This document shows positions 1 through 64,000 of a stretch of DNA of 64,000 nt, piece by piece. Source of the stretch: Verrucomicrobiia bacterium. Its GTDB lineage: Bacteria > Verrucomicrobiota > Verrucomicrobiia > Verrucomicrobiales > Akkermansiaceae. How positions within the stretch are numbered: position 1 is the first letter of the stretch; each line of letters begins with the position of its first letter. The notes under the pieces are model-generated. The model saw nothing but the letters and a program-made list of their open reading frames with translations, was not told the origin of the DNA and made no database searches. A program made the position numbers and the translations under genes. The stretch covers positions 62,001-126,000 of the forward strand of contig JAUIJD010000005.1 of the NCBI GenBank assembly GCA_030431475.1, given 5' to 3'.

Positions 1-702
1 GACCATGCCGCTTTCGATGAGGGTCTCCATCGCGCGTCCGCCGGCGCCGGTGGCCGCGAAGACGAGGACCTCGTAGCCGGCCTCCTCGAGGATCCGCTTG
101 GCCTCGGTGACGCATTCGGTGGTGTTGCCGAACATGCTGGCGACGACCAGTGGCTTGGCGTCGTCGGTGATCACCTCGGCCTCGACCATGCCGCAGATCG
201 CGCCGGCGGCGCGGGCGAACAGGGTGCGGGAGAGGCGGTTGAGCCCGGCGACGTCGGCGATGCTTGGCATCATCACGATGTCCTTGGTGCCGAGGTAGGG
301 CGCGGTGTTTCCCGCGGTGAGGGTCGAGACCATCAGCTTGGGAAAGCCGAGTGGCAGGGCACGCATCGCGGCGGTGGCGATGGCGGTGCCGCCGCCGCCG
401 CCGAGGGAGATCACGCCGTGGATGCGGCCCTCGCCGGCGAGGCGGGAGAGCAGCACCGGGGCGGCCTCGCTCATCGCGGAGACGCATTCGCCGCGGTCGT
501 GGCGGGCGGCGAGCGCGGCGAGGTCGATGCCGTCGGCCGCGGCGACCTCGTCGCGGGAGATGTCCGGTTCGACGGTGGGCGGGGCGCCGGAGCCGACGTC
601 GATCAGCAGGGTCTCATGGCCGGCCGCGCGGATGCGCTCGGCGACGAAGGCGTGTTCGGGGCCTTTCGAGTCGAGCGTTCCGAGGACGGCGATGGTGGCC
701 AT
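1..702 (-). CDS. Tm-1-like / UPF0261 protein, C-terminus cut by window edge
   Basis: The 234 visible codons begin MATIAVLGTLDSKGPEHAF and run off the left edge with no stop. The start resembles UPF0261 proteins, whose fold is Rossmann-like with an ATP-binding domain in the plant Tm-1 homologue. A glycine-rich loop (SLGGGGGTAIATAAM, about residues 115-130) and MFGNTTECVTEAKRILEEAG later are further family-like segments. It lies 63 bp downstream of a PEP-hydrolase-like gene on the same strand. In tomato Tm-1 and many fungal proteins these two domains are fused, so the pair probably works as one unit. The substrate is unknown. No Shine-Dalgarno is obvious at this ATG. Confidence 0.85.
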   Translation of the reverse strand, partial: MATIAVLGTLDSKGPEHAFVAERIRAAGHETLLIDVGSGAPPTVEPDISRDEVAAADGIDLAALAARHDRGECVSAMSEAAPVLLSRLAGEGRIHGVISLGGGGGTAIATAAMRALPLGFPKLMVSTLTAGNTAPYLGTKDIVMMPSIADVAGLNRLSRTLFARAAGAICGMVEAEVITDDAKPLVVASMFGNTTECVTEAKRILEEAGYEVLVFAATGAGGRAMETLIESGMV

Positions 703-765
703 GGGGCTGCTTGGGAGGGATCGACGTGGGTGAGCCGGCGTGCGCGGCGGAAGCCGCGCGGTCCG

Positions 766-1623
766 TTAGAGCGTGATGGACTTGAACTCCCTGGTCAGGT
801 TGGTGAGGGACTCCTCGACGCCCATCCGCTCGAGGCTGGAGGCGCCGACGAAGCCGACGCATTCGGTTTCGCGAATGACCTTTTCGGCATCCTCGGGCGT
901 GTTGATCGGGCCGCCGTGGCAGAGGTAGAAGATGTCGTCGCGGACGGTCTTGGCGGCATCGATGATGTCCTGGGTGCGCTTGATGGTGTCGGACCAGCTG
1001 GCGACCGCGCCGGTGACGCCGATCGAGCCGCCGACGGTGGTGCCGACGTGGGCGATGATGGCATCGGCACCGCTCTCCGCCATGCGCTTCGCCTCCTCGG
1101 GCGAGCCGACGTAGACGACCGAGAAGAGGTCCATCCTGCGTCCGAGGGCGACGGCTTCGAACTCCTTCTCGACGCTCATCCCGGTTTCCTCGAGCACGCC
1201 GCGGAAGTGGCCGTCGACGATGGTGTGGGTGGGGAAGTTGTTGATGCCGGAGAAGCCCATGTCCTTCACCTGGAGCAGCCAGTGCCACATGCGGCGGCGG
1301 GGGTCGGTGGCGTGGACGCCGCAGATGACCGGGACTTCCTCGACGACGGGCAGCACCTCGTATTCGCCGATTTCCATGGCGATGGCGTTGGCGTCGCCGT
1401 AGGCCATCATGCCGGCGGTGGAGCCGTGGCCCATCATGCGGAAGCGGCCGGAGTTGTAGATGATGATGAGATCGGCGCCGCCTTTCTCGATGAACTTCGC
1501 CGAGATGCCGGTGCCGGCACCGGCGGCGATGATGGCTTTTCCTCCGTCGACGGTCTTCTGCAGGCGGGCGACGACTTCTTCACGCGTGTAGGGATTTCCG
1601 ATCCCGGTCCATGGATTGGGCAT
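766..1623 (-). CDS. phosphoenolpyruvate hydrolase-like TIM-barrel protein
   Basis: A 285-residue protein of the PEP hydrolase-like family, related to the isocitrate lyase/PEP mutase superfamily. Visible family features are the early GAGTGISAKFIEKGGADLI segment, YNSGRFRMMGHGS, a VICGVHATDP strand, and HGGPINTPEDAE near the C-terminus. The ATG at 1623 is chosen because GGAG lies 7 nt upstream; the frame stays open to 1683 but that extension is low complexity. It leads the operon with the UPF0261 gene and is divergent from an AraC regulator. The reaction is not established for this family; a C-C lyase or hydrolase acting on a small 2-keto acid is an inference. Confidence 0.88.
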   Translation of the reverse strand: MPNPWTGIGNPYTREEVVARLQKTVDGGKAIIAAGAGTGISAKFIEKGGADLIIIYNSGRFRMMGHGSTAGMMAYGDANAIAMEIGEYEVLPVVEEVPVICGVHATDPRRRMWHWLLQVKDMGFSGINNFPTHTIVDGHFRGVLEETGMSVEKEFEAVALGRRMDLFSVVYVGSPEEAKRMAESGADAIIAHVGTTVGGSIGVTGAVASWSDTIKRTQDIIDAAKTVRDDIFYLCHGGPINTPEDAEKVIRETECVGFVGASSLERMGVEESLTNLTREFKSITL

Positions 1624-1752
1624 GACGCCACTCCATCGCGAGGTCCGGGGGCGCGTCGAGGGGAGAGTGCTCATGGCGTCCACGAGTCGTTATCGAGAAT
1701 CCACATCAGAAGGCCGTGCCTTCTCAGGAGAAGTGGCCGGAAAGCTCGACTC
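1624..1752. promoter_or_regulatory. divergent intergenic control region with small palindrome
   Basis: These 129 bp separate the minus-strand PEP-hydrolase/UPF0261 operon from the plus-strand AraC gene, so both promoters should lie here. A perfect 7-bp palindrome (AGAAGGC-CGT-GCCTTCT) occupies 1708-1724. It could be an operator or a weak hairpin in the AraC leader. No convincing -35/-10 pair was identified. Confidence 0.35.
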
Positions 1753-2667
1753 ATGGTGGGTTTCGAGTTTGAATTTGCTCCCGCGGAAATGAATCAAATC
1801 CACCAAGTGCGATCCCATCAGGATGCCGAGATTCTCGGTGAATCCGAGCGCCGACGGGTGGTTCGAGCCGACGACCGGGATGCGCGCGGGTGGCTTCGCG
1901 GGGAGCCGGTTTGCGAGTTTCTGGCGGAGCATCAGATTTCGCACTGCGGTGTCATGGAGGCGGTCTCTCCCTTCGAGCTGGTGCGGGTGAATCAGAGCGG
2001 CACGTTCATGGCGGCGTGCATCGAGGGCGAGGGGCGGATCCTGGCCGACGGGACCTGGAAGAGCATCCGGGCGGGGGAGGCCTCGATGCTGCCGCCCTTC
2101 GTGACCAATGCGTTGAAGTGTGTGGAGGGAAGGCGCTGGGTCTATGTCTGGGTGCGCTACCGGGAGTCGCGTGAATCGCGGCCGATGCTGTCGTCCCTAA
2201 CCCCGGTGAGCGGGCCGTTCGACGGGGCTCCGCTGCGGGCCGCGGTCGAGGGCTTGCACGCGGAGTGTGTGTCGTCCCACCCATCGGCGACGATCCTGCA
2301 CCACTGGAGCGAGCTGGTGCATCGGTACGTGATGAAGTTCGGTGGGGCCCACCGGGGGGATGATCGTCTGTGGAAGCTGTGGCAGCGGGTGGAGTCGGAG
2401 TTGGCCCGCCCGTGGACGCTCGATGCCCTTGCCGGGATCGCCTGCATGAGTGCCGAGCATCTGCGGCGCTTGTGCCGCCGAGAGTTGGGAAGGAGTCCGA
2501 TGCGGCACCTGACCTATCTGCGCCTTCAGCGGGCGAGACACCTGCTGTCGGCGACCGATGACAAGATCGAGGTGATCGCCCGTGAGGTGGGATTCGAGAG
2601 TCTGCCCAGTTTTTCGAACACCTTCCACCGCTGGATCGGTCGGCGACCTTCGGAGTTCCGGGGTTGA
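1753..2667 (+). CDS. AraC-family transcriptional regulator
   Basis: The 304-residue product has an N-terminal cupin-like sensing half (GTFMAACIEGEGRILADGTW, then AGEASMLPPF) and a C-terminal AraC double helix-turn-helix from about residue 210. The second helix region reads IEVIAREVGFESLPSFSNTF and is followed by RWIGRRPSEFRG, typical of the family. The frame is open far upstream to 418, but that stretch is antisense to the genes on the other strand. ATG 1753 is taken as start; ATG 1789 is a plausible alternative giving a shorter N-terminus. Divergence from the PEP-hydrolase/UPF0261 operon suggests that it controls that operon in response to a small ligand. Confidence 0.88.
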   Translation: MVGFEFEFAPAEMNQIHQVRSHQDAEILGESERRRVVRADDRDARGWLRGEPVCEFLAEHQISHCGVMEAVSPFELVRVNQSGTFMAACIEGEGRILADGTWKSIRAGEASMLPPFVTNALKCVEGRRWVYVWVRYRESRESRPMLSSLTPVSGPFDGAPLRAAVEGLHAECVSSHPSATILHHWSELVHRYVMKFGGAHRGDDRLWKLWQRVESELARPWTLDALAGIACMSAEHLRRLCRRELGRSPMRHLTYLRLQRARHLLSATDDKIEVIAREVGFESLPSFSNTFHRWIGRRPSEFRG

Positions 2668-2726
2668 AGTCGTCTCGTGTCCCCTTGGCTTCGTGTTGGG
2701 AAGCTGTAGTCTGCGGTCCGATCGTG

Positions 2727-3182
2727 ATGAGTGAGCCCCCTCGACGCTTCGTGCTTGAAGAGCATGTGATTTCCGAACGCAACGACTGGACGAGAAACGA
2801 GTGGCTGTGCCGGCCGGACCTCGCCGACTCGGGGAAGCTGTTGATGGTGAGGGCCCGGATGAAGCCGGGGCACTGCCACCCGTTTCACCTCCACCCGCAC
2901 CGGGAGGAGATCATTCACGTGCTCGAAGGGCGGGCGGAGCAGTGGGTGGGCGACATCCATCGGATCCTGCGTCCCGGGGAGGTGGCGGTGATTCCGGCCG
3001 GAGTGGCCCACGGGACCTACAACCCGTTTGATGAAGAACTCGTCTTTCATGCCATCCTGTCGCCGGCCGTGTTGGACGGGCCCGGGGCCGACGACGAGGA
3101 TCCCCGCGACGTCTCCGACGAGGAACCGTGGCGGTCGATGCGGGCGGAGAGGCCGCCTTGCCGGCTGCTGTGCGACGAGTGA
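2727..3182 (+). CDS. cupin-domain protein
   Basis: A small single-domain cupin of 151 residues. Motif 1 is visible as HPFHLHPHREEIIHVLEGRA, with His and Glu positioned as metal ligands, and motif 2 as PGEVAVIPAGVAHGTYNP. It has no signal peptide. It follows the AraC gene by about 60 bp on the same strand and may be co-transcribed. The frame is open upstream to 2664, but the internal ATG beginning MSEPPRRFVLEE fits a cupin N-terminus better. The substrate is unknown. Confidence 0.8.
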   Translation: MSEPPRRFVLEEHVISERNDWTRNEWLCRPDLADSGKLLMVRARMKPGHCHPFHLHPHREEIIHVLEGRAEQWVGDIHRILRPGEVAVIPAGVAHGTYNPFDEELVFHAILSPAVLDGPGADDEDPRDVSDEEPWRSMRAERPPCRLLCDE

Positions 3183-3281
3183 TCGCCCCCGGGAGCGCCG
3201 GCGGTCCGCACCGTTTGCGGAAGTCCGTGCGGGACCTCTCAGGGCGGCTTCGTTGGATTGATCGAAGTGAGCGGCAGGCCT

Positions 3282-4583
3282 ATGGCCGATGGCGGTTCTT
3301 CCGTCATGAGCCTTCTTCCATCGACCGCCTGCTGGCCGGCCTTTTTGGCCGGGGTCGCCCTGGTCGACGCCGGAGAACCGGCGCCGGCACCCGAGATGAA
3401 TCCGGCGGAGGCGTCGGTGTTCGAGCGTTGGGAGGCGTCGGGGTTCGGCCGGGTCTCGGGCAAGGTGCAGAGCCTGCTGATGCATCGGGACATCGACGGC
3501 GCGGGTCATGCCACCAGCGGCACTTTGGCGGGGACGCTGGGCTATCGCAGCCCGGAGTGGGGCGGGCTCTTCGTCGGTGGGCAGTACCTCTACAACTGGC
3601 TGCTTTTCGAGGATGGATGCCGCAAGGTGGGCGAGCCGGGCTACTGGCTTTCGAATGACGAGTTCGGCGTGCTCAACGAGGCCTACGCCGGATTCAACTT
3701 CGAGGCCGTGGGGTGGAGCGGCGCCGAGCTCCGCGTGGGACGCCAGGTGCTGAACTACGACTTCGCGCCGACCTACAACATCCGGCAGAAGGACCAGTCC
3801 TACGAAGGGATCGTGCTGACGACCCGGCCTGCCGCCGGGTTCACGCTGGATCTCGGCTGGTTCCACCGCTTCAGCAGTTGGTCTTCGCGGGATGGCGGAC
3901 CCTCGACCTGGCGTGCGAACTTCATCGATGTCGAGGACCGGGTCGGAGTGCCCTACGGGTCGAGCGGCTTCTACTTCGTCTCGGCCGGCTGCAAGCCGTG
4001 TGAGGGAGTCGACCTCGGTTTCTATGATTTCTACGGCGACGATCTCTTCAACGTCTCGGGACTGAAGGCGGCGTGGACCTTCGGCTGCGGTCGGGGTGAT
4101 CTCACGCTCCGGGGCCACTGGGCGCACCAGCGCGACGTCGGTCGCATGGATCGCGACGGCCTGGGAGGGATCAGTTCCAACGCCATCGAGGGGGGGATCG
4201 ACTACACGCTCGAAGGCCTGACCCTGAGCACCGGGGTGGTGCTGATCCGGGGCGACGACTTCCAGACGCCGTTCCGGACCTCCTTCACCATCGATACCGA
4301 ACTGCTGTGGTATACGATGCAGTTCCAGGGAGATACGAGTTCAGCCTACCTGAAGGGGGTCTACCAGTGGAGGGACTGGATGTTCTATGCGATGTATGTC
4401 GCCTCGGATCACCGCGGCGGGCGGTTGTGCCAGGAGATCGACCTGGTGGTGAAATACAGCTTTGCCAAGGGCGCCTACACCGCGGTCAAGGCCGGCTACG
4501 GGGACCGTCGTTTCCCCGCGGCGATGGGGGGAGGGGGCAGCAATGCGCTCGATCTGAGATGGTTCTGCGGATGGACGTTCTGA
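3282..4583 (+). CDS. OprD-like outer-membrane porin
   Basis: About 433 residues with a hydrophobic N-terminal segment (LLPSTACWPAFLAGVALV) consistent with a signal peptide. Many alternating aromatic strands follow (LFVGGQYLYNWLLF, ELRVGRQVLNYDFAPTYN, DLGFYDFYGDDLFNVSG), and the protein ends in Phe, the usual signature of a beta-barrel recognised by the BAM complex. The GRQ segment followed by a statement of the path of the barrel resembles OprD-type porins. The start is uncertain: ATG 3282, ATG 3306 or TTG 3258. The likely role is diffusion of small organic solutes into the periplasm. It converges on the flotillin gene across a strong hairpin. Confidence 0.7.
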   Translation: MADGGSSVMSLLPSTACWPAFLAGVALVDAGEPAPAPEMNPAEASVFERWEASGFGRVSGKVQSLLMHRDIDGAGHATSGTLAGTLGYRSPEWGGLFVGGQYLYNWLLFEDGCRKVGEPGYWLSNDEFGVLNEAYAGFNFEAVGWSGAELRVGRQVLNYDFAPTYNIRQKDQSYEGIVLTTRPAAGFTLDLGWFHRFSSWSSRDGGPSTWRANFIDVEDRVGVPYGSSGFYFVSAGCKPCEGVDLGFYDFYGDDLFNVSGLKAAWTFGCGRGDLTLRGHWAHQRDVGRMDRDGLGGISSNAIEGGIDYTLEGLTLSTGVVLIRGDDFQTPFRTSFTIDTELLWYTMQFQGDTSSAYLKGVYQWRDWMFYAMYVASDHRGGRLCQEIDLVVKYSFAKGAYTAVKAGYGDRRFPAAMGGGGSNALDLRWFCGWTF

Positions 4584-4613
4584 AGCGGCCTTGAGGGGTC
4601 GGCCCCCGAACGA

Positions 4614-4641
4614 GAAACGGCACCCCGGAGGGTGCCGTTTC
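4614..4641. terminator. bidirectional hairpin between convergent genes
   Basis: A perfect 12-bp stem (GAAACGGCACCC / GGGTGCCGTTTC, arms 4614-4625 and 4630-4641) with a 4-nt loop lies between the porin stop and the flotillin stop. A symmetric A/T-flanked stem fits termination from both sides. Confidence 0.8.
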
Positions 4642-4647
4642 GTGGGC

Positions 4648-6195
4648 TCAGATGGAGGGCGTGTCGTCGCCGGGCGGCGGCTCCTCCGGCGCCGCCTGGA
4701 AGGGGGGCGGCGTCGGCTCGGCCGGCTTCGGCGTCGGGGCGGATGGGCTCGCGTCGCCGCCCTTGCCGAGCTTGCCGAGGTACTCGGGGAGCTCGATGCC
4801 GGCGTTGCGGCTGATCTCGTGGAGCGGCGGCAGCGAGCCGACCAGTCCGGAGACGAAGTTGGCGGTGCTGCCCTTGCCGTCGCCGCCCTGTCCGTTGTCC
4901 CAGACGGTGACCTTGTCGATCTTGAGGTTGGAGATGGCCTTGGCCTGCTCCTCGACGAGCTTCGGCAACTGCTCGATCATCAGCAACAGCGAGGCGAGGT
5001 CCTTGTCGCCATTGGCGGCGCCGACGAGGTCGGAGAAACCGCGGGCCTTCTTGGTCAGGATCTGCTCGGTACCTTCGGCCTCGGCCTCAAGGCGGAAGCG
5101 CAGGCCATCGGCCTCGGCCTGCTTGACGGCCTTGAGACCGTCGGCCTCGGCCTGCTTCTGCAGGCGGACCGCGTCGGCCTCACCGGCCTGGGTGCGGCGA
5201 ACCGACTCGGCGCGGGCTTCGGCATCGACGATGGCCTTCTGCTTGGCGACCTCGGCGGGGACGATGATGTTGGCTTCCTGGGAGGCCTTCTCCCGATTGG
5301 CCCGCTCGAGCTCGGACTGGGCCTCGGCCTTGTAGGCTTCCTGGAGGGCGGCCGCCGCCTTGACCTTTTCGGCGGCGGAGGCGGCGCGTTCGGCCTCGGC
5401 CTCCTTGACCCGGCGTTCGGCGTTCGAGTTGGCGATTTCGACGGTGGCGAGGTTTTCCCCGTCGGTGGCCTTGGCGTTGGCGTTGGAGACGCGGATCCGC
5501 TGGTCGCGCTGGGCCTCGGCGGCGCCGATGTCGCCATCCCGCTGCGCTTCGGCGACCTTCACCTTGGCCTCGGCGATGGCCTTCGAAGCGGCCTCCTGTC
5601 CGAGGGCGTCGATGTAGCCGGATTCGTCGGTGATGTCCTGGATGTTGACGTTGATCAGGCGCAGGCCGACCTTCTTCAGCTCGACCTCGACGCCGGTGGA
5701 GATGTTGGCGATGAGCTTGTCGCGGTCGGCGTTGATCTCCTCGATGTCCATCGTGGCGATGACCACGCGCATCTGGCCGAAGATGATGTCCTTTGCCAGC
5801 TCCTTGATCTCGGCGAGTCCGAGGCCGAGCATCCGTTCGGCGGCGTTCTCCATGATGCCGGGTTCGGTCGAGACGCCGACGGTGAAGGTGGACGGGGTGT
5901 TGACCCGGATGTTCTGCTTCGACAGCGCGCCCTCGAGCCGGATGTCGATGGGCAGGGGGGTCAGGTCGAGGAACTGGTAGCCCTGGATGATGGGCCACAC
6001 GAAGGCGGCCCCGCCGTGGTAGCAGTTGGCCGACTTGCCGCCGGAGACCTTGCCGTAGACGACGAGGAGCTTGTCGGACGGACAGCGCTTGTAGCGGGTG
6101 ATGAAGGCGACCACCACCGCCGCGAAAAAGATCACGACGGCAATGACGACGATGGGGAAGGGCAGCGGAAGATCCGCCAGGAGCGTGGTATTCAT
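4648..6195 (-). CDS. flotillin-like SPFH-domain protein
   Basis: The 515-residue product has an N-terminal membrane segment (about residues 14-33) and an SPFH/band-7 domain from about 40 to 210. A long Ala/Glu/Lys-rich coiled coil follows from about 210 to 400, with near-repeat units such as QAEADGLKAVKQAEADGLRF, then a Gly/Pro-rich tail. This is the arrangement of bacterial flotillins (FloT/YqiK type), which scaffold membrane microdomains and affect fluidity and stress responses. It is 21 bp downstream of an NfeD-like gene on the same strand, the standard bacterial pairing. Confidence 0.9.
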   Translation of the reverse strand: MNTTLLADLPLPFPIVVIAVVIFFAAVVVAFITRYKRCPSDKLLVVYGKVSGGKSANCYHGGAAFVWPIIQGYQFLDLTPLPIDIRLEGALSKQNIRVNTPSTFTVGVSTEPGIMENAAERMLGLGLAEIKELAKDIIFGQMRVVIATMDIEEINADRDKLIANISTGVEVELKKVGLRLINVNIQDITDESGYIDALGQEAASKAIAEAKVKVAEAQRDGDIGAAEAQRDQRIRVSNANAKATDGENLATVEIANSNAERRVKEAEAERAASAAEKVKAAAALQEAYKAEAQSELERANREKASQEANIIVPAEVAKQKAIVDAEARAESVRRTQAGEADAVRLQKQAEADGLKAVKQAEADGLRFRLEAEAEGTEQILTKKARGFSDLVGAANGDKDLASLLLMIEQLPKLVEEQAKAISNLKIDKVTVWDNGQGGDGKGSTANFVSGLVGSLPPLHEISRNAGIELPEYLGKLGKGGDASPSAPTPKPAEPTPPPFQAAPEEPPPGDDTPSI

Positions 6196-6216
6196 CTTTG
6201 GGGTTGTGGGTGGGGA

Positions 6217-6792
6217 TTAGAGATCTTCGACGTAGAAGGAGGTGGGGCCGTCCAGGCTCGTGATGCGCACCTTTTCGCCGGGGGCGATCGCTCCGGCCCC
6301 GCGCTTGCGGGCGCTGGCGGTGACGAGCCGGCCCTGGATGGTGACCTGAATCTGGCCGCCGCCGTCGTGATTGTCGCCCTGGATGGTGACGTAGACGGTG
6401 GCCTCCGACCCGATCGCGGATCCGTACTCGAGGTTGCCGCTCGACTGCAGGCGCAGGAGCGCCCGGAGCATGAAGAACATCGCGAACATCAGCGCGAGTC
6501 CCGAGCCGGTGCCGATCAGGGTGGCGGCGACCACGTTGAGACCCCCTTCGAGGCCCAGCACGCCGCCCCAGCCGAAGCCGAGGAAGAAGGCGCTGATCGT
6601 GTGCGAGGAGAAGAGCCCGAGCCCCGAGGCGTCGGGCGCGCCGACGTCGATGTGGAAGAAGTCGAAGAATCCGTCGATGCCCATCCCCAGCAGCGCGAGG
6701 AGCGTCTGCAGAATCGTCAGGCCGAGGGCGACGACCCCGATGCCGTAGAACACCTGGAGCGGGGTTTCGAGGTTGGTCCACCAATCGATCAT
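6217..6792 (-). CDS. NfeD-like membrane protein
   Basis: A 191-residue protein with several predicted membrane helices in the first two thirds (VFYGIGVVALGLTILQTLL, GSGLALMFAMFFMLRALLRL). The C-terminal third looks like an OB-fold (VTIQGRLVTASARKRGAGAI, then GEKVRITSLDGP). Short NfeD proteins of this kind accompany flotillins, and this gene is the upstream partner of the flotillin gene. It is the first gene of the two-gene unit; 226 bp without a recognised gene separate it from the divergent hydrolase gene. Confidence 0.78.
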   Translation of the reverse strand: MIDWWTNLETPLQVFYGIGVVALGLTILQTLLALLGMGIDGFFDFFHIDVGAPDASGLGLFSSHTISAFFLGFGWGGVLGLEGGLNVVAATLIGTGSGLALMFAMFFMLRALLRLQSSGNLEYGSAIGSEATVYVTIQGDNHDGGGQIQVTIQGRLVTASARKRGAGAIAPGEKVRITSLDGPTSFYVEDL

Positions 6793-7018
6793 GGGTCTGC
6801 TGGGTTCGGGTTCCGGAGCGGTGATTCACCCGCCCTTCTCTAACATCGACAATGTGCGTCGGTGGCGAGGGAGGAGGCAAGTTGAATGCGTTCGCGGGGA
6901 ACGGTCGCAGTCTAGGAGGAAGGGCGCGGGCTTGTCCGTTCCAAAGATGGGGCGTGGATTGTAGGGGCCGGCCGCCAAAGAGTTTGCATCCCGCGAGCGG
7001 TGGACGAAGGGTTACGCC

Positions 7019-8440
7019 GTGAACGGGTGCCTCCGAATGATGCGATGCCTGATGGCGGTTCTGGCGCTGACCGGGATGTCCACGGCGGGGGAGAAGAACG
7101 CGCCGGTCACCGTCGATGTCACCGACCGCCTTCAGGCCGTTTCGGGCTTCGGGGCTTCCGGGGCCTGGTGGCATACCTGGTTTCACCAGATGAAGCCCGG
7201 GGAGCAGGAGCGGGCGCTGGACCTCCTGTTCACGGAGCGGGGAGCGGCGCTCACGATCTTCCGCTACAACCTTCCCTCGGCATCCGGCGAAGACGTGACC
7301 CGCAGTGACCGTCGGACCGCGGATGTCGAAACCGGGCCGTTCCGCTACGATCTCGAGCGTGACGGCCGGAACCTGGAGATTCTCGAGCGGGTGATCGACC
7401 GAGGCGTGGACGACGTGGTGTTCTTCAGCAACAGCCCTCCGCGGCGGCTGACCCGCACCGGGATGACGAGCGGCGGCGAGCGCGGGGGCGTGAACCTGGC
7501 GTCCGGGGCGGAGGCGGATCTGGCCCGTTATCTGGTCGACGTCACCGACCGGCTGATGAAGCGGACCGGGTTGGAGCGGGCCCGGCTGTCGCCGGTGAAC
7601 GAGCCGCAGTGGCGCTGGGGCGAGGAACGGCGGCACCAGGACGGTTGCCACTACCGACCGGAAGGCGTGGCCGCGGTGGGCCGTGCGGTTCTCGACGAGC
7701 TGGAGAAGCGCGGGGATGGACTGGCCGGCGAGATCGAGATCGAGCTTTTCGACTCCGGCTCATGGGAGGCGACTCCCAGGTATGCGGAGGTGGTGTGGGC
7801 GGATGAGGGGCTGGCCGCGGCGGTCGTTTCGATCGCGATCCATTCGTACTGGAGCGACGCGCGGAAGAAGCGGGAGGCGCGGGCCTGGCTCGACCGCCAC
7901 CTGCCCGGGGTGCCGGTGCGCATGACCGAGTACTGCGAGATGCGTGGCGGGCACGATCCGGGGATGCGGTCGGCCCTCGATCTGGCCCGCACGATTCACG
8001 AGGACTTCACCATCGGACGGGTGATCGAGTGGACCTGGTGGCTCGGGCTGAGCCGTGGCCGCTACTGCGACGGGCTGCTCCACTACCTGCCGGAGCGGCG
8101 CGGGGGCGAGCGGGTGCTGGAAACGACCAAGCGGCTGTGGGTGCTGGCGAACTGGAGTCGCTTCGTGCGGCCGGGATGGACGAGGGTCTCGTGTGAGGCG
8201 GGGGACGGTTCGCCGCTTCAGCCGACCGCCTTCCTTTCTCCCGACGGGACGAGGCTCGTCTGCGTGCTGGTCAACCCGCAACCGGAGGAGGTGGCGTTCT
8301 CCAGCAGGATCGTGGGGGGGACTTTCTCGACCACGGCGGCATGGCGGACGAGCGAGGGGCACGACCTCGCCCGGGTGCCGGTCACGGCGGTCCTGCCGGG
8401 GCGGTCGGTGACCACCTTCGAGCTGGAGCGTGCCGAGTAG
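7019..8440 (+). CDS. secreted GH30-like glycoside hydrolase
   Basis: The 473-residue product has an N-terminal signal peptide (MMRCLMAVLALTGMSTAG) and a (beta/alpha)8 domain. The acid/base motif SPVNEPQW places Glu195, and the nucleophile motif RMTEYCEMRG places Glu304, the clan GH-A arrangement used by GH30 enzymes. A short beta-rich C-terminal region ending around FELERAE fits the GH30 side domain. The annotated start is GTG 7019; ATG 7037 is an equally good alternative. It is probably periplasmic or extracellular and cleaves a beta-linked glycan, but substrate specificity cannot be read from sequence. It stands alone, divergent from NfeD and convergent on the AMP-ligase gene. Confidence 0.75.
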   Translation: MNGCLRMMRCLMAVLALTGMSTAGEKNAPVTVDVTDRLQAVSGFGASGAWWHTWFHQMKPGEQERALDLLFTERGAALTIFRYNLPSASGEDVTRSDRRTADVETGPFRYDLERDGRNLEILERVIDRGVDDVVFFSNSPPRRLTRTGMTSGGERGGVNLASGAEADLARYLVDVTDRLMKRTGLERARLSPVNEPQWRWGEERRHQDGCHYRPEGVAAVGRAVLDELEKRGDGLAGEIEIELFDSGSWEATPRYAEVVWADEGLAAAVVSIAIHSYWSDARKKREARAWLDRHLPGVPVRMTEYCEMRGGHDPGMRSALDLARTIHEDFTIGRVIEWTWWLGLSRGRYCDGLLHYLPERRGGERVLETTKRLWVLANWSRFVRPGWTRVSCEAGDGSPLQPTAFLSPDGTRLVCVLVNPQPEEVAFSSRIVGGTFSTTAAWRTSEGHDLARVPVTAVLPGRSVTTFELERAE

Positions 8441-8457
8441 GCGCCGGGGGACGTTCC

Positions 8458-9912
8458 TCAGTGGCGCCGGACCTTTCCGGAGGCGGTGAGCGGGATCTCG
8501 TCGACCACCCCGTAGCGGAGCGGCACCTTGTAGGCGGAGATGTGCTCGCGGCAGTAGCGCTGGAGGGCGGCGGGCTTCGGCGGCGCTTCCGGGTCGGCGG
8601 GGATGATTTCGGCGACGGGGATCTGCCCCATCTGGGGGTGATCGCGGCCGAGAACCCGGCTGGCCTTCACGGCCGGGTGCAGGTTGAGGACGGCCTCGAC
8701 CTCCTCGGGGAAGACCTTCATGCCGGCGACGTTGATGACGGATTTGAGGCGTCCGACCAGGGTCAGGTGCCCGTCGGCGTCGCGCATCACGAGGTCGCCG
8801 CTGGCGAAGAACCCATTCTGCAGGGGGTTCGGATTCCATGGCACCAGGTAGGCGTCGAGCAGGCCGGGGCCGCGGACATGGAACTCGCCGGGAGTGCCGT
8901 CGGCGACGGTCCGGCCGTCCGGGTCCCTCAGTTCGACGGTGTACGCGGGCAAGGGTTTTCCGAGCGATCCGGGTTTCTTGAGGGCGGCGTCGAGGTTGAG
9001 CACGGAGAGCCCGACCTCGATGATCCCGAGGCCCTGGACGAGGGGGGTGCCGAAGCGTTGATGGAATGCACGGCCGGTGGCTTCGGGGAGCTTGGCCGCG
9101 GTGGCGACGGCGAGGCGCAGGCTGGGCCAGTCGAAGTCGCCGCGGTCGGCGGCGAGCTGGGCGAAATGGAAGGGCGAGCCGTAAATCACGGTGGCCTCGT
9201 GCCTTTCGGCGCAGGCGAGGACGTCCTCGCGGGTGGGCGACGACTCGAGCAGGGTGAGCGCGCCGGCGTGGAGGTAGAGGACGATGGAGACGGCGAAGTG
9301 GTGGGCCATCGGCAGCATCCACAGGATGCGGTCCTCGGGGCCGATGCGCATGCCCTCGTTGGCCGCGGTGATGCGGGCGAGCAGGCTTTCGTGGGAGAGC
9401 ACGACGCCCTTGCTGGTGCCGGTGGTGCCGGAGGAGAAGCGGATGAAGGCGGGGTTGAGGGCCTGGAATTCGTCCTCGGGGAAGGCCGGCTCGAAGTGCC
9501 CCTCCTTCGCCGAGGCTACGGCGGGCAGGCAAGTGAGAAGTTCCAAGTGCCAAGGGGGAGTGCCGCCTGCGGCGGGGGTCGGGGGGGAGCTGCCGCCGTG
9601 TTGGAGGATGAGGTCGAGGGCGGTGGTGCGGGTGATCTCGTCGCGTTCCTCCGCGGTGAGCTCCTCGGCGAGCGGGACCAGGCAGGCGTCGGCGAGCAGG
9701 ATGCCCATCGCGAGCATGATGTAGTCGAGGCCGTTCGGGCAGTGGAGTCCGACGCGGGGCCGGCGTCCGAGGGGCGCGGCGGCGTCGCGGATGGCGTCGG
9801 CCACGGGTTTCGCCCCGGCAAACAGCTCGCCGTAGGTGACGAGGCGCCGTCCGTCGTGAACGGCGGGCGCGTCGTCGGGATGGAGGCGGGCGATTTCCTC
9901 GATCAGGTTCAT
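8458..9912 (-). CDS. AMP-dependent acyl/aryl ligase (adenylation enzyme)
   Basis: The 484-residue product has the complete ANL-superfamily core: A3 phosphate loop FSSGTTGTSKGVVLSH (about residues 158-173), an A5-like GIIEVG, A7 SGDLVMRDADGHLTLVGR and the C-terminal catalytic lysine in ASGKVRRH. It should activate a carboxylic acid as acyl-AMP and load it onto CoA or a carrier protein. It is the last gene of a patatin-ACP-condensation-ligase operon, which favours loading the neighbouring carrier protein. Residues about 105-137, just before A3, are a low-complexity insertion encoded by a short repeated DNA element. The ATG at 9912 begins MNLIEEIARLHPDDAP; the upstream open frame is antisense to other sequence. 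Confidence 0.88.
   Translation of the reverse strand: MNLIEEIARLHPDDAPAVHDGRRLVTYGELFAGAKPVADAIRDAAAPLGRRPRVGLHCPNGLDYIMLAMGILLADACLVPLAEELTAEERDEITRTTALDLILQHGGSSPPTPAAGGTPPWHLELLTCLPAVASAKEGHFEPAFPEDEFQALNPAFIRFSSGTTGTSKGVVLSHESLLARITAANEGMRIGPEDRILWMLPMAHHFAVSIVLYLHAGALTLLESSPTREDVLACAERHEATVIYGSPFHFAQLAADRGDFDWPSLRLAVATAAKLPEATGRAFHQRFGTPLVQGLGIIEVGLSVLNLDAALKKPGSLGKPLPAYTVELRDPDGRTVADGTPGEFHVRGPGLLDAYLVPWNPNPLQNGFFASGDLVMRDADGHLTLVGRLKSVINVAGMKVFPEEVEAVLNLHPAVKASRVLGRDHPQMGQIPVAEIIPADPEAPPKPAALQRYCREHISAYKVPLRYGVVDEIPLTASGKVRRH
9505..9554. repeat. repeat element inserted in frame in AMP-ligase gene
   Basis: The segment CTTCGCCGAGGCTACGGCGG followed by GAAGTTCCAAGTGCCAAG has the look of intergenic repeats seen elsewhere in the window (compare GAAGTGCCGGGTGCCAAG at 40575 and CTTCCAAGTTCAAAGTTCC at 22273). 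Here it is translated as part of the ligase (WHLELLTCLPAVASAKEG) without breaking the frame. Confidence 0.55.
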
Positions 9913-9952
9913 GGGGCGGGGATTCGTGGGCGGGAATGGGGGTCGGAGCTTG

Positions 9953-11227
9953 TCAGTGGGGGCCGAGGAGGTCGGCGCGGAGGGTGTCGGTGAGGAGGGC
10001 GAGTTCTTCGGGAGAGAGGGTGCCCTCGCGCCACGAGAGGGTGCAAGTGAGGCGGTCGGACCTTTCGCTGAAGAAGATGCCGAGTCCGGGCGGGTCCGAG
10101 ACGGTCGGGACATGGAAGCCGTCGAGGACCTCGTGGCCGAACAGGGTGTCGGTGCCGTCGGCGAAGCGTCCGGTGTGGGAGTGGAACAACGTGCAGATCT
10201 CGCCCTTCAGGTAGAAGCCGGCGGGTTTCAGGTAGAAGCGCGACGGGCAGCGCTCCATCAGCTTCATCAGCGCCTCCATGGCGCCCGGCAATTTGCGGCG
10301 GAGGAAGGCGGCATACTTGCGGTGGAGCGTGTGGGTGGTCTCCCCGAGGGTGCCGAAGTCGCCGGGCTCGAGCATCAGCGACCAGGCCACCATGTGGTTC
10401 TGGAAAAGTGGGCGCTTGCGCGGGTTGGCGACGCGCTGGACGGGCAGCGACAGCAGGGCGGGGATGTCCGCGTCCGGATGGCGACCGGCCAACACGGCGC
10501 GGGTGGCGCGGGCGGCGACGGTGGCGAAGTATGGAAGCATGAGCAGCTCCCCGGCATGGGATGCCATCCGCTCGCGGATGGTGGCCGTCTGCTGCGGGGT
10601 GAAGCGCAGCAGCTGGAAGCGGGGGGAACCGGCCCGGTGGCGAGGCCGGCGGAGCGAGCGGATGCGCCAGGTGGGGAAGGAACGCATCTCCTCGACCATC
10701 GGCTTGGCGGTGCGCCAGAGCGCGGAGGCGGGGCCGCCGGCCTTGCTCGTCTCGCCCCAGTCCTCGCGCCGGGATTCGTCGGGGTCGTCGAGTTCGGCCA
10801 GCAGCTTGTCGATGCCGATCGCGTCGAAAAGCGCGTGGGGCCATAGCAGGACCAGTGTCCAGCGGTCGTCGCCGGTGGGAAGCGCGTGGAGTTCGAGGTT
10901 GGGACCGGGACGCCGGATGTCGATCCGCGGATGTTCGAGAAGCCGGGCCAGCAGCGCGTCGAGGGGTCCCCGGGGGTGGATCTCGACGGGGAGCGGTGAC
11001 GCCTCGCCGGGGTGCCATCCGGCGAGGAAGTCCGCGCCGCGGGCGATGCGGGCGTTGAGCAGGGGGTGGCGGGCCGCCAGCCGGGCGGCGGCGGTGTGGA
11101 GCCGGTCGGCATCCGGTTGGCCGGACAGATCGACCACCGTGGCGGCGAGGTGGGCCTGCTGGCCGGCACGGCGCATGTGCGACTCGAGCGCGAGCAGGAA
11201 GGCGTCGCTGGTGGTGGCGGGGATCAA
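9953..11227 (-). CDS. condensation-fold acyltransferase-like protein
   Basis: The 424-residue product looks like a stand-alone member of the condensation/CoA-dependent acyltransferase fold. The N-terminal LHTAAARLAARHPLLNARI matches the opening helix of condensation domains, and HALFDAIG (His131 to Gly138) aligns with the HHxxxDG catalytic motif, with Pro instead of the first His. Family members join or transfer acyl groups bound to carrier proteins. It lies 19 bp after the ACP gene and 40 bp before the AMP-ligase gene, so the ACP is the likely donor. Whether the acceptor is an amine, an alcohol or a glycan is unknown. I do not recognise a named subfamily. Confidence 0.72.
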   Translation of the reverse strand: MIPATTSDAFLLALESHMRRAGQQAHLAATVVDLSGQPDADRLHTAAARLAARHPLLNARIARGADFLAGWHPGEASPLPVEIHPRGPLDALLARLLEHPRIDIRRPGPNLELHALPTGDDRWTLVLLWPHALFDAIGIDKLLAELDDPDESRREDWGETSKAGGPASALWRTAKPMVEEMRSFPTWRIRSLRRPRHRAGSPRFQLLRFTPQQTATIRERMASHAGELLMLPYFATVAARATRAVLAGRHPDADIPALLSLPVQRVANPRKRPLFQNHMVAWSLMLEPGDFGTLGETTHTLHRKYAAFLRRKLPGAMEALMKLMERCPSRFYLKPAGFYLKGEICTLFHSHTGRFADGTDTLFGHEVLDGFHVPTVSDPPGLGIFFSERSDRLTCTLSWREGTLSPEELALLTDTLRADLLGPH

Positions 11228-11246
11228 GGGGTCGGGGCGCTGGGGG

Positions 11247-11480
11247 CTAGGGAGCTTGCTTGGAACGGACGAGGGCGGCGATCATCGACGCCGTCCGGAA
11301 GTTTTCCCGCGAGAGGTCGGCGGGGTCGATGGCGACGCTGAATGCATCTTCCAGGGCGAGCTGGAGCTGCATGATGGCCATCGAGTCGAGGCCGATGTCG
11401 AACAGATCCGTGTCGGCGGTGATCGGGCCGTCGGGGTCGAGGATGTCGTCGCGGAGGATGCGGAGGATGTCGTCTTCCAT
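11247..11480 (-). CDS. acyl carrier protein
   Basis: A 77-residue four-helix carrier protein. The phosphopantetheine attachment site is visible as DIGLDSMAIMQL, with Ser33 in the DSM motif. It is acidic, as is usual for the family. The ATG at 11480 gives a normal ACP length; the longer open frame upstream is the antisense of the patatin gene. It sits 5 bp after the patatin stop and 19 bp before the condensation-like gene, so it is translationally linked to both. It is a dedicated carrier rather than the fatty-acid-synthesis ACP, judging by context. Confidence 0.9.
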   Translation of the reverse strand: MEDDILRILRDDILDPDGPITADTDLFDIGLDSMAIMQLQLALEDAFSVAIDPADLSRENFRTASMIAALVRSKQAP

Positions 11481-11485
11481 GGCGG

Positions 11486-12316
11486 TCAGAGTTGGGTGGC
11501 GGCGTGGCGGCCGGAGTCGAGGCCCCGGTCGTAGCAGAGCGGGGCCAGGCGGCTGGTCAGCACGCTGGGGTAGGGGGTGACGGTTTCCTTCTCGATGAGC
11601 CGTTTTCCGTGCTGGCGGCAGAGCTCGACGCGAAGGCGGTGGATTTCGTTGCAGGCGGTGTGGTGGGCGACGCCGATCACGGTGGCGACCGTCTCCCACT
11701 TGACCGCCGGGCCGGTGCCTTTCTCGTGGCGGATCCGGTGGATGAGGATGGTGTCGATGCCGGGGTCGTCGATCAGGTGCTCGAAGGGCAGCTCGGCCGC
11801 GATGCCACCGTCGAGGTAGCGCTGGTCGCCGACATCCTGGATCGTGAATAGCCCGGGGACGGCGCAGGAGGCCATGACCAGCTCGGCGAGCGGGCCCGAG
11901 TGGAGGATTTCACAGCGCGAGGTGAGGACGTTGGTGACGGCGATCTCCAGATCGAGGTCGGCGAGGTCGAGATCGCCGAGCAGGCGGCGCAGGTGGGCCA
12001 CGGTGCGCTTGCCGTTGAACACGCCCGACGACCAGAACGAGGTGAGCACGCCGGGCAGCCGCCACAGGGCCCCGGGGTCGGCGAAGGACAGCCGGAGGTG
12101 GTGGCAGATCGCTTCACGGCGGAGGTCGTCGCCCCGCAGGCCCGAGGCGTAGAGGGCGCCGGCGAGCGCGCCGGCCGAGGCCCCCGAGATGCGGGCCGGG
12201 CTCAGGCCGGCCTCGACCAGGCCGTTGAGGAAGCCGGCGTGTGCGTACACGCCGAGGAAGGACGAGCCGAGCACGACGGCGGTCCTCGAGGGGCGGGCAT
12301 GGACGGCTTCGGACAT
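11486..12316 (-). CDS. patatin-like phospholipase / acyl hydrolase
   Basis: The 276-residue patatin-fold protein has the nucleophile elbow GASAG (Ser47), an upstream glycine-containing oxyanion segment (LGSSFLGVYAHAG), and the catalytic Asp in YLDGG (Asp169), so the Ser-Asp dyad is intact. No signal peptide is visible, so it is probably cytoplasmic or membrane-associated. Patatins release fatty acids from lipids. In this operon it could supply or release the acyl chain handled by the ligase, ACP and condensation-like protein. It is the first gene of the operon, starting just after a short tandem repeat. Confidence 0.87.
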   Translation of the reverse strand: MSEAVHARPSRTAVVLGSSFLGVYAHAGFLNGLVEAGLSPARISGASAGALAGALYASGLRGDDLRREAICHHLRLSFADPGALWRLPGVLTSFWSSGVFNGKRTVAHLRRLLGDLDLADLDLEIAVTNVLTSRCEILHSGPLAELVMASCAVPGLFTIQDVGDQRYLDGGIAAELPFEHLIDDPGIDTILIHRIRHEKGTGPAVKWETVATVIGVAHHTACNEIHRLRVELCRQHGKRLIEKETVTPYPSVLTSRLAPLCYDRGLDSGRHAATQL

Positions 12317-12330
12317 GGATGGCGCCCGCG

Positions 12331-12360
12331 GAGTTTCAAGTTTCTGCTTTCAGTTTCAAG
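12331..12360. repeat. short imperfect tandem repeat (TTTCAAG units)
   Basis: The run GAGTTTCAAGTTTCTGCTTT followed by CAGTTTCAAG contains repeated GTTTCAAG/GTTTC words. It lies in the 67-bp gap between the divergent patatin and IscA-type genes and resembles other AAGTTCCAAG-type tracts in the window. Confidence 0.45.
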
Positions 12361-12383
12361 AGTTGCGGCAAGATTCGGGGCGA

Positions 12384-12749
12384 ATGACCGAGACAGCGGT
12401 GAACTACAAGGTCGGCAGCGAGAAGCTCATCAAGGTGATGGACGGTGCCTCGGCGCACCTGTGCGGCCTGCTCGAGAAGCAGGGCCGGCCGGAAGGAGCG
12501 TTGCGGATCGCGGTGATCGGGGGCGGCTGCAGCGGCCTGCAGTACAAGATGGACCTCGTCGACGGCCCGCGCGACCGCGACATCCTCGTCGAGAGCAACG
12601 CGGTTAAGGTGGTGATCGACCCGAAGAGCGCCCTCTTCGTGAGCGGCAGCGAGCTGGACTACTCGGACGACCTGCAGCAGGGCGGCTTCAAGGTGAGCAA
12701 CCCGAATGCCGTGGTGACCTGTTCGTGCGGCGAGAGTTTCGCCGCCTGA
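12384..12749 (+). CDS. iron-sulfur cluster assembly A-type carrier (IscA/ErpA/SufA family)
   Basis: The 121-residue product has the HesB/IscA fold with the three conserved cysteines: one in GGGCSGLQYKM and two in the C-terminal TCSCGESF. The NPNAVVTCSCGESF end is diagnostic. It accepts and delivers Fe-S clusters to apo-proteins in the cytoplasm. An HscB-like J-protein and Hsp70 lie about 2.7 kb further on the same strand, a functional echo, although PEP-CTERM genes on the other strand intervene. The ATG at 12384 begins MTETAVNYKVG. Confidence 0.92.
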   Translation: MTETAVNYKVGSEKLIKVMDGASAHLCGLLEKQGRPEGALRIAVIGGGCSGLQYKMDLVDGPRDRDILVESNAVKVVIDPKSALFVSGSELDYSDDLQQGGFKVSNPNAVVTCSCGESFAA

Positions 12750-13595
12750 TCAGGGGGTGACCTCGAGGCGCAGGAAGCGCCGCGGGTCGGTGCCGACCGG
12801 GTCGGGGTCGACGATCCGGAGCAACTGCGTCGTCCCGTTGTCCTGGATGATCCCGGGGCTGGCGGGCAGGCTCTGCCACGAACCCTCGAGCAGGGTGGTG
12901 GATTTCTGGAGTGTCACGCTGACCGCCGCGAGCGTGTCGACGTGGGCGTTGAAGGTGAAGGCGAGATGACGGGTGACCGGCGCCCCCCCGCCGGGATCGA
13001 TGTCGACGACCGAGCCGGTGGTGTCGGCAGCAAGGCTGACAGAAACGGCCTGGTCGGCGGGGCGCACCGGATCGGGGCCGGCGAAGAGGAATTGATAGGA
13101 GGTGGTGGCAGCGCCGTCGGGAGGAAGCGTCAAGCCGGCCTGGGTCAGGATGCCGTAGGCGGTCCCGGGTGGGACCGGATCATCGACCGAAACGGCCGCT
13201 TCGAACCAGACGATGGCGAACGCGTCTCCCGCGGAGACCCGGGGGTCCGAGTAGATCTCCAGCTCGTTCACGGTTCCAGGGCTTCCGGGCCCGGGGTCCG
13301 CTCCGATCTGGATGTTCACGGTCGAACCGCAGACGAAGAAGACATCGTCGTCGGACCAATCGAAACTCGTCGCTGGGGGAATGGCGGTGTCGAGCCGCTG
13401 ATCGCGGGGGGCGAAGCCGTCGCCGGCGGTGTCCACCAGGATGCCCCACGTGAGCCCGTTGATGCCGACGGTTCCTCCCGGATTCGACAGGCCCGTGAGG
13501 GCGGAGCTGGTGCCGGCGAACCGGAGTGAGACCGCGGCCCAGGCGGCGTGTGCCGAGATCAGGCAGACCGCCCAGCCTGTGATCACGCTGCGCAT
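12750..13595 (-). CDS. secreted protein sharing a passenger domain with the next gene
   Basis: The 281-residue product has a signal peptide (VITGWAVCLISAHAAWA). Its first about 170 residues (SSALTGLSNPGG, NGLTWGILVDTAGDGF, AFAIVWFEAAV) are clearly related to the neighbouring PEP-CTERM protein at 13618-14244. Instead of a PEP-CTERM anchor it ends in a C-terminal domain with TLQKSTTLLEGSWQSLP and RRFLRLEVTP, a type I have seen on secreted Verrucomicrobiota proteins. No enzymatic motif is visible. It is 22 bp downstream of its paralogue and ends immediately after the convergent IscA-type gene. Confidence 0.6.
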   Translation of the reverse strand: MRSVITGWAVCLISAHAAWAAVSLRFAGTSSALTGLSNPGGTVGINGLTWGILVDTAGDGFAPRDQRLDTAIPPATSFDWSDDDVFFVCGSTVNIQIGADPGPGSPGTVNELEIYSDPRVSAGDAFAIVWFEAAVSVDDPVPPGTAYGILTQAGLTLPPDGAATTSYQFLFAGPDPVRPADQAVSVSLAADTTGSVVDIDPGGGAPVTRHLAFTFNAHVDTLAAVSVTLQKSTTLLEGSWQSLPASPGIIQDNGTTQLLRIVDPDPVGTDPRRFLRLEVTP

Positions 13596-13617
13596 GGGAC
13601 GATTGCCGTCGAGGGCT

Positions 13618-14244
13618 TCAGCCGATGGCCCGCTTTCGCCGGAGAGCCACGAGTCCGCCGAGAAGCATCAGCGAGAGGGTGGAAGTTTCGGGGACGAACG
13701 CAAGGTTGGCGGGCCTCACGGGATCGGCGCCGGCGGAGAGAGCGGCGAGGTCGGTGGTTGCCTCGCCGTCTGGTGGGAGCAGGAAGCCGGCATTTTCGTA
13801 GAGCCCGTAGAAGTCCCCGGGGCTGACCTCGGACCCGCTGGACAGCGACGACTCGAACCAGATGACCGCGAAGGGGTCATCGGCATTGACGCCGGTCACG
13901 CCGGGCGTGTTGTAGAAGTCGGCCTCGTTGAGGAGGATGGCCGCGCCCGGACCTCCCTGGCTTCCCGGAACCGTCGTCGTCGTGCCCCCGTTGAAAAAGT
14001 AGTCGTTGATGCCGAGGTCGGCCCCGTCATCGAGGGATAGCCCAAGAAACGCTTCGAAGCTGCCGAAGCCGTCCCGGTCGGCATCGATCACGATTCCCCA
14101 GGTCAGCCCGTCGGTCCCTTCGGTCGCATCTTTGTCGGCGAGTCCGGTGAGGGCATTCGAGGTGTTCGAGAAGCGGATGCTGTTGACGGGAAAGGCGGGA
14201 AGGGTGAGGGCCGCGCCGAGGAGCGCGAGGAACGGGATTCTCAT
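13618..14244 (-). CDS. PEP-CTERM-type surface protein
   Basis: The 208-residue product has an N-terminal signal peptide (FLALLGAALTLPAFP) and a C-terminal sorting tail: VPETSTLSLMLLGGLVALRR, then a short basic end. PEP-CTERM tails are recognised by exosortases in EPS-producing bacteria. Here the classical PEP is PET, an acceptable variant. The body shares NTSNALTGLADKDATEGTDG and DPFAVIWFES with the downstream neighbour. It is probably exported and processed at the cell surface; function unknown. The position is the middle of a three-gene minus-strand group of exported proteins. Confidence 0.75.
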   Translation of the reverse strand: MRIPFLALLGAALTLPAFPVNSIRFSNTSNALTGLADKDATEGTDGLTWGIVIDADRDGFGSFEAFLGLSLDDGADLGINDYFFNGGTTTTVPGSQGGPGAAILLNEADFYNTPGVTGVNADDPFAVIWFESSLSSGSEVSPGDFYGLYENAGFLLPPDGEATTDLAALSAGADPVRPANLAFVPETSTLSLMLLGGLVALRRKRAIG

Positions 14245-14280
14245 GATGAGTTGAAGGATGCGGGGAATGATGGGGGCGGC

Positions 14281-15315
14281 CTATTGTCCGGGCGCCGATT
14301 TGAACCATTCCTGGGGAAGGGTGGTGGAGTTGGTGGCTCGACGAAGAATGAAGCCCGCACCCGGTGTCAGGATGTGGGTGGTGGTGACGTCGTTGAAGTC
14401 GCCGTCGTACCACGCGCCGTCGAAATAGAGGAGGTTCTCCGCGGAGGACTTGTTGAGGCCGGCCGCCTCGTTGTTGAAGAGGAGGATCTCGTCGTCGTCT
14501 TCGGCGGGGAGGTTCAGGGCCCCGACCGCGAGCGGGACGGGGTTCTGGATGCCGATCTCCATGTCCTCGGCCCCGGTGCCGTCCTTCGAGACGTCGAGGC
14601 GATGGCCGACCAGCGGGACATCCCCGAAGACCGCCAGCGTGGGGACGGGAGCACCGAAGCTGCGAAGGATGAAAGTCTCGCCCGGGTGCAGCACCGTATG
14701 GTTGGCGATCTCGAAGTTCCCGTCATACCAGTCGCCTTCGAAGAACAGGTAGTTGGCGCCGGAGCTGTGATTGATGCCCGCGGAGGTCTCGTTGAAAACG
14801 AGCACTTCCGAGTCGTTGGAGAGCGTCGTGTTGGCGAAGAAGCTCTGGACGGTCCAGAAGGGGCGGATGCGAATGACCTGCCCGCTCTGGACCTGGGTCA
14901 GGTCGCCCGGCGTCGTCAGGGTGACCGTCAGGGTGTCGTCGTCGTTGGCATCGATCATGCCGCGGAGTCCTTCCTCCGCCCCGGATCCGCCGGACGACAG
15001 CCCGATGATCGCGGCGTAGGGGGCACCGGTCCCGGGCGCGGGGACCCATTGGTTGGCGGTCCATCCCGGGGTTCCCTGGACGGTGATGGTCGAGGCGGTC
15101 GTCGAATCGACGGTTCCGGTGAAGGCCACCTCGGTTTCGAGGGGGATCGTGAGATACACATCCGTGTCGGCCGCAACCGCCGGGATGGTGCTGCCATCCG
15201 CCTGGGTGTTGCCGAGCTTCACGAAGCCGACGGGATCGGAGTAAACCGGCTCGGCGGCGTCGCCGAGTCCGGGAGCGGCCGCGAGCATGGCCAGGGTGAG
15301 GGTGGTTTTTCTCAT
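14281..15315 (-). CDS. TIGR02597-family exported protein
   Basis: The 344-residue product starts with a signal peptide (MRKTTLTLAMLAAAPGLGDA). Its body carries the pattern I associate with TIGR02597: an early YSDPVGFVKLG segment, then two copies of a paired unit ending in YFEGDWYDG-like and ILRSFG/ILRRA-like segments (NYLFFEGDWYDGNFE, NLLYFDGAWYDGDFN, each followed by PGETFILR or PGAGFILR). The family is frequent in Verrucomicrobiota and of unknown function. ATG 15315 is chosen because the signal peptide starts there. It is first in the group with the two paralogous exported proteins, 36 bp upstream of the PEP-CTERM gene. Confidence 0.78.
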   Translation of the reverse strand: MRKTTLTLAMLAAAPGLGDAAEPVYSDPVGFVKLGNTQADGSTIPAVAADTDVYLTIPLETEVAFTGTVDSTTASTITVQGTPGWTANQWVPAPGTGAPYAAIIGLSSGGSGAEEGLRGMIDANDDDTLTVTLTTPGDLTQVQSGQVIRIRPFWTVQSFFANTTLSNDSEVLVFNETSAGINHSSGANYLFFEGDWYDGNFEIANHTVLHPGETFILRSFGAPVPTLAVFGDVPLVGHRLDVSKDGTGAEDMEIGIQNPVPLAVGALNLPAEDDDEILLFNNEAAGLNKSSAENLLYFDGAWYDGDFNDVTTTHILTPGAGFILRRATNSTTLPQEWFKSAPGQ

Positions 15316-15457
15316 GACGCCAAGTGTGGGTTCCGGGGACTCTGGTGAATCTCCACCGTGAGTGCAAGCCTCGCGATGGGGGTTCTTCGCCCTTTCCCGG
15401 TGGGAGGAGGGGAATGGAGACTTGAGGCGATGGGAAGGGGTCGGGAAGATCCGGCCC

Positions 15458-15994
15458 GTGGAAGATGCGTTTCGGGAATTGGGCCTGGAGCCCCGTCTGA
15501 GCTTGGACGAGGAGGACCTCAACGCAGCCTATGCCGACGCGGGAAAGCGGGCCCATCCGGATGCCGGGGGGGCGCGGGAGGCCTTCGAGCGCGTGGGAAA
15601 GGCACGGGAGATCCTGGCGAGCCCGGTCAGCCGGCTGCGTCACTGGCTGGCCCTTTCCCAGCGCCCCGGCGACCTCCGGGGACCGGTGTCGCCCGGGATG
15701 ATGGACGTGTTTTCCGAGATGGGAGGGATGATGCAGCGGGTCGACGGCTTGCTGCGGGAGCGGGACAAGGCCGGCAGCGCGCTGGCAAGGGCGATGCTCG
15801 AGGGGCGGGTGCAGGAGGCCCGCGAGCAGCTGGAATCGATGCAGGACCGGCTGGAGGCGATGACGGCGGAGCGGGTGGCGGCGTTTCCCGCGGTCGAGAG
15901 CGGCGAGCGGGACGGCTGGGAGCTGGCGCGCGAGCTGGGATTTCTCGAGAAGTGGCGGTCGGAGGTGAGGGAGCGCTTCGCGCGGCTGTGGTAG
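15458..15994 (+). CDS. HscB-like J-domain co-chaperone
   Basis: The 178-residue product has an N-terminal J-domain with the essential HPD (His33-Asp35, in GKRAHPDAGG). An all-helical C-terminal half (MDVFSEMGGMMQRVDGLL, then ARELGFLEKWRSEVRERF) is like the three-helix bundle of HscB. HscB delivers the Fe-S scaffold IscU to an Hsp70. An Hsp70 gene follows by 55 bp. The start is taken as GTG 15458 (VEDAFRELGLEP); the frame is open further upstream but without protein-like sequence. It could also be a general J-protein dedicated to the neighbouring Hsp70. Confidence 0.72.
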   Translation: MEDAFRELGLEPRLSLDEEDLNAAYADAGKRAHPDAGGAREAFERVGKAREILASPVSRLRHWLALSQRPGDLRGPVSPGMMDVFSEMGGMMQRVDGLLRERDKAGSALARAMLEGRVQEAREQLESMQDRLEAMTAERVAAFPAVESGERDGWELARELGFLEKWRSEVRERFARLW

Positions 15995-16049
15995 CCGTGC
16001 CGGCCCTTGGGGGTTGCGTCCGCGGTGAGGGGCTGGAAGTTTGCCGGCG

Positions 16050-17810
16050 ATGGAGGACGTGATCATCGGCATCGACCTGGGAACGACGCATTCGGCGGTG
16101 GGGGTGGTGGAGTCGGGCTTTCCGATCCTGCTGGCCAACGAGGAGGGGCGGCGGGTGATCCCGAGTGCCGTGTGGTATGGCGACGGGCGGGTGGAGGTCG
16201 GTGAGAAGGCGCTGCGCCGGCGCGGGGTCGACCCGGTCGTCACCAGCGTGAAGCGCCTCATCGGCCGGCGACCGGATGAGGTCGGCGACTCCCCGCTGCC
16301 GATCGAGGACCGGGGCGGCGTGCGGGTGCTGGGGCGGACGCCGGAGGAGGTGAGCGCCGAGATTCTTCGCGAGCTCAGGCGGATCGCCGGGTGGCGGCTC
16401 GAGCGGGAGGTGGGCAAGGCGGTGATCACCGTGCCGGCCTATTTCAACGACGCCCAGCGCTCGGCGACCAAGCGCGCCGGCGAGATGGCCGGCCTGGAGG
16501 TGGTACGGATCCTCAACGAGCCGACCGCCGCCGCGCTGGCCTACGGTCTGGACAAGCTCGGCGAGCGCTCGCGGGTGGCCGTCTACGACCTCGGCGGCGG
16601 GACCTTCGACCTGTCGGTCCTCGAGATGTGCGACGGCGTGTTCCAGGTGCTCTCGACGCGGGGTGACACGCGGCTCGGCGGCGACGACCTCGATGCGGCG
16701 CTGGCGGCTTGGTGCGCGGAGGAGGCGGGGGTCGGGGAGATCGACCTGCGGATGCTGCAGGAGGCCGAGCGGGTGAAGCGGGTCCTGTCGGAGGACGAGC
16801 GGGCGGTTTTCCGCGTGCCCTTCTTCGAGGACGGGCGGAATCTCGAGGTCGAAGTGACCCGCGAGCGCTTCGAAGCCCTGGTGGCGCCGTTCCTCGAGCG
16901 CTCGGTGGCCTGCTGCCGTCAGGCGATGCACGACGCGCAGGTGGGCCTGGACGCGCTGGATGCGGTGGTGCTGGTCGGCGGCAGCACGCGGATTCCGGCG
17001 GTGCGGCGGGCGGTGGCGGAGTTTTTCGGGCGCGAGCCGGACCTTTCGCAGCACCCCGACGAGGCGATCGCGCTCGGGGCGGCGATCCAGGCCGGCGTGA
17101 TGAGCGGCGCGGTGCGCAAGATGGTGCTGCTCGACGTGACGCCGCTGAGTCTCGGCATCGAGACCTTCGGGGGGTTGATGAACGTGCTGATCCCGCGCAA
17201 CACCACCATTCCGACCAAGGCCGGGGAGATGTTCACCAATGCGGTCGCGGGCCAGCAGTCGATGAGGATCCGGGTCCTTCAGGGCGAGCGCGAGATGGCG
17301 CGGGACAACTGGCAGCTCGGCGAGTTCGAGGTCCCCTTCGAGACCGCCGAGAAGGGCCGCGCGAGGGTGGGGGTCCAGTTCCGCATCGACGAGAACGGCA
17401 TCCTGGAGGTGCTGGCGCGCGACACGGCGACCGGACGCGACACCGTGCTCGAGATTCGCGACGCGGCGGTCGACGTCGACGACTCGAAGGTCGAGGAAAT
17501 GGTGAGCGAGTCGGTCGAGTTCGCCTTCGAGGACATGGCGGAGCGGGTCTTCACCGAGGCGCGGCTGAAGGCGGAGGAGCTGTTGCCGGCAGTGGAATCG
17601 GTCTTGTCCCAGGGGGGGGACCTGGTGCCGGAGGACGAGGTCACGGCGATTCGCGGTGCCCGCGACGCGGTGTCGGAAGCGATGGATTCGAAGGATGCGA
17701 ACCGCTTGAAGTCGGCCGTGGAGGCACTCGACAAGGCGACCGAGGCGGTGGCCGCCCGGATGGTCGAACGGGCGATGGAGGAGGCGCTCTCGCGTCGGCT
17801 GGGCGAGTAA
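16050..17810 (+). CDS. Hsp70-family chaperone (HscA/DnaK-like)
   Basis: The 586-residue product has the full ATPase domain ([45 protein letters not shown]) and the substrate-binding domain ([28 protein letters not shown]). The C-terminal lid is shorter than in DnaK (about 638 residues), closer to HscA. Pairing with an HscB-like J-protein 55 bp upstream suggests an Fe-S cluster transfer role, but no iscU or iscS is in view, so a specialised Hsp70 for the two downstream membrane proteins is also possible. ATG 16050 is used; a TTG lies three codons earlier. Confidence 0.88.
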
Positions 17811-17862
17811 GCCGAGGCTTGTCGCCGGGGGGCTTTCCCGGCAGCCTGCGCCGTCCCGACCG

Positions 17863-18912
17863 ATGAGCAACGATGAGCAGCAACCCGTCGAAGAACCACG
17901 CGGCATCGAGGTGCGCGTGATCGGCGGCGGGGCTCCGGCCGGCTGGGAGCGGGTGGAGGACGAGGAGGAGCAGGTGGTTCGACTGCGCAAGACGGGGGTG
18001 ACGGGCGTCCGTTCGATGGAGGACGTCGAGCCGCACCGGGAGGTCGCGGAGTCGGGTCGATCACGTCGCCGCGGCTGGAGCCAGCGGACGGTGACGCTGC
18101 TCATGGCCGGGGTGATGGGGCTGTTGATCATCGGGGCACTCGCCGGGGTGATGTGGCAGCGCGGCAAGTCGCGGGCGGAGAGCCGTGACAAGGGACCTCG
18201 CGTCGAGATGGGCTTTGCGGAGGGGGAGAACCCGAATGACCCCTTCCTTGAGAAAACCGAGCGGTATCTGACCGGGGCGCGGGAACAGCTCGGCCGGCTG
18301 GCGGAAATGTCCGACCCGGCCAAGGTGGCGGAGATCGTTCGTCACGGACCGGACCTGCGTGGGCTGCTGGAGCGACGATGGAGTCCGCCAAACGTGAACG
18401 ATCAAGTGATCAGTCAGCTCAAGATCGACGTCGAGGAGGACGAGGCGGGGCGCGACTGGGCGGTGCTTTCCGGCAACAACGCCGTCGCCCAATCCTTGCG
18501 GTTCGTGTTCGTTCCCGAGGGCGACGAACTGATGTTCGACTGGGCGGCCAGTGTCGGTGCCAACGAGCGGGGGCTCGACGGATTCCGGCATGCGGGTCCG
18601 GGTGCGGAGGAGGATTTCCGGGTCGAGGTCCGCAAGGACCACTTCTATGGGGCCCGGTTTCCGGAAGAGGACTTCGTTTGCCTGAAGATGACCGATGTCT
18701 TCAACGATGCGGTGGCGTGGGCCTACGCGCGGCGCGGTTCGGCGGTGGCCGAGGCGGTGGAGGCGGAGCTTCACGTCGGCGGGACGATTCTCGAGGAGGA
18801 GGAGATGGCGCGGATGATTCTGCGGGTGCGCCAGACCGGCGCCGGAGACGACGGGCAATTCGAGTTGATCGGCGTGCCCGCGGGGGATTGGATTCGCTGG
18901 GAAAAGGAGTGA
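17863..18912 (+). CDS. single-pass membrane protein, function unknown
   Basis: The 349-residue product has an acidic cytoplasmic N-terminus (about 1-70), a basic patch (SGRSRRRGWSQR), one membrane helix (TLLMAGVMGLLIIGALAGVM, about 79-98) and a soluble C-terminal domain of about 230 residues beginning NDPFLEKTERYLTGAREQLG. The soluble domain resembles that of the next gene in layout (helix pair, then beta-rich ending in NTF2-like strands such as ELIGVPAGDWIRWEKE). I do not recognise a family. It is 52 bp after the Hsp70 gene and its stop overlaps the start of the next gene, so it belongs to the same operon. Confidence 0.65.
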   Translation: MSNDEQQPVEEPRGIEVRVIGGGAPAGWERVEDEEEQVVRLRKTGVTGVRSMEDVEPHREVAESGRSRRRGWSQRTVTLLMAGVMGLLIIGALAGVMWQRGKSRAESRDKGPRVEMGFAEGENPNDPFLEKTERYLTGAREQLGRLAEMSDPAKVAEIVRHGPDLRGLLERRWSPPNVNDQVISQLKIDVEEDEAGRDWAVLSGNNAVAQSLRFVFVPEGDELMFDWAASVGANERGLDGFRHAGPGAEEDFRVEVRKDHFYGARFPEEDFVCLKMTDVFNDAVAWAYARRGSAVAEAVEAELHVGGTILEEEEMARMILRVRQTGAGDDGQFELIGVPAGDWIRWEKE

Positions 18913-20003
18913 TGTCGGACGAAGGTGGATGGATTCATTGCGGGCGCTGCGGGAACTTGTTCCGCGGGAGGGTGGGAGAGGCGTGTCCGGCCTGCGGGGG
19001 GCACCCCGTGATCGAGGAGAAGGAACTGGCGTTCATTCGGGCGTCGGACCGGGCGGCGGAAGCGTCACCCGCGCCCGTGCCGCACGACGGCGGGCGGCAT
19101 CGCTCGTCGAAGCGGCGGAAGCCGCGGGGCGGCCTGATGGCCTTCGTGATCGGATGGATGGTGTTCCTCGGCCTGCTGGCCGGCCTCGGCTTCCTGCTGC
19201 GTGGCGACGGCCGGGACGGCGACGAGGGACCGGGCATGAGCGAGTCGGTCGAGAAGGCGCACCTGATGTCCGAAGCGTATCAGGCCTGCACGACCCGCGT
19301 CGGCGAGTTTCTCGGCGACACGACGCCCGAGGGACGGGCCCGGTTGGTGCACGATCGGGCGGAGACGCTCCGCAAGATGATCCGCCTGGGGGGGACGGTG
19401 TTGCTGGCCGGTGACGACGAGACCTGGGAGTGGGAGGATTTCTCGACACTGGAGATCGAGGGCCGGACGGCCTGCGAAGGGGTGGTCCGGCTCGACGGTG
19501 GACGGCGGGCGGAGTTCGTGTTTTTCGAGGATGAGGAGGGTGAGTGGGGCATCGACTGGCCGAACCTCGTGCGATATTCGGATCATCCGTGGTCACTGTT
19601 TCTCTCGGGGGACACCCCCGCCGAGGGGGAGTTTCGCCTGCTGGCACGCCGGCGGGCGGGCGCGAGCGGGCAGATGGGCGACGTCTCGAGCCTGGTGTTC
19701 TTCGCTCCGGATCGCTGGGATCCCCAGAAGCTGGGCCGACGATCCCCCGAGGTGGAGATCGACCCGGCGTCGGCCATGGCCCGGCAGCTCGAGGATGCCT
19801 TCGCCGATCGCGAGGCCGGGCGCGGTGCGTTCGGCAGCGAGCTTCAGGAAGAAGACCCGCATGCGATGATCCGCGTGCGGGTCCGGCTCCGCCGGATCGA
19901 CCCGGACCCCGAGGATGAGGATGGGGAGGCCCGCTTCGAGGTGGAGGAATTGCTCGGCTGCCACTGGCTCTCGGTGGATCCGGGCGAGGATGCCGACGAG
20001 TAG
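18912..20003 (+). CDS. zinc-ribbon membrane protein, function unknown
   Basis: The 363-residue product begins with a zinc ribbon (IHCGRCGNLF, then CPACGG). A basic linker, one membrane helix (AFVIGWMVFLGLLAGLGFLL, about 77-96) and a soluble C-terminal domain follow (YQACTTRVGEFLGDTTPEGR through LLGCHWLSVD). The start is ATG 18912, overlapping the previous stop by one base with AAGGAG just upstream, so translation is coupled. Zinc ribbon plus helix plus extracytoplasmic domain is a common Verrucomicrobiota and Planctomycetota layout with no assigned function. It is paralogous in design to the preceding protein. It converges with aroE, 6 bp apart. Confidence 0.7.
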   Translation: MSDEGGWIHCGRCGNLFRGRVGEACPACGGHPVIEEKELAFIRASDRAAEASPAPVPHDGGRHRSSKRRKPRGGLMAFVIGWMVFLGLLAGLGFLLRGDGRDGDEGPGMSESVEKAHLMSEAYQACTTRVGEFLGDTTPEGRARLVHDRAETLRKMIRLGGTVLLAGDDETWEWEDFSTLEIEGRTACEGVVRLDGGRRAEFVFFEDEEGEWGIDWPNLVRYSDHPWSLFLSGDTPAEGEFRLLARRRAGASGQMGDVSSLVFFAPDRWDPQKLGRRSPEVEIDPASAMARQLEDAFADREAGRGAFGSELQEEDPHAMIRVRVRLRRIDPDPEDEDGEARFEVEELLGCHWLSVDPGEDADE

Positions 20004-20009
20004 GCGATG

Positions 20010-20876
20010 TCAGCCCAGCAGGCCGCGCCTCATCGCGGCTTCGGGATCGGTCCCCGGAAACCAGTAGCGGAATGCCGCCACGCCCTGGTGGAGCAGCATC
20101 AGGCTGCCGTTGGCGCAGCGGGCGCCGGCTTTGGTGGCGGCATTCATCAGCGCGGTCGGCTTGTAGATCGTGTCGAAGACCGCGTGGTTCTCGTGGAGGC
20201 AGCCGGGTGGCAGTGGCGACGGGTCGTCTTCGCGCAGTCCGAGGGAGGTGGTGTTGACGAGCAGGCGGCATCCCGCGGCGAGGCTGGTGAGCAGGGTCTC
20301 GTCGTCGGTGCCGATGGCCGCGAGATCGACGCGCGGGTGCCGTTTGCGGAGCCTTGCGACGAGCGTTTCCGCCTTGGCCTCGGTGCGGTTGGCAAGGACG
20401 AGGCGTTTCACCCCGCGGCGGGCGCAATGGGCGGCGATCGCTCCCCCGGCCCCCCCGCCGGCGCCGACGATGAGCACGGTCTGCCCCGGCAGTTCGAGCC
20501 CCAGGCTTTCTTCGACCGCCATTTCGAATCCGTAGCCGTCGGTGTTGGTGCCGCGGATGGCATCGGAATCGAAGCGCACGGTGTTCACCGCACCGAGGTC
20601 GCGGGCGGTGTCGTCGATCTCGTCGCAGGCCTCGAGCGCGTCGAACTTGTGAGGGACGGTGACGTTGCAGCCGATGAAGCCGAGTGCCCGCATGCGGGCG
20701 AAGGCGTCCGCCACGTGGCCCGGATCGACCTCGAGCGCGACGTAACGGGCGTCGATGCCGGCCTCGTCGAGCGCCGGCTGGTGCATGCGCGGCGAGAGCG
20801 AGTGGGCGATGGGCTGGCCGATCACGGCGAGCTTGGCGCCTCGGGCTTGGTGCAGGTTGGCGAGGGTGTGGGGCAT
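20010..20876 (-). CDS. aroE: shikimate dehydrogenase
   Basis: The 288-residue product matches AroE: substrate domain motifs AVIGQPIAHSLSPRMHQPAL and GCNVTVPHKFDALEAC (catalytic Lys), GTNTDGYGF, and the NADP-binding loop VLIVGAGGGAGGAIAAHCAR followed by LVLANRTEAKAETL. It reduces 3-dehydroshikimate to shikimate in aromatic amino-acid synthesis. It lies 57 bp downstream of gltX on the same strand; the gap holds a strong two-arm hairpin repeat, so the two may not be a simple operon. Confidence 0.95.
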   Translation of the reverse strand: MPHTLANLHQARGAKLAVIGQPIAHSLSPRMHQPALDEAGIDARYVALEVDPGHVADAFARMRALGFIGCNVTVPHKFDALEACDEIDDTARDLGAVNTVRFDSDAIRGTNTDGYGFEMAVEESLGLELPGQTVLIVGAGGGAGGAIAAHCARRGVKRLVLANRTEAKAETLVARLRKRHPRVDLAAIGTDDETLLTSLAAGCRLLVNTTSLGLREDDPSPLPPGCLHENHAVFDTIYKPTALMNAATKAGARCANGSLMLLHQGVAAFRYWFPGTDPEAAMRRGLLG

Positions 20877-20879
20877 GGC

Positions 20880-20949
20880 GGAGCGCCGATTATGAAATCG
20901 GCAGTCTGGGGCTCGGGTTGTGGGGTGCCGATTTCATAATCGGCGCTCC
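20880..20949. repeat. two-arm hairpin repeat overlapping the gltX stop
   Basis: Two perfect 24-bp inverted arms (20880-20903 and 20926-20949) flank a 22-nt centre. Each arm is itself a small hairpin (GCCGATT-ATGA-AATCGGC). The outer sequence GGAGCGCCG...CGGCGCTCC is shared with the element at 63777. The right arm contains the last four codons (ERRL) and stop of gltX. Confidence 0.85.
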
Positions 20950-22244
20950 ATGGCGCGCAGGCGTTTCACGCTCTCGTCCTTTCCGAGGATGGCGAGGATG
21001 TCGCCGAGGTCGGGGCCGCCGCCCTTGCCGCTGAGGGCGACGCGGGTGGGAAACATGAGCTGGCCCGGCTTGGCGTCGTTTGCCTTGGCGGTGGTGCCGA
21101 TGGTTTCCTTGGCGGCGTCGGCGGACCAATCGGCGAGTGCCTCGAAGGCATCGGCGAGGGCGCCGAGAAGGTCCTTGGCGGCGTCGTTCTTCGCGACCTT
21201 CGTCAGGGCGTCGTCATCGATGGTGATCTCGTCGGCGAGCAGGAAGTCGAGGGCGTCGGGCACTTCGGAGAGGAGCCGGACTTTCTCGCGCACCGCGGCG
21301 GCGGCGGCGGGGTAGCGGTCGGTGACGGGCAGGCCGGCGCCTTCGACGAAGGGCCGGGCGGCCTCGGCGAAGGCGGCGGGGTCGAGCTGGAGCAGATGCT
21401 GTTGGTTCAACCAGGCGCACTTCTCGGCGTCGAAGCGGGCCGGCGAGCGGTTGACGTTCTCGATGGAGAAGCGCTCGACGAGCTCCTCCATGGTGAAGAT
21501 CTCCTCGTCGGTCTTCGGGTTCCAGCCGAGGAGGGCGAGGAAATTGACCACCGCCGGGGCGACGAAGCCCTGGCGGGGGTAGTCGCCGATCTTCGCGCCC
21601 TCGTCGCGCTTGGACATTTTCGAACCGTTCGGATTGAGAGTGAGCGGGATGTGCGCGTACTGCGGCGGCTCGACGCCGAAGGCCTCGAAGAGCTGGAGGT
21701 GCTTGGGCGTGTTCATCAGGTGATCCTCGCCGCGGATCACGTGGGTGATTTTCATCTCGAGATCGTCGACGACGTTGACGAGATGGAAGACGTAGGAGCC
21801 GTCGGAGCGGCGGACGACCATGTCCGGATTGATCTCGACGTTGTTGTAGTCGATGGTGACCTCACCGCAGATCAGGTCGTTCATGGTCACCGGCTTGCGC
21901 TCGAAGCGGAAGCGCCAGGCGCCGTCGTCCTCGTAGACGCGGTCCTTTTCGCGGAGCACCTCGAACCACTTGTCGTAGAGCGCGGTGCGCTCGGACTGGT
22001 TGTAGGGGCCGAAATCGCCGCCCTTTCCCTCGCCCTCGTCCCAGTCGAGTCCGAGCCAGCGGAGGCCGTCGAAGATCGCGGCGCGGGCCTCGGCGGTGTT
22101 GCGGGCCTCGTCGGTGTCCTCGACGCGCAGCACGAAGCTGCCGCCGTGCTTGCGGGCGAGCAGGTAGTTGAAGAGCGCCGTGCGGGCGCCGCCGACGTGG
22201 AGGTAGCCGGTCGGCGAGGGGGCGAAGCGGGTGCGGACTTGCAT
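20934..22244 (-). CDS. gltX: glutamyl-tRNA synthetase
   Basis: The 436-residue class I synthetase has the HIGH-like motif in TGYLHVGGARTALFN (His16) and the KMSKS-like SKMSKRDEGAK (Lys209). VEDTD and RGEDHLMNTPKH are further conserved segments. It charges tRNA-Glu (and possibly tRNA-Gln if no glutaminyl synthetase exists). It is somewhat shorter than typical GltX (about 470-490 residues), with the deficit in the anticodon-binding region. The start is ATG 22244. The final residues ERRL and the stop codon lie in a hairpin repeat, so the repeat may have replaced the ancestral terminus. Confidence 0.94.
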   Translation of the reverse strand: MQVRTRFAPSPTGYLHVGGARTALFNYLLARKHGGSFVLRVEDTDEARNTAEARAAIFDGLRWLGLDWDEGEGKGGDFGPYNQSERTALYDKWFEVLREKDRVYEDDGAWRFRFERKPVTMNDLICGEVTIDYNNVEINPDMVVRRSDGSYVFHLVNVVDDLEMKITHVIRGEDHLMNTPKHLQLFEAFGVEPPQYAHIPLTLNPNGSKMSKRDEGAKIGDYPRQGFVAPAVVNFLALLGWNPKTDEEIFTMEELVERFSIENVNRSPARFDAEKCAWLNQQHLLQLDPAAFAEAARPFVEGAGLPVTDRYPAAAAAVREKVRLLSEVPDALDFLLADEITIDDDALTKVAKNDAAKDLLGALADAFEALADWSADAAKETIGTTAKANDAKPGQLMFPTRVALSGKGGGPDLGDILAILGKDESVKRLRAMERRL

Positions 22245-22272
22245 GCCCGAACTTCCCGACGGGGCGGCCCGT

Positions 22273-22291
22273 CTTCCAAGTTCAAAGTTCC
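22273..22291. repeat. short AAGTTC-type tandem tract
   Basis: CTTCCAAGTTCAAAGTTCC lies 28 bp upstream of the gltX start, in the gap before the divergent DUF58 gene. It has the same wording as tracts at 9537, 12331 and 40575. Confidence 0.4.
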
Positions 22292-22337
22292 GGCTTTTGG
22301 ATTGGTTCCGGCCGGATCGAGGGCATCTTCGGGGCAA

Positions 22338-23450
22338 GTGGTCAGGATCGAAAACCGTGGCAGCGTGGTGATCGGGGCGTCGGGCGCGCTGGCGGCGGCG
22401 GGTCTGCTGCTGGTGGATGGCGCCCTGATCGCGATCGGTCTGGCGGGGGGATTGCTGGCGGCGCTGGCATGGGGGATGGGTCGGCGGAACCTGCGCCGTC
22501 TCGCGGCGGATCTCGAGGCACCCGCGGTGGCGCAGGCCGGGGACGAGGTGCGGATGGCGGTCCGGGTGCGGAATCCGCGCCGGTTGGTGGATGCCTTCCG
22601 GGTGCGGATCGGGCTCGGGGGCGCGGGGGGGTTCGAGGCACAGGGGTTCCTGCCGTGGATCGCGGCGGGTTCGGATGCGGGAGGGGAGCTGAAGGTCGAG
22701 CTGCCGGGGCGCGGGGTCGGCACGACGGTGGAGGTGGTGCTGACGTCCGACTTTCCGTGGGGGATTTTCCGGAACGAGCGACGGGCGATCGTGGCGCATG
22801 AGATGCGGGTGCTGCCGCGTCCGGTGGTGCCGGTCGAGTTGCTGATGGGGGCCGGGGCCCTCGGTGCGGGGGAACGCCGGCGGCCGGGGGCGAGGGAGGC
22901 GACGGGCGAGCTGCGCGGGCTTCGGGACCACCGGTCGGGAGATCGGATGCGGACGGTGGCCTGGGCGCCGAGCGTGAAATCGGTCGCGCAGGGGGGCAAT
23001 CTGCTGGTGCGCGAACTGGACCCGCCGGGCTTCCGGCCGGAGCGGGTGGTGCTGTTCTTCCATTCGTATGGTGCCGACCGGGCGCTGATCCGGCCGGACC
23101 GCTTCGAGCGGGCGCTGTCGCTGGCCTGGGGGGCGGTGCGCCGGCTGCGGGCGCGGCGGGTGCCGGTGACCTGGATGGCGGACTTCGAGGAGTGGATTCC
23201 GCGCGAGGTTTCCGGGCGGGAATCGATGAGCCGGCTGGGAGACGCGCTTTCGAGGGCACGCCGGGCCGCCTCGACCGAGGCGCACGAGGTCGAGGCCCGT
23301 TTCCAGGATCTCGGCGGCGAGGTGGTGGTGGTGTCCGACATGCCGCCCGACTCGTGGAGCGGGCTGGTTGCGGGTTGCGAGGGGCTGCGCCTGATCGATG
23401 TGACTGCCTACGAGCGGGGCCGGAGCTTGAAGGGAGGGGCCCGTGCGTAG
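22338..23450 (+). CDS. DUF58 domain protein
   Basis: The 370-residue product has two hydrophobic N-terminal helices, then a beta-rich region and the DUF58 core (RGLRDHRSGDRMRTVAWAPS, with LLVRELDPP downstream). A von Willebrand A-like C-terminal part includes RVVLFFHSYGADR. DUF58 proteins usually sit with a MoxR ATPase and a transglutaminase, acting in envelope or stress functions. Here the transglutaminase gene overlaps the 3' end by 8 bp, but no MoxR gene is in view. The start is GTG 22338. Confidence 0.82.
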   Translation: MVRIENRGSVVIGASGALAAAGLLLVDGALIAIGLAGGLLAALAWGMGRRNLRRLAADLEAPAVAQAGDEVRMAVRVRNPRRLVDAFRVRIGLGGAGGFEAQGFLPWIAAGSDAGGELKVELPGRGVGTTVEVVLTSDFPWGIFRNERRAIVAHEMRVLPRPVVPVELLMGAGALGAGERRRPGAREATGELRGLRDHRSGDRMRTVAWAPSVKSVAQGGNLLVRELDPPGFRPERVVLFFHSYGADRALIRPDRFERALSLAWGAVRRLRARRVPVTWMADFEEWIPREVSGRESMSRLGDALSRARRAASTEAHEVEARFQDLGGEVVVVSDMPPDSWSGLVAGCEGLRLIDVTAYERGRSLKGGARA

Positions 23451-25140
23451 CGCGGTCGCGTTGATCTCGGTGGCAGCGGCGTACGTGCTGCTGAGGGGGC
23501 ATCCAGAGAGTTGGCCGCCGGTGGTGAGGGCCTGCGTGGCGGTGGTGTGCCTGTTCGCGGGCCTGGGGTGCTGGGCCGTGGTGAGTCGTGCCGAGCTGCC
23601 GGTGCTGCCGAGCCGGAAGAGGGCGGGATGGGTCGATTCCGTGGCGCTCGGTGCCGTGGTCCTGGTTGCCGAGGTGGCGTTCCTCGGGTTCTTTCGCGCC
23701 GCTCCGGAGCCGCTGGAGCGGATGGCCGGGGAGGTCGAGGCATGGCTGCGGCCCGAAGCGGCGGAGAAGCGTCGCCTCGCCGAGCAACGTGAGGCGGAAG
23801 CCCGCGGGGGAAACTGGCTGTGGGACGATCGCGGGAGGCGACCGCTTCCCCGCCGGACCAATTTCAAACCCGGCAACCGCCCCGAGGTGTTCCTGAGACC
23901 GGCGGGCGACGGGGGCGCCTTGCTGGAGTCGCGGCTCTACGTGCATGCCTTCGCGATGGGCGGCTACCGCGACGGGGGGTGGGAGTCGGCGCCGGAAACC
24001 GGGCGGACGCTTCGTGCCGGAAACGACGGCTGGATCCGGCTCGGCGGGACGTCGGTGTCCGAGCCCGTGAGTTTCCGGGTCTACCTCGGTCGCGAACCGA
24101 GCGGCCAGAGTCCGCTGGTCGGGGTCCAGGGGCTCGTCGCCGTGAGGGTGCCCGAACTCGCGGAACGGTCGGAGGGCCATCTCCTCCTGCCGGAGGACGG
24201 CGGGGAGGGCTACGAATACGACGCGGTGTCACGGCCGATGACGCTGGACGAGGTCGGCCCGGACGCGCAGGTGCCGCCGCAGGTGCCGGAGGTCTACCTG
24301 GAGTTGCCGGACGACCTGCTCGGAGGGCGCATCCGGCATTTCACCGAGGCGGTCAGCGGCGAGGGTACGGTGGTCGACCGGCTGAAGCGGATCCGCAACC
24401 ACCTGAGGACGACGCTCGACTACTCGCTGGTCACCGAGAATCCGAAGGACCGGGATCCGCTCGAAAACTTCCTCTTCGAGGAGCAACGGGGGCACTGCAC
24501 GTTCTTCGCCACGGCCGGGGCCCTGATGTCGCGGGCGGCGGGGGTGCCGTCGAGGATCTGCTTCGGCTGGTCGGGCGGGACCTACTATGAAGGGAGTAGG
24601 CTCTTCGTCTTCCGCTCGCGGGAGGCCCACGCGTGGGCCGAGGTGTTCCTGGAGGGCGTGGGCTGGGTGGTGCTCGACCCGACGCCGCCCTCCGCGCTCG
24701 ACCACGAGCGCCCGGCGCTGGCTCCTCCGGACGAGCCCGCGCCGGTCCTGGAGGACCCCGCGGCGGAGGCGCCCGCCACCGCCGCGCAGCGCCCGCTGCC
24801 CTGGGTCTTCGGTGTCGCGGCGCTGGCGATGCTGCCGCTGGTCCTCCTGTGGCCGTTGCGCCGGCGCGGGGCCGCCCGCCCGGGATTCACGGCGGACGGT
24901 CAAAGGGGCGGTGGCGGCTACGCGCGCCGACTCGGGGAGGCCTGCCGGCGGCGTGGGGTGCGATGTTTTCCGGGTCGCACCCTGCGCTCGATGATCGATG
25001 CGCTCGAGGAGGTTCCGGAGTTTGCCGACGACCTGCTGGCCTACCACTACGCCGTGCGCTACGAGGGCGGGGGGCGCGACCGGGAGGTCGAGCGCCACCT
25101 GGCGTCACGGGTGCGCGCCTGGGACGATCAGCGCCGTTGA
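23443..25140 (+). CDS. transglutaminase-like membrane protein (TgpA-type)
   Basis: The 565-residue product has N-terminal hydrophobic helices (about 5-45 and 65-85), a long extracytoplasmic segment, and a transglutaminase-like domain. The Cys-His-Asp triad is visible: Cys352 in EQRGHCTFFATAGAL, His396 in REAHAWAEVF, Asp412 in VLDPTPP. One more membrane helix (about 430-450) and a cytoplasmic tail follow. This is the layout of TgpA/DUF3488 proteins, which may process or crosslink periplasmic proteins. It is translationally coupled to the DUF58 gene (8-bp overlap) and its 3' end overlaps the convergent gene by 13 bp. Confidence 0.85.
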   Translation: MRSAVALISVAAAYVLLRGHPESWPPVVRACVAVVCLFAGLGCWAVVSRAELPVLPSRKRAGWVDSVALGAVVLVAEVAFLGFFRAAPEPLERMAGEVEAWLRPEAAEKRRLAEQREAEARGGNWLWDDRGRRPLPRRTNFKPGNRPEVFLRPAGDGGALLESRLYVHAFAMGGYRDGGWESAPETGRTLRAGNDGWIRLGGTSVSEPVSFRVYLGREPSGQSPLVGVQGLVAVRVPELAERSEGHLLLPEDGGEGYEYDAVSRPMTLDEVGPDAQVPPQVPEVYLELPDDLLGGRIRHFTEAVSGEGTVVDRLKRIRNHLRTTLDYSLVTENPKDRDPLENFLFEEQRGHCTFFATAGALMSRAAGVPSRICFGWSGGTYYEGSRLFVFRSREAHAWAEVFLEGVGWVVLDPTPPSALDHERPALAPPDEPAPVLEDPAAEAPATAAQRPLPWVFGVAALAMLPLVLLWPLRRRGAARPGFTADGQRGGGGYARRLGEACRRRGVRCFPGRTLRSMIDALEEVPEFADDLLAYHYAVRYEGGGRDREVERHLASRVRAWDDQRR

Positions 25141-26003
25141 TGCGTGCTGCCGTTGCGGCGGTACTGCTCGTCGCGGAGCTTGCGCAGGTATTCGAGGTAG
25201 CGGCGTTTCGACTCGAGGTCGGTGCCGTCGGGGGTCACGGCGCGCATCGATTGCCCGTATTTCTTCCACGGGCCGTGCGGGACCTGGGCGTCCTCGACGA
25301 AGCGCCAGTGGCATTTTTCCCCCGACTGGAGTCCGAGGTAGTCGCGGATGGACGGGGAGATGTCGATGGCCGCACCCTGGTTGTTGCGGTTCTTCGGCGG
25401 GCTGTCGCCGAAGACGTAGCGCCAGTCGTCGGTGACCCACGGACCGCAGTCCTCCCACTGGGCGTAGCAACTGCGGCCGCCGTGGTAGATCTGGACCCAG
25501 CGACCCTTGAGCACGGTCTTGCCGGGCTTCGGGTTCATGCGCTTGAACCACGGGATCACGCGGGCGGCCTCCGGTTTGTGCCGGGACCATCCGGCGACAT
25601 CGTTGTAGGGCAGCGCGACGTAGAAGGGGTTGAGCTTCGGGATGAACTTCTTCGGCCGGAAGTCGGACGTGTGATGGTTGGCGACGCGGGCCGACGGGTT
25701 GGGGTCGTCGTAGCCGCCGAAGTTGTTCATCCAGTCCTGGTCCCACGACGACTTGCAGTTCGGGGTGGGATTGTTCTGGGTCGGCTGTTCCCCGATCCAG
25801 AACACCGTCGCCGTGATGTTCTGTCGCCACGGGTAAAGGCGGTTGTTGCGGATCGGCGCCCGGGCGGGCGGCTTGATGGGCTGGCGGGTGGTGGGGATCA
25901 CGACGCGCGGCAGGTTCGCCGAACTGGCGCTTCCCTGGGCACACAGCTGCGGGGCGACCGCGAGGGCGGCCGTCAGCAGCAGGAGTCGGGAGGGAAGGCG
26001 CAT
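25128..26003 (-). CDS. secreted protein with RlpA/double-psi barrel-like segment
   Basis: The 291-residue product has a signal peptide (SRLLLLTAALAVAPQLCAQ). Several segments are striking: LKGRWVQIYHGGRSCYAQWE, DCGPWVTDDW and GAAIDISPSIRDYLGL. The last resembles the D-x-S strand of RlpA double-psi barrels (often VIDLSPAAARxLG), so a peptidoglycan- or polysaccharide-related barrel is possible. It lies 5 bp downstream of nadB on the same strand. The tail is Arg/Lys-rich. I do not recognise a named family with certainty. Confidence 0.6.
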   Translation of the reverse strand: MRLPSRLLLLTAALAVAPQLCAQGSASSANLPRVVIPTTRQPIKPPARAPIRNNRLYPWRQNITATVFWIGEQPTQNNPTPNCKSSWDQDWMNNFGGYDDPNPSARVANHHTSDFRPKKFIPKLNPFYVALPYNDVAGWSRHKPEAARVIPWFKRMNPKPGKTVLKGRWVQIYHGGRSCYAQWEDCGPWVTDDWRYVFGDSPPKNRNNQGAAIDISPSIRDYLGLQSGEKCHWRFVEDAQVPHGPWKKYGQSMRAVTPDGTDLESKRRYLEYLRKLRDEQYRRNGSTHQRR

Positions 26004-26008
26004 GGGTT

Positions 26009-27622
26009 TCAGAAGCGGCGCAGGATCGTGTCCTTCTCGAACCGTTCGTCAAGCTGCGGATAGTCTAAGGTATGGTGCAAGCCCCTCGATTCGCGGCGCC
26101 GGATCGCGCAGTCGACGACCAGCGAGGCCACCGCCACGAGGTTTCTCAGTTCGAGGATGTCGGCATTGACCCGGTGACCCCAGTAGAACTCGCGGACCTC
26201 CTTCCGGAGGTTCCGCAGGCGGGTGCCGGCGCGCCGCAGGCGCTTGTCGGTGCGGACAATGGAGACGTAGTCCCACATCAGCCGCCGGAGTTCGTCCCAG
26301 TTGTGGTAGATGACGACGAGTTCATCGGGCGGGGCGGTGTCGCCGTGCGACCACTCGGGGATGTTGGGCGTGGCGGGAGCGGGCTTGGCGGGTGGATGAT
26401 GCCGCACCAGGTGATCCAGCGCCCGGCGGGCCAGCACGTTCCCCTCAAGCAGCGAGTTCGAGGCGAGGCGGTTGGCACCGTGGAGGCCGGTGCAGGCGAC
26501 CTCGCCGATGGCGTAGAGGCCGCGGATGGTGGTCTTGCCGTCGATGTCGGTGACAACGCCGCCGCACTGGTAGTGGGCGGCGGGGACGACGGGGATGGGC
26601 TGCTTCTCGGCGTCGAGCCCGAAGGTGAGCAGCTTCTCGTGGATGAAGGGAAAATGCTCGCGGAAGAAGCCGGCGGGCTTGTGGGTGGCGTCGAGGTAGA
26701 CGCAGGGCTTGCCGGTGCGCTTGATCTCGCGGTCGATGGCGCGGGCGACGATGTCGCGCGGCGCGAGCGAACCGCGGGGATCGGCGTCCTTCACGAACTC
26801 GTGGCCCTTGTCGTTGATGAGCACGGCGCCCTCGCCGCGGACGGCCTCCGAGACGAGGAACGACCGGGCCTCGGGGCCGGTGGCGGCCGGGTTGTAGAAG
26901 CAGGTCGGGTGGAACTGGATGAACTCCATGTTCGCCACCGAGGCGCCGGCCCGCCACGCCATCGCGACGCCGTCGCCGGTCGAGGAGTCCGGGTTGGTGG
27001 TGTAGAGGTAGACCTTGCCGCAGCCGCCGGTGGCGAGAATCACACGGTCGGAATGGAACACGTGGACCTCTCCGGTCGCGCGCTCGAGCACGTAGGCGCC
27101 GAGCACCCGGTCCTCGGTCACGACGCCGAGCTTTCCGGTGGTGATGAGGTCGATGGCGAAGTGGTCCTCGAGGATTTTCAGGCCCGGCGTGGCGCGGGCG
27201 GTCTCGATGAGAGAGGTCGCGATTTCCCGACCCGTGGTGTCGAGCGAATGGAGGATCCGGCGTTTCGAATGCCCGCCCTCCTGGCGCAGGTCGAAGCCGT
27301 CGGCGTCGCGATCGAAGTCGGTGCCGTGGGATATCAGGTCGTCGATGGTGGCGGCTCCCTCGCCGGCGATGGTGCGCACGACGTCCTCGTGGCAGAGGCC
27401 GGCGCCGGCATCGAGGGTATCGGCGACGTGGACGTCCACCGAGTCACCCGGATCCCGCATCCCTTCCGGCAGCACCGAGGCGATGCCGCCCTGGGCCCAG
27501 GCGGTGTTGGAGTCGAGCAGCCGGCCCTTGCAGAGCAAGGTCACCGAGCCGTGCCGTGCGGCGCGGATCGCGAACGAGAGGCCGGCGATGCCGCCGCCGA
27601 TGACGAGAAAGTCGGAGGTCAA
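26009..27622 (-). CDS. nadB: L-aspartate oxidase
   Basis: The product (about 537 residues from this start) has the FAD-binding GxGxxG loop (DFLVIGGGIAGLSFAIRAAR), succinate-dehydrogenase-like motifs (NTAWAQGGIASVL, LHSLDTTGREIA, VILATGGCGKVYLYTTNP), HPTCFYNP, and GLHGANRLASNSLLEG. It oxidises aspartate to iminoaspartate for NAD synthesis. No ATG is near the N-terminus: TTG 27622 lies directly before TSDFLVIGGG, and TTG 27676 would add residues encoded by a GATTGCG repeat. I prefer 27622. It lies downstream of panC on the same strand. Confidence 0.93.
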   Translation of the reverse strand: MTSDFLVIGGGIAGLSFAIRAARHGSVTLLCKGRLLDSNTAWAQGGIASVLPEGMRDPGDSVDVHVADTLDAGAGLCHEDVVRTIAGEGAATIDDLISHGTDFDRDADGFDLRQEGGHSKRRILHSLDTTGREIATSLIETARATPGLKILEDHFAIDLITTGKLGVVTEDRVLGAYVLERATGEVHVFHSDRVILATGGCGKVYLYTTNPDSSTGDGVAMAWRAGASVANMEFIQFHPTCFYNPAATGPEARSFLVSEAVRGEGAVLINDKGHEFVKDADPRGSLAPRDIVARAIDREIKRTGKPCVYLDATHKPAGFFREHFPFIHEKLLTFGLDAEKQPIPVVPAAHYQCGGVVTDIDGKTTIRGLYAIGEVACTGLHGANRLASNSLLEGNVLARRALDHLVRHHPPAKPAPATPNIPEWSHGDTAPPDELVVIYHNWDELRRLMWDYVSIVRTDKRLRRAGTRLRNLRKEVREFYWGHRVNADILELRNLVAVASLVVDCAIRRRESRGLHHTLDYPQLDERFEKDTILRRF

Positions 27623-27624
27623 AC

Positions 27625-27695
27625 GATTGCGGATTGCGGATTGCGGATCGGGGGGAGGAGCGGATTGAACCGCCAAGACGCTCAGAACACCAAGG
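27625..27695. repeat. GATTGCG tandem repeat plus CCAAG-type tract
   Basis: Three head-to-tail copies of GATTGCG occupy 27625-27645, abutting the nadB start. Between 27668 and 27695 is AACCGCCAAGACGCTCAGAA followed by CACCAAGG, another imperfect short-period tract. Together they fill most of the nadB-panC gap. Confidence 0.7.
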
Positions 27696-27697
27696 AA

Positions 27698-28522
27698 TTA
27701 TGAGACAGCGGGGACCGGCTGGTTGTCGATCAGACGGACGTCGCCGTAGAACACCGCGGTGGCGAGGACGGTGGGACGCTTGAGGTCGGTGGCGGGTTGC
27801 AGGGTCTCGGCATCGACGAGTTCGAGGTAGTCGAGGCGGTTGAGCGGGGACTCGATGGCGTCGCGGGCGCGCTCGAGGATGTCGTCGCGGGTGTCCCCGG
27901 CGGCGGCGTCGCTCAGGGCCCGATGAAGGCGCGGGGCGTCGGCGCGCTGTTCGGGGGTGAGTCGGACGTTCCTCGACGACATCGCCAGGCCATCGGGCTC
28001 GCGGAGGGTGGGATGGGCCAGAATTTCCACCGGCACGTCGAGGTCGCGGACCATGCGGCGGATGATGGCGAGCTGCTGGTAGTCCTTCTCGCCGAAGACC
28101 GCGATGTCGGGTTGGAACAGGTTGAAGAGCTTGAGGACGACCGTGCAGACGCCGTCGAAATGGCCGGGGCGGGTGGCGCCGCAGAGAGGTTTCGACAAGG
28201 AGTTTTCGAGCACGGTGACCGAGCGATCCGGAAAATACATGGCGTCCGGCTCCGGCGTGAAGGCGAGGTCGATGCCCTCGGCACGGCATTTGGCGAGATC
28301 GTCGTCCAGCGGCTGGGGGTAGGCGGCGAGGTCGCCGGCACGGTCGAATTGGATCGGGTTGACGAAGATCGACACGGCGACGGTGCCCTCGGGGCCGGCA
28401 GCCTCCCGGGCGCGACGGATCAGGGCGAGGTGGCCTTCGTGCAGCGCGCCCATGGTGGGGACCAGGACGAGGGGACGGGCCACGGGTTGACGCAGCCCGG
28501 CGGGATCGGTGACGACGCGCAT
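27698..28522 (-). CDS. panC: pantoate-beta-alanine ligase (pantothenate synthetase)
   Basis: The 274-residue product matches PanC: the HIGH-type signature VPTMGALHEGHLALIRRA, the nucleotide segment VSIFVNPIQFD, the central GVCTVVLKLFNLFQPDIAVF and GEKDYQQL, and the KMSKS-like LAMSSRNVRLTP. It joins pantoate and beta-alanine using ATP in coenzyme A synthesis. The start is ATG 28522 (MRVVTDPAGLRQP). It is upstream of nadB, grouping two cofactor genes, and divergent from the skp-lpxD operon. Confidence 0.95.
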   Translation of the reverse strand: MRVVTDPAGLRQPVARPLVLVPTMGALHEGHLALIRRAREAAGPEGTVAVSIFVNPIQFDRAGDLAAYPQPLDDDLAKCRAEGIDLAFTPEPDAMYFPDRSVTVLENSLSKPLCGATRPGHFDGVCTVVLKLFNLFQPDIAVFGEKDYQQLAIIRRMVRDLDVPVEILAHPTLREPDGLAMSSRNVRLTPEQRADAPRLHRALSDAAAGDTRDDILERARDAIESPLNRLDYLELVDAETLQPATDLKRPTVLATAVFYGDVRLIDNQPVPAVS

Positions 28523-28647
28523 GGAGGCGCGAGCATTCGCGAGTGGAGGCCCCGCCGCAAGGGCCGATCCGGGGAGGCGAAGCGGCGTTGACGGGCTCTG
28601 GAAATCCGTGCAGGTTGGCCGCGAACCCAACCGGGACATCCCTATTC

Positions 28648-29271
28648 ATGAAAATCATCCGCACCATTACCGCCCTCGTGCTGGCGATCGGGCTTTCGGG
28701 AGCCGCCGCCGCGCAGGAAGGCAAGCTGAACATCGCGACCGTCGATATGCAGCAGCTTTTCAAGGAGTATCATCGCACCAACGAGGCCCAGAAGCAGATC
28801 AACATCGAGCGCGCCCGCATCCAGAAGGAGAACAACGAGCGCCTCGCCCGGATCCGTGAGCTCGATACCGAGCTTCAGAACATGCGCAAGCAGCTGGACG
28901 ACCCGTCGATCTCGGACTCGAAGAAGCAGAGCGTCTACCAGGAGTGGCAGATGAAGCAGAACGAGGGCATCGCACTCGACCGCGAGCGTCGTGAGTTCCT
29001 GCAGCGCCGCAACCAGGCGCTCAACGAGAAGATGGTCCAGCGCATGAAGGGCATCCTCGAGGAGATCCGCAAGCTGGTGGAGGAGCAGGCCAAGAAGGAG
29101 GACTACGACTACGTCTTCGACAAGTCCGGCCTGAGCACCTCGCAGGTTCCCTTCCTGCTCTACACCAAGGACGCGACGGACATCACCGCCGTGCTCCTGA
29201 AGGACCTCAACGTGGACGCCCCGGCGGAGACCACGACCGAAGCTCCCGCCGAGGAAGGCGGCACCGAGTAA
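28648..29271 (+). CDS. OmpH/Skp-family periplasmic chaperone
   Basis: The 207-residue product has a signal peptide (IIRTITALVLAIGLSGAAAA, cleavage near AQEG). The OmpH N-terminal strand KLNIATVDMQQLFKEYHRT is followed by long Arg/Glu/Gln coiled-coil tentacles and the returning strand DYDYVFDKSGL. Skp trimers hold unfolded outer-membrane proteins in the periplasm. It is 10 bp upstream of lpxD, the usual envelope-biogenesis order, although bamA, which often precedes skp, is absent here. The acidic C-terminus (PAEEGGTE) is an extension. Confidence 0.9.
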   Translation: MKIIRTITALVLAIGLSGAAAAQEGKLNIATVDMQQLFKEYHRTNEAQKQINIERARIQKENNERLARIRELDTELQNMRKQLDDPSISDSKKQSVYQEWQMKQNEGIALDRERREFLQRRNQALNEKMVQRMKGILEEIRKLVEEQAKKEDYDYVFDKSGLSTSQVPFLLYTKDATDITAVLLKDLNVDAPAETTTEAPAEEGGTE

Positions 29272-29281
29272 GGTCCCGGCC

Positions 29282-30298
29282 GTGGCCCTGACCCTTTCCG
29301 AGCTCGCCCGTCAGGTCGATGGCAACATCGTCCGGGGCGAGCCTTCTTTTTTGATCGAAGGCATCGCCGCGCTGGACGAGGCGGGGCCCTCGGAGTTGTC
29401 GTTCCTCGGCAACGAGCGCTACCGCCAGCAGTTTCTCGAAACGCGGGCCGGGGCCGTGATCGTCCCGCCCGGCGTGACCGCCGGTCCGGAATCCGCCGCG
29501 CTGGTCGCGGTGGACAATCCGTCCTTCGCCTTCGGCACGGCGGTGAAGCATTTCACCGCGGCCCATGCCCGGGTGTTCGAGCCGGGGATCCACCCGCGGG
29601 CGATCATCGCCGAGGGCGTCGAGCTCGACCCGGCGAAGGTCCGGGTGCATGCCGGGGCGGTCGTGATGGCCGGTGCGGTGATCGGCGACGGCACCGAGAT
29701 CGGTCCCAACGTGGTCGTCGGCGAGAAGGTCCGGATCGGCCGCGACTGCCTTCTGCATGCGCTGGTTTCCATCCGCGAGCGATGCGTGCTCGGCGATCGG
29801 GTGACCGTGCAGCCGGGAGCGGTGATCGGCTCGGACGGCTTCGGCTACGAAACGGTCGAGGGACGGCACGTGAAGATGGATCAGATCGGCATCGTGGTGC
29901 TCGAGGACGACGTCGAGATCGGCGCCAACACGGCGATCGACCGGGCCCGTTTCGGGAGGACGGTGATCGGCGCCGGCAGCAAGGTCGACAACCTGGTGCA
30001 GATCGCCCACAACGTGCAGATCGGCGAGCACAACCTGCTGGTGTCGCAGAGCGGCGTGGCGGGGAGCGCGAAGACCGGAAAATACGTCGTGCTGGCCGCC
30101 CAGGCGGGCATCGCGGGCCACGTGAAGATCGGCGACCAGGCGATGTTCGCGGGACGCGCCGGTGCCACGGCCGACATGGAGGGCGGAAAGACCTACGGGG
30201 GCTATCCGGCCCAGCCGCACATGGACGAGCAGCGCCAGAAGGCGGCGCTGCGGAAGCTCCCCGAGCTGATCAAGCGGGTGAAGCGGCTGGAAGGGTAG
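29282..30298 (+). CDS. lpxD: UDP-3-O-acylglucosamine N-acyltransferase
   Basis: The 338-residue product has an N-terminal uridine-binding domain (LSELARQVDGNIVRGE) followed by left-handed beta-helix hexapeptide repeats (VVMAGAVIGDGTEIGPNVVV and onward). The catalytic His243 lies in LVQIAHNVQIGEHN, aligned with His239 of the E. coli enzyme. It adds the N-linked acyl chain in lipid A synthesis, so the cell makes LPS-type lipid A. The start is GTG 29282. Its stop codon ends on the first base of a hairpin repeat. Confidence 0.95.
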   Translation: MALTLSELARQVDGNIVRGEPSFLIEGIAALDEAGPSELSFLGNERYRQQFLETRAGAVIVPPGVTAGPESAALVAVDNPSFAFGTAVKHFTAAHARVFEPGIHPRAIIAEGVELDPAKVRVHAGAVVMAGAVIGDGTEIGPNVVVGEKVRIGRDCLLHALVSIRERCVLGDRVTVQPGAVIGSDGFGYETVEGRHVKMDQIGIVVLEDDVEIGANTAIDRARFGRTVIGAGSKVDNLVQIAHNVQIGEHNLLVSQSGVAGSAKTGKYVVLAAQAGIAGHVKIGDQAMFAGRAGATADMEGGKTYGGYPAQPHMDEQRQKAALRKLPELIKRVKRLEG

Positions 30299-30426
30299 GA
30301 GTGGCGCTTTCCAAGCGCCATGAGCCGGGCCGGTGGCTTTCAGCCGCCGCGACTCACGACATCCGGAAGGCGCAAGGCGGCTGAAAGCCGCCTTCCCGGC
30401 TCACGGCTCCTGAAAGGAGCCACTCC
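30298..30426. repeat. long inverted hairpin element after lpxD
   Basis: Two inverted copies of a two-hairpin unit: left 30298-30348, right 30376-30426. Each unit has a GGCGGCT/AGCCGCC hairpin and a second hairpin (GGCTCC-TGAAA-GGAGCC in the right copy, GGCGCTTTCCAAGCGCC in the left) joined by CCGGCTCA or its complement. The right copy is almost identical to 31092-31143. It supplies the last codons and stop of the convergent POTRA gene. Confidence 0.85.
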
Positions 30427-31033
30427 GCTCGCCTTCTTCGATGGCAAAGAAAAAGTCGTCACGTGTCGCGGCGCCACCATCCCATGACCGGAGAGTGATT
30501 TCGGCGTCTGAGTAGCCGTGGTCCCGGTAGAAGGAGAGGAGAAGAGCCCGGGCCTTCTCAAGTTCGTCAGTCGAACCAACCTGCCGGCCGGGAGGTAGGA
30601 TCGTGGTGAGTGCCTTTCCGAGCCGCTGGTCGGAGAAGGCGGTGTTGCCTACGAATCCGGCACGCGGTCGCATTGATGGGCGGGCCGAGACGTCGTAGAG
30701 GATTCGCACGCCATCCCCGTGATGTTCGACAAGCACCTTCACATCGTCAACGTAGCCGCTCTCGTAGATCGATCGGATATCGTCGTCGATCCGCTCGACC
30801 GAATAGGGATCGCCGCGTCGGACCTGCGTGTGGTTTCGCAGGCGGGCGGAATCGATCGAATCGGTCCGGTCGATCCGGAAGTCAACCTCCGAGATGACCT
30901 TGCCGTCGAAGGCTTCGCCGGCTTTTCGCGTGTCGGATGACGGCTCTCGGCCTGTCGGCGATGCTTCGCGCGAACAAGCTCCGATCAGGCCAAAAAAAGC
31001 CACGAGGATGATGATCTGCGGCGAGAGGCTCAT
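30401..31033 (-). CDS. POTRA-domain lipoprotein, truncated BamA-like
   Basis: The 210-residue product has a lipoprotein signal peptide (IIILVAFFGLIGAC, lipidated Cys20). Two POTRA-like modules follow: ISEVDFRIDRTDSIDSARLR through YVDDVKVLVEHHGDGVRILY, and RAGFVGNTAFSDQRLGKALT through YRDHGYSDAEITLRSWDGG. This matches the N-terminal POTRA modules of BamA/TamA-type proteins, but the beta-barrel is missing. The C-terminal SGSFQEP and stop are encoded by a hairpin repeat, so the gene probably lost its 3' part to the repeat. It could still act as a periplasmic accessory to BAM, or be a decaying remnant. It lies beside skp-lpxD but on the opposite strand. Confidence 0.7.
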   Translation of the reverse strand: MSLSPQIIILVAFFGLIGACSREASPTGREPSSDTRKAGEAFDGKVISEVDFRIDRTDSIDSARLRNHTQVRRGDPYSVERIDDDIRSIYESGYVDDVKVLVEHHGDGVRILYDVSARPSMRPRAGFVGNTAFSDQRLGKALTTILPPGRQVGSTDELEKARALLLSFYRDHGYSDAEITLRSWDGGAATRDDFFFAIEEGERSGSFQEP

Positions 31034-31091
31034 CGTGATGGTGTGGGGAGGATAGAATAGAGAAGTGGAGGATGCCAGCGCCAGCTGGATA

Positions 31092-31143
31092 GGCGGCTGA
31101 AAAGCCGCCTTCCCGGCTCACGGCTCCTGAAAGGAGCCACTCC
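31092..31143. repeat. hairpin repeat, single copy
   Basis: Matches the right arm of the 30298-30426 element in the same orientation with one extra A (GGCGGCTGAAAAGCCGCC, then TTCCCGGCTCACGGCTCC and the second hairpin). The two copies therefore flank the POTRA gene as direct repeats. The rest of the 31034-31363 intergenic holds only the topB terminator. Confidence 0.85.
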
Positions 31144-31152
31144 GAAAGCGAA

Positions 31153-31193
31153 AAGCCGCCCGGCGGGTCGGGGGACGACCTGCCGGACGGCTT
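31153..31193 (-). terminator. hairpin terminator downstream of topB
   Basis: An 18-bp stem with two mismatches (arms 31153-31170 and 31176-31193, loop of 5) is followed on the minus strand by TTTT. It lies 171 nt after the topB stop and would end that transcript before it reaches the POTRA gene. Confidence 0.7.
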
Positions 31194-31363
31194 ACACACA
31201 CACGTTGGGGGAAAACGGTGTCCGGTTCCGGATGTTGCTCGGCTCGATGAGCGTCGCGGGCTTCGGGACTTGGCCCTGTTCGGGGGGACGGGGAAGATCC
31301 TAACGGCCGCTCAGAATCGCCGCAACGGATTTGTGGCGCTTCGCCAGCACGCAATCGCGTAGG

Positions 31364-33910
31364 TCACTCGTTGGCGGCCTTCTTCGCAGCCTTCTTGGCC
31401 GGGCGCGGGGGGAACTCGAAGCCCACCTTGCCCTTGTCGGCGTCGAAGGTGAGGAAGGCGTCGAAGGGACGCTTGGTGCGGTTCGAGATGAAGCCCTTGA
31501 TCAGGCCCGTCTTGCCCTCGGCGAGCATCTTGAGCAGCTCGTCCTGGGGGATCTCCCGTTGAAGGATCTTCTTGCCGATGCGGATGCCGTCCGGGTCGCG
31601 ATCGGTGGTGATCGCGGGAACGAACCACGCCTTCTCGGTGCCGTAGACCTTGGCGTCGCGGCCGTCGCCCAGGGTGATGGTGGCGACGACCTGGTCCTCG
31701 GTGAGGTCGGAGACCGACTCGTCGTCGTCCTTGTCGAAGACGAAGTTGACCTTGAACTTGTCGTCCAGTTCGAGGCCGGCCTCGAAGGGCTTGTTGAAGC
31801 GCGAGCGGAAGCCTTCCAGCGGACCGACGAACTTCGTGGTGAACAGTTGCTTCGCCTCCTCGGGCTTGAGCTCGCGTCCGGCGACGTGCTTCTTCGCCCG
31901 GAACTTGCAGTCGGGCTCGCGGCATTCGTAGGTCGCGTCGGTCTGCCTGAGCGCGGGCGCCCCGCAGGCCGGGCAGGGGCAGTCGAGGTCGGGGAAGCTC
32001 CGGTTCTTGAGTTCGGTGGCGAGTTCCTTGGCCTTGCCGACGATCTCGTGGGTGTACTTCTTGATCTCGTTCATGAACTCGTCGCGGGCGAGTTCACCAT
32101 GTTCCATCTGGCGCAGCTTGTACTCCCAGTCGCCGGTCATCTGCGGCGAGGCGAGGCCGTCGATGTCCATCTCGTTGACCAGGCGGATGAGGCGCATGCC
32201 GTTGGGCGTGACGTGCAGGGGCGAGCGGCCGCCGTCGCCGTCGCGGGCGATGTACTTCTGGCGGATCAGTGTTTCGATGATGGCGGCGCGGGTCGCGGGG
32301 GTGCCGAGTCCGCGCTCGGACATGGCTTCCGCGAGTTCCTCGTCGTCCACCAGCTTGCCGGCGCCCTCCATGGCGGAGAGCAGGGTCGATTCGGTGTAGC
32401 GCGCGGGCGGCTTGGTCTGCTCCTCGAGCACCTCGATGGCGCGCGTCTCGGCGCTTTCGCCGTCCTCGACGGCGGTGAGGTCGTCCTTGCCCGAGGCGAC
32501 GCCGGGTTTCTGGCCGTAGACGGCCTTCCAGCCGGGGAAGATGAGCACGCGGCCCTCGGTCTTGAATATGTCTGTGGTCTCCGGGTGCTCGATCTTCGTC
32601 AGGCGGGTGGTCTGCTCGAAGCGGGCATTGGGAAAGAAGACCGCGATGAAGCGCTTCACGATCATGTCGTAGAGCTTGGCTTCGGTGTCGCTCAGCTTGA
32701 CCACGCGGCCGGTGGGGATGATGGCGAAGTGGTCGGTGACCTTGGCCGAGTTGAAGACACGCTTCGACTTGGTGAGGCGCGGACCCTTCTCGTCCTCGCC
32801 GTCGAGCACCTGGCGGGCGAAGCCGGCGACCGGAAGATCCGAGCTGGCGATGTCGGCCAGCGTCGAGCGCACGGTGCCCATGTAGTCCTCGGGAAGGTAG
32901 CGGGAATCGGTCCGCGGGTAGGTGACCATCTTGTGTTTCTCGTAGAGCGCCTGGGCGATCGCCAGGGTGCCCTTGGCCGAGAAGGGGGCCTCGCGCTGGA
33001 GGGTGGTGAGGTCGTAGAGCTGGGGGGCGATCTGGGTCGAGGGCTTCTTGGTTTCCTCGATGCGCCCGGTCTTGCCCTCGCAGCGGCCCTTGATCGCATC
33101 GGCGACCGACTTGTCCCAGATCCGCTCGGCGCGGCCGTGGGGCTTGGCGGGATCGCGCTTGAAATCGGGATCGATCCACTTGCCGAGGTAGTCGCCGGCG
33201 CGGACGCCGAAGGTACCGTGGACCTCGAAGTAGTCCTCGGGTTCAAACTCCTGGATTTCCTTCTCGCGCTTGGCGAGGATGGCCAGCGTGGGGGTCTGGA
33301 CGCGGCCGGCGGAGGTGATGTTGAAGCCGCCGTGGCGGGAGCGGAAGCAGGTCAGGGCGCGGGTGGCGTTGAGCCCGACCAGCCAGTCGGACTCCGAACG
33401 GCAGCGGGCGGCGTCGGCCAGCGGCTGCATTTCCTCATCGGAGCGGAGGTCGCTCCACGCGTCCTGGATCGCCTGCTTGGTCATCGACTGCATCCACAAG
33501 CGCTGGGTCGGCTTGTCGATCTTTCCGATGTCCATGATGTAGCGGAAGATCAGCTCGCCCTCGCGGCCGGCGTCGCAGGCGTTGACGATGAGGTCGACGT
33601 CCTTGCGCTTGGCGAGCTTCACGACCTGGCGCAGCCGCGGCGCGGACTGTTCGATGGGGTCGAGGTCGAAGCGGTTCGGGATGGCGGGGAGGACGTCGAA
33701 CTTCCAGGGCAGCTTGTTGCCATTGGGACCGGTCGGCATGCGCAGCTCGACGAGGTGCCCGACGGCCGAGGTGATGACCGCCTGCTCGTTCTCGAAGTAG
33801 GAGTCGCGGGCCTTCCCTTTCTTCTCGAACTTACCAAAAACCGGCGACAGCGCCTTGCTGAGGTCGGTCATGACGGAAGGTTTCTCGGCGATGATCAGCG
33901 TTTTGCCCAT
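31364..33910 (-). CDS. topB: DNA topoisomerase III-type enzyme
   Basis: The 848-residue type IA topoisomerase has an N-terminal TOPRIM domain ([20 protein letters not shown]; the acidic metal site is in [15 protein letters not shown]), the conserved [17 protein letters not shown], and the active-site Tyr331 in [30 protein letters not shown] is the usual IA motif. The C-terminus carries a zinc finger ([17 protein letters not shown]), two repeat modules and a Lys/Ala-rich tail ([10 protein letters not shown]). It relaxes and decatenates negatively supercoiled DNA. The start is ATG 33910; upstream open sequence is not protein-like. Confidence 0.92.
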
Positions 33911-34219
33911 GGAGAGTGGTTCGTCGGTCGGACGTGGCGGAGGGACTAGACGCCGCGGGGGAGGCTTGGCAAGGCGATTCGGGGGAAGCTCCGCCAATCC
34001 CCGTAGGGGATGTTTTTTGCCGACGGCTCGCGCTTCCGGCACCGCTTCCAGCCGGGCCCCGGGGTCGGGGATGCCCGGACGGATTGCCGAGAGCGGTTCC
34101 CGCGGTGGCTGCGACGAGAGGAGCGGACGAGGCTTCCACCCGCCGTGTCCACCGTAGGCGGGAGCCGGCCGAGCCGGTGATCATGGCACGGCCGGATCGG
34201 TGCGCCGATGAGCCGGGCC
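33911..34219. other. 309-bp intergenic region, no gene seen
   Basis: Between the topB start and the DUF1080 stop. The only structure noted is a 6-bp hairpin with a T-run on the plus strand (AATCCCCGTAGGGGATG, then T6, 33997-34018), but no plus-strand gene precedes it. The topB promoter should be here; none was recognised with confidence. Confidence 0.5.
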
Positions 34220-34990
34220 TCAGGGTTCGAGGACGAGGATCTCGATGTTGCGGAACTCGCAGGGGTGGCTTTCGGACTGGAGGCAGAAGTAGCCTTCCTT
34301 GATGATCTTGTCGCCGGTGAGTTCGGCGAGGGCCTTGCCCTTCTCACTGTCGTCGAACTGCGGCTCGGTGTAGCGGATGACCTCCTCGCCGTTGATCAGG
34401 TGGCGGATCGCCTTGCCGCCGCGGACCTCGACCTCGACGGTGACCCACTGCTCGCCACGGTAGGTTTCCGACTTGGCGCTGATGCAGTGCTGCTTCGCCA
34501 GCTTGCCGTCCATCACCACGTGGGTGCCGGGGGTGCAGAGGTTTCCGGTGGTGCGCTCGCCCTTCTCGAAGCCGCCGAGCAACTGAACCTCCAGCGAGGT
34601 CGGGAAGTCCTGGTCCTTGCCCATGGTCTCGGGCGATTCGCTGTGGACCATGATGCCGCTGTTGCGCTTCGCCCAGCCCGGGCCGCCCTCGAGCTGCTCG
34701 CCGGTGAAGCGGTACTCGAGGCGGAGGCGGTAGTGGGAGAACTTCTTCTCGTAGAACAGGTGGCCGTACTGCGACTCCCACTTGTCGTATTCCGAGTAGT
34801 TGACCTCGATCACGCCGTCGGTGACGCGGAAGGTGTTCTTGTAGTTCTCGCCGGCCTCGGACCCGCGGATCTTCGGAGACCAGCCGGTGAGGTCCTTGCC
34901 GTTGAAGAGCGAGACCCACTCCTCCTTCTCGGCGGAAAGGGCGGGCAGGGTGATGGCGGCGGCGAGGGCGAGGACGGAAATGGATTTCAT
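34220..34990 (-). CDS. secreted DUF1080 (3-keto-disaccharide hydrolase-like) protein
   Basis: The 256-residue product has a signal peptide (SISVLALAAAITLPALSA) and a single DUF1080 domain: EWVSLFNGKDLTGWSPK near the start, HLFYEKKFSHYRLRLEYRF, NSGIMVHSESPE, and YCLQSESHPCEFRNIEI at the end. DUF1080 is a concanavalin-like beta-jellyroll; some members cleave 3-keto-glycosides. It is very common in Verrucomicrobiota and Planctomycetota. It is probably periplasmic or extracellular and involved in glycan use. It stands alone on the minus strand. Confidence 0.88.
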   Translation of the reverse strand: MKSISVLALAAAITLPALSAEKEEWVSLFNGKDLTGWSPKIRGSEAGENYKNTFRVTDGVIEVNYSEYDKWESQYGHLFYEKKFSHYRLRLEYRFTGEQLEGGPGWAKRNSGIMVHSESPETMGKDQDFPTSLEVQLLGGFEKGERTTGNLCTPGTHVVMDGKLAKQHCISAKSETYRGEQWVTVEVEVRGGKAIRHLINGEEVIRYTEPQFDDSEKGKALAELTGDKIIKEGYFCLQSESHPCEFRNIEILVLEP

Positions 34991-35077
34991 GATGGGGCGG
35001 GAACGGGTCGGATCTGTGGGTTCTTTCGCTGGGCCCCGAGCATGGTGTTGATAGTTTCGGCGGCAAGCTCTCTCGTC

Positions 35078-35461
35078 ATGTTTTCAAGCTCACTTTCCAA
35101 CCTGCTCTGGTCGTTCTACACGCTGCTCTTCGCCGTGACTGGTATCCTCGCGGCCCACTGGCTCCATCGAGCGGGGCGGTCGGGGGCGACCGTGCTGATG
35201 CTGGCGGGGGCGTGGACGGGTGGCGTGCTGAGCCTGGGCGGCCGGGTCGGCTGGGTGCTGGCGAGCGTGCTGGGGTGGAACATCTGGTCGGGATCCTCCC
35301 AGCCCGCCTCGATGATGATCCTGCAGTCGATCAGCATGGCGGCTTCGTTGGGCAACCTCGCGCTTTTCGTTGGCCTGCTCTGGTATGCGAGGAAACGCCT
35401 CGGCGAGAACAACCGGATCGCCGAACTGGAAGCGATTCTGCAGGATCAGGGGAGGGGGTGA
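35078..35461 (+). CDS. small multi-pass membrane protein, unknown
   Basis: A 127-residue protein with three hydrophobic helices (LLWSFYTLLFAVTGILAAHW, LMLAGAWTGGVL..., ASLGNLALFVGLLWYA) and a short basic/acidic C-terminal helix (RKRLGENNRIAELEAILQDQ). The ATG at 35078 gives the best start; the longer frame upstream is antisense to the DUF1080 gene. No family is recognised. Confidence 0.6.
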   Translation: MFSSSLSNLLWSFYTLLFAVTGILAAHWLHRAGRSGATVLMLAGAWTGGVLSLGGRVGWVLASVLGWNIWSGSSQPASMMILQSISMAASLGNLALFVGLLWYARKRLGENNRIAELEAILQDQGRG

Positions 35462-35493
35462 TGCCGTCTCCAGGTTACGTCTGGACCAGGGAA

Positions 35494-35559
35494 AACCACG
35501 GAAGCCACGGAAAACACGGAAACTCAGAGTTCATTCCGTGGATTCAGTGAATTCCGTGG
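35494..35559. repeat. CCACGGAA-type short repeats, inverted halves
   Basis: The tract AACCACGGAAGCCACGGAAA followed by ACACGGAAA is made of near-octamer units. It is mirrored by TTCCGTGG copies at 35534-35559, giving an imperfect inverted arrangement. It fills most of the gap before the dprA stop. No gene lies in 35462-35649. Confidence 0.65.
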
Positions 35560-35649
35560 TTCTCTGTCTTGATCTTCGTATCGTCCAATTTCCTTTCTGA
35601 TTCGGTATGAGCCGGGGATCTCGAAATCGCCAAGGACGAAGCACCACGC

Positions 35650-36762
35650 CTATCGTTTCATGTAGCGGAAGCCGGGGAGGGCGCGGACGAGGCGCTTCAT
35701 CTCGAGCTTGAGCAGGGTGGCGGTGACGGTGGGTGCGGGGAGTCCGGTGGACTCGATGAGGCGGTCGATGCCGGACTCGGTGTCGCCGAGGGCATCGAGG
35801 ATGGCCTGTTCCTCGGCAGGGAGTTCGGGGAGGTCGGCCGGAGCGGACTCCGGGCTGGAGGGAAGAGAACGGTCCGAGGAGCTTCCGAGGGCGAGGGCGC
35901 CGAAGTCGTCGAGGAGGTCGGCGGCGTCGGTGAGCAGGGTGGCGCCGTCGCGGATGAGCCGGTGGCAGCCGGCCGAGGTGGGCTTGTCGATGGGGCCGGG
36001 GACGGCGTAGACCGGGCGTCCGTATTCGGCGGCGAGGTTGGCGGTGATGAGCGAGCCGGACCAGGCCGGGGACTCGGTGACGAGCAGGGCGCGCGACCAG
36101 GCGGCGACGATGCGGTTCCGCTGCGGGAAGGTCTGCTTGTCGGGCGCGGTGTGGAGGGGGAACTCGGAGACCACCGCACCGCGGCCGTCGGCGATCTTCT
36201 CGGCGAGCCCGAGGTTCTCGGCGGGGAAGATTTTGGCGAGGCCGGAGCCGATGACGGCGATGGTGCGGCCGTGCGTGGCGGCGAGCGCGGCTTCGTGGGC
36301 GGTGGTGTCGATGCCGCGGGCGAGGCCCGAAAGGATGGTGTGCCCGGCGTCGGCGAGCTGGAACGAGAGCTTCTTCGTACTGTTTTTCCCGTAGATGGTG
36401 GCGCGGCGGGTGCCGACGACTCCGATGGCGTGGCGGTCGCGCGGCTCGACCCGGCCCCAGACGTAGAGAAGCACGGGCGCGTCGTAGGCTTCGCGGAGGG
36501 CCGGCGGGAAGGCCTCGTCGTCGGGGGTGAGCAGCGACAGGCCGCGATCCGCGATCTCGCGCATCTCCGCGGCCGGATCGACGTGGCTCTCCCAGTTGCG
36601 GAGTCGCTCGGCGGTTTCCGGGCCGATGCCGTCGACGCGCATCAGGCGGTCCTTCGGGGCGGTCAGGACCTTCTCGGCCGAGCCGAGGGCCTCGAGCAGA
36701 CGGCGGATGCGGACCGGGCCGATCTTGGGCAGGGCGTTGAGGGCGATGAGGTGCTCGCGCAT
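35650..36762 (-). CDS. dprA: DNA processing protein DprA
   Basis: The 370-residue product begins with a helix-hairpin-helix region (LPKIGPVRIRRLLEALGSAE, then VDGIGPETAERLRNW). A Rossmann-like DprA/Smf core follows (VVGTRRATIYGKNSTKKLSF, LSGLARGIDTTAHEAAL, GSGLAKIFPAENLGLA, FPQRNRIVAAWSRALLV) and a C-terminal winged-helix module (DALGDTESGIDRLIESTGLP). DprA binds incoming single-stranded DNA and loads RecA during transformation. It begins 19 bp after the DUF2851 stop, a frequent neighbour. Presence of dprA alone does not prove competence. Confidence 0.95.
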   Translation of the reverse strand: MREHLIALNALPKIGPVRIRRLLEALGSAEKVLTAPKDRLMRVDGIGPETAERLRNWESHVDPAAEMREIADRGLSLLTPDDEAFPPALREAYDAPVLLYVWGRVEPRDRHAIGVVGTRRATIYGKNSTKKLSFQLADAGHTILSGLARGIDTTAHEAALAATHGRTIAVIGSGLAKIFPAENLGLAEKIADGRGAVVSEFPLHTAPDKQTFPQRNRIVAAWSRALLVTESPAWSGSLITANLAAEYGRPVYAVPGPIDKPTSAGCHRLIRDGATLLTDAADLLDDFGALALGSSSDRSLPSSPESAPADLPELPAEEQAILDALGDTESGIDRLIESTGLPAPTVTATLLKLEMKRLVRALPGFRYMKR

Positions 36763-36781
36763 GGGCAGTGGGGGTGTCGGG

Positions 36782-38146
36782 TCAGCGCCACTGCTCGAGC
36801 TGCTCGGGGAAGGGGCAGTCGTGGCAGTCGCTGAGGTCTTCGAGGCAGAAGTCTTGGTAGATCTGGAGCAGGGCCTGGTGGTGGGCGGCCTTCTTCAACC
36901 AGGGGGCGGCGGTGGATTCGGATCCGAAGAGGCGGATGGCGCTGCGGCGCACCTTGTCGTTGAGGGTGCCGGCGGGAAGCTGGAGATGGCTTTCCCAGTC
37001 GAAGCGCGGGTCCTCGTGGAGGGCCACCGGGGCGAGGTGGTTGATGAGCAGCTCGGCGGCCCGTGATGTTCCGAAGAGCGCGACGGGCCGCGCGCTGGCG
37101 GCGGAGGCGAGGGTGTGGCGCCGGGTCCAGAAGGGGTCTTCGAGTTCGGCGAGAAAGCGGGTCAGGGTCTTCGGGGAAAAGGGGCGGCCGAGGGCGTGGC
37201 GTCGGTAGGCGGGCCACGACCGGACCAGCGCCGCAAGGGCGGCGACGCGGCGGTGCGGGTGGTTGGCGGGGCGCTGTCCGGCGAGCTTCCAGGGGATGGG
37301 GTGGTTCGATTCCCAGCGGGCTCGGTGCTTCCACCAGGTGTCCCAGAGGCCACGGAGGTGCTCGCGGGTGTCATGCGGGGCCTTTTCGTGGAGGTCGGGA
37401 GCGAGAAAGCCAGCGGCGCCGAAAAGCAGCGCGGCCGCGGCGTCGGGATCCTCGCGCAGGGCGGGGAGCGGGAGGCGTTGGGCGAGCAGGCGCATCGCCA
37501 GTGCGTTGGCGCGGTAGCCGAGGGTCTCGGCGGTGGCCTGGAAGAGCGCGGCGTCGCGCCCGTGGGCGTCGGCGGTGCGGAGGAAGCGGGCCGACTTGAG
37601 GCCGGCACGGTACTCGGCGGCCTCCCGGAGGAGGGAGAGGACCGAGCTTTCCGGCAAGCCGGCGAGGGGGTGGAGGCAGCGTCCGGGGCGGGCAATCGCC
37701 ACCTCGCGGACCGGATGCTGGAGCACCTCGTCCAGCTGGTCGGCCGGGAGGGTGACCCGCGGAACCGCCCGGTGCTCGGACGTGCGGGTGAAGGCCGGCG
37801 GGTCGGCGGGGCGAAAGACGACGTGCAGCACGACCTCGTTGAAGGCGGGATCGGCGCCGTGGCCGTGCGCTTCCCAGTCGGAGGGCTCGAGGTCGAGCTC
37901 GATTGCGCCGGCCCGGGACTCGCCGTCGATCTCGACCGCGGCGTGGAGGAAGTCGGGCCCGGCGGTGCGGTTCCACTCGCCGAACTGGATGATCTTCACC
38001 TTGGAGCCGCCGGCGTCGGTGAAATCCCGGCCGAAGGCCCCCGCGAACCAAAGGGCCTGGAGTTCGAGTTCCGAAGGCAGGGGCGGGGCCGGGTGCTCGG
38101 CGATGCCGGCCCTGAGGCTTTCGCGCAGTTGGGAGTAGGCGCGCAT
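36782..38146 (-). CDS. DUF2851 family protein
   Basis: The 454-residue product has the family opening (LQALWFAGAFGRDFTDAGGS, then NRTAGPDFLHAAVEIDG, GAIELDLEPSDWEAHGHGAD and FNEVVLHVVF). The early D, E and K residues in this region could form a PD-(D/E)XK-like nuclease site, but this is inference. The C-terminus has a Cys cluster (CLEDLSDCHDCPFPEQ) that could bind metal. The gene lies between dprA and a TIGR03790 gene with very short gaps (19 and 4 bp), so the three are one operon. Confidence 0.85.
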   Translation of the reverse strand: MRAYSQLRESLRAGIAEHPAPPLPSELELQALWFAGAFGRDFTDAGGSKVKIIQFGEWNRTAGPDFLHAAVEIDGESRAGAIELDLEPSDWEAHGHGADPAFNEVVLHVVFRPADPPAFTRTSEHRAVPRVTLPADQLDEVLQHPVREVAIARPGRCLHPLAGLPESSVLSLLREAAEYRAGLKSARFLRTADAHGRDAALFQATAETLGYRANALAMRLLAQRLPLPALREDPDAAAALLFGAAGFLAPDLHEKAPHDTREHLRGLWDTWWKHRARWESNHPIPWKLAGQRPANHPHRRVAALAALVRSWPAYRRHALGRPFSPKTLTRFLAELEDPFWTRRHTLASAASARPVALFGTSRAAELLINHLAPVALHEDPRFDWESHLQLPAGTLNDKVRRSAIRLFGSESTAAPWLKKAAHHQALLQIYQDFCLEDLSDCHDCPFPEQLEQWR

Positions 38147-38150
38147 GGTG

Positions 38151-39731
38151 TCAGCGCTCTGGGGGAGCTTCGGCGGGGGGCGGGGGCGGCGGGTCGAGGA
38201 GATTCAGCCAGGCATCGACCGCCTTGACCTCGGGCAGCGACGAGTAGGTGGTCTTGGCCGTGCGGAGCTGGCGGATCGCGGCGGCCTTGCGATTCGACTC
38301 GCGGTCGACGCGGGCGATGTGGAGGTCCATGCGCAGCTTGTCGACGGGTTCGCGGAAGCGCGTCATTGCATCGCGGAAGAGTTGGGCGGCGCGGTCGCCC
38401 CGGCCGGCGAGGTGCAGGTGGAGTCCGACGGCTTCGAGCAGGCGTCCGTCCTCCATGCGTGCGGCGGCGGAGCGGAGCTGGGCCTCGCGTTCGGTGTCGT
38501 CGGTCGGCCAGCGCATGCGGGCGATCCGGAGCGCGCGGAAGGGCCGGTCGGCGTCGAGTTTCTTCCCCGAGCCATCGAGACGAACGAAGGGTCGGTAGAG
38601 GGGGTCGCCGAGGACCACGCCCTGCCACGACAGCGCCGGCATCGACAGGTAGCCGGCTTCGACCAGGGTGTAGCCCTCGAGGAGGTACTGGGTGAACAGG
38701 TCGAGGTGGTGGGTGAGGTGGAGGAAGGGCTCGTAGACGTTGCCGACCGTGGCGGCGGCGCCGCGGGCGAGCAGCGGGGCGCACCAGTGCTGGCCCGGAT
38801 TCCGGAGTTGGGCGGCGCTGAAGGAGTGGAGGTGGACGGCGACGGCCCCGCGCTTGAACTTGAAGGCGGGGTTCTTGAACGGACCGCTGACGTGCCAGTC
38901 GTACCAGCCGAGGTAGTAGGCGGTCTCGTCGAGGGGGAAATTGAGCGGCAGCGTGGGGTCGAAGCGGTCGATGAGGGTCGGGATGCCCTGGAGGTCGAGG
39001 CGGCTGGCGGCGGTGCGGAGCCAGCCGTCGCCCTGCGGGACCTTGTTGGCGAGGTCGACGACGCCGTAGCCCCAGAGCCCGGTCTTCTCGGTCTCGACGG
39101 CGTCGCGGATCATGCGCTCGCAGACCTTGAAGTTGTGGGCGTCGATGCGCCCGACGAGCAGCATCGGCGGCTTGGCCTCTCCGACGGTCTTGCCGGCCTT
39201 GAAGTAGGGGTTCTTCAGCGGTCCCGAAAGCGGCAGCCCTTCGGTGCCGAGCATCGCGAGTTCCGAGTCCACCGCGGCGCTGGCGGTCTCGAGCATCTCC
39301 TGCTGCTTCTCGGTGGGCGTCGGTGCCGGAGCCTCCGGGTCGCGCGGTGCCGGAGGGTGCTTGATGCGGCTCGGCACCCCGCGCATGCAGACGAGGATGC
39401 GGATCCGGGTGCTGCCGATCATCCGCTTGCCGGCGGAGTCCTTCTGGCGTCGCCACCAGCCCCGCTCGTCGAAGATCTCGACGAGCGGCTCCTGGATGAG
39501 CGTGACGTACTCGTCGCGGCTGATCTCCTCCTTGTCCGGCAGCGGGAGGCCGATGAGTTGGTTCTCGGGGATGTTCCGGAGCCCGGCGTAGGTGCGGGCG
39601 AGCTCGGCGGAGGCCTCGATGTCGCGGTTGTAGACGACGGCCACCGTGGCGGGCCGGGGCGGTTCGGGAGGCTCGGCGACGAGGGTCGCGACCAAGGGGG
39701 CGAGCAGGAACGGAGCCAGAACGCGGAGCAT
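38151..39731 (-). CDS. TIGR03790 family exported protein
   Basis: The 526-residue product has a signal peptide (RVLAPFLLAPLVATLVA) and the family's leading pattern TVAVVYNRDIEASAELARTY followed by NIPENQLIGLPLP. Other segments are VCMRGVPSRIK, GWYDWHVSGPFKNPAF and TVGNVYEPFLHLTHH, the last containing a His pair. Members are secreted and widespread in Verrucomicrobiota, Planctomycetota and related groups; function is unknown. The last about 110 residues look like TPR-type helices (SAAARMEDGRLLEAVGLHLH). It is the first gene of the TIGR03790-DUF2851-dprA operon. Confidence 0.85.
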   Translation of the reverse strand: MLRVLAPFLLAPLVATLVAEPPEPPRPATVAVVYNRDIEASAELARTYAGLRNIPENQLIGLPLPDKEEISRDEYVTLIQEPLVEIFDERGWWRRQKDSAGKRMIGSTRIRILVCMRGVPSRIKHPPAPRDPEAPAPTPTEKQQEMLETASAAVDSELAMLGTEGLPLSGPLKNPYFKAGKTVGEAKPPMLLVGRIDAHNFKVCERMIRDAVETEKTGLWGYGVVDLANKVPQGDGWLRTAASRLDLQGIPTLIDRFDPTLPLNFPLDETAYYLGWYDWHVSGPFKNPAFKFKRGAVAVHLHSFSAAQLRNPGQHWCAPLLARGAAATVGNVYEPFLHLTHHLDLFTQYLLEGYTLVEAGYLSMPALSWQGVVLGDPLYRPFVRLDGSGKKLDADRPFRALRIARMRWPTDDTEREAQLRSAAARMEDGRLLEAVGLHLHLAGRGDRAAQLFRDAMTRFREPVDKLRMDLHIARVDRESNRKAAAIRQLRTAKTTYSSLPEVKAVDAWLNLLDPPPPPPAEAPPER

Positions 39732-39767
39732 GTTCCGATGGGAAGATTTCCCGCGCCGGGATGGAAC

Positions 39768-40556
39768 CTAAAAAGCCGGCAGCCGCAGTCCGTCGTGCGC
39801 GACGTGGATGTTCGGCGGCAGACCGGCGGCGAGCGCCGCGTGGTCGTTCTCGTGGCCGAGGTGGGTGAGCCACGCCCGGGAGGCCTCGGTTTCCTCGATC
39901 ATGGCCAGGGCTTCGGTGACCGAAAGATGGGTCGGGTGAGGCTCGGGCCGGAGGGAATCGATGATGAGGATGTCGATGTTGCGGAGCAGGTCGCGGGTGG
40001 CCGGCGGGATCTGCTTCACGTCCGGGAGGTAGGCGACGGGGGGGTGTCCGGGGTGGTCGAAGAGGAAGCCGTGGGTCTCGATGCTGCCGTGGAGCACGGG
40101 CAGCGGGGTGATGTGGAGCTCGCCGAGGGCGAAGGGCCCGTCGAGCAGGACCGGGTCCGGCTTGATGTAGCCCTTGTAGACGTTCTCCGGGGAAAACGCC
40201 CACGGGAACATCTGGCGGAGGATGTCGAGCGTTTCGCGGCTGCCGTGCATCGGCAGCGGGGCGTCGCGCTTCCAGCAGAAGGCGCGCAATTCGTCGAAGC
40301 CGGCGACGTGGTCGAGGTGGGCGTGGGTGTAGAGCACGGCATCGACGCGGGTGAGTCGCTCGCGCAGCGCCTGCTCGCGGAGGTCGGGGCCGGAGTCGAC
40401 CAGCACGCTGTGGTCGCCGGCGCGGAGGTGGATGGACGAGCGGGTGCGGCGGTTGCGCGGGTCGTCGGACGTGCACACCGGGCAGTCGCAGCCGATCACC
40501 GGCACGCCGACCGAGGTGCCGGTGCCGAGAAAGGTGAGCTGGAAGGGCTCGGGCAC
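39768..40556 (-). CDS. metallo-beta-lactamase-fold hydrolase (PhnP-like)
   Basis: The 262-residue product has the MBL motif THAHLDHVAG (His78, His80, Asp82, His83) and a Cys pair near the N-terminus (CDCPVCTSDDPRNRRTR), as in PhnP-type cyclic phosphodiesterases. PVLHGSIETHGFLF and the C-terminal LTHLGHENDH provide further metal-binding His residues. GTG 40556 is the start because AGGAGG lies 8 nt upstream; the frame stays open further, but that part would be encoded by a short repeat. It is probably a phosphodiesterase; substrate unknown. Confidence 0.87.
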   Translation of the reverse strand: MPEPFQLTFLGTGTSVGVPVIGCDCPVCTSDDPRNRRTRSSIHLRAGDHSVLVDSGPDLREQALRERLTRVDAVLYTHAHLDHVAGFDELRAFCWKRDAPLPMHGSRETLDILRQMFPWAFSPENVYKGYIKPDPVLLDGPFALGELHITPLPVLHGSIETHGFLFDHPGHPPVAYLPDVKQIPPATRDLLRNIDILIIDSLRPEPHPTHLSVTEALAMIEETEASRAWLTHLGHENDHAALAAGLPPNIHVAHDGLRLPAF

Positions 40557-40574
40557 GCGGTCAGCCTCCTGCTC

Positions 40575-40603
40575 GAAGTGCCGGGTGCCAAGTGCCAACT
40601 GCC
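40575..40603. repeat. GTGCCAAG-type short repeat tract
   Basis: GAAGTGCCGGGTGCCAAG followed by TGCCAACTGCC consists of repeated TGCC words, similar to the insert in the AMP-ligase gene. It lies just upstream of the MBL start, in the gap to the divergent thrS gene. Confidence 0.5.
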
Positions 40604-40729
40604 GGGCGGACCACGGGCAACGGCCCGCGACCGGCGGGCGGGAGCGGCACGGGAAAGGGGAGCGGCGAGCGCGTCAGCCCCGCATTCGCGGTTGTAAGTC
40701 GGGCGCGGACCTGCTTTTTCCGGGGCGGC

Positions 40730-42604
40730 ATGGCCGAACGCAAGACGCTTGAAGAACGGGAACAGATGTCCGACCTGGAACGCCTGCGGCACTCGTGTGC
40801 GCACGTGATGGCGACCGCGATCCTGCGGATCTGGCCCGACGCGCAGTTCGCCTACGGCCCGCCGGTGGAGAACGGCTTCTACTACGACCTCGACATGGAG
40901 CACCGGCTGACGCCGGAGGACTTCGAGACGATCGAGAAGGAGATGCGCAAGGTGGCGAAGGAGAACCAGCGCTTCGAGCGGATCGTGATCTCGCGCGACG
41001 AAGCGAAGGCGATGGCGGAGAGCGGCCGGCTCGGCGGGCTCTCGGAGCGCCCGGGCAACCCGAGTCGCTTCAAGCTCGACCTGATCGACAAGATCCCCGA
41101 GGGCGAGGAGATCTCCTGTTTCCAGAACGGCGACTTCATCGACCTGTGTGCCGGACCCCACGTCGGTTCGACCTCGAAAACCAAGCACGCGAAGCTGATG
41201 GCGGTGTCCTCGTCCTTCTACATGGGCGACAAGGACAAGGGCCAGCTCCAGCGCGTCTACGGCACCGCCTTTCCGACGAAGGACGAGCTGATGAGCCACC
41301 TCGAGCGACTCGAGGAGGCGAAGAAGCGCGACCACCGCAAGCTCGGCCGCGAGATGGACCTGTTCCACATCGACGAGGCGGTCGGCCAGGGGCTGATCCT
41401 GTGGAAGCCGAAGGGCGGTCTGGTGCGGCGCCAGCTCCAGGATTTCATCACCGCGGAACTCGACAAGCAGGGCTACTCCCAGGTCTTCACGCCGCACATC
41501 GGCAAGCTCGACCTCTACCGGACCAGCGGCCACTTTCCCTACTATCAGGAAAGCCAGTACGCGCCCATCCCCGAGCGGGACACGCTGGAGAAGCTGGCCG
41601 ACGAGAACGCGAGCTGCGACCAGTTGATCAACGGTTTGGAGGAGGGCCAGTACGAGGGCTACCTGCTCAAGCCGATGAACTGCCCGCACCACATCAAGAT
41701 CTTCGCCAGCGAGCACCACTCGTACCGCGACCTGCCGGTGCGGCTGGCCGAGTTCGGCACGGTCTACCGCTGGGAGCAGAGCGGCGAGCTCGGCGGCATG
41801 ACACGCGTCCGCGGCTTCACTCAGGACGACGCCCACCTGTTCTGCACGCCGGACCAGGTCGCGGCCGAGATCCAGGGCTGCCTGGGGCTGGTGAAGAAGG
41901 TGCTGACGACGCTCGGCATGGAGGACTACACCGTGCGCCTGTCGCTTCGCGACCCGGACAGCGACAAATACGTCGGCTCGCCGGACAACTGGGACAAGGC
42001 CGAGGCGGCGCTGCGCGAGGCGGTCCAGTCGATCGGGGTTGACTACACCGAGGAGCTCGGTGAGGCGGCCTTCTACGGGCCGAAGATCGACTTTGTGGTG
42101 AAGGACGTGATCGGCCGCGACTGGCAGCTCGGCACCGTGCAGGTCGACTACAACCTGCCCGAGCGCTTCGAGCTCGAGTACGTGGGCGCCGACAACAAGA
42201 CGCACCGTCCGGTGATGATCCACCGGGCGCCCTTTGGTTCGCTCGAGCGTTTCACCGGCCTGCTCATCGAGCACTTCGCCGGCAAGTTCCCGACCTGGCT
42301 GGCGCCCGAGCAGGTGCGCGTGCTGCCGATCTCGGAAAAATTCGTCGAGGCCGCCGAAGCCGCGACCGCGAAGCTCGCCGACGCCGGCGTGCGGGTCTCG
42401 CTGGACCGCAGCGACGACAAGGTGGGCGCCAAGATTCGCCTTGCCCGCATGGATAGGGTCCCGTATATGCTCGTCCTAGGCGCTCGCGAGGTCGAGCAGG
42501 GGACGGTTGCCGTCCGCCACCGCGACAAAGACGACCTCGGCACCATGCCGCTTGATGATTTCATTGGAACGATACGCGAGGAAATTGAGAACCGGTCACT
42601 TTGA
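40730..42604 (+). CDS. thrS: threonyl-tRNA synthetase lacking the TGS domain
   Basis: The 624-residue product begins directly at the editing domain: His21 and His25 in LRHSCAHVMA, with Cys140 and His144 in DFIDLCAGPHV, forming the usual HxxxH/CxxxH zinc-like editing site. The class II catalytic core (KPMNCPHHIKIF, RWEQSGELGGMTRVRGFTQD, APFGSLERF) and the C-terminal anticodon-binding domain (VRVLPISEKFVEAAEAATAK) follow. The N-terminal TGS domain of about 60 residues is absent. It charges tRNA-Thr. It leads the thrS-infC-HAD operon, as in many bacteria. Confidence 0.94.
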   Translation: MAERKTLEEREQMSDLERLRHSCAHVMATAILRIWPDAQFAYGPPVENGFYYDLDMEHRLTPEDFETIEKEMRKVAKENQRFERIVISRDEAKAMAESGRLGGLSERPGNPSRFKLDLIDKIPEGEEISCFQNGDFIDLCAGPHVGSTSKTKHAKLMAVSSSFYMGDKDKGQLQRVYGTAFPTKDELMSHLERLEEAKKRDHRKLGREMDLFHIDEAVGQGLILWKPKGGLVRRQLQDFITAELDKQGYSQVFTPHIGKLDLYRTSGHFPYYQESQYAPIPERDTLEKLADENASCDQLINGLEEGQYEGYLLKPMNCPHHIKIFASEHHSYRDLPVRLAEFGTVYRWEQSGELGGMTRVRGFTQDDAHLFCTPDQVAAEIQGCLGLVKKVLTTLGMEDYTVRLSLRDPDSDKYVGSPDNWDKAEAALREAVQSIGVDYTEELGEAAFYGPKIDFVVKDVIGRDWQLGTVQVDYNLPERFELEYVGADNKTHRPVMIHRAPFGSLERFTGLLIEHFAGKFPTWLAPEQVRVLPISEKFVEAAEAATAKLADAGVRVSLDRSDDKVGAKIRLARMDRVPYMLVLGAREVEQGTVAVRHRDKDDLGTMPLDDFIGTIREEIENRSL

Positions 42605-42736
42605 GGACCGGATCCTACGCTGATGCGCCCTTTATGACGCGGCTGTCATCTTCACGTTCCTGCACCCTCTTCGTGGGAGGCCACCGGATGGATCCGGCGT
42701 CCCTCGCGTCGCATCGAAACCGAACCGACCAGAACC

Positions 42737-43408
42737 ATCGCTAAGAAAAAGAAGAAGTTCAAGAGAGCGCGGCGGGACATGACCCGCGTGAACGAACGCA
42801 TCCGCGCTCCCAAAGTCCGAGTCGTCCTTCCCGACGGCCGCCAGCTCGGCGTGATGAGCTCCCGCGAGGCCCTCGAGAAGGCCAAGCTGGTCGGACTGGA
42901 TCTGGTCGAAATCGCCGCCAAGGCGGATCCGCCGGTTTGCCGGATCATCGACTACGGCAAGTACAAGTACGAGCAGGCGAAGCTGAAGAAGCAGGAGAAG
43001 AGCGCCAAGAACGCGACCCGGATGAAGGAGATCAAGTTCCGCGTCCGGACCGAGCAGCACGATTACAACATCAAGCTCAACCGCATGGAGAACTTCCTCG
43101 AGGAAGGTCACAAGGTGCGGGTGGTGCTGCAGTTCCGCGGTCGGGAGAACGCCCACCGCGAACTGGGTTTCGACAAGCTCCAGCGGATCATCGGCGACCT
43201 CAAGACGATGGCGAACGTGGACCAGGCGCCGCGGCTGGCCGGTCGCGCGCTGGGCATGACCCTCTCTCCTCTTCCGAAGGACAAGCAGAAGCGCAACTTC
43301 CAGATGTTCCACGGCGAGCTCGTCGATGACGACGATTTCGAGGATGACGACGAGGACGAGGAAGGCGACGTCAGCAACGAGGAAGAGGCCGACGAGGCCG
43401 AAGCGTGA
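42737..43408 (+). CDS. infC: translation initiation factor IF-3, probable AUC start
   Basis: IF-3 with the usual N-domain (RVNERIRAPKVRVVLPDGRQ, GVMSSREALEKAKLVGLDLVE, CRIIDYGKYKYEQ) and C-domain (MKEIKFRVRTEQHDYNIKLN, GHKVRVVLQFRGRE). The first ATG (42779) would cut a Lys-rich stretch that reads AKKKKKFKRARRD. Translation from ATC 42737 includes it, and no ATG/GTG/TTG is in frame upstream. IF-3 genes often use AUU or AUC to allow autoregulation, so this start is preferred by inference. The C-terminus carries a long acidic extension (DDDDFEDDDEDEEGD and onward). It lies after thrS. Confidence 0.88.
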   Translation: MAKKKKKFKRARRDMTRVNERIRAPKVRVVLPDGRQLGVMSSREALEKAKLVGLDLVEIAAKADPPVCRIIDYGKYKYEQAKLKKQEKSAKNATRMKEIKFRVRTEQHDYNIKLNRMENFLEEGHKVRVVLQFRGRENAHRELGFDKLQRIIGDLKTMANVDQAPRLAGRALGMTLSPLPKDKQKRNFQMFHGELVDDDDFEDDDEDEEGDVSNEEEADEAEA

Positions 43409-44085
43409 GCGCTCCGGTCCGGCTCTGGCTTTTCGACATCGACGGCACGCTGGTGGATACCGGCGGTGCCGGCCTGCGGGCCCTCGAGCGGGCCGCCCGT
43501 GATTGTTTCGGCGGTGCGGCTCCCGTGCTGGACCTCCGGGGCGCGACCGATTCGGGAATCCTGGGCGACCTCTACCGTCACTACGACCGGGAACCCGAGG
43601 AGGCTCTCGCCGACGCGTTCTTCGGCCGCTACCTCGAAGTGCTCGGGGAGAACCTGCGCGACTCGAACTACGCGTCGCGGGTGCTGCCGGGGGTGGTGGA
43701 AATCCTCGGGCGGCTGGCGGAGGTCGACGAGATCAGCGTCGGCTTGCTGACCGGGAACATCGAGGCCGGAGCCCGGGCCAAGATGAGCCATTTCGGGCTC
43801 GATCATCACTTCGCCTTCGGAGCCTTCGGGTGCGACCACGCCGACCGCAACCAGCTCGGGCCCATTGCACTCGAGCGGGCGGCGGCCCACGCCGGACGCT
43901 CCTTCACTCCGGAGGAGACCCTGGTGATCGGCGACACGCCGAAGGACATCGCCTGTGCCCGGGCCATCGGCGCGAGATGTCTCGCCGTGGCCACCGGAGC
44001 GGTCCCGGCCGAGCACCTCACCGACGCCGACCAGGTGCTCGATTCGCTCGAGCGGCGGGAAGTGTGGGAGGTGTTTCTCGGGTAG
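43405..44085 (+). CDS. HAD-superfamily phosphatase
   Basis: The 226-residue product has the HAD motif I nucleophile FDIDGTLVDTGG, motif II around LLTGN, and motif IV (ETLVIGDTPKDIACARAIG). The cap is helical, close to phosphoglycolate phosphatases. The GTG start overlaps the infC stop by 4 bp, so it is translationally coupled. The usual rpmI and rplT are not here. Substrate unknown. Confidence 0.86.
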   Translation: MSAPVRLWLFDIDGTLVDTGGAGLRALERAARDCFGGAAPVLDLRGATDSGILGDLYRHYDREPEEALADAFFGRYLEVLGENLRDSNYASRVLPGVVEILGRLAEVDEISVGLLTGNIEAGARAKMSHFGLDHHFAFGAFGCDHADRNQLGPIALERAAAHAGRSFTPEETLVIGDTPKDIACARAIGARCLAVATGAVPAEHLTDADQVLDSLERREVWEVFLG

Positions 44086-44124
44086 CGGCCCGGCCGTTCG
44101 ACCCGCCTGTTCCCTTGACGGGGA

Positions 44125-45492
44125 TCAGGGGAGCTTGCGCTCCGCCTTGCGGCCGACCACGTCCATCTTGTGCTTCTTGCGGTGGTTGCGGCGATAGACG
44201 TCGGCCATATCGCCGTTGGGCTCGGCGAGCTCCGACTCCCATTTTTCCAGCAGCCCGAGCAGCCGATCCCGATCGGCTGGCCGGGCATCGGTCAGGTTTT
44301 CCCGCTGGACGGGGTCCGTCGAGAGATCGAAGAGCAGCGTGTTGTGGATGGATCCGTCGTCCTCCTGGACCCGGATCAGCACGAGATCCCCTTCGCGCAC
44401 CGCCCGTGTCGGGCCCATGCGCCAGAACAACAGCTCGTGGGGACGCCCCGACTTCTCGCCTTTGAGAAACGGCATCAGATCGACGCCGTCCGTTTCCCCG
44501 GTCCCGGCTCCGGCGGCCGCAAGGAAGGTGGGTGTGAGATCGAGGGAGATGACGGGATCATTGAACCATCCGTGGGCGAGCTGACCGGGCCACGAGATGA
44601 GAAACGGGACGCGCTGGCCGCCTTCCCAGAAGCTGCCCTTCATGCCGCGCCACGAGCCGTTGTCGGAGTGATTGGAGGTGGCGCCGCCGTTGTCCGAAAC
44701 GAAGACGACGATGGTGTTCTCCCGGAGCTTTTCTTTCTCGAGAAAGTCCAGCCATTGGCCGACCTCCTCGTCGAGCGAGGCGACCATCGCCGCGTATCGG
44801 CGGCGGCCCTTGTCCTCGATGTGGGCGAAGCGCTGCTCGAGATCCTCCCGGGTGTGGAGCGGGGTGTGGGGGGTGGTGTAGGACATGTAGAGGAAGAAGG
44901 GCGCGTCCGGCTCCCGCTGGCGCACCAGCCGCATGCCCTCCTCGGTCAGGAAGTCGGTGAGGTAGGTCCATCCCTCGAGCTCGACGTCCTCGCCGTCGCG
45001 CCGCAAGCGTTGCGTGCCGCGGGTTTCCTTCGACGGACGGTAGCTGCGGCTGCCACCGAGCAAGCCGGTGAAATGGTCGAACCCGATCTCGTCGGGCGCC
45101 GCACCGAGATGCCACTTGCCGACGGCCATCGTCGTGTACCCGGCGGCCTTGAGCTGGTCGGCGGTGGTGAGCACCTCCGGCTCCATGTGGCTGCTGTTGT
45201 ACTCGAAGGCGAACCGGTTCTGATAGCGTCCGGTGATCAATCCGGCGCGGGACGGTGCGCAGACGCTGCCCGAGACATGGCCGTCGGTGCAGATCACGCT
45301 TTGGGCCGCGAGCCGGTCGATGTGGGGCGTCGGGATGTCCTTGCAGCCGGTGTAGCCGAGGTCGCCGTAGCCGAGGTCGTCGGCGAGGATGACGAGGAAG
45401 TTCGAAGTGGCGGCGAACGCGGGAAGCGCGAGCAGGCCGGCGGCGAGCGCCATCAGGACCCTGCCGCGCCGTCGGAGGGCGGACGACGGCAT
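44125..45492 (-). CDS. secreted formylglycine sulfatase
   Basis: The 455-residue product has a signal peptide (RVLMALAAGLLALPAFA). The family opening NFLVILADDLGYGDLGYTG carries the metal-binding Asp pair, and the formylglycine site Cys78 lies in VCAPSRAGLITGR. Further segments are MAVGKWHLG and the late VVFVSDNGG. It removes sulfate esters from a glycan or other substrate after export and needs a formylglycine-generating enzyme encoded elsewhere. The start is ATG 45492. It converges with the HAD gene. Confidence 0.92.
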   Translation of the reverse strand: MPSSALRRRGRVLMALAAGLLALPAFAATSNFLVILADDLGYGDLGYTGCKDIPTPHIDRLAAQSVICTDGHVSGSVCAPSRAGLITGRYQNRFAFEYNSSHMEPEVLTTADQLKAAGYTTMAVGKWHLGAAPDEIGFDHFTGLLGGSRSYRPSKETRGTQRLRRDGEDVELEGWTYLTDFLTEEGMRLVRQREPDAPFFLYMSYTTPHTPLHTREDLEQRFAHIEDKGRRRYAAMVASLDEEVGQWLDFLEKEKLRENTIVVFVSDNGGATSNHSDNGSWRGMKGSFWEGGQRVPFLISWPGQLAHGWFNDPVISLDLTPTFLAAAGAGTGETDGVDLMPFLKGEKSGRPHELLFWRMGPTRAVREGDLVLIRVQEDDGSIHNTLLFDLSTDPVQRENLTDARPADRDRLLGLLEKWESELAEPNGDMADVYRRNHRKKHKMDVVGRKAERKLP

Positions 45493-45553
45493 TGGGGTGG
45501 ACCGAGGAACGAATCGAATGCGCTGGAAGTTCACGGCCTATGAACGAAGAAAA

Positions 45554-45603
45554 AGGCCCGGAGATTACACCAGCCTTTTCAGGTGATGCCAATCTCCGGG
45601 CCT
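45554..45603 (-). terminator. rho-independent terminator after prepilin-like gene
   Basis: A perfect 13-bp stem (AGGCCCGGAGATT / AATCTCCGGGCCT, arms 45554-45566 and 45591-45603) contains an inner CACC/GGTG pair. On the minus strand it is followed by TTTTTC. It lies 24 nt after the prepilin-like stop and upstream of the sulfatase gene. Confidence 0.85.
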
Positions 45604-45626
45604 GCTGTTTCCAGCAACCGTCTTGG

Positions 45627-46358
45627 CTAGGAAGGATTCAGGGAAACCGGGCGGGGGGGAAGTTGTCCGCAGTCGTAGGCGCGATCGAAGCCGAGGCGTC
45701 CCAGCTCGGATGCGTCGAGCGGCTTGGCGCTGCCGTCGAGGAAGAAGGCGTTGGCCTTGCCTCCGTGCCGGAGACCGGGATGCGATTCATCCAGGATCCG
45801 GAACTGCTCGTCGCCACTCGCGATGCTCGAGTCCATCAGCAGCGGGTAGCGGGTCGAATTGTCGACCGTGGCGAAGATCAGCGTCAGGCGCTCGGAGTCC
45901 CCGCCGCCGCCGCCGGGGTTGTCCTGGCTTCTCCAGGTCGCACCGGCGATCTCGCTGTCGTGAAAATTCACCCCGTAGGCGTTGTGGTGGGAGGTTTCCG
46001 GATCGGGGGCGCAGGGGCAGTGCATGGCCTCGATGCGCGGATGGCTCCCTTCGAAGTTCTGGGGAGGAATGATGGAACCCACCACACCGTAGGGGAGCGA
46101 CTCCGGCGCGTCGCCGTGGCCGAACGCGAGCGACAGGCGGCCGTGGGACTCCTGTCCGTGCTGAAGCAAGGCGCTGCCGGACTGGCGCAGATGATTGAGG
46201 CAGGTGGTCGCGTCGGCGGCATTCATCGCCCGCCGGGCAACGGTGAAGGCAAGGCCTCCGAGGACGGCCAGGATGACGATGACGACGAGGAGCTCGATCA
46301 GGGTGAAACCGGCGGAGGAGCGACGGCGGATCACGCGGGGTGAATGGGTGGCGTTCAT
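45627..46358 (-). CDS. prepilin-like H-X9-DG family protein
   Basis: The 243-residue product has a type II secretion/type IV pilin-like N-terminus (SAGFTLIELLVVIVILAVLG, cleavage after the Gly before Phe) and the C-terminal H-X9-DG pattern (HGGKANAFFLDGSAK). Such proteins are expanded in Verrucomicrobiota and Planctomycetota; roles are mostly unknown and probably envelope or pseudopilus-related. Its own terminator follows. The 129 bp upstream contain an AT-rich patch (TTTTTGTATATTTTCGTGAA) that may hold its promoter. Confidence 0.85.
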   Translation of the reverse strand: MNATHSPRVIRRRSSAGFTLIELLVVIVILAVLGGLAFTVARRAMNAADATTCLNHLRQSGSALLQHGQESHGRLSLAFGHGDAPESLPYGVVGSIIPPQNFEGSHPRIEAMHCPCAPDPETSHHNAYGVNFHDSEIAGATWRSQDNPGGGGGDSERLTLIFATVDNSTRYPLLMDSSIASGDEQFRILDESHPGLRHGGKANAFFLDGSAKPLDASELGRLGFDRAYDCGQLPPRPVSLNPS

Positions 46359-46487
46359 GCGGCCGACCGGGCAGCGAAACCTGTGCCAGCGCTGGTCGCC
46401 AAAGTCACTTTTTGTATATTTTCGTGAAGCGACGGGTTTTTCGGCCGTTTTGCCCGACTTGGCATCGGATCGGCTTGCGGCGGCGGT

Positions 46488-47750
46488 TCAGCCCGTGGCC
46501 TGTTCCGGTGCGTCGGCGGCCACGCCACGGTTGAAGGCGAGGTCGCGGAAGACCTCGTCGAGCCGGTCGCGCGAGTGGGCGCGGTGGTAGGAGTCGAATG
46601 CCGGAACGAGCGGCGAGCCGTCGGGCGCGACGCGGGCGAGGGCGCCCCGGATGGCCTCGACGGCGCCTTCCGGATCACCCTCGGGGAAGGTGCGGCCGAG
46701 TTGAAAGCCGTCGACACGGGCGCCGACGCACTGGCCGGCGGTGGCGACGAGGGGAATGCGGAAGGCGGCGGCCTTGGTCAGGGCGTTGCTGCTGCCCTCG
46801 AACGCCTCGTAGGCCGCCCAGACGAGGTCGAAGCTGGAGAAGAGGGAGTTGTAGGGGGCGCCGTCCTGGATGCGGTCCCCGCTGGTGTCGAAGTGAATGT
46901 TGTCGATTTCGCCGGAGGCGATCCGCTCCACGACTCCGTCGAGGAAGGCCAGTTCCTCGGCGGAGAAGGTCTCCCGGGGAAACGGTCCGGTAGCGACGAA
47001 GTACCAGGGTTCCCGTAGTTCCTTGGCGCGAAGCGCGGCCTTGAGGAGCGTGATCAGCCCCTTGCGCTTCTCCATGCTGATCAGGCCGATGACCTTCCGG
47101 TCGCCCGCCCGTTCGCGGATCGCGCGGGCCGCGGGTGTGGGCTCTTCCGGCAGCGTCTCGTCGGTAATGTCCGGGAAGGCGATGGCCGGGTGGCCGGAAA
47201 TCTCCTCGAGCGTGTCGTTGAAGCGTTCGTCGAGGGTGCACACCGCGCGGCAGTCGGGGCTGCGGAGCAGGCGGTCGCCCTTGGCCGCCCGCCGCAGCGG
47301 GTCGGCGGGAAACTCGAGGTGCCCGTTGCGGAAGTAGAGTCCGCTCCAGGGGCGCCCGAGGGTCATCGTGGGAAGCATCGGGAACGGGGAGAAGCGGAGG
47401 TAGCTGTCGAGGTAGCAGAAGAAGACGAGGTCGGCCGTCCAGCCGGTGTCGGTCTCGGCCCGGTGGAGGATCTCGGCGCTGGCCCGCCAGCGCAGGGGCG
47501 TGCTCAGCGGGTCGTGGTCGCGTCCCCGCGAGATGACCCCGTGGTTGCGGTGGATGAAGGGGAAGCCGGCGATGCGATCGCTCGGCGCGTCGTCGAGGGA
47601 GCCGAGGATTTCCTCCGGTTTCTGGCAGAGCAGCAGGACGCGGGCGCCGATGCGCAGCAGGGAGGCGCTGAACTCGCGAAGGTAGGTCGGGTGGTGGCCG
47701 GCCCAGCGGGTGTCCACGAGGGCGACGGTGGGGGAGGTGGGGGTGCTCAT
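46488..47750 (-). CDS. GT-B fold glycosyltransferase
   Basis: The 420-residue product starts with a GT-B-type opening (TVALVDTRWAGHHPTYLREF) and has a C-terminal nucleotide-sugar half (GLISMEKRKGLITLLKAALR, then SSFDLVWAAYEAFEGSSNAL and AAAFRIPLVATAGQCVGARV, where GT4 enzymes carry their ExxxxxxE region). It probably transfers a sugar to a lipid-linked or polysaccharide acceptor. The start overlaps the polymerase-like gene stop by 4 bp, the last link of the polysaccharide operon. Confidence 0.82.
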   Translation of the reverse strand: MSTPTSPTVALVDTRWAGHHPTYLREFSASLLRIGARVLLLCQKPEEILGSLDDAPSDRIAGFPFIHRNHGVISRGRDHDPLSTPLRWRASAEILHRAETDTGWTADLVFFCYLDSYLRFSPFPMLPTMTLGRPWSGLYFRNGHLEFPADPLRRAAKGDRLLRSPDCRAVCTLDERFNDTLEEISGHPAIAFPDITDETLPEEPTPAARAIRERAGDRKVIGLISMEKRKGLITLLKAALRAKELREPWYFVATGPFPRETFSAEELAFLDGVVERIASGEIDNIHFDTSGDRIQDGAPYNSLFSSFDLVWAAYEAFEGSSNALTKAAAFRIPLVATAGQCVGARVDGFQLGRTFPEGDPEGAVEAIRGALARVAPDGSPLVPAFDSYHRAHSRDRLDEVFRDLAFNRGVAADAPEQATG

Positions 47751-49117
47751 CGGAGGGGGTCGGTGCGGGCGAGGAACGAAACGCGGATGTGGAAGGCCTG
47801 GGGCAGTCCGGCCATGATGCCGAAGGTCATGCCGGCAAGTCTTTCATAGAAGGGGTTCGAGGTCGCGGTTTCGCTGAGGAAGCAGAGCGTCGCGACGAAC
47901 GGGAGGAAGGCGAGCCAGATGTCCGGGCCCGGAAGCGCGGCGTTGGCGGCGGCCGAGCGCAGGCTCTGGACGGCGGTGTTGGAGAACAGGAACAGGTGCC
48001 CGAGCAGGCCGATGATGCCTCCCGAGAAGAGCGCGTAGGTCCAGGTCGAATGACCGGCGAACCAGACGTCGTCCCCGAGTTCGGCGTCCTTCGGGTACAC
48101 CTCGTACAGTTCGGGCAGGTAGTGGATGCTCCAGGTGTAGGAGGCGCCGATCCCCATCCCGTGAAGGTAGCGGACCGGGTCCTTGTCGAGGATCTTCATG
48201 ATGTCCTCGGCCTCGGCGCTGCGGGTGAGCCAGGAGACGTCGGTGGCGAGGTTGCGGTCCTCGGCGTGGTGGAAGAGCCGTTCGTTCCAGCGCTCGATCA
48301 GCGCCGGCCAGACGACCGCCGCAACGACCATGCCGGCGACCGCCAGACCGGCGACCACGCCGATCGGGAGCAGTCGCTTCGGCAGGACGCGCCAGCGGAA
48401 GATCTTCCACTGGCAGCCGAGGGCAAAGCACAGGGAACTCGCGACGGCTGACGCCATCACCGGAAAGATCAGTGCCCGGGTGACGGTGACGAGGATGCCG
48501 GTCAGCAGCGCGGCGCAGCCGAGGACAAGGGTCCAGTGGAAGCGCGATCGGAGCAGCAGCGCGCAGCCGATCCACGCCGCCATCCAGTTGGTCGAGGGGC
48601 TGAGGACCTCGACCCGCACCGTCTCGAGCGAGATCTCCTTGAACAGGAAACCGTGGAGGATGCGCCAGAAGATGTTGATCACCGCGGCGGCGAAGACCGG
48701 CGCGACGATGCGCGACGCGCGGAGGCCGGTGCAGGCGGCGACGTGCGCGTTGATCATGCCGGCGAGGCAGAGGCCGAAGGGCAGGCCGGTGCGCAGCGAG
48801 CGGGTCGGATCGACGCCTTGGAGGAAGGCATTCCCCGCGAGAAAAACGAGCAGGGCGGCCCAGAGGCCGATCATCCAGACGCCCGGCCGGACGAGCAGGT
48901 GCCGCCAGCCGAGGAAGATGATGCCGGCGGTCGACAGGGCGCAGGTGCCGAGAAAGAGGAGCTGGTCGATGCCGGTGCCGCCGCCGGCCTGGCGGTCGAC
49001 CGAGGCCCGGTAGTCGAGGGCGAACGAAAGCATGAACACCCACAACAGCCGCTCGACCCACACCGCCTCGGGGGCGCGGGGGACGCGGACCGGATCATGG
49101 GCGTCGTCGAGGAACAT
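47747..49117 (-). CDS. O-antigen ligase/polymerase-like membrane protein
   Basis: The 456-residue product has about ten or more hydrophobic segments (AGIIFLGWRHLLVRPGVWMI, LGCAALLTGILVTVTRALIF, GVVAGLAVAGMVVAAVVWPA). A large soluble loop in the second half holds GMGIGASYTWSIHYLPEL and WFAGHSTWTYALFSGGIIGL. This is the layout of Wzy/WaaL-type proteins, which polymerise or ligate polysaccharide units at the periplasmic side. Its neighbours are glycosyltransferases. A tandem AAACACCG repeat separates it from the epimerase gene. Confidence 0.78.
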   Translation of the reverse strand: MFLDDAHDPVRVPRAPEAVWVERLLWVFMLSFALDYRASVDRQAGGGTGIDQLLFLGTCALSTAGIIFLGWRHLLVRPGVWMIGLWAALLVFLAGNAFLQGVDPTRSLRTGLPFGLCLAGMINAHVAACTGLRASRIVAPVFAAAVINIFWRILHGFLFKEISLETVRVEVLSPSTNWMAAWIGCALLLRSRFHWTLVLGCAALLTGILVTVTRALIFPVMASAVASSLCFALGCQWKIFRWRVLPKRLLPIGVVAGLAVAGMVVAAVVWPALIERWNERLFHHAEDRNLATDVSWLTRSAEAEDIMKILDKDPVRYLHGMGIGASYTWSIHYLPELYEVYPKDAELGDDVWFAGHSTWTYALFSGGIIGLLGHLFLFSNTAVQSLRSAAANAALPGPDIWLAFLPFVATLCFLSETATSNPFYERLAGMTFGIMAGLPQAFHIRVSFLARTDPLR

Positions 49118-49144
49118 GTCTGTGTTTCGGTTCTTCAGTAATTC

Positions 49145-49212
49145 GGTGTTTCAGTTCTCAGGTCGTGGCGGCGTTTACGGAAACACCGAAACACCGAAAC
49201 ACCGAAACACCG
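49145..49212. repeat. AAACACCG tandem repeat with inverted copy
   Basis: Four exact octamers AAACACCG occupy 49181-49212, ending two bases before the epimerase stop codon. An inverted copy CGGTGTTTC lies at 49144-49152. The unit is period-8. Confidence 0.85.
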
Positions 49213-49214
49213 TC

Positions 49215-50258
49215 CTACCGGTTCTGCCACGCCTCGACGATCTGGCGGATGGTTTCCTCGAGGCTGACGGTGATGTCCCAGCCCGGGTAGTGGGCGCGCA
49301 TCTTGTCGAGGTTCGAGATGTAGCAGATGTGGTCGCCGATGCGGTTGCCGTCCTGGTAGGCGAATTGCTGCGCCTTGCCGGAGAACTTCTCGGCGATCTG
49401 GAAAGCCTCGAGGATGGAGCACGAGTTGTTGCGGCCGCCGCCGATGTTGTAGACCTCCGCGATGCGCGGCGCCTTGATGAATTCCTCGATGAAGCGGGCG
49501 ACGTCGTGCGAGTGGATGTTGTCTCGCACCTGCTTGCCCTTGTAGCCGAAGATCTTGTACTCGCGGCCCTCGAGGTTGCACTTCACGAGGAAGGAAAGGA
49601 AGCCGTGCAGCTCGACGCCGCTGTGGTTCGGGCCGGTCAGGCAGCCGCCGCGCAGGCAGCAGGTGGGCATGTCGAAGTAGCGCCCGTATTCCTGCACCAT
49701 CACATCCGCCGCGACCTTCGACGCGCCGAAAAGCGAGTGCTTCGATTGGTCGATGGAAAACTCCTCGGTGATGCCGTCGGCATAGGCCGGGTCGTCGTAG
49801 TCCCAGCGGGTTTTGAGCTCCTTGAGCGCGATGGTGTTCGGCCGGTCGCCGTAGACCTTGTTGGTCGACATGTGGACGAAGGGCGAGGTCGGGCAGGCCT
49901 GGCGGGTGGCTTCGAGCAGGTTGAGCGTGCCGACGGCATTGGTGTCGAAGTCGTCGAAGGGAATCGCGGCCGCCCGGTCGTGCGAGGGCTGGGCGGCGGT
50001 GTGGACGATGGCGTCGGGCTTGACCTCGGCGAGCAGCTTGAGCACGCCCTCGCGGTCGCGGATGTCGAGTTCGTGGTGGACGAAGCCGGGAAGGTCCTGC
50101 TGCAGGCGCTCCTGGTTCCAGCGGGTGTCGCCCTGGGGGCCGAAGAAGACGGCGCGCTGGTTGTTGTCGACGCCGTGGATTTCCCAGCCGAGGGCGGAGA
50201 AATGGACGCAGACTTCGGAGCCGATGAGGCCGGAAGATCCGGTGACGAGGAGTTTCAT
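49215..50258 (-). CDS. extended SDR NAD-dependent sugar epimerase
   Basis: The 347-residue product has the NAD-binding [18 protein letters not shown] and SDR segments [10 protein letters not shown] and [15 protein letters not shown]. It resembles CDP-paratose 2-epimerase-type enzymes. The catalytic YxxxK is replaced by FGASK (Phe177, Lys181), so the usual Tyr is missing. NNIGGG-type and NSCSILEA segments occur near the C-terminus ([17 protein letters not shown]). It probably converts a nucleotide sugar for the adjacent glycosyltransferases. The start overlaps the preceding stop by 4 bp (ATGA). Confidence 0.84.
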
Positions 50259-51445
50259 GGGGTGTCGGGGGTTCGGTTCGGAGATTCGAGAAGCTTGGCG
50301 AGGGTCTTGCCGCGCTCGGCCCAGTGGAAGGCATCGCGGCACTTCTCCAGGGCGCTGGCGGCGGCGCGGTTGAGGAAGTCGAGGTCGTCGATGCGGGTTG
50401 CTACCGCCTCGGCGAGGTCGGACGTCGATCCCGCCGCGAGGCAGTCGGCCCCGGGCTTGAGCGGGAGTCCGCTGAGGGCCGAGCCGATCGAGGCCAGCGG
50501 CAGGCCGCGGAAGATGTAGTCGAGCGCCTTGAGCTTGAAGCCGCCGCCAAGCGACTCGGGGATCAGGCCGATGCGGGCGTCGCGGAGGTGCGGCTCCATG
50601 CTGGGGACATTCGGATGGAACTCCGCCCAGGGAAAGCGCTCGCCGAGGGACTGGAAGTATCCGGGATCGCATTTCCCGACGACGTGGAATGCCACCTCCC
50701 CGGCCTGGAACGGCTTCGAAGCGGCGGCGAGGAAGGCTTCCAGATTGCGGCGTTTCGCGAGCCACTCGAAGGTGCCCGCGAGCACCACCCGGCGCGGCGT
50801 GGCGGAGGTGAGCTCCGGGACGGTGTCGGGGATGCCGTGCGAGTAGCCGGGCGAAAGCACCCGGGTGCGTTTGCCGGGAGCCTGCTTCTGGTAAACCGAG
50901 GCGTCGCGCGGAGTGATGGCACTGATCGCCGCCGAAGCATCGACCAGTTGGTGCTCGAGCTCCGCATACTTCGCCGCGTCGAGCTTGAGCGCGAGGCGGA
51001 AGGGGAGGGAGCCGTCGTTCGAGGCGGCGACTTCCGTGCGCACGGTCGCCTCGTGGTTGTGCGAGACGTAGATCACCGGGAGCTCGTCGGGGATCCGGTC
51101 CAGCGCCCAGGCATTGGCGGCCTGGTCGATGACGACCCGGTCGAAGTCTCCCGATTCGAGCAAGGCGTCGAGGGCCTCGCGCATCGCGGGATTGCCGAGC
51201 CGGTGGGCGTCGCTCGGCAGCCGGAAAAGCAGGCAGGCCGCGGATTTCGGTGGGACGGGGCACGGCAACTCCCAGGCGACCCCGGGCAGGGCTTGGTCGA
51301 AATCGCCGTCCGCCCGATGGGCCAGCACCGTCACTTCGCAGCGACGGGTGTCGGCGAGCGCGCGCAGCAGCCCGAGCGTGTAGATCAGGTCGCCGCTGTC
51401 GGCGGGACGGGGGTCCTGCCGGGTGATCCAGAGGATGCGGGTCAT
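50255..51445 (-). CDS. GT4-like glycosyltransferase
   Basis: The 396-residue product begins [20 protein letters not shown], the typical GT-B acceptor side. It has [12 protein letters not shown], the C-terminal [20 protein letters not shown] and [12 protein letters not shown] segments, and the donor-binding region [20 protein letters not shown]. It belongs to the polysaccharide operon: start and stop both overlap the neighbouring genes by 4 bp. Linkage specificity is unknown. Confidence 0.83.
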
Positions 51446-52638
51446 CCGGTGAGAATGCGTTCGAAGGTGTCGGCCTTGTCCTCGATGGGAAAGGTGGCCT
51501 CGGCGTAGTGGCGGGCGTTGGTGGCGAGGCTGCGGCGCAGGGCGTCGGAGTCGCGCAGGTTGCGCCCGGCGGCGAGGAAGCCGTCGAGGTCGCCCGGGGC
51601 GACCGTGAGTCCGGCCCCGTGGTCGAGGGTGATGCGGGCGGCGAGGTTCGCCGGCGGCACGGCGAGCAGCAGCGGCCGGCCGGCGCAGAGGTAGCTGAGC
51701 GTCTTCGACGGCACCGAGAAGGTCCCGGCTTCCTCCTCCAGCAGGCCGACGAGGACGTCGCCGCTGGCGAGCACCGACGGCAGGTCGGCGAAGGGCTGAT
51801 AGGGCAGGACGAGAAGGTTGCGGAGTCCGGCCTTGGCGGATTCGGTCTTCAGCCACTCGGCGCCGATGCCCTCGGACACGACCACCACGCGGACATCGGG
51901 GTCCTCCCGGTGCCGGCGGGCGAGCTCGAGCAGCATCGACGGATCGTGCTTCATGCCGAGGGTGCCGGAGTAGAGGAAGACGAAACGGTTGTGCAGACCG
52001 TGCCTCACGGCCCACTCGTTGGATTTGTCGAGCGACGGGAGCTCCTCGATCACCGCCCAGTTCGGGACGACCTCCACGCGGCCGGGGTCGACGTGGAACT
52101 CGTCCTCGAGGATGGGCGTGAAATCCTCGGTGATGGTGACGATACGCTCGCTGCGCTCGAACTGCCGCGCGTCGAGGTGGCGGTACCATTTTCCCACCAG
52201 CGGACCGGCGACCGGGATCTTCTTCCGCAGCAGGCGGTCGACGGCGAGGCTGTAGAAATCCTGGACCCAGTAGAAGAAACGGCCGCCACAGCCAACAGTC
52301 GCCCGGGTGATGGGGTCCTGGGTTTCGGTCGGCGTGTTGCCGGAGAGGACGGCATCGGGCTTCCAGGCCTGGATGAAATCGGCGGCGGCCCGGCCGTAGC
52401 GGACCTCCATGTTGCGGCGGCGGAGGAAGGAATACTTGTAGCGCGGATAGTCCGGATCCATCGGGATCTCGCGGAATTCCAGGGAATCGGCATCGCCATC
52501 CCGGTGGCGGAGGTCGCCGCGCGGGGTCTGGAGGGTCGAGGCGAAGGCATGCACCACCTCATGGCCGCGGCGCGCCAGGGCGCGGCTGAGGGACGTGGGA
52601 AAGGCATGTCCCGCGTAGTCGTGGACAACGATTTTCAT
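51442..52638 (-). CDS. GT4-family glycosyltransferase (WcaI-like)
   Basis: The 398-residue product begins [20 protein letters not shown]. It has the GT4 C-terminal core ([53 protein letters not shown]) and an E-rich donor site ([20 protein letters not shown]). It resembles colanic-acid-type WcaI enzymes. It is the first gene of the operon. An in-frame ATG at 52845 with GGAG 8 nt upstream would add 69 very basic residues; the internal ATG 52638 gives the canonical GT N-terminus and is preferred. Confidence 0.84.
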
Positions 52639-52814
52639 CAGGGGGAACAGGGGGGTGAACGGGTGAATCCTAAGGATTTGTTGAGTTCCGGGCAATGTCC
52701 GGGGCGCACGCGATCGCGTAGCCCGGCCGGGGGAGCAGGATTTGCGGATCTTTTTCGTCGGGTCCTCGTGCCACTTGGCCCGCACGCTGCTGATTTCCTC
52801 CCGTCGCGACACAA

Positions 52815-52887
52815 GGCGGTCCGACCGGTACGAGCGGGGTTTCATGGGTTTTTCTCCGCGTGTGCCAGGTCGGACCGCCGCTTTTTT
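52815..52887. other. 12-bp inverted repeat with T6 tract
   Basis: Perfect arms GGCGGTCCGACC (52815-52826) and GGTCGGACCGCC (52868-52879) with a 41-nt loop are followed by GCTTTTTT on the plus strand. No plus-strand gene ends upstream of it, so it could terminate a small RNA or be an operator for the divergent genes. On the minus strand it overlaps the possible long leader of the glycosyltransferase operon. Confidence 0.45.
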
Positions 52888-52936
52888 CCCCCGATGCGGC
52901 TGGCGGCTCGAGGAATTCGGCCTTAGGCGTGGTCGC

Positions 52937-54283
52937 ATGAGGAAGAGGAAACACGACGTCATCGTGGTCGGATCGGGCACGTCGGCCTACTACGCCGCGG
53001 AGGGCTTGAACGAGGGAGGGAGGGACGTCGCGATCGTCGACGAGCGCCCGTATGGCGGGACCTGCGCGCTGCGGGGCTGCCAGCCGAAGAAGTACCTGGT
53101 CTGCAATGCCGAGGCGGTGGCGATGGCGTCCGACCTGGTCGGCCGCGGCATCGTGGAGGCCCCCCGGACCGATTGGGCGGCGCTGCAGGCCTTGAAGAAC
53201 GAGTTCCTCGACGGCAAGCCGGAGAAGCAGGTGAAGAGCTGGCACGAACAGGGCGTGACGACCTACCACGGGCGCGCCCGGATGACCGGCGAGCGCGAGC
53301 TTGCGGTGGGGGACGAGCATCTCACGGCCGACCACATCGTCCTCGCCACCGGCGCGAGCCCCCGCTGCGCCGGCTACCGGGGCCATGAACACGCGGTCTT
53401 CAGTGACGACTTTCTCGAGCTCGACGCGCTACCACGCCGGATCGTGTTCGTCGGCGGCGGCTACATCTCCTTCGAGTTCGCCCACATCGCGGCACGGGCC
53501 GGCGCCGAGGAAGTGACCATCCTGCAGCGCTCGGACCGGGTGCTGAAGGGCTTCGATGCCGACATGGCGCAGGTTCTCATCGAAGCGGGCGAGAAGGCCG
53601 GAGTCCGGGTGGTGATCGAGGAGCCGGTCGAGGCGATCGAGAAGGAGGGCGAGGTCTTCCGGGTCATCGGCGGATCGGGCAAGGCCTACGCGACCGATCT
53701 CGTCGTGGAGGCCACCGGGCGGGTGCCGAACCTGTCGGTGCTCGAGGGAGGGGCCGGAGGGGTGGAGCACGACCAGGGCGGGGTTGTCGTCAATGCCCAC
53801 CTCCGAAGCGTCTCCAACCCCGCCGTGTATGCGATCGGCGATTGCGCCTCGGCCTCGCCCATGCTGGCCCCGGTGGCGGATGCCGAGGGCAAGCTGGTGG
53901 CGCGCAACATCCTCGAGGGGGACGTTGCCGAGATGGACTACACGGTGGTGCCGAGCGCGGCCTTCACAATTCCGAACATCGCCTCGGTGGGGCTGACCGA
54001 GGAGCAGGCCGCGGCGAAGGGGCTCGAGTTCCGCGTGAACCGGGGCTCGACCACCGGCTGGCCGTCGTCGAAGCGGATTGGCGAGGACCACGGGGCCTAC
54101 AAGGTGCTCATCGAGAAGGAAAGCGGTCGCATCCTCGGCGCCCACCTCGTCCGCCACCACGCGGCGGAAGCGATCAATGTCTTCGGGCTGGCGATGAAGC
54201 ACGGCATCACCGCGGGCGAGATGAAGGAGTTCCTGTGGGCGTATCCCACGATGATCTCCGACCTGAAATACATGGTGGGGTGA
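52937..54283 (+). CDS. class I pyridine nucleotide-disulfide oxidoreductase
   Basis: The 448-residue product has the FAD motif DVIVVGSGTSAYYAAEGL, the redox disulfide CALRGC (Cys43, Cys48) with GGTCALRGCQPKK, the NAD(P) site IVFVGGGYISFEFAHIA, and a second FAD strand AVYAIGDCASA. It resembles glutathione/mercuric-type reductases. The C-terminal dimerisation domain ends AYPTMISDLKYMVG: the HPT(x)xE His-Glu that normally protonates the disulfide is changed to YPT with no Glu in place. The substrate may therefore not be a typical disulfide. The start is ATG 52937, divergent from the polysaccharide operon. Confidence 0.88.
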   Translation: MRKRKHDVIVVGSGTSAYYAAEGLNEGGRDVAIVDERPYGGTCALRGCQPKKYLVCNAEAVAMASDLVGRGIVEAPRTDWAALQALKNEFLDGKPEKQVKSWHEQGVTTYHGRARMTGERELAVGDEHLTADHIVLATGASPRCAGYRGHEHAVFSDDFLELDALPRRIVFVGGGYISFEFAHIAARAGAEEVTILQRSDRVLKGFDADMAQVLIEAGEKAGVRVVIEEPVEAIEKEGEVFRVIGGSGKAYATDLVVEATGRVPNLSVLEGGAGGVEHDQGGVVVNAHLRSVSNPAVYAIGDCASASPMLAPVADAEGKLVARNILEGDVAEMDYTVVPSAAFTIPNIASVGLTEEQAAAKGLEFRVNRGSTTGWPSSKRIGEDHGAYKVLIEKESGRILGAHLVRHHAAEAINVFGLAMKHGITAGEMKEFLWAYPTMISDLKYMVG

Positions 54284-54489
54284 GTGCGGAGGAGTCCCGG
54301 GTCCGTGCCTCCATCTCGATCGGTTGTAGCAAATCTTCTCTTATGTAGCCCGGCCCCGGCTTCAAGAATGAGGCGATCACAACCTCCCTCTTGTAGGCGC
54401 CACCGCTTTGCCATATTGGATGTGCTGATGAGGTCTCTTCGTTGGAGAGTCCAGCGTCAGAACAATCAACCCTCAACCATGAAGCATTT

Positions 54490-55125
54490 ATGAAAGCGTT
54501 CCATTTGCTGATCGTGATTTTAGGGGCCCTTGGCCTGGCTATGTCCGAGGGGGCTACGTTGCTATTGGACGATTTCTCGTCAGGAGCCTTCTCCCTGTCC
54601 TTCGACGGTGCTACATCAAACTCAGGGCCGTTCATCACCCCGCTAACAGACCAACGAACCGTGACAGGCGTTGGTTTTCCCAATTGGACGGCAACCTTGG
54701 CTTCGGGTGAACTCGCCTACAGTGTTGATCAGCTGGAGCCAAGTCCAAGGCGCAATATATTGAGAATTAATTATTATCTATCAATCGGCACATTCAGTAT
54801 CCTCGGTTATGACGCTTTTGCTGTCGACTTGTCGGACGTGATCGGAACGGGTGAGTTTGAGGTTCGTGTTAGTGGAAACCCTGGCGCTCCTCCAGACCTC
54901 ATTGTGCCGATTTCTGGCTCTGGAACCGTCATGTATCCGTTTTCTGGTCTGGAAACCTCTTCCTTGCTAGATTCACTGGACTCAGTGACATTTCGCTTCT
55001 TTGCGATTTCGGTGGACTTCAGTGCTACGATTGACAACATCCGTATCGTCCCGGAGCCGTCCGCATCGCTTCTTATAGGTCTTGGAGTTGCCTCTCTTCT
55101 ATTCCAACGACGCCGAAGGAAATGA
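54490..55125 (+). CDS. PEP-CTERM protein, tandem paralogue 1
   Basis: The 211-residue product has an N-terminal signal peptide (AFHLLIVILGALGLAMSEG), the body motif TLLLDDFSSGAFSLSFDGAT and a C-terminal VPEPSASLLIGLGVASLLF tail followed by RRRRK, the canonical PEP-CTERM sorting signal. The body is closely related to the next gene, and both lie in visibly AT-richer DNA than the surroundings. It is probably exported and processed by an exosortase, surface-associated. Function unknown. Confidence 0.82.
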   Translation: MKAFHLLIVILGALGLAMSEGATLLLDDFSSGAFSLSFDGATSNSGPFITPLTDQRTVTGVGFPNWTATLASGELAYSVDQLEPSPRRNILRINYYLSIGTFSILGYDAFAVDLSDVIGTGEFEVRVSGNPGAPPDLIVPISGSGTVMYPFSGLETSSLLDSLDSVTFRFFAISVDFSATIDNIRIVPEPSASLLIGLGVASLLFQRRRRK

Positions 55126-55152
55126 CCATCGTACCCCAACCATGATGCTATT

Positions 55153-55776
55153 ATGAGAACCGTTGTGCTTGTATTGGCTGCTATCTTCTGCTGCTCATCG
55201 GTGTCCAGGGCGGCTACTCTGATGCTGGATGATTTTTCGTCTGGATCCTTCGCATTGGCCTTTGGCGGAACTACCTCACACTCAGGCTCGTTGGTCACTG
55301 CTTTGACAGATCAGCGAATGGTCTCAGGTGTTGGCGATCCAAATTGGACGGCCACCTTGGGCGCTGGTAGCCTTGCCTATGTGGTTGATTCAATGAGCGA
55401 AGGGCGCAATTACCTCACGCTGAGCTATTCATCGACCGGAACATTTAGTGTCCTTGGGTATAATGCCTTCGCCCTCGATTTTTCAAATGTGGTTGGAGCG
55501 GGCGAGCTTATTGTGTCTGTAACTGGATCGGGATTAAATAACATCAGGGTTCCCATCTCAGGCTCTGGCACGATCATATCACCATTTTCGTTTCTTGATA
55601 CAAGTCAGCCTCTCGATTCGCTTTCCTCGATGAACTTCCGAATCAACACGATTTCGGAGGACTTTTCAGCGGATATTGATAACGTCCGTCTGGTCCCCGA
55701 ACCTTGTGCATCGATCCTGTTGATTCTCGGCACTGGTGGTGCGGTTCTTCGGCGGCGGCGAGAAACTGAAGAGTAG
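55153..55776 (+). CDS. PEP-CTERM protein, tandem paralogue 2
   Basis: The 207-residue product starts 27 bp after its paralogue. Shared segments are TLMLDDFSSGSFALAFGGTT, VSGVGDPNWTATLGAGSLAY, SVLGYNAFALDFSNVVG and the end VPEPCASILLILGTGGAVLR with RRRETEE. Both copies are preceded by similar leader sequence (AACCATGAAGCATTTATGA, AACCATGATGCTATTATGA), showing that the duplication included the start region. It is probably a recent duplication of a surface protein. Confidence 0.82.
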   Translation: MRTVVLVLAAIFCCSSVSRAATLMLDDFSSGSFALAFGGTTSHSGSLVTALTDQRMVSGVGDPNWTATLGAGSLAYVVDSMSEGRNYLTLSYSSTGTFSVLGYNAFALDFSNVVGAGELIVSVTGSGLNNIRVPISGSGTIISPFSFLDTSQPLDSLSSMNFRINTISEDFSADIDNVRLVPEPCASILLILGTGGAVLRRRRETEE

Positions 55777-55785
55777 AACCGAGTG

Positions 55786-55808
55786 CCGGGGAGTGATTTA
55801 CTCCCCGG
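55786..55808 (+). terminator. GC-rich hairpin after the PEP-CTERM pair
   Basis: A perfect 9-bp stem (CCGGGGAGT / ACTCCCCGG, loop GATTT) 9 nt after the stop. It lacks a T-run, so it may act as a stabilising hairpin or Rho-assisted terminator. Confidence 0.55.
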
Positions 55809-55847
55809 TCCCACCCTTCGTCGTCAGAGAACCAGAGTGGCCCGGGT

Positions 55848-56120
55848 ATGTTTCCTTTAGGATCCAGTCCGTCAGGCGCGGGATCCGGTGCCCCGCTTGG
55901 ACCGCTCATCCTCGCCGGGCTAGCCGTCTGGATTTCGTCGATCCTGGTGGTGTGGATCTGGGTCAAGCACCGGGATGTCTCGACTCCCAGGAAGCTCCTC
56001 TGGACGCTTGTGGTGATGATTCCCCCACTCGGATGGATGCTGTTCTGGGGCTTCTTCCGTCCGCCGGGTCGGACGGGCTACGAGACGCCTGACTCCATCA
56101 CCCACAGCGGGACGGATTGA
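55848..56120 (+). CDS. PLDc_N-like small membrane protein
   Basis: A 90-residue protein with two hydrophobic helices (LILAGLAVWISSILVVWIWV, LLWTLVVMIPPLGWMLFWGF) and the PRKLLWTLVVMIPPLGWMLF pattern of phospholipase-D nuclease N-terminal (PLDc_N) regions. No catalytic domain is attached. Role unknown; possibly a membrane anchor-like protein. It starts 71 bp after the PEP-CTERM pair. Confidence 0.6.
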   Translation: MFPLGSSPSGAGSGAPLGPLILAGLAVWISSILVVWIWVKHRDVSTPRKLLWTLVVMIPPLGWMLFWGFFRPPGRTGYETPDSITHSGTD

Positions 56121-56230
56121 GCGGTATTCGCGGGCGAGGGTCCGGGGTGGATCAGCGCGACGGCGTCGCGCGTCCCGGTGCCGGGCGGGGTCGTTGACCT
56201 GTCGGCATGGTTTCCGCTAGAGGGTGGGGG

Positions 56231-57439
56231 ATGTCGTTTCTGGGAATGCTGCTTTTGCTCGGTCTGGCTTTCGCGCTTTCCCGGGGGCGGCGGTCCATCC
56301 GATGGCGGACGGTCGGCCTGGCCTTCGCGCTGCAGGTGGCGGTCGGCTTGTGGGTCTTCCGGGTGCCGTGGGGGAGGGTCTCGCTGGAGTGGCTTTCGCT
56401 CAAGGTGGCGGCGGTGATTTCGGCGGGCGACGAAGGCATCGCGTTTCTGTTCGGCCCGCTGGTCGAGGTCGACTCCATCGGCTTCGTCTTCGCCTTGAAG
56501 GTGCTGCCGGTGATCATCTTCTTCTCGTCGCTGATCGCGGTGCTCTACCACCTGCGGATCATGCAGTGGGTGATCGCGATTCTCGGCGGGGGATTGCGCA
56601 AGTTGCTCGGCACCAGCCGGGCGGAATCGCTGTCGGCGGCGGCGAACATCTTCGTCGGCCAGACCGAGGCGCCGCTGGTGGTGAAGCCCTACGTCGCCCG
56701 CATGACCCGTTCCGAACTCTTCGCGGTGATGTGCGGCGGGCTGGCGAGCGTGGCGGGTTCGGTGCTCGCCGGCTACGCGAGCATGGGCGTGGAGCTGAAA
56801 TACCTGCTCGCGGCATCGTTCATGGCGGCGCCGGGCGGCCTGCTCTTTGCGAAGATCCTGATGCCCGAGACGGAGAAGCCGGAGGAGATCACGCTCGACT
56901 GGGCCGAGGGCGAGGACAAGCCGGCGAATGTGCTCGATGCCGCCGCGCTCGGGGCGGGCACCGGGCTGAAGCTGGCGCTGAACGTCGGCGCGATGCTGCT
57001 CGCCTTCATCGGCCTGATCGCGCTGATCAACCTGCTGCTCGGAGGGATCGGCGGATGGATGGGAATGCCCGACCTCAGCCTGGAGAAGATCCTCGGCGGG
57101 GTCTTCGCGCCGCTCGCCTGGTCGCTGGGCATGCCGTGGGGCGACAGCGCGACCGGGGGCAGCCTGATCGGCCAGAAACTGGTGCTCAACGAGTTCGTCG
57201 CCTACGTCCAGTTTCAGGAGATCGGCGAAGCGCTGGGCGAGCGCAGCCGGGCGATCGTCACGGTGGCGCTGTGTGGCTTCGCCAACCTGTCGTCCATCGC
57301 CATCCTGCTCGGTGGGCTCGGCGGGATGGCGCCGGGACGGCGTCAGGAGATCGCGCGCTTCGGGCTGCTCGCCGTGGCGGCCGGGACCTTCTCGAACCTG
57401 ATGAGCGCGGCGATCGCGGGGCTGTTCTGGACGCCGTGA
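56231..57439 (+). CDS. NupC-type concentrative nucleoside transporter
   Basis: The 402-residue product has N-terminal hydrophobic helices, then the family core: [60 protein letters not shown] and [18 protein letters not shown]. These match concentrative nucleoside transporters, which import nucleosides with Na+ or H+. ATG 56231 is preferred over ATG 56207 because the residues from there fit the CNT N-terminus. It stands between the small PLDc_N-like gene and the convergent sulfatase. Confidence 0.9.
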
Positions 57440-57451
57440 GGTCCGGCGCCC

Positions 57452-58927
57452 CTACCACTTGTTGAACGGCTTCCTGGCGTTCGGATGGGCCGAGGGAAGG
57501 AGGGCGTCGGTGTCCTCGCGAAGCTGGTCGAGCTTCGCCTTCAGCGCGGCGACCCGGTCGGGGTGCTTGTCGGCGAGGTTGTTCCTTTCGCCGGGATCTT
57601 TCGCGAGGTTGTAGAGTTCGGGGCCCTTCTTCCAGTAGTGGTCGATGAGCTTCCAGTCGCCCTCGCGGATGGCGGCCGACGGGAGTCCGCCCTGGTTTCC
57701 CCAGTGCGGGTAGTGCCAGAACAAGGGAGCGCGTTCATGGCGGGCGCCGGGGTCCTGGATCAGGGCGGCGAAACTGGTGCCGTCGACGTGCTGTTCGGGC
57801 TGCGGATCCAGCCCGCAGACCTCGAGGATGGTCGGGTAGAAGTCGGTGGAGATCACCGGTTCGTCGCAGGTCTCGCCGGCCTTGCCCTTTCCGGGCCAGC
57901 GGACGATCAGCGGCTCGCGGATGCCGCCCTCGTACATCCAGCCCTTGCCGGCGCGGTAGGGGAGGTTGCTGGTGGGCGAGCCTTCGGAGGTCGAGAGGCC
58001 GCCGTTGTCGGAGAAGAAGATCACCAGCGTGTCGTCGGCGACGCCGTTGCGCTCGAGCGAGTCGAGGACCTTGCCGACGGCGGCATCCATGGACTCGACC
58101 ATGCCGGCGTAGATCGCGTGCTCCTGGACGCTGCGGTTCTGGCGCGGCGGCTCGGGTTCGAACTTCGCGCCGAGGCCGTCGCGCTTCTTCTTCGCGCGGT
58201 ATTTCTCGACCAGCGGCTCGGGGGCCATCAGCGGCGTGTGCACCGAGTAGAAGGGGAGATAGACGAAGAACTTCCCGTCCTTGTGCTCGGTGATGAACTG
58301 GTCGACCTCGCTTGCGAGCCGGTCGGGCAGGTGCTCGCCGTCGGGGCCGTTCGGCAGGGTCGGGTTGTTGTAGGGCGAGAAGTACTTCTTGCCGGTGTAG
58401 GGGCCGCCGCGCTCGCCGCCGCCAACGTTGAGGTCGAAGCCGTGGTCGGTGGGGAATGATCCTTCGGGGCCGAGGTGCCATTTGCCGGCGTGCATCGTCG
58501 CGTAGCCCGCTTCCTTGAGGGCCTCGGCCAGGGTCGTGTGGTCGGCGTCGAGGCGATCGACGTACGGAGCGGGCCGGACCGGCCGGTTGGCGTGCCGTCC
58601 GAATTTGCCGTGCTTCTCCGGGTCGTAGTCGTCCGGAATTTCGGCGAAGGCATTGGGGGCGCCGAAGTAGTCGGTGTTGCGGGTGCGCGCCGGATACTGG
58701 CCGGTGAGGATGGACGAGCGGGTCGGCGAGCACACCGGGCAGGCGGCGTAGCCGTCGGTGAAGCGGACCGACTCCTTCGCCAGCGCGTTCAGCCGGGGGG
58801 TGTCGTAGAAGGTGTCGGGGTTGTTGAAGCCGACGTCCATGTAGCCGAGGTCGTCGGCCATGATGAAAACGACGTTGGTGGCCGAAGCGGGGAGCACGGC
58901 GGCGGCGAAGGCGGCGAGGAGTTTCAC
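57452..58927 (-). CDS. secreted formylglycine sulfatase (arylsulfatase A type)
   Basis: The 491-residue product has a signal peptide (LLAAFAAAVLPASA). NVVFIMADDLGYMDVGFNNP carries the metal Asp pair, and the formylglycine site Cys66 lies in CPVCSPTRSSILTGQ. MHAGKWHLGPEGSFPTDHGF and VIFFSDNGGLSTSEG are further family segments. It removes sulfate esters from a glycan outside the cytoplasm. The start is GTG 58927; AGGAG is only 2 nt upstream, so GTG 58939 is a possible alternative. It precedes the sugar operon on the other strand. Confidence 0.9.
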   Translation of the reverse strand: MKLLAAFAAAVLPASATNVVFIMADDLGYMDVGFNNPDTFYDTPRLNALAKESVRFTDGYAACPVCSPTRSSILTGQYPARTRNTDYFGAPNAFAEIPDDYDPEKHGKFGRHANRPVRPAPYVDRLDADHTTLAEALKEAGYATMHAGKWHLGPEGSFPTDHGFDLNVGGGERGGPYTGKKYFSPYNNPTLPNGPDGEHLPDRLASEVDQFITEHKDGKFFVYLPFYSVHTPLMAPEPLVEKYRAKKKRDGLGAKFEPEPPRQNRSVQEHAIYAGMVESMDAAVGKVLDSLERNGVADDTLVIFFSDNGGLSTSEGSPTSNLPYRAGKGWMYEGGIREPLIVRWPGKGKAGETCDEPVISTDFYPTILEVCGLDPQPEQHVDGTSFAALIQDPGARHERAPLFWHYPHWGNQGGLPSAAIREGDWKLIDHYWKKGPELYNLAKDPGERNNLADKHPDRVAALKAKLDQLREDTDALLPSAHPNARKPFNKW

Positions 58928-59235
58928 GTCTCCTAACACGTTCGGCGGGGCCGGTTCGTTACATCCGGGGGCGAGAATCACGGGAATGGGCAATGGAATC
59001 GCTTGGGTGTGACAGAATGGGGCGGGCTCCCGGAGGTGGTCGGGCCTTCCAGGCCCGTGGTCGGGATCGTTGTGATGACGGGCGACGGGGCTGGAAGCCC
59101 CGGCCACGGTTCGGGGCGGCCGGCGTGTCGTTCGAAAGTGCCCACCGCTTTCGTTCGTACCCGAATCGCTTTCCGAGTGACAAGCTTGGGCCTTTCTTTC
59201 AGTAAGGGGTCTGCCTTTGTATTTTTGGCAAACCC
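58928..59235. promoter_or_regulatory. divergent 308-bp region between sulfatase and sugar operon
   Basis: Holds the two-arm hairpin repeat at 59036-59107 and, on the operon side, a pyrimidine-rich stretch (CTTTCTTTCAGTAAGGGG) before the ATG of the first TIM-barrel gene. The promoters for the sulfatase and the sugar operon should lie here. No exact promoter pair was recognised. Confidence 0.4.
59036..59107. repeat. two-arm hairpin repeat (variant)
   Basis: Left arm GTGGTCGGGCCTTCCAGG (59036-59057) and right arm CGGGGCTGGAAGCCCCGG (59086-59107) are imperfect inverted copies, and each is itself a hairpin (GGGCCTTCCAGGCCC, GGGGCTGGAAGCCCC). It belongs to the same design class as the other elements but has different arm sequence. 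Confidence 0.65.
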
Positions 59236-60258
59236 ATGGAGAAGACTATTGCGCTCAAACCCGCGATCGAACTCGGCTTCGTGCCGACCCACGCCGGCTT
59301 TCTCGCGGCCCTCGTGCCCGGCGACGATGGACGTCTGCCCCGCGATGAATCAGGAGAACCGACAGTGATCGGCGCCGTCCGGGAGACCGTCGACCGGGCT
59401 GCGGTTGGCGTCACCTCGGTGCAGATCCCGGTGTTTCCGGGCACGAACCCGGAGGAGTGGGACATGATGATTTCTGCCCTGAAAGAGCTCGTGCCGGCGG
59501 TCCAGCTCGTGATCATGATGGGAGGGGTCGATCCGATGGATCCGGCCGATGAGGAGGCGACGGTGGCTCAGTTGCTGCCGCCGCTCGAGGCGGCGAAGCG
59601 CCACGGCGTCCGGCACGTCTCGGCAACTTCCGTCGAGCAGTGGATGGGGGAGGGGGCGGTGCGCAAGGAGGGCGCGGACTTCGAGGCCGCGGTCGAGCAG
59701 CTCGTCAAGGTGCACCTGCGCGCCCACCGTGAGGCCGGGTTGGCCGGTTCGTGCGTCGAGGCCTGGCACGTCGAGTTCCTCCGCCCGGGCGAGTTCACCA
59801 CCTTCACCGACCTCGGGCGCCTGTGGACCTTCGTCAAGGCCGCCAACGCGGCGCTTGGCGAACCCTTTTTCAAGTGCCTGGTCGATGCCGCCCACTGCGG
59901 CGACTCGGCTCTCGACATCCCCGCCCACGAGGCGCTCATCGCCGAGATCGCGGAGGGAGACGGGCTCGGGGTGATCCACGCCTCGGCCAAGACGACACGC
60001 GGCTGCCTTTCCAGCGACGACGGCTGGATTGCCGCGCTCATCGGCGCGGCGGCGCGTTCCGGGAAGCTGAGCCAGGTCTTCGTCGAGATGTTCCGGCACG
60101 ACGACCCGGTGCTCGCCGGTCTTCGCGAGCTCGATCCCCGGCACGGCGTCGATACCTGCGACGGCCGTGACTATCCGCAGGTGGTCGCCGACGGCCTGGC
60201 CCAGGTCGCCCGCATCCTGAACAACCACGTGTCCCGCGGACACCTTCCGACCGCCTGA
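59236..60258 (+). CDS. xylose-isomerase-like TIM-barrel sugar isomerase/epimerase 1
   Basis: The 340-residue product has beta/alpha alternation beginning KPAIELGFVPTHAGFLAALV. Putative metal ligands are seen in SCVEAWHVEFLRPGEF (Glu/His), FFKCLVDAAHCGDSALDIPA (Asp/His) and GVIHASAKTTRG (His). It belongs to the broad sugar phosphate isomerase/epimerase (AP endonuclease-2) superfamily. It leads the carbohydrate operon, 3 bp before the mutarotase-like gene. Substrate unknown. Confidence 0.78.
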   Translation: MEKTIALKPAIELGFVPTHAGFLAALVPGDDGRLPRDESGEPTVIGAVRETVDRAAVGVTSVQIPVFPGTNPEEWDMMISALKELVPAVQLVIMMGGVDPMDPADEEATVAQLLPPLEAAKRHGVRHVSATSVEQWMGEGAVRKEGADFEAAVEQLVKVHLRAHREAGLAGSCVEAWHVEFLRPGEFTTFTDLGRLWTFVKAANAALGEPFFKCLVDAAHCGDSALDIPAHEALIAEIAEGDGLGVIHASAKTTRGCLSSDDGWIAALIGAAARSGKLSQVFVEMFRHDDPVLAGLRELDPRHGVDTCDGRDYPQVVADGLAQVARILNNHVSRGHLPTA

Positions 60259-60261
60259 GCG

Positions 60262-61359
60262 ATGGAGACGATTCACGGAGCGGAGAGCTGGAAGATCGGC
60301 AACGACCGGGTGACGCTGTGGGTGACGCGGCGTGCGGGGATGATGGCGCCGGCGGAATTCGACCTCGGGGGCCGCAAGGTCTCACCGTATTCGCTGTCCC
60401 CCTGGACGCCGGACGAATTCGACGACCAACCGGACCTGCTGCGCGTCCTCCGCGGCGACTTCTTCTGCCTGCCCTTCGGGCCGCAGGGGGAGGCGCACTA
60501 CCATGGCGAACCGGCGAATCTCGACTGGAACGAGGTGGAGGCTGGCGACGACCGGATCGTGATCGGGATGCAGGCCTCCGATTCCGGCGCGTCGCTGGAG
60601 CGCGAGATTTCGCTCCGCCCCGGCGAGACCGCGATCTACCATGATCATCGGATTTCCGGACTCGAGGGACGGTGGAGCTACGGCAACCATCCGGTGCTCG
60701 ACGCCTCCGCGGCGGACCCCGGGGCGGTGCGCCTGAGCGTGTCGCCCTTCCGCTGGGGTTCGGTCTTTCCCGGTGTGTTCTCCGATCCGGAACAGCAGGA
60801 ACGCCAGATGCTGCTGGGCGGGGCCCGCTTCGAGGAGTTGTCCTCGGTGCCGATGGCCGACGGTGGCTCGGCGGACCTGACCCGCTGGCCCTACGGCTGG
60901 AAGGCGGATGACCTGGTGATGATGGTCTCCGAGGAGCCGGATGCCGACCATCCCTTCGCCTGGTCGGCGGTGGTCTTCGAGGACCATGTCTGGTTCTCGC
61001 TGAAGAATCCCGCCGACTTCCCGGCCACCTTGTTCTGGCTCTCCGACGGCGGGCGCGACGCCGCGCCGTGGAACGGGCGGCATGTCGGCCGCGTCGGGAT
61101 CGAGGAAGTCTGCTCGCATTTCTGCAACGGGGTGGACCTTTCGCGGCAGGACCTGCTGGCCGACGACGGGATCCCCACGTCCCGCGAATTTCGGGCCGAT
61201 GAGAAGGTGTCGCTGCGCATCATCCACGGTGTGGCGGCGGTGGCGCCCGGCTTCGGAGCCGTGACCTCGATCACGCCGTCCGGCGACGGCCGCATCGTCA
61301 TCACCGGTGAGAACGGTGCGACGGTGGAGACCGCCGTCGACTGGTCCTTTGTCCTCTAA
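60262..61359 (+). CDS. aldose 1-epimerase-like beta-sandwich protein
   Basis: The 365-residue product looks like a galactose mutarotase-fold protein (DUF4432-type): repeated beta strands, with [12 protein letters not shown] in the middle and ESLKNPADF-like and [12 protein letters not shown] segments late. These enzymes interconvert anomers of sugars. No signal peptide is visible, so it is cytoplasmic. It is packed between two xylose-isomerase-like genes (3 bp and 19 bp gaps), so the substrate is probably the same sugar. Confidence 0.72.
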
Positions 61360-61378
61360 CCTTCAAACCCTCGAACCA

Positions 61379-62380
61379 ATGAAACTGCACAATGCCATGT
61401 GGCCCGGCCTGGTCGGGAAGGAGCCCGACACCGACCACCCACCGATCTCGCTCGACCACATGCTCGAGCTCACCACCGCCGCCGAAGTCGACGGGCGCCA
61501 GTACGACGGCGTCGACCTCTTCCTTTTCCACCCGCACACCGATCCGGATGCGTCCGATGCCGACCTCCTGAAGATGGCGGATGACATCGCCGCCAGGGGG
61601 CTCAAGGTCGGTTCGCTGGTCGCTCCGGTCTGGCCGGGCACCGTCGGCGGACCCGCCTTCGGCAGCGGGGAGGATCGGAAGAACTTCGTGCTGGCGGTCG
61701 AGAAAGCCTGCCGCATCGCCAAGCTCCTCGACGACCACGGCGTGCGCGAGTCCGGCGTGATCCGCGTCGACACCGCCGGTGGCACCGAGGACTTCGCGAA
61801 GGACCCGGTCGGCAACACCAAGCTCGTCGCCCAGACCTTCCAGGAAGCCGGCAAGCTGGCCGAGCAGCACGGTCAGCGCATCGCCGCCGAGGGCGAGATC
61901 TGCTGGGGTGGACTGCATTCGTGGAAGGCGGCGCTCGACACGCTCGAGGCGACCGCCATGCCCGGCGTCGTCGGCTTCCAGGCCGACCTCGCCCACACCT
62001 ACCTCTACCTCATGGGCTACAACGCGCCCGAGGCGGCACTGGTCCAGGAAGGCGACTCGGACGAGAAGTTCTGGGCCGCCTACAAGACCATGACCGATGC
62101 GCTGCGCCCGTGGACGATCGACTTCCACGTCGCCCAGAACGACGGCACCGTCCACGGTACCGGCAGCCACGACAAGACCGGCCGCCACTGCCCGGCGGAC
62201 GACCCCAACGGCAAGCTCGATATCGCCAGGTGCTCGACCTACTGGCTCGAAGGGGCCGCCGAGCGCGGCATCAAGCACATCTGCTGGGACGGCTGCATGT
62301 TCGACAATTCCGTCCTCGAGGATCCCGCCACGTGGAACGCCATCCTCAAGGCGATGATCGACGTCGACAAGGCGCTTTGA
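61379..62380 (+). CDS. xylose-isomerase-like TIM-barrel sugar isomerase/epimerase 2
   Basis: The 333-residue product has putative metal ligands in [15 protein letters not shown] (Glu), [17 protein letters not shown] (Asp/His), [10 protein letters not shown] (His/Asp) and [11 protein letters not shown]. It belongs to the same superfamily as the gene at 59236 but is not a close copy. The ATG is at 61379; the longer frame upstream is low quality. It probably converts a neighbouring sugar intermediate, isomerising or epimerising a keto-sugar. Confidence 0.8.
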
Positions 62381-62430
62381 CCTGACGGACCGCGGACTTC
62401 ACTCCGCATCTTCAACCCAACCCAATTTCC

Positions 62431-63750
<1,320 letters not shown>

Positions 63751-63776
63751 AGGCGAGGCCACCGTCCACACCAAAG

Positions 63777-63836
63777 GGAGCGCCGGCTTCAGCCGGCATC
63801 TTCCGAACCCTCCAAGCCGGCTGAAGCCGGCGCTCC
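63777..63836. repeat. two-arm hairpin repeat before Gfo/Idh gene
   Basis: Two perfect 21-bp inverted arms (63777-63797 and 63816-63836) with an 18-nt centre. Each arm is a hairpin (GCCGGCT-TC-AGCCGGC). The outer GGAGCGCCG...CGGCGCTCC matches the element at 20880. It sits between the cupin gene and the Gfo/Idh gene and may weaken transcription into the latter. Confidence 0.85.
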
Positions 63837-63849
63837 ATTTGAAACCATC

Positions 63850-64000
63850 ATGAAAAAAGAAATCCGCATCGGCCTCGTGGGCTACGGCTTCATGGGCCGC
63901 ACCCACTCGAACGCCTACTCGCAGCTCGCCCACTTCTTCGACACCGATCACGTGCCGGTCCGCCAGGCGGTCTGCGGCCGCGACGAGGAGAAGGTGAAGG
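63850..64000 (+). CDS. Gfo/Idh/MocA oxidoreductase, N-terminus only
   Basis: The 50 visible codons start [20 protein letters not shown], with the NAD(P)-binding GxGxxG (GYGFMG), and continue to the window edge without a stop. The family oxidises sugars and related polyols. It extends the carbohydrate operon and could be the entry dehydrogenase, supplying the keto-sugar for the isomerases upstream. Confidence 0.85.

Follow-up and report, generated by a model that had tools for sequence, protein, structure and literature searches.

Gene content and organisation of the locus

Within the window (the whole stretch of 64,000 nucleotides that was analysed), four genes form a single run on the minus strand, with gaps of 5, 19 and 40 bp between them. 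The first, PAT (11486..12316), has an ATG start and encodes a patatin-like lipase of 276 aa (Pfam Patatin, 7.8e-25). It is followed by ACP (11247..11480), an ATG-initiated gene for a carrier protein of 77 aa with a GLDS phosphopantetheine site at Ser33 (PP-binding, 1.5e-12), and by CON (9953..11227), which is read from a TTG start and encodes a stand-alone condensation-fold enzyme of 424 aa recognised by profile, model and fold searches. The last gene, LIG (8458..9912), encodes an AMP-forming acid ligase of 484 aa with an ATG start and a C-terminal SGK lysine, Lys480 (Pfam AMP-binding, 1.2e-60; AMP-binding_C, 1.4e-14). Open reading frame lists gave longer frames for ACP and LIG; the ATG starts used here were taken from the sequence and are consistent with relatives. 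A divergent Fe-S biosynthesis gene, FeS, lies on the plus strand (12384..12749; Pfam Fe-S_biosyn, 9.9e-17 on a longer frame). The four-gene run and its gaps had been described in the initial annotation, and coordinates, Pfam matches and fold agree with it; its description of an operon-like set for acid activation, with a carrier and a condensation-fold protein, is likewise upheld by Pfam, fold, gaps and alignments.

When compared with two relatives, codon position 3 is the most variable in all four genes, and the TTG start of CON is common to three species. Together with the conserved order of ACP, CON and LIG and the overlap of CON and LIG in relatives (see below), these features indicate that the gene set is more than a chance arrangement. 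A scan of 8200-12700 turned up neither a sigma-70-like nor a terminator-like site on the minus strand, which lends weak support at most to a single transcript for the four genes.

Conservation within the genus

The genus set comprised 18 genomes, one of which matches Haloferula luteola. CON was identified in fifteen of these, and an ACP orthologue in the same fifteen. LIG adjoins ACP-CON in every one of the fifteen (in G013 the genes are split by a contig break), and the order ACP-CON-LIG is kept at 50-84% identity. A 4-bp overlap joins CON to LIG in 12 of 14 genomes, G013 with its contig break being outside this count; in the genome studied here the two genes are separated by the 40-bp gap. 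ACP-CON-LIG is the conserved core. The condition named in the initial annotation as refuting its model, that relatives would not keep the four genes together, has a mixed outcome: the last three are together in 15/15, the complete set in only six of the fifteen CON-bearing genomes. A four-gene unit conserved as such is ruled out by this patatin adjacency of 6/15.

ACP and CON are absent together from three genomes (G001, G004 and G006). Two of these, G001 and G006, keep LIG, the ketosynthase (KS), the C39-type ACP and the FAD oxidoreductase, which argues that the rest of the pathway can do without ACP-CON and that LIG does not have to work with the ACP next to it. Being dispensable in this way, ACP-CON looks like a tailoring branch. 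Orthologues of the KS on contig C6, of the ACP on contig C39 and of LIG were each found in 17 of the 18 genomes, missing only from G004; the co-absence concerns a single genome, at 3.3 Mb the smallest of the genus, and may reflect one general reduction.

Domains and motifs of the core proteins

The PP-binding domain and the serine of its DS motif mark ACP as a putative acyl carrier protein; residues G30, L31, D32 and S33 are invariant in 19 of 19 aligned sequences. LIG is predicted to be an ANL adenylating enzyme, with an AMP-binding domain and a C-terminal domain that possesses the conserved lysine general to ANL enzymes (K480, invariant in 15/15 aligned). Among its single-domain PDB matches, aryl-acid ligases predominate at the top, while NCBIfam ranks a long-chain fatty-acid ligase subfamily first, below its cut-off (among the best 25 of 105 matches, all below cut-offs). 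LIG may accordingly be a fatty acyl-AMP ligase (FAAL), a CoA ligase or a starter-acid ligase. FAAL enzymes are distinguished by a FAAL-specific insertion and by forming no CoA product; no FAAL-named chain occurs among the best 60 of 135 PDB sequences matching LIG. The structure prediction for LIG (pLDDT 51.7) was too poor for a fold search.

CON has no Pfam match at 0.01 and no NCBIfam match. A profile search matched it to AzeD (8s6l; 3.4e-5), and its structure model (pLDDT 80.5) gave a Foldseek E of 3.7e-20. Comparison of the model with AzeD (VIA Z 32.0, rmsd 3.5, 399 aligned; next structure Z 27.6) and with PapA5 (Z 25.1), at identities of 14-15% to the two, shows the two-lobed NRPS-condensation/PapA5 (CAT/NRPS C/PapA5) superfamily fold over the full length of the protein. 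The HxxxD motif anticipated for such a protein was found in the modelled sequence, spanning His131 to Asp135 (10823..10837, minus strand); H131 and D135 are kept in 18 of 18 aligned sequences and H...D[GA] is present in all fifteen distant CON genes described below. Canonical NRPS condensation domains carry HHxxxDG and lie in a module context. In CON the first His of that motif is mostly absent, the residue before the conserved His being S (13) or P (5) in the 18 aligned sequences, and D (8), S (5), H (1) or R (1) in the fifteen distant genes. This motif, and the occurrence of CON as a stand-alone gene or fused to one ACP, rule out a canonical NRPS condensation domain.

Some other condensation-fold activity on an ACP-bound chain (dehydratase, cyclase or hydrolase), instead of acyl transfer, would be in keeping with the mostly missing His, with the closest PDB fold, AzeD, which its entry title calls a dehydratase, and with fusion of ACP to CON, which fits any carrier-bound chemistry. 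We consider it unlikely: as a molecule, the same AzeD chain is named phthiocerol/phthiodiolone dimycocerosyl transferase, the model also resembles condensation, starter-condensation, PapA5 and wax-ester-synthase structures, and a Z of 32.0 against 27.6 for the next structure does not assign a reaction.

Distant relatives and scattered pathway genes

Scanning genome contigs with CON alone gave four loci, all close. The distant search found CON matches in 43 of 387 genomes, some of them weak (down to E 4.6e-4 in this search); ten of these genomes had already been studied, and 18 places were fetched from the other 33. The counts below cover 15 of the 18 loci, as the simple gene caller called no CON gene in L076, L081 and L087; it also missed the patatin of G007, the full ACP-CON frame of L043 and the genes of L041, which were recovered separately. 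Comparisons of neighbouring proteins took in 88 of the 131 listed distant-locus proteins.

Near CON in these fifteen loci, an ACP occurs within two genes in twelve, LIG within six genes in twelve and a KS within eight genes in eleven. In distant Verrucomicrobiota, CON thus usually sits with ACP, LIG and ketosynthases, in clusters that resemble aryl-polyene or 'ladderane' ones. The nearest outgroup locus (L075) has the triad, and no KS within eight genes. At L086, a C39-type ACP, KS, KS-like protein, ACP and CON lie in one same-strand run that also holds an FAD oxidoreductase, a radical SAM-SPASM protein and an MMPL protein; no LIG was called there. Of the models listed, those that fit the distant-cluster KS proteins best are PRK09116 (best 6.2e-202) and PRK09185 (8.9e-149), both of which we take to be KS models of the aryl-polyene (APE) type.

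In the genome studied here, contig C6 encodes homologues of the KS, KS-like, FabZ-like and AMP-binding proteins, contig C39 those of SDR and ACP, and contig C88 those of ACP and FAD oxidoreductase, all away from C107, the contig of PAT-ACP-CON-LIG. The C6 KS matches FabF (329.5 bits), PRK09185 (271.9) and PRK09116 (238.6), all under cut-off. The idea of a minimal pathway without a ketosynthase is contradicted both by these homologues and by the KS genes beside CON in distant loci. Because this genome has the four loci apart from one another, their membership of one pathway rests on the relatives.

In another family (f4), ACP and CON form a single ORF of 565-571 aa in all four genomes with CON (L040-L043), and LIG (48-51%) lies on another contig in all four. 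G037 holds SDR (66%), ACP (60%) and the fused ACP-CON together in one locus, and G054 has a LIG (48%) and no CON match. LIG could then be a CoA or starter-acid ligase for chain elongation, with ACP-CON a separate tailoring pair and adjacency of regulatory meaning only: the f4 genomes and G054 suit this account, as do the lead of aryl-acid ligases among the PDB matches and the retention of LIG with KS, without ACP-CON, in G001 and G006. It nevertheless appears improbable, given the constant adjacency of LIG to ACP-CON in the genus, the 4-bp overlap in most genomes and the proximity of LIG to CON in twelve of the fifteen distant loci.

The patatin and its neighbourhood

Patatins are characterised by a GxSxG motif and a DG[GA] dyad motif. 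PAT is accordingly a predicted patatin-like lipase, with GASAG (Ser47) and DGG (Asp169); Ser47, Asp169, Gly170 and Gly171 are invariant in 5/5 aligned sequences, and PlpD is the sole PDB sequence matching at E 0.001 (2.4e-14). In one of the six genus genomes with an adjacent patatin, only part of the patatin is present, where the contig ends. In the tree, some supports of which are low, the genomes with a linked patatin fall into one clade, except for G005, which belongs to the other; the linkage may be ancestral or may have arisen twice. Of nine unlinked loci examined, eight have FeS next to the patatin, as do five linked loci, the present one included; FeS accompanies the patatin locus throughout the genus and lies outside the acyl module. 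In G001, FeS adjoins LIG, a deletion scar that, with the four-gene set, would point to an old patatin linkage within one clade. Thirteen of 17 genomes have a second patatin at a distance of 1.0-1.3 kb from the C39-type ACP; G014 and G016 show the C39-type ACP and LPG_synthase_TM genes but no patatin in the stretch covered. In view of this second patatin and the G001 scar, the patatin was not accepted as a mere bystander, although neither fact proves a role.

An old linkage, the second patatin and the short gaps would also suit a self-contained four-gene pathway, in which fatty acid released from membrane lipid by the patatin is re-activated by LIG and ACP and then placed on a new acceptor by CON. 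We regard this as very unlikely, since the patatin is adjacent in only 6/15 CON genomes, none lies within eight genes of CON in any of the fifteen distant loci, G006 keeps its patatin at the Fe-S locus without ACP and CON, and elsewhere it is ketosynthase clusters that hold the module.

Proposed function

Taken on comparative grounds, PAT-ACP-CON-LIG is probably, on balance, the branch for acid activation and acyl transfer in a larger type II fatty-acid/polyketide-like pathway scattered over the genome, kin to the aryl-polyene/'ladderane'-type clusters of Verrucomicrobiota. LIG would adenylate a free carboxylic acid and load it on the phosphopantetheine of a carrier protein, which could be the adjacent ACP or a different ACP of the pathway. 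CON, as a PapA5-like enzyme, would use His131 of HxxxD to take an acyl group off the adjacent ACP and attach it to a lipid, sugar or amino acid through a hydroxyl or amine, by which the product would be tailored or off-loaded. The patatin may be an accessory enzyme, a hydrolase or transacylase, with a part in editing, releasing or recycling the acyl product.

A more tentative proposal, doubtful as it stands, is that a PapA5-like CON with its own ACP off-loads or anchors orphan 'ladderane'/aryl-polyene-like products by forming an ester or amide of the finished ACP-bound acid on a membrane lipid or glycan, while patatins serve as lipases for editing or recycling, and that in Haloferula the ancestral cluster was split into at least four loci which are still largely co-inherited. 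If true, this would provide a candidate for the transfer step in chemically orphan Verrucomicrobiota clusters, and it would mean that pathways of this sort can lie dispersed in a genome, where cluster-based genome mining misses them. ACP, CON and LIG would then be a testable set of three proteins for substrate and acceptor.

Comparison with known systems

PapA5, AzeD and other stand-alone condensation-fold acyltransferases share with CON the full-length fold and HxxxD. CON differs in its low identity to them, in its lack of a Pfam match and in lying beside, or being fused to, its own small ACP. A ligase with a dedicated small carrier is in common with DltA-DltC, and DltC models match ACP below cut-off; in the Dlt system a DltB-type membrane acyltransferase accompanies DltA-DltC, whereas no such protein was seen in the operon here, which has a condensation-fold enzyme instead.

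The gene set does not appear in the titles and abstract beginnings of the papers listed by literature searches on such combinations. 'Ladderane' clusters of unknown product have been reported in Verrucomicrobia (PMC7298704, PMC9902471); the clusters described here may be of the same kind, and no ladderane is implied. For the flexirubin of Chitinophaga pinensis, a member of another phylum, the polyene acid needs esterification and the ligase-like FlxW has been suggested for the ester step, whereas the cluster description names no condensation-fold enzyme (PMC3992019).

The APE system (ApeH, ApeE/ApeF) has an AMP-forming ligase and small ACPs near ketosynthases, and clusters of the distant relatives hold an LpxL-like acyltransferase, GT2-DUF2062, MMPL and a weak ApeP-like match. 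It differs in that the E. coli gene table includes no condensation-fold enzyme, FAD oxidoreductase, radical SAM protein or patatin (PMC8253772), and the genes here are scattered over contigs instead of forming a contiguous cluster of KS-CLF, tandem ACPs, DH, KR, ligase and exporter. ApeH puts 4-hydroxybenzoate on ACP without a CoA step, and ApeD/ApeJ in E. coli have been proposed to link the finished APE acid to a membrane lipid or glycan (PMC8253772).

The four-gene run and the fold of the condensation enzyme

Four minus-strand ORFs, separated by gaps of 5, 19 and 40 bp, were found where the initial annotation had placed an acyl operon: a patatin (PAT, 11486-12316), an acyl carrier protein (ACP, 11247-11480), a condensation-fold enzyme with a TTG start (CON, 9953-11227) and an AMP-ligase (LIG, 8458-9912). 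Pfam named families for three of the four (PAT, ACP and LIG), and searches of Pfam and NCBIfam with CON returned no match. PAT possesses GASAG (Ser47) and DGG motifs, with Ser47, Asp169, Gly170 and Gly171 kept in 5/5 aligned sequences. The GLDS motif of ACP is kept in 19/19, the C-terminal Lys of LIG in 15/15 and HxxxD of CON in 18/18. Compared with two relatives, all four genes show most change at third codon positions; the TTG start of CON is common to three species.

A profile of 18 CON sequences matched AzeD (8s6l) at 3.4e-5; this entry is titled 'AzeD dehydratase', and its molecule name is phthiocerol/phthiodiolone dimycocerosyl transferase. PapA5 and NRPS domains of the condensation and cyclization types gave weaker matches. 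An AlphaFold model of CON (pLDDT 80.5) resembled 8s6l by Foldseek (3.7e-20) and VIA-align (Z 32.0, rmsd 3.5, 399 residues), the VIA-align runners-up being condensation domains (Z 27.6 and below), with PapA5 at Z 25.1 and wax-ester synthase at Z 23.8. These profile and model-based matches confirm the condensation-fold label, which covers the fold and does not fix the reaction.

Conservation and linkage of the genes

CON is present in 15/18 genus genomes; elsewhere in the family, full-length matches occur in just two more genomes, both of genus g13 (the family-wide count of 18/145 includes G501, a weak match in a very long frame). The check initially proposed, co-conservation of all four genes, gave a mixed answer: the ACP-CON-LIG triad is found together in 15/15 CON-bearing genus genomes (split across two contigs in G013), and PAT adjoins it in 6/15 (G000, G017, G002, G016, G014, and G005, where a contig end leaves a PAT fragment). 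Nine further genomes carry a PAT orthologue (61-66% identity) sited elsewhere. The divergent Fe-S biosynthesis gene adjoining PAT in the window (12384-12749, plus strand) also adjoins the unlinked orthologue in 8/9 stretches read (in G009 it was not called). By this gene order, PAT is a member of the Fe-S locus across the whole genus, and in part of the tree the triad joins it there.

CON is absent from G001, G004 and G006, and so is the ACP orthologue, the best carrier there being another family member (<=42%) or none. Two independent 15/18 sets would coincide with a chance of 1 in 816; one deletion can remove neighbouring genes, and the co-absence therefore counts as two or three events. In G001, LIG directly follows the Fe-S gene, with patatin, ACP and CON gone, while G006 has lost ACP and CON and keeps LIG beside an Amj gene. 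These losses argue that ACP and CON behave as one unit and that LIG has a use without them. Since G001 and G006 both keep the ketosynthase (KS), C39-type ACP and FAD oxidoreductase described below, ACP-CON is dispensable for the rest of the proposed pathway.

Among genomes of another family (f4), ACP and CON form a single ORF of 565-571 aa in 4/4 genomes with CON (loci L040 and L042, both with the PP-binding domain, L041 and L043), each with a 48-51% LIG on a separate contig. The order in G037 is SDR, FAD-dependent oxidoreductase, second ACP and ACP-CON fusion, its SDR and second ACP sharing 66% and 60% identity with the SDR and ACP that the present genome carries side by side on contig C39.

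Several neighbours were also recorded. A GH30-type glycosidase gene (7019-8440, plus strand) lies just past LIG; the triad also has GH30 proteins (25-28% identical) nearby in G009, G007 and G012 (L029, L032, L036), and in the latter two they sit immediately upstream of ACP and share its strand. A FAD-dependent, halogenase-like oxidoreductase (cluster c2) lies downstream of LIG, sometimes several genes off, in seven genus genomes (L030, L031, L033, L034, L035, L037, L038), and a 30% identical protein adjoins ACP-CON in G037 (L041). A 750-aa protein (4591-6843, plus strand) without Pfam match at 0.01 has a 67% identical counterpart close to the triad in G017. Two adjoining proteins of 281 and 208 aa (12750-14244, minus strand), also without Pfam match and ~43% identical mutually, resemble stretches occurring three times in G001 locus L130.

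Putative pathway genes in this genome and across the phylum

Further pathway homologues are scattered over other contigs of this genome. On C6 lie a KS and a KS-like protein, together with a second AMP-binding protein, a FabZ-like dehydratase and a FabG-like SDR. C39 has an SDR and an ACP, followed by an LPG_synthase_TM protein of which the contig end leaves only the start, and C88 has an ACP and a FAD oxidoreductase. This oxidoreductase, its ACP and the KS lie on one contig within ~5 kb in G003, G008, G010 and G013. Orthologues of the C6 KS (72-87% identity), C39 ACP (78-92%) and LIG (66-83%) occur in 17/18 genus genomes, each absent only from G004, and the FAD oxidoreductase (62-83%) in 16/18, being absent from G004 and G011 (72% complete). 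The joint absence from G004 is suggestive only, as this is one small genome. For the second AMP-binding protein, next to the KS locus, the called frame has 412 aa on C6 (L117:9999-11237) and 823 aa in G002 (L136:7333-9804), where the ligase part makes up the C-terminal half.

In 13/17 genomes the C39-type ACP has a second patatin (37-49% identity to PAT) at a distance of 1.0-1.3 kb, behind the LPG_synthase_TM gene in 6/6 such stretches read. It is missing at the stretch read in G014 and G016, and C39 itself ends before this place.

A phylum search gave CON-like matches in 43/387 genomes; 18 further places were fetched, and the counts rest on the 15 in which a CON gene was called, all with HxxxD[GA]. 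ACP lies within two genes of CON in 12/15 and LIG within six in 12/15; within eight genes there is a ketosynthase in 11/15, a C39-type ACP in 7/15, a C88-type FAD oxidoreductase in 3/15 and a patatin in 0/15. KS, KS-like protein, C39 ACP, C39 SDR and FAD oxidoreductase have blastp matches in these clusters, mostly at 25-46% identity. Pfam families among 88 neighbour proteins included ketoacyl-synthase (21), PP-binding (17), AMP-binding (9), radical SAM (5), LpxL-like acyltransferase (5), B12-binding (4), GT2 (3), DUF2062 (3) and ApeP-like (2); 13 members matched ketosynthase models (best among those listed PRK09116, 6.2e-202). Locus L086 carries, on a single strand, C39-type ACP, KS, KS-like protein, ACP, CON, FAD oxidoreductase, radical SAM-SPASM protein and MMPL exporter, with no LIG among its called genes. 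At L075, the closest outgroup locus, the triad is present with no KS within eight genes of it.

Proposed function and comparison with known systems

Among the best 60 of 135 PDB matches, LIG was closest to a peptide synthetase of two modules (2.3e-49). Of the single-domain proteins, benzoate-CoA, o-succinylbenzoate-CoA and feruloyl-CoA ligases matched best (3.5e-47 to 6.9e-45); a chain named fatty-acyl-CoA synthase matched at 7.3e-45 and FadD13 at 2.9e-38. The NCBIfam model that fitted it best, among the best 25 of 105, describes a subfamily of long-chain fatty-acid ligases and scored below its cut-off. The most likely role of LIG is to adenylate a free acid and then charge a carrier; CON would transfer an acyl group from its own ACP to an oxygen or nitrogen of an acceptor, and the patatin may edit or recycle. 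Direct loading without CoA has precedent in ApeH (PMC8253772), for which an AasS-like N-terminal domain is also described (PMC8358021). The membrane neighbours, LPG_synthase_TM and patatins, hint at a membrane lipid as product.

The 'ladderane' clusters of Verrucomicrobia are reported as of unknown function (PMC7298704) or with no link drawn to the lipid (PMC9902471), and the flexirubin ester step is a proposal only (PMC3992019). A term search of the 2009 ladderane comparison (PMC2649909) found neither 'Verrucomicro' nor 'patatin'. The patatin/ACP/condensation/ligase set was not found in the titles and abstract openings searched, a scope mostly outside the subscription literature. The parts are all of known kinds; what is new is how they are combined, the fusion of ACP with CON and the scattering.
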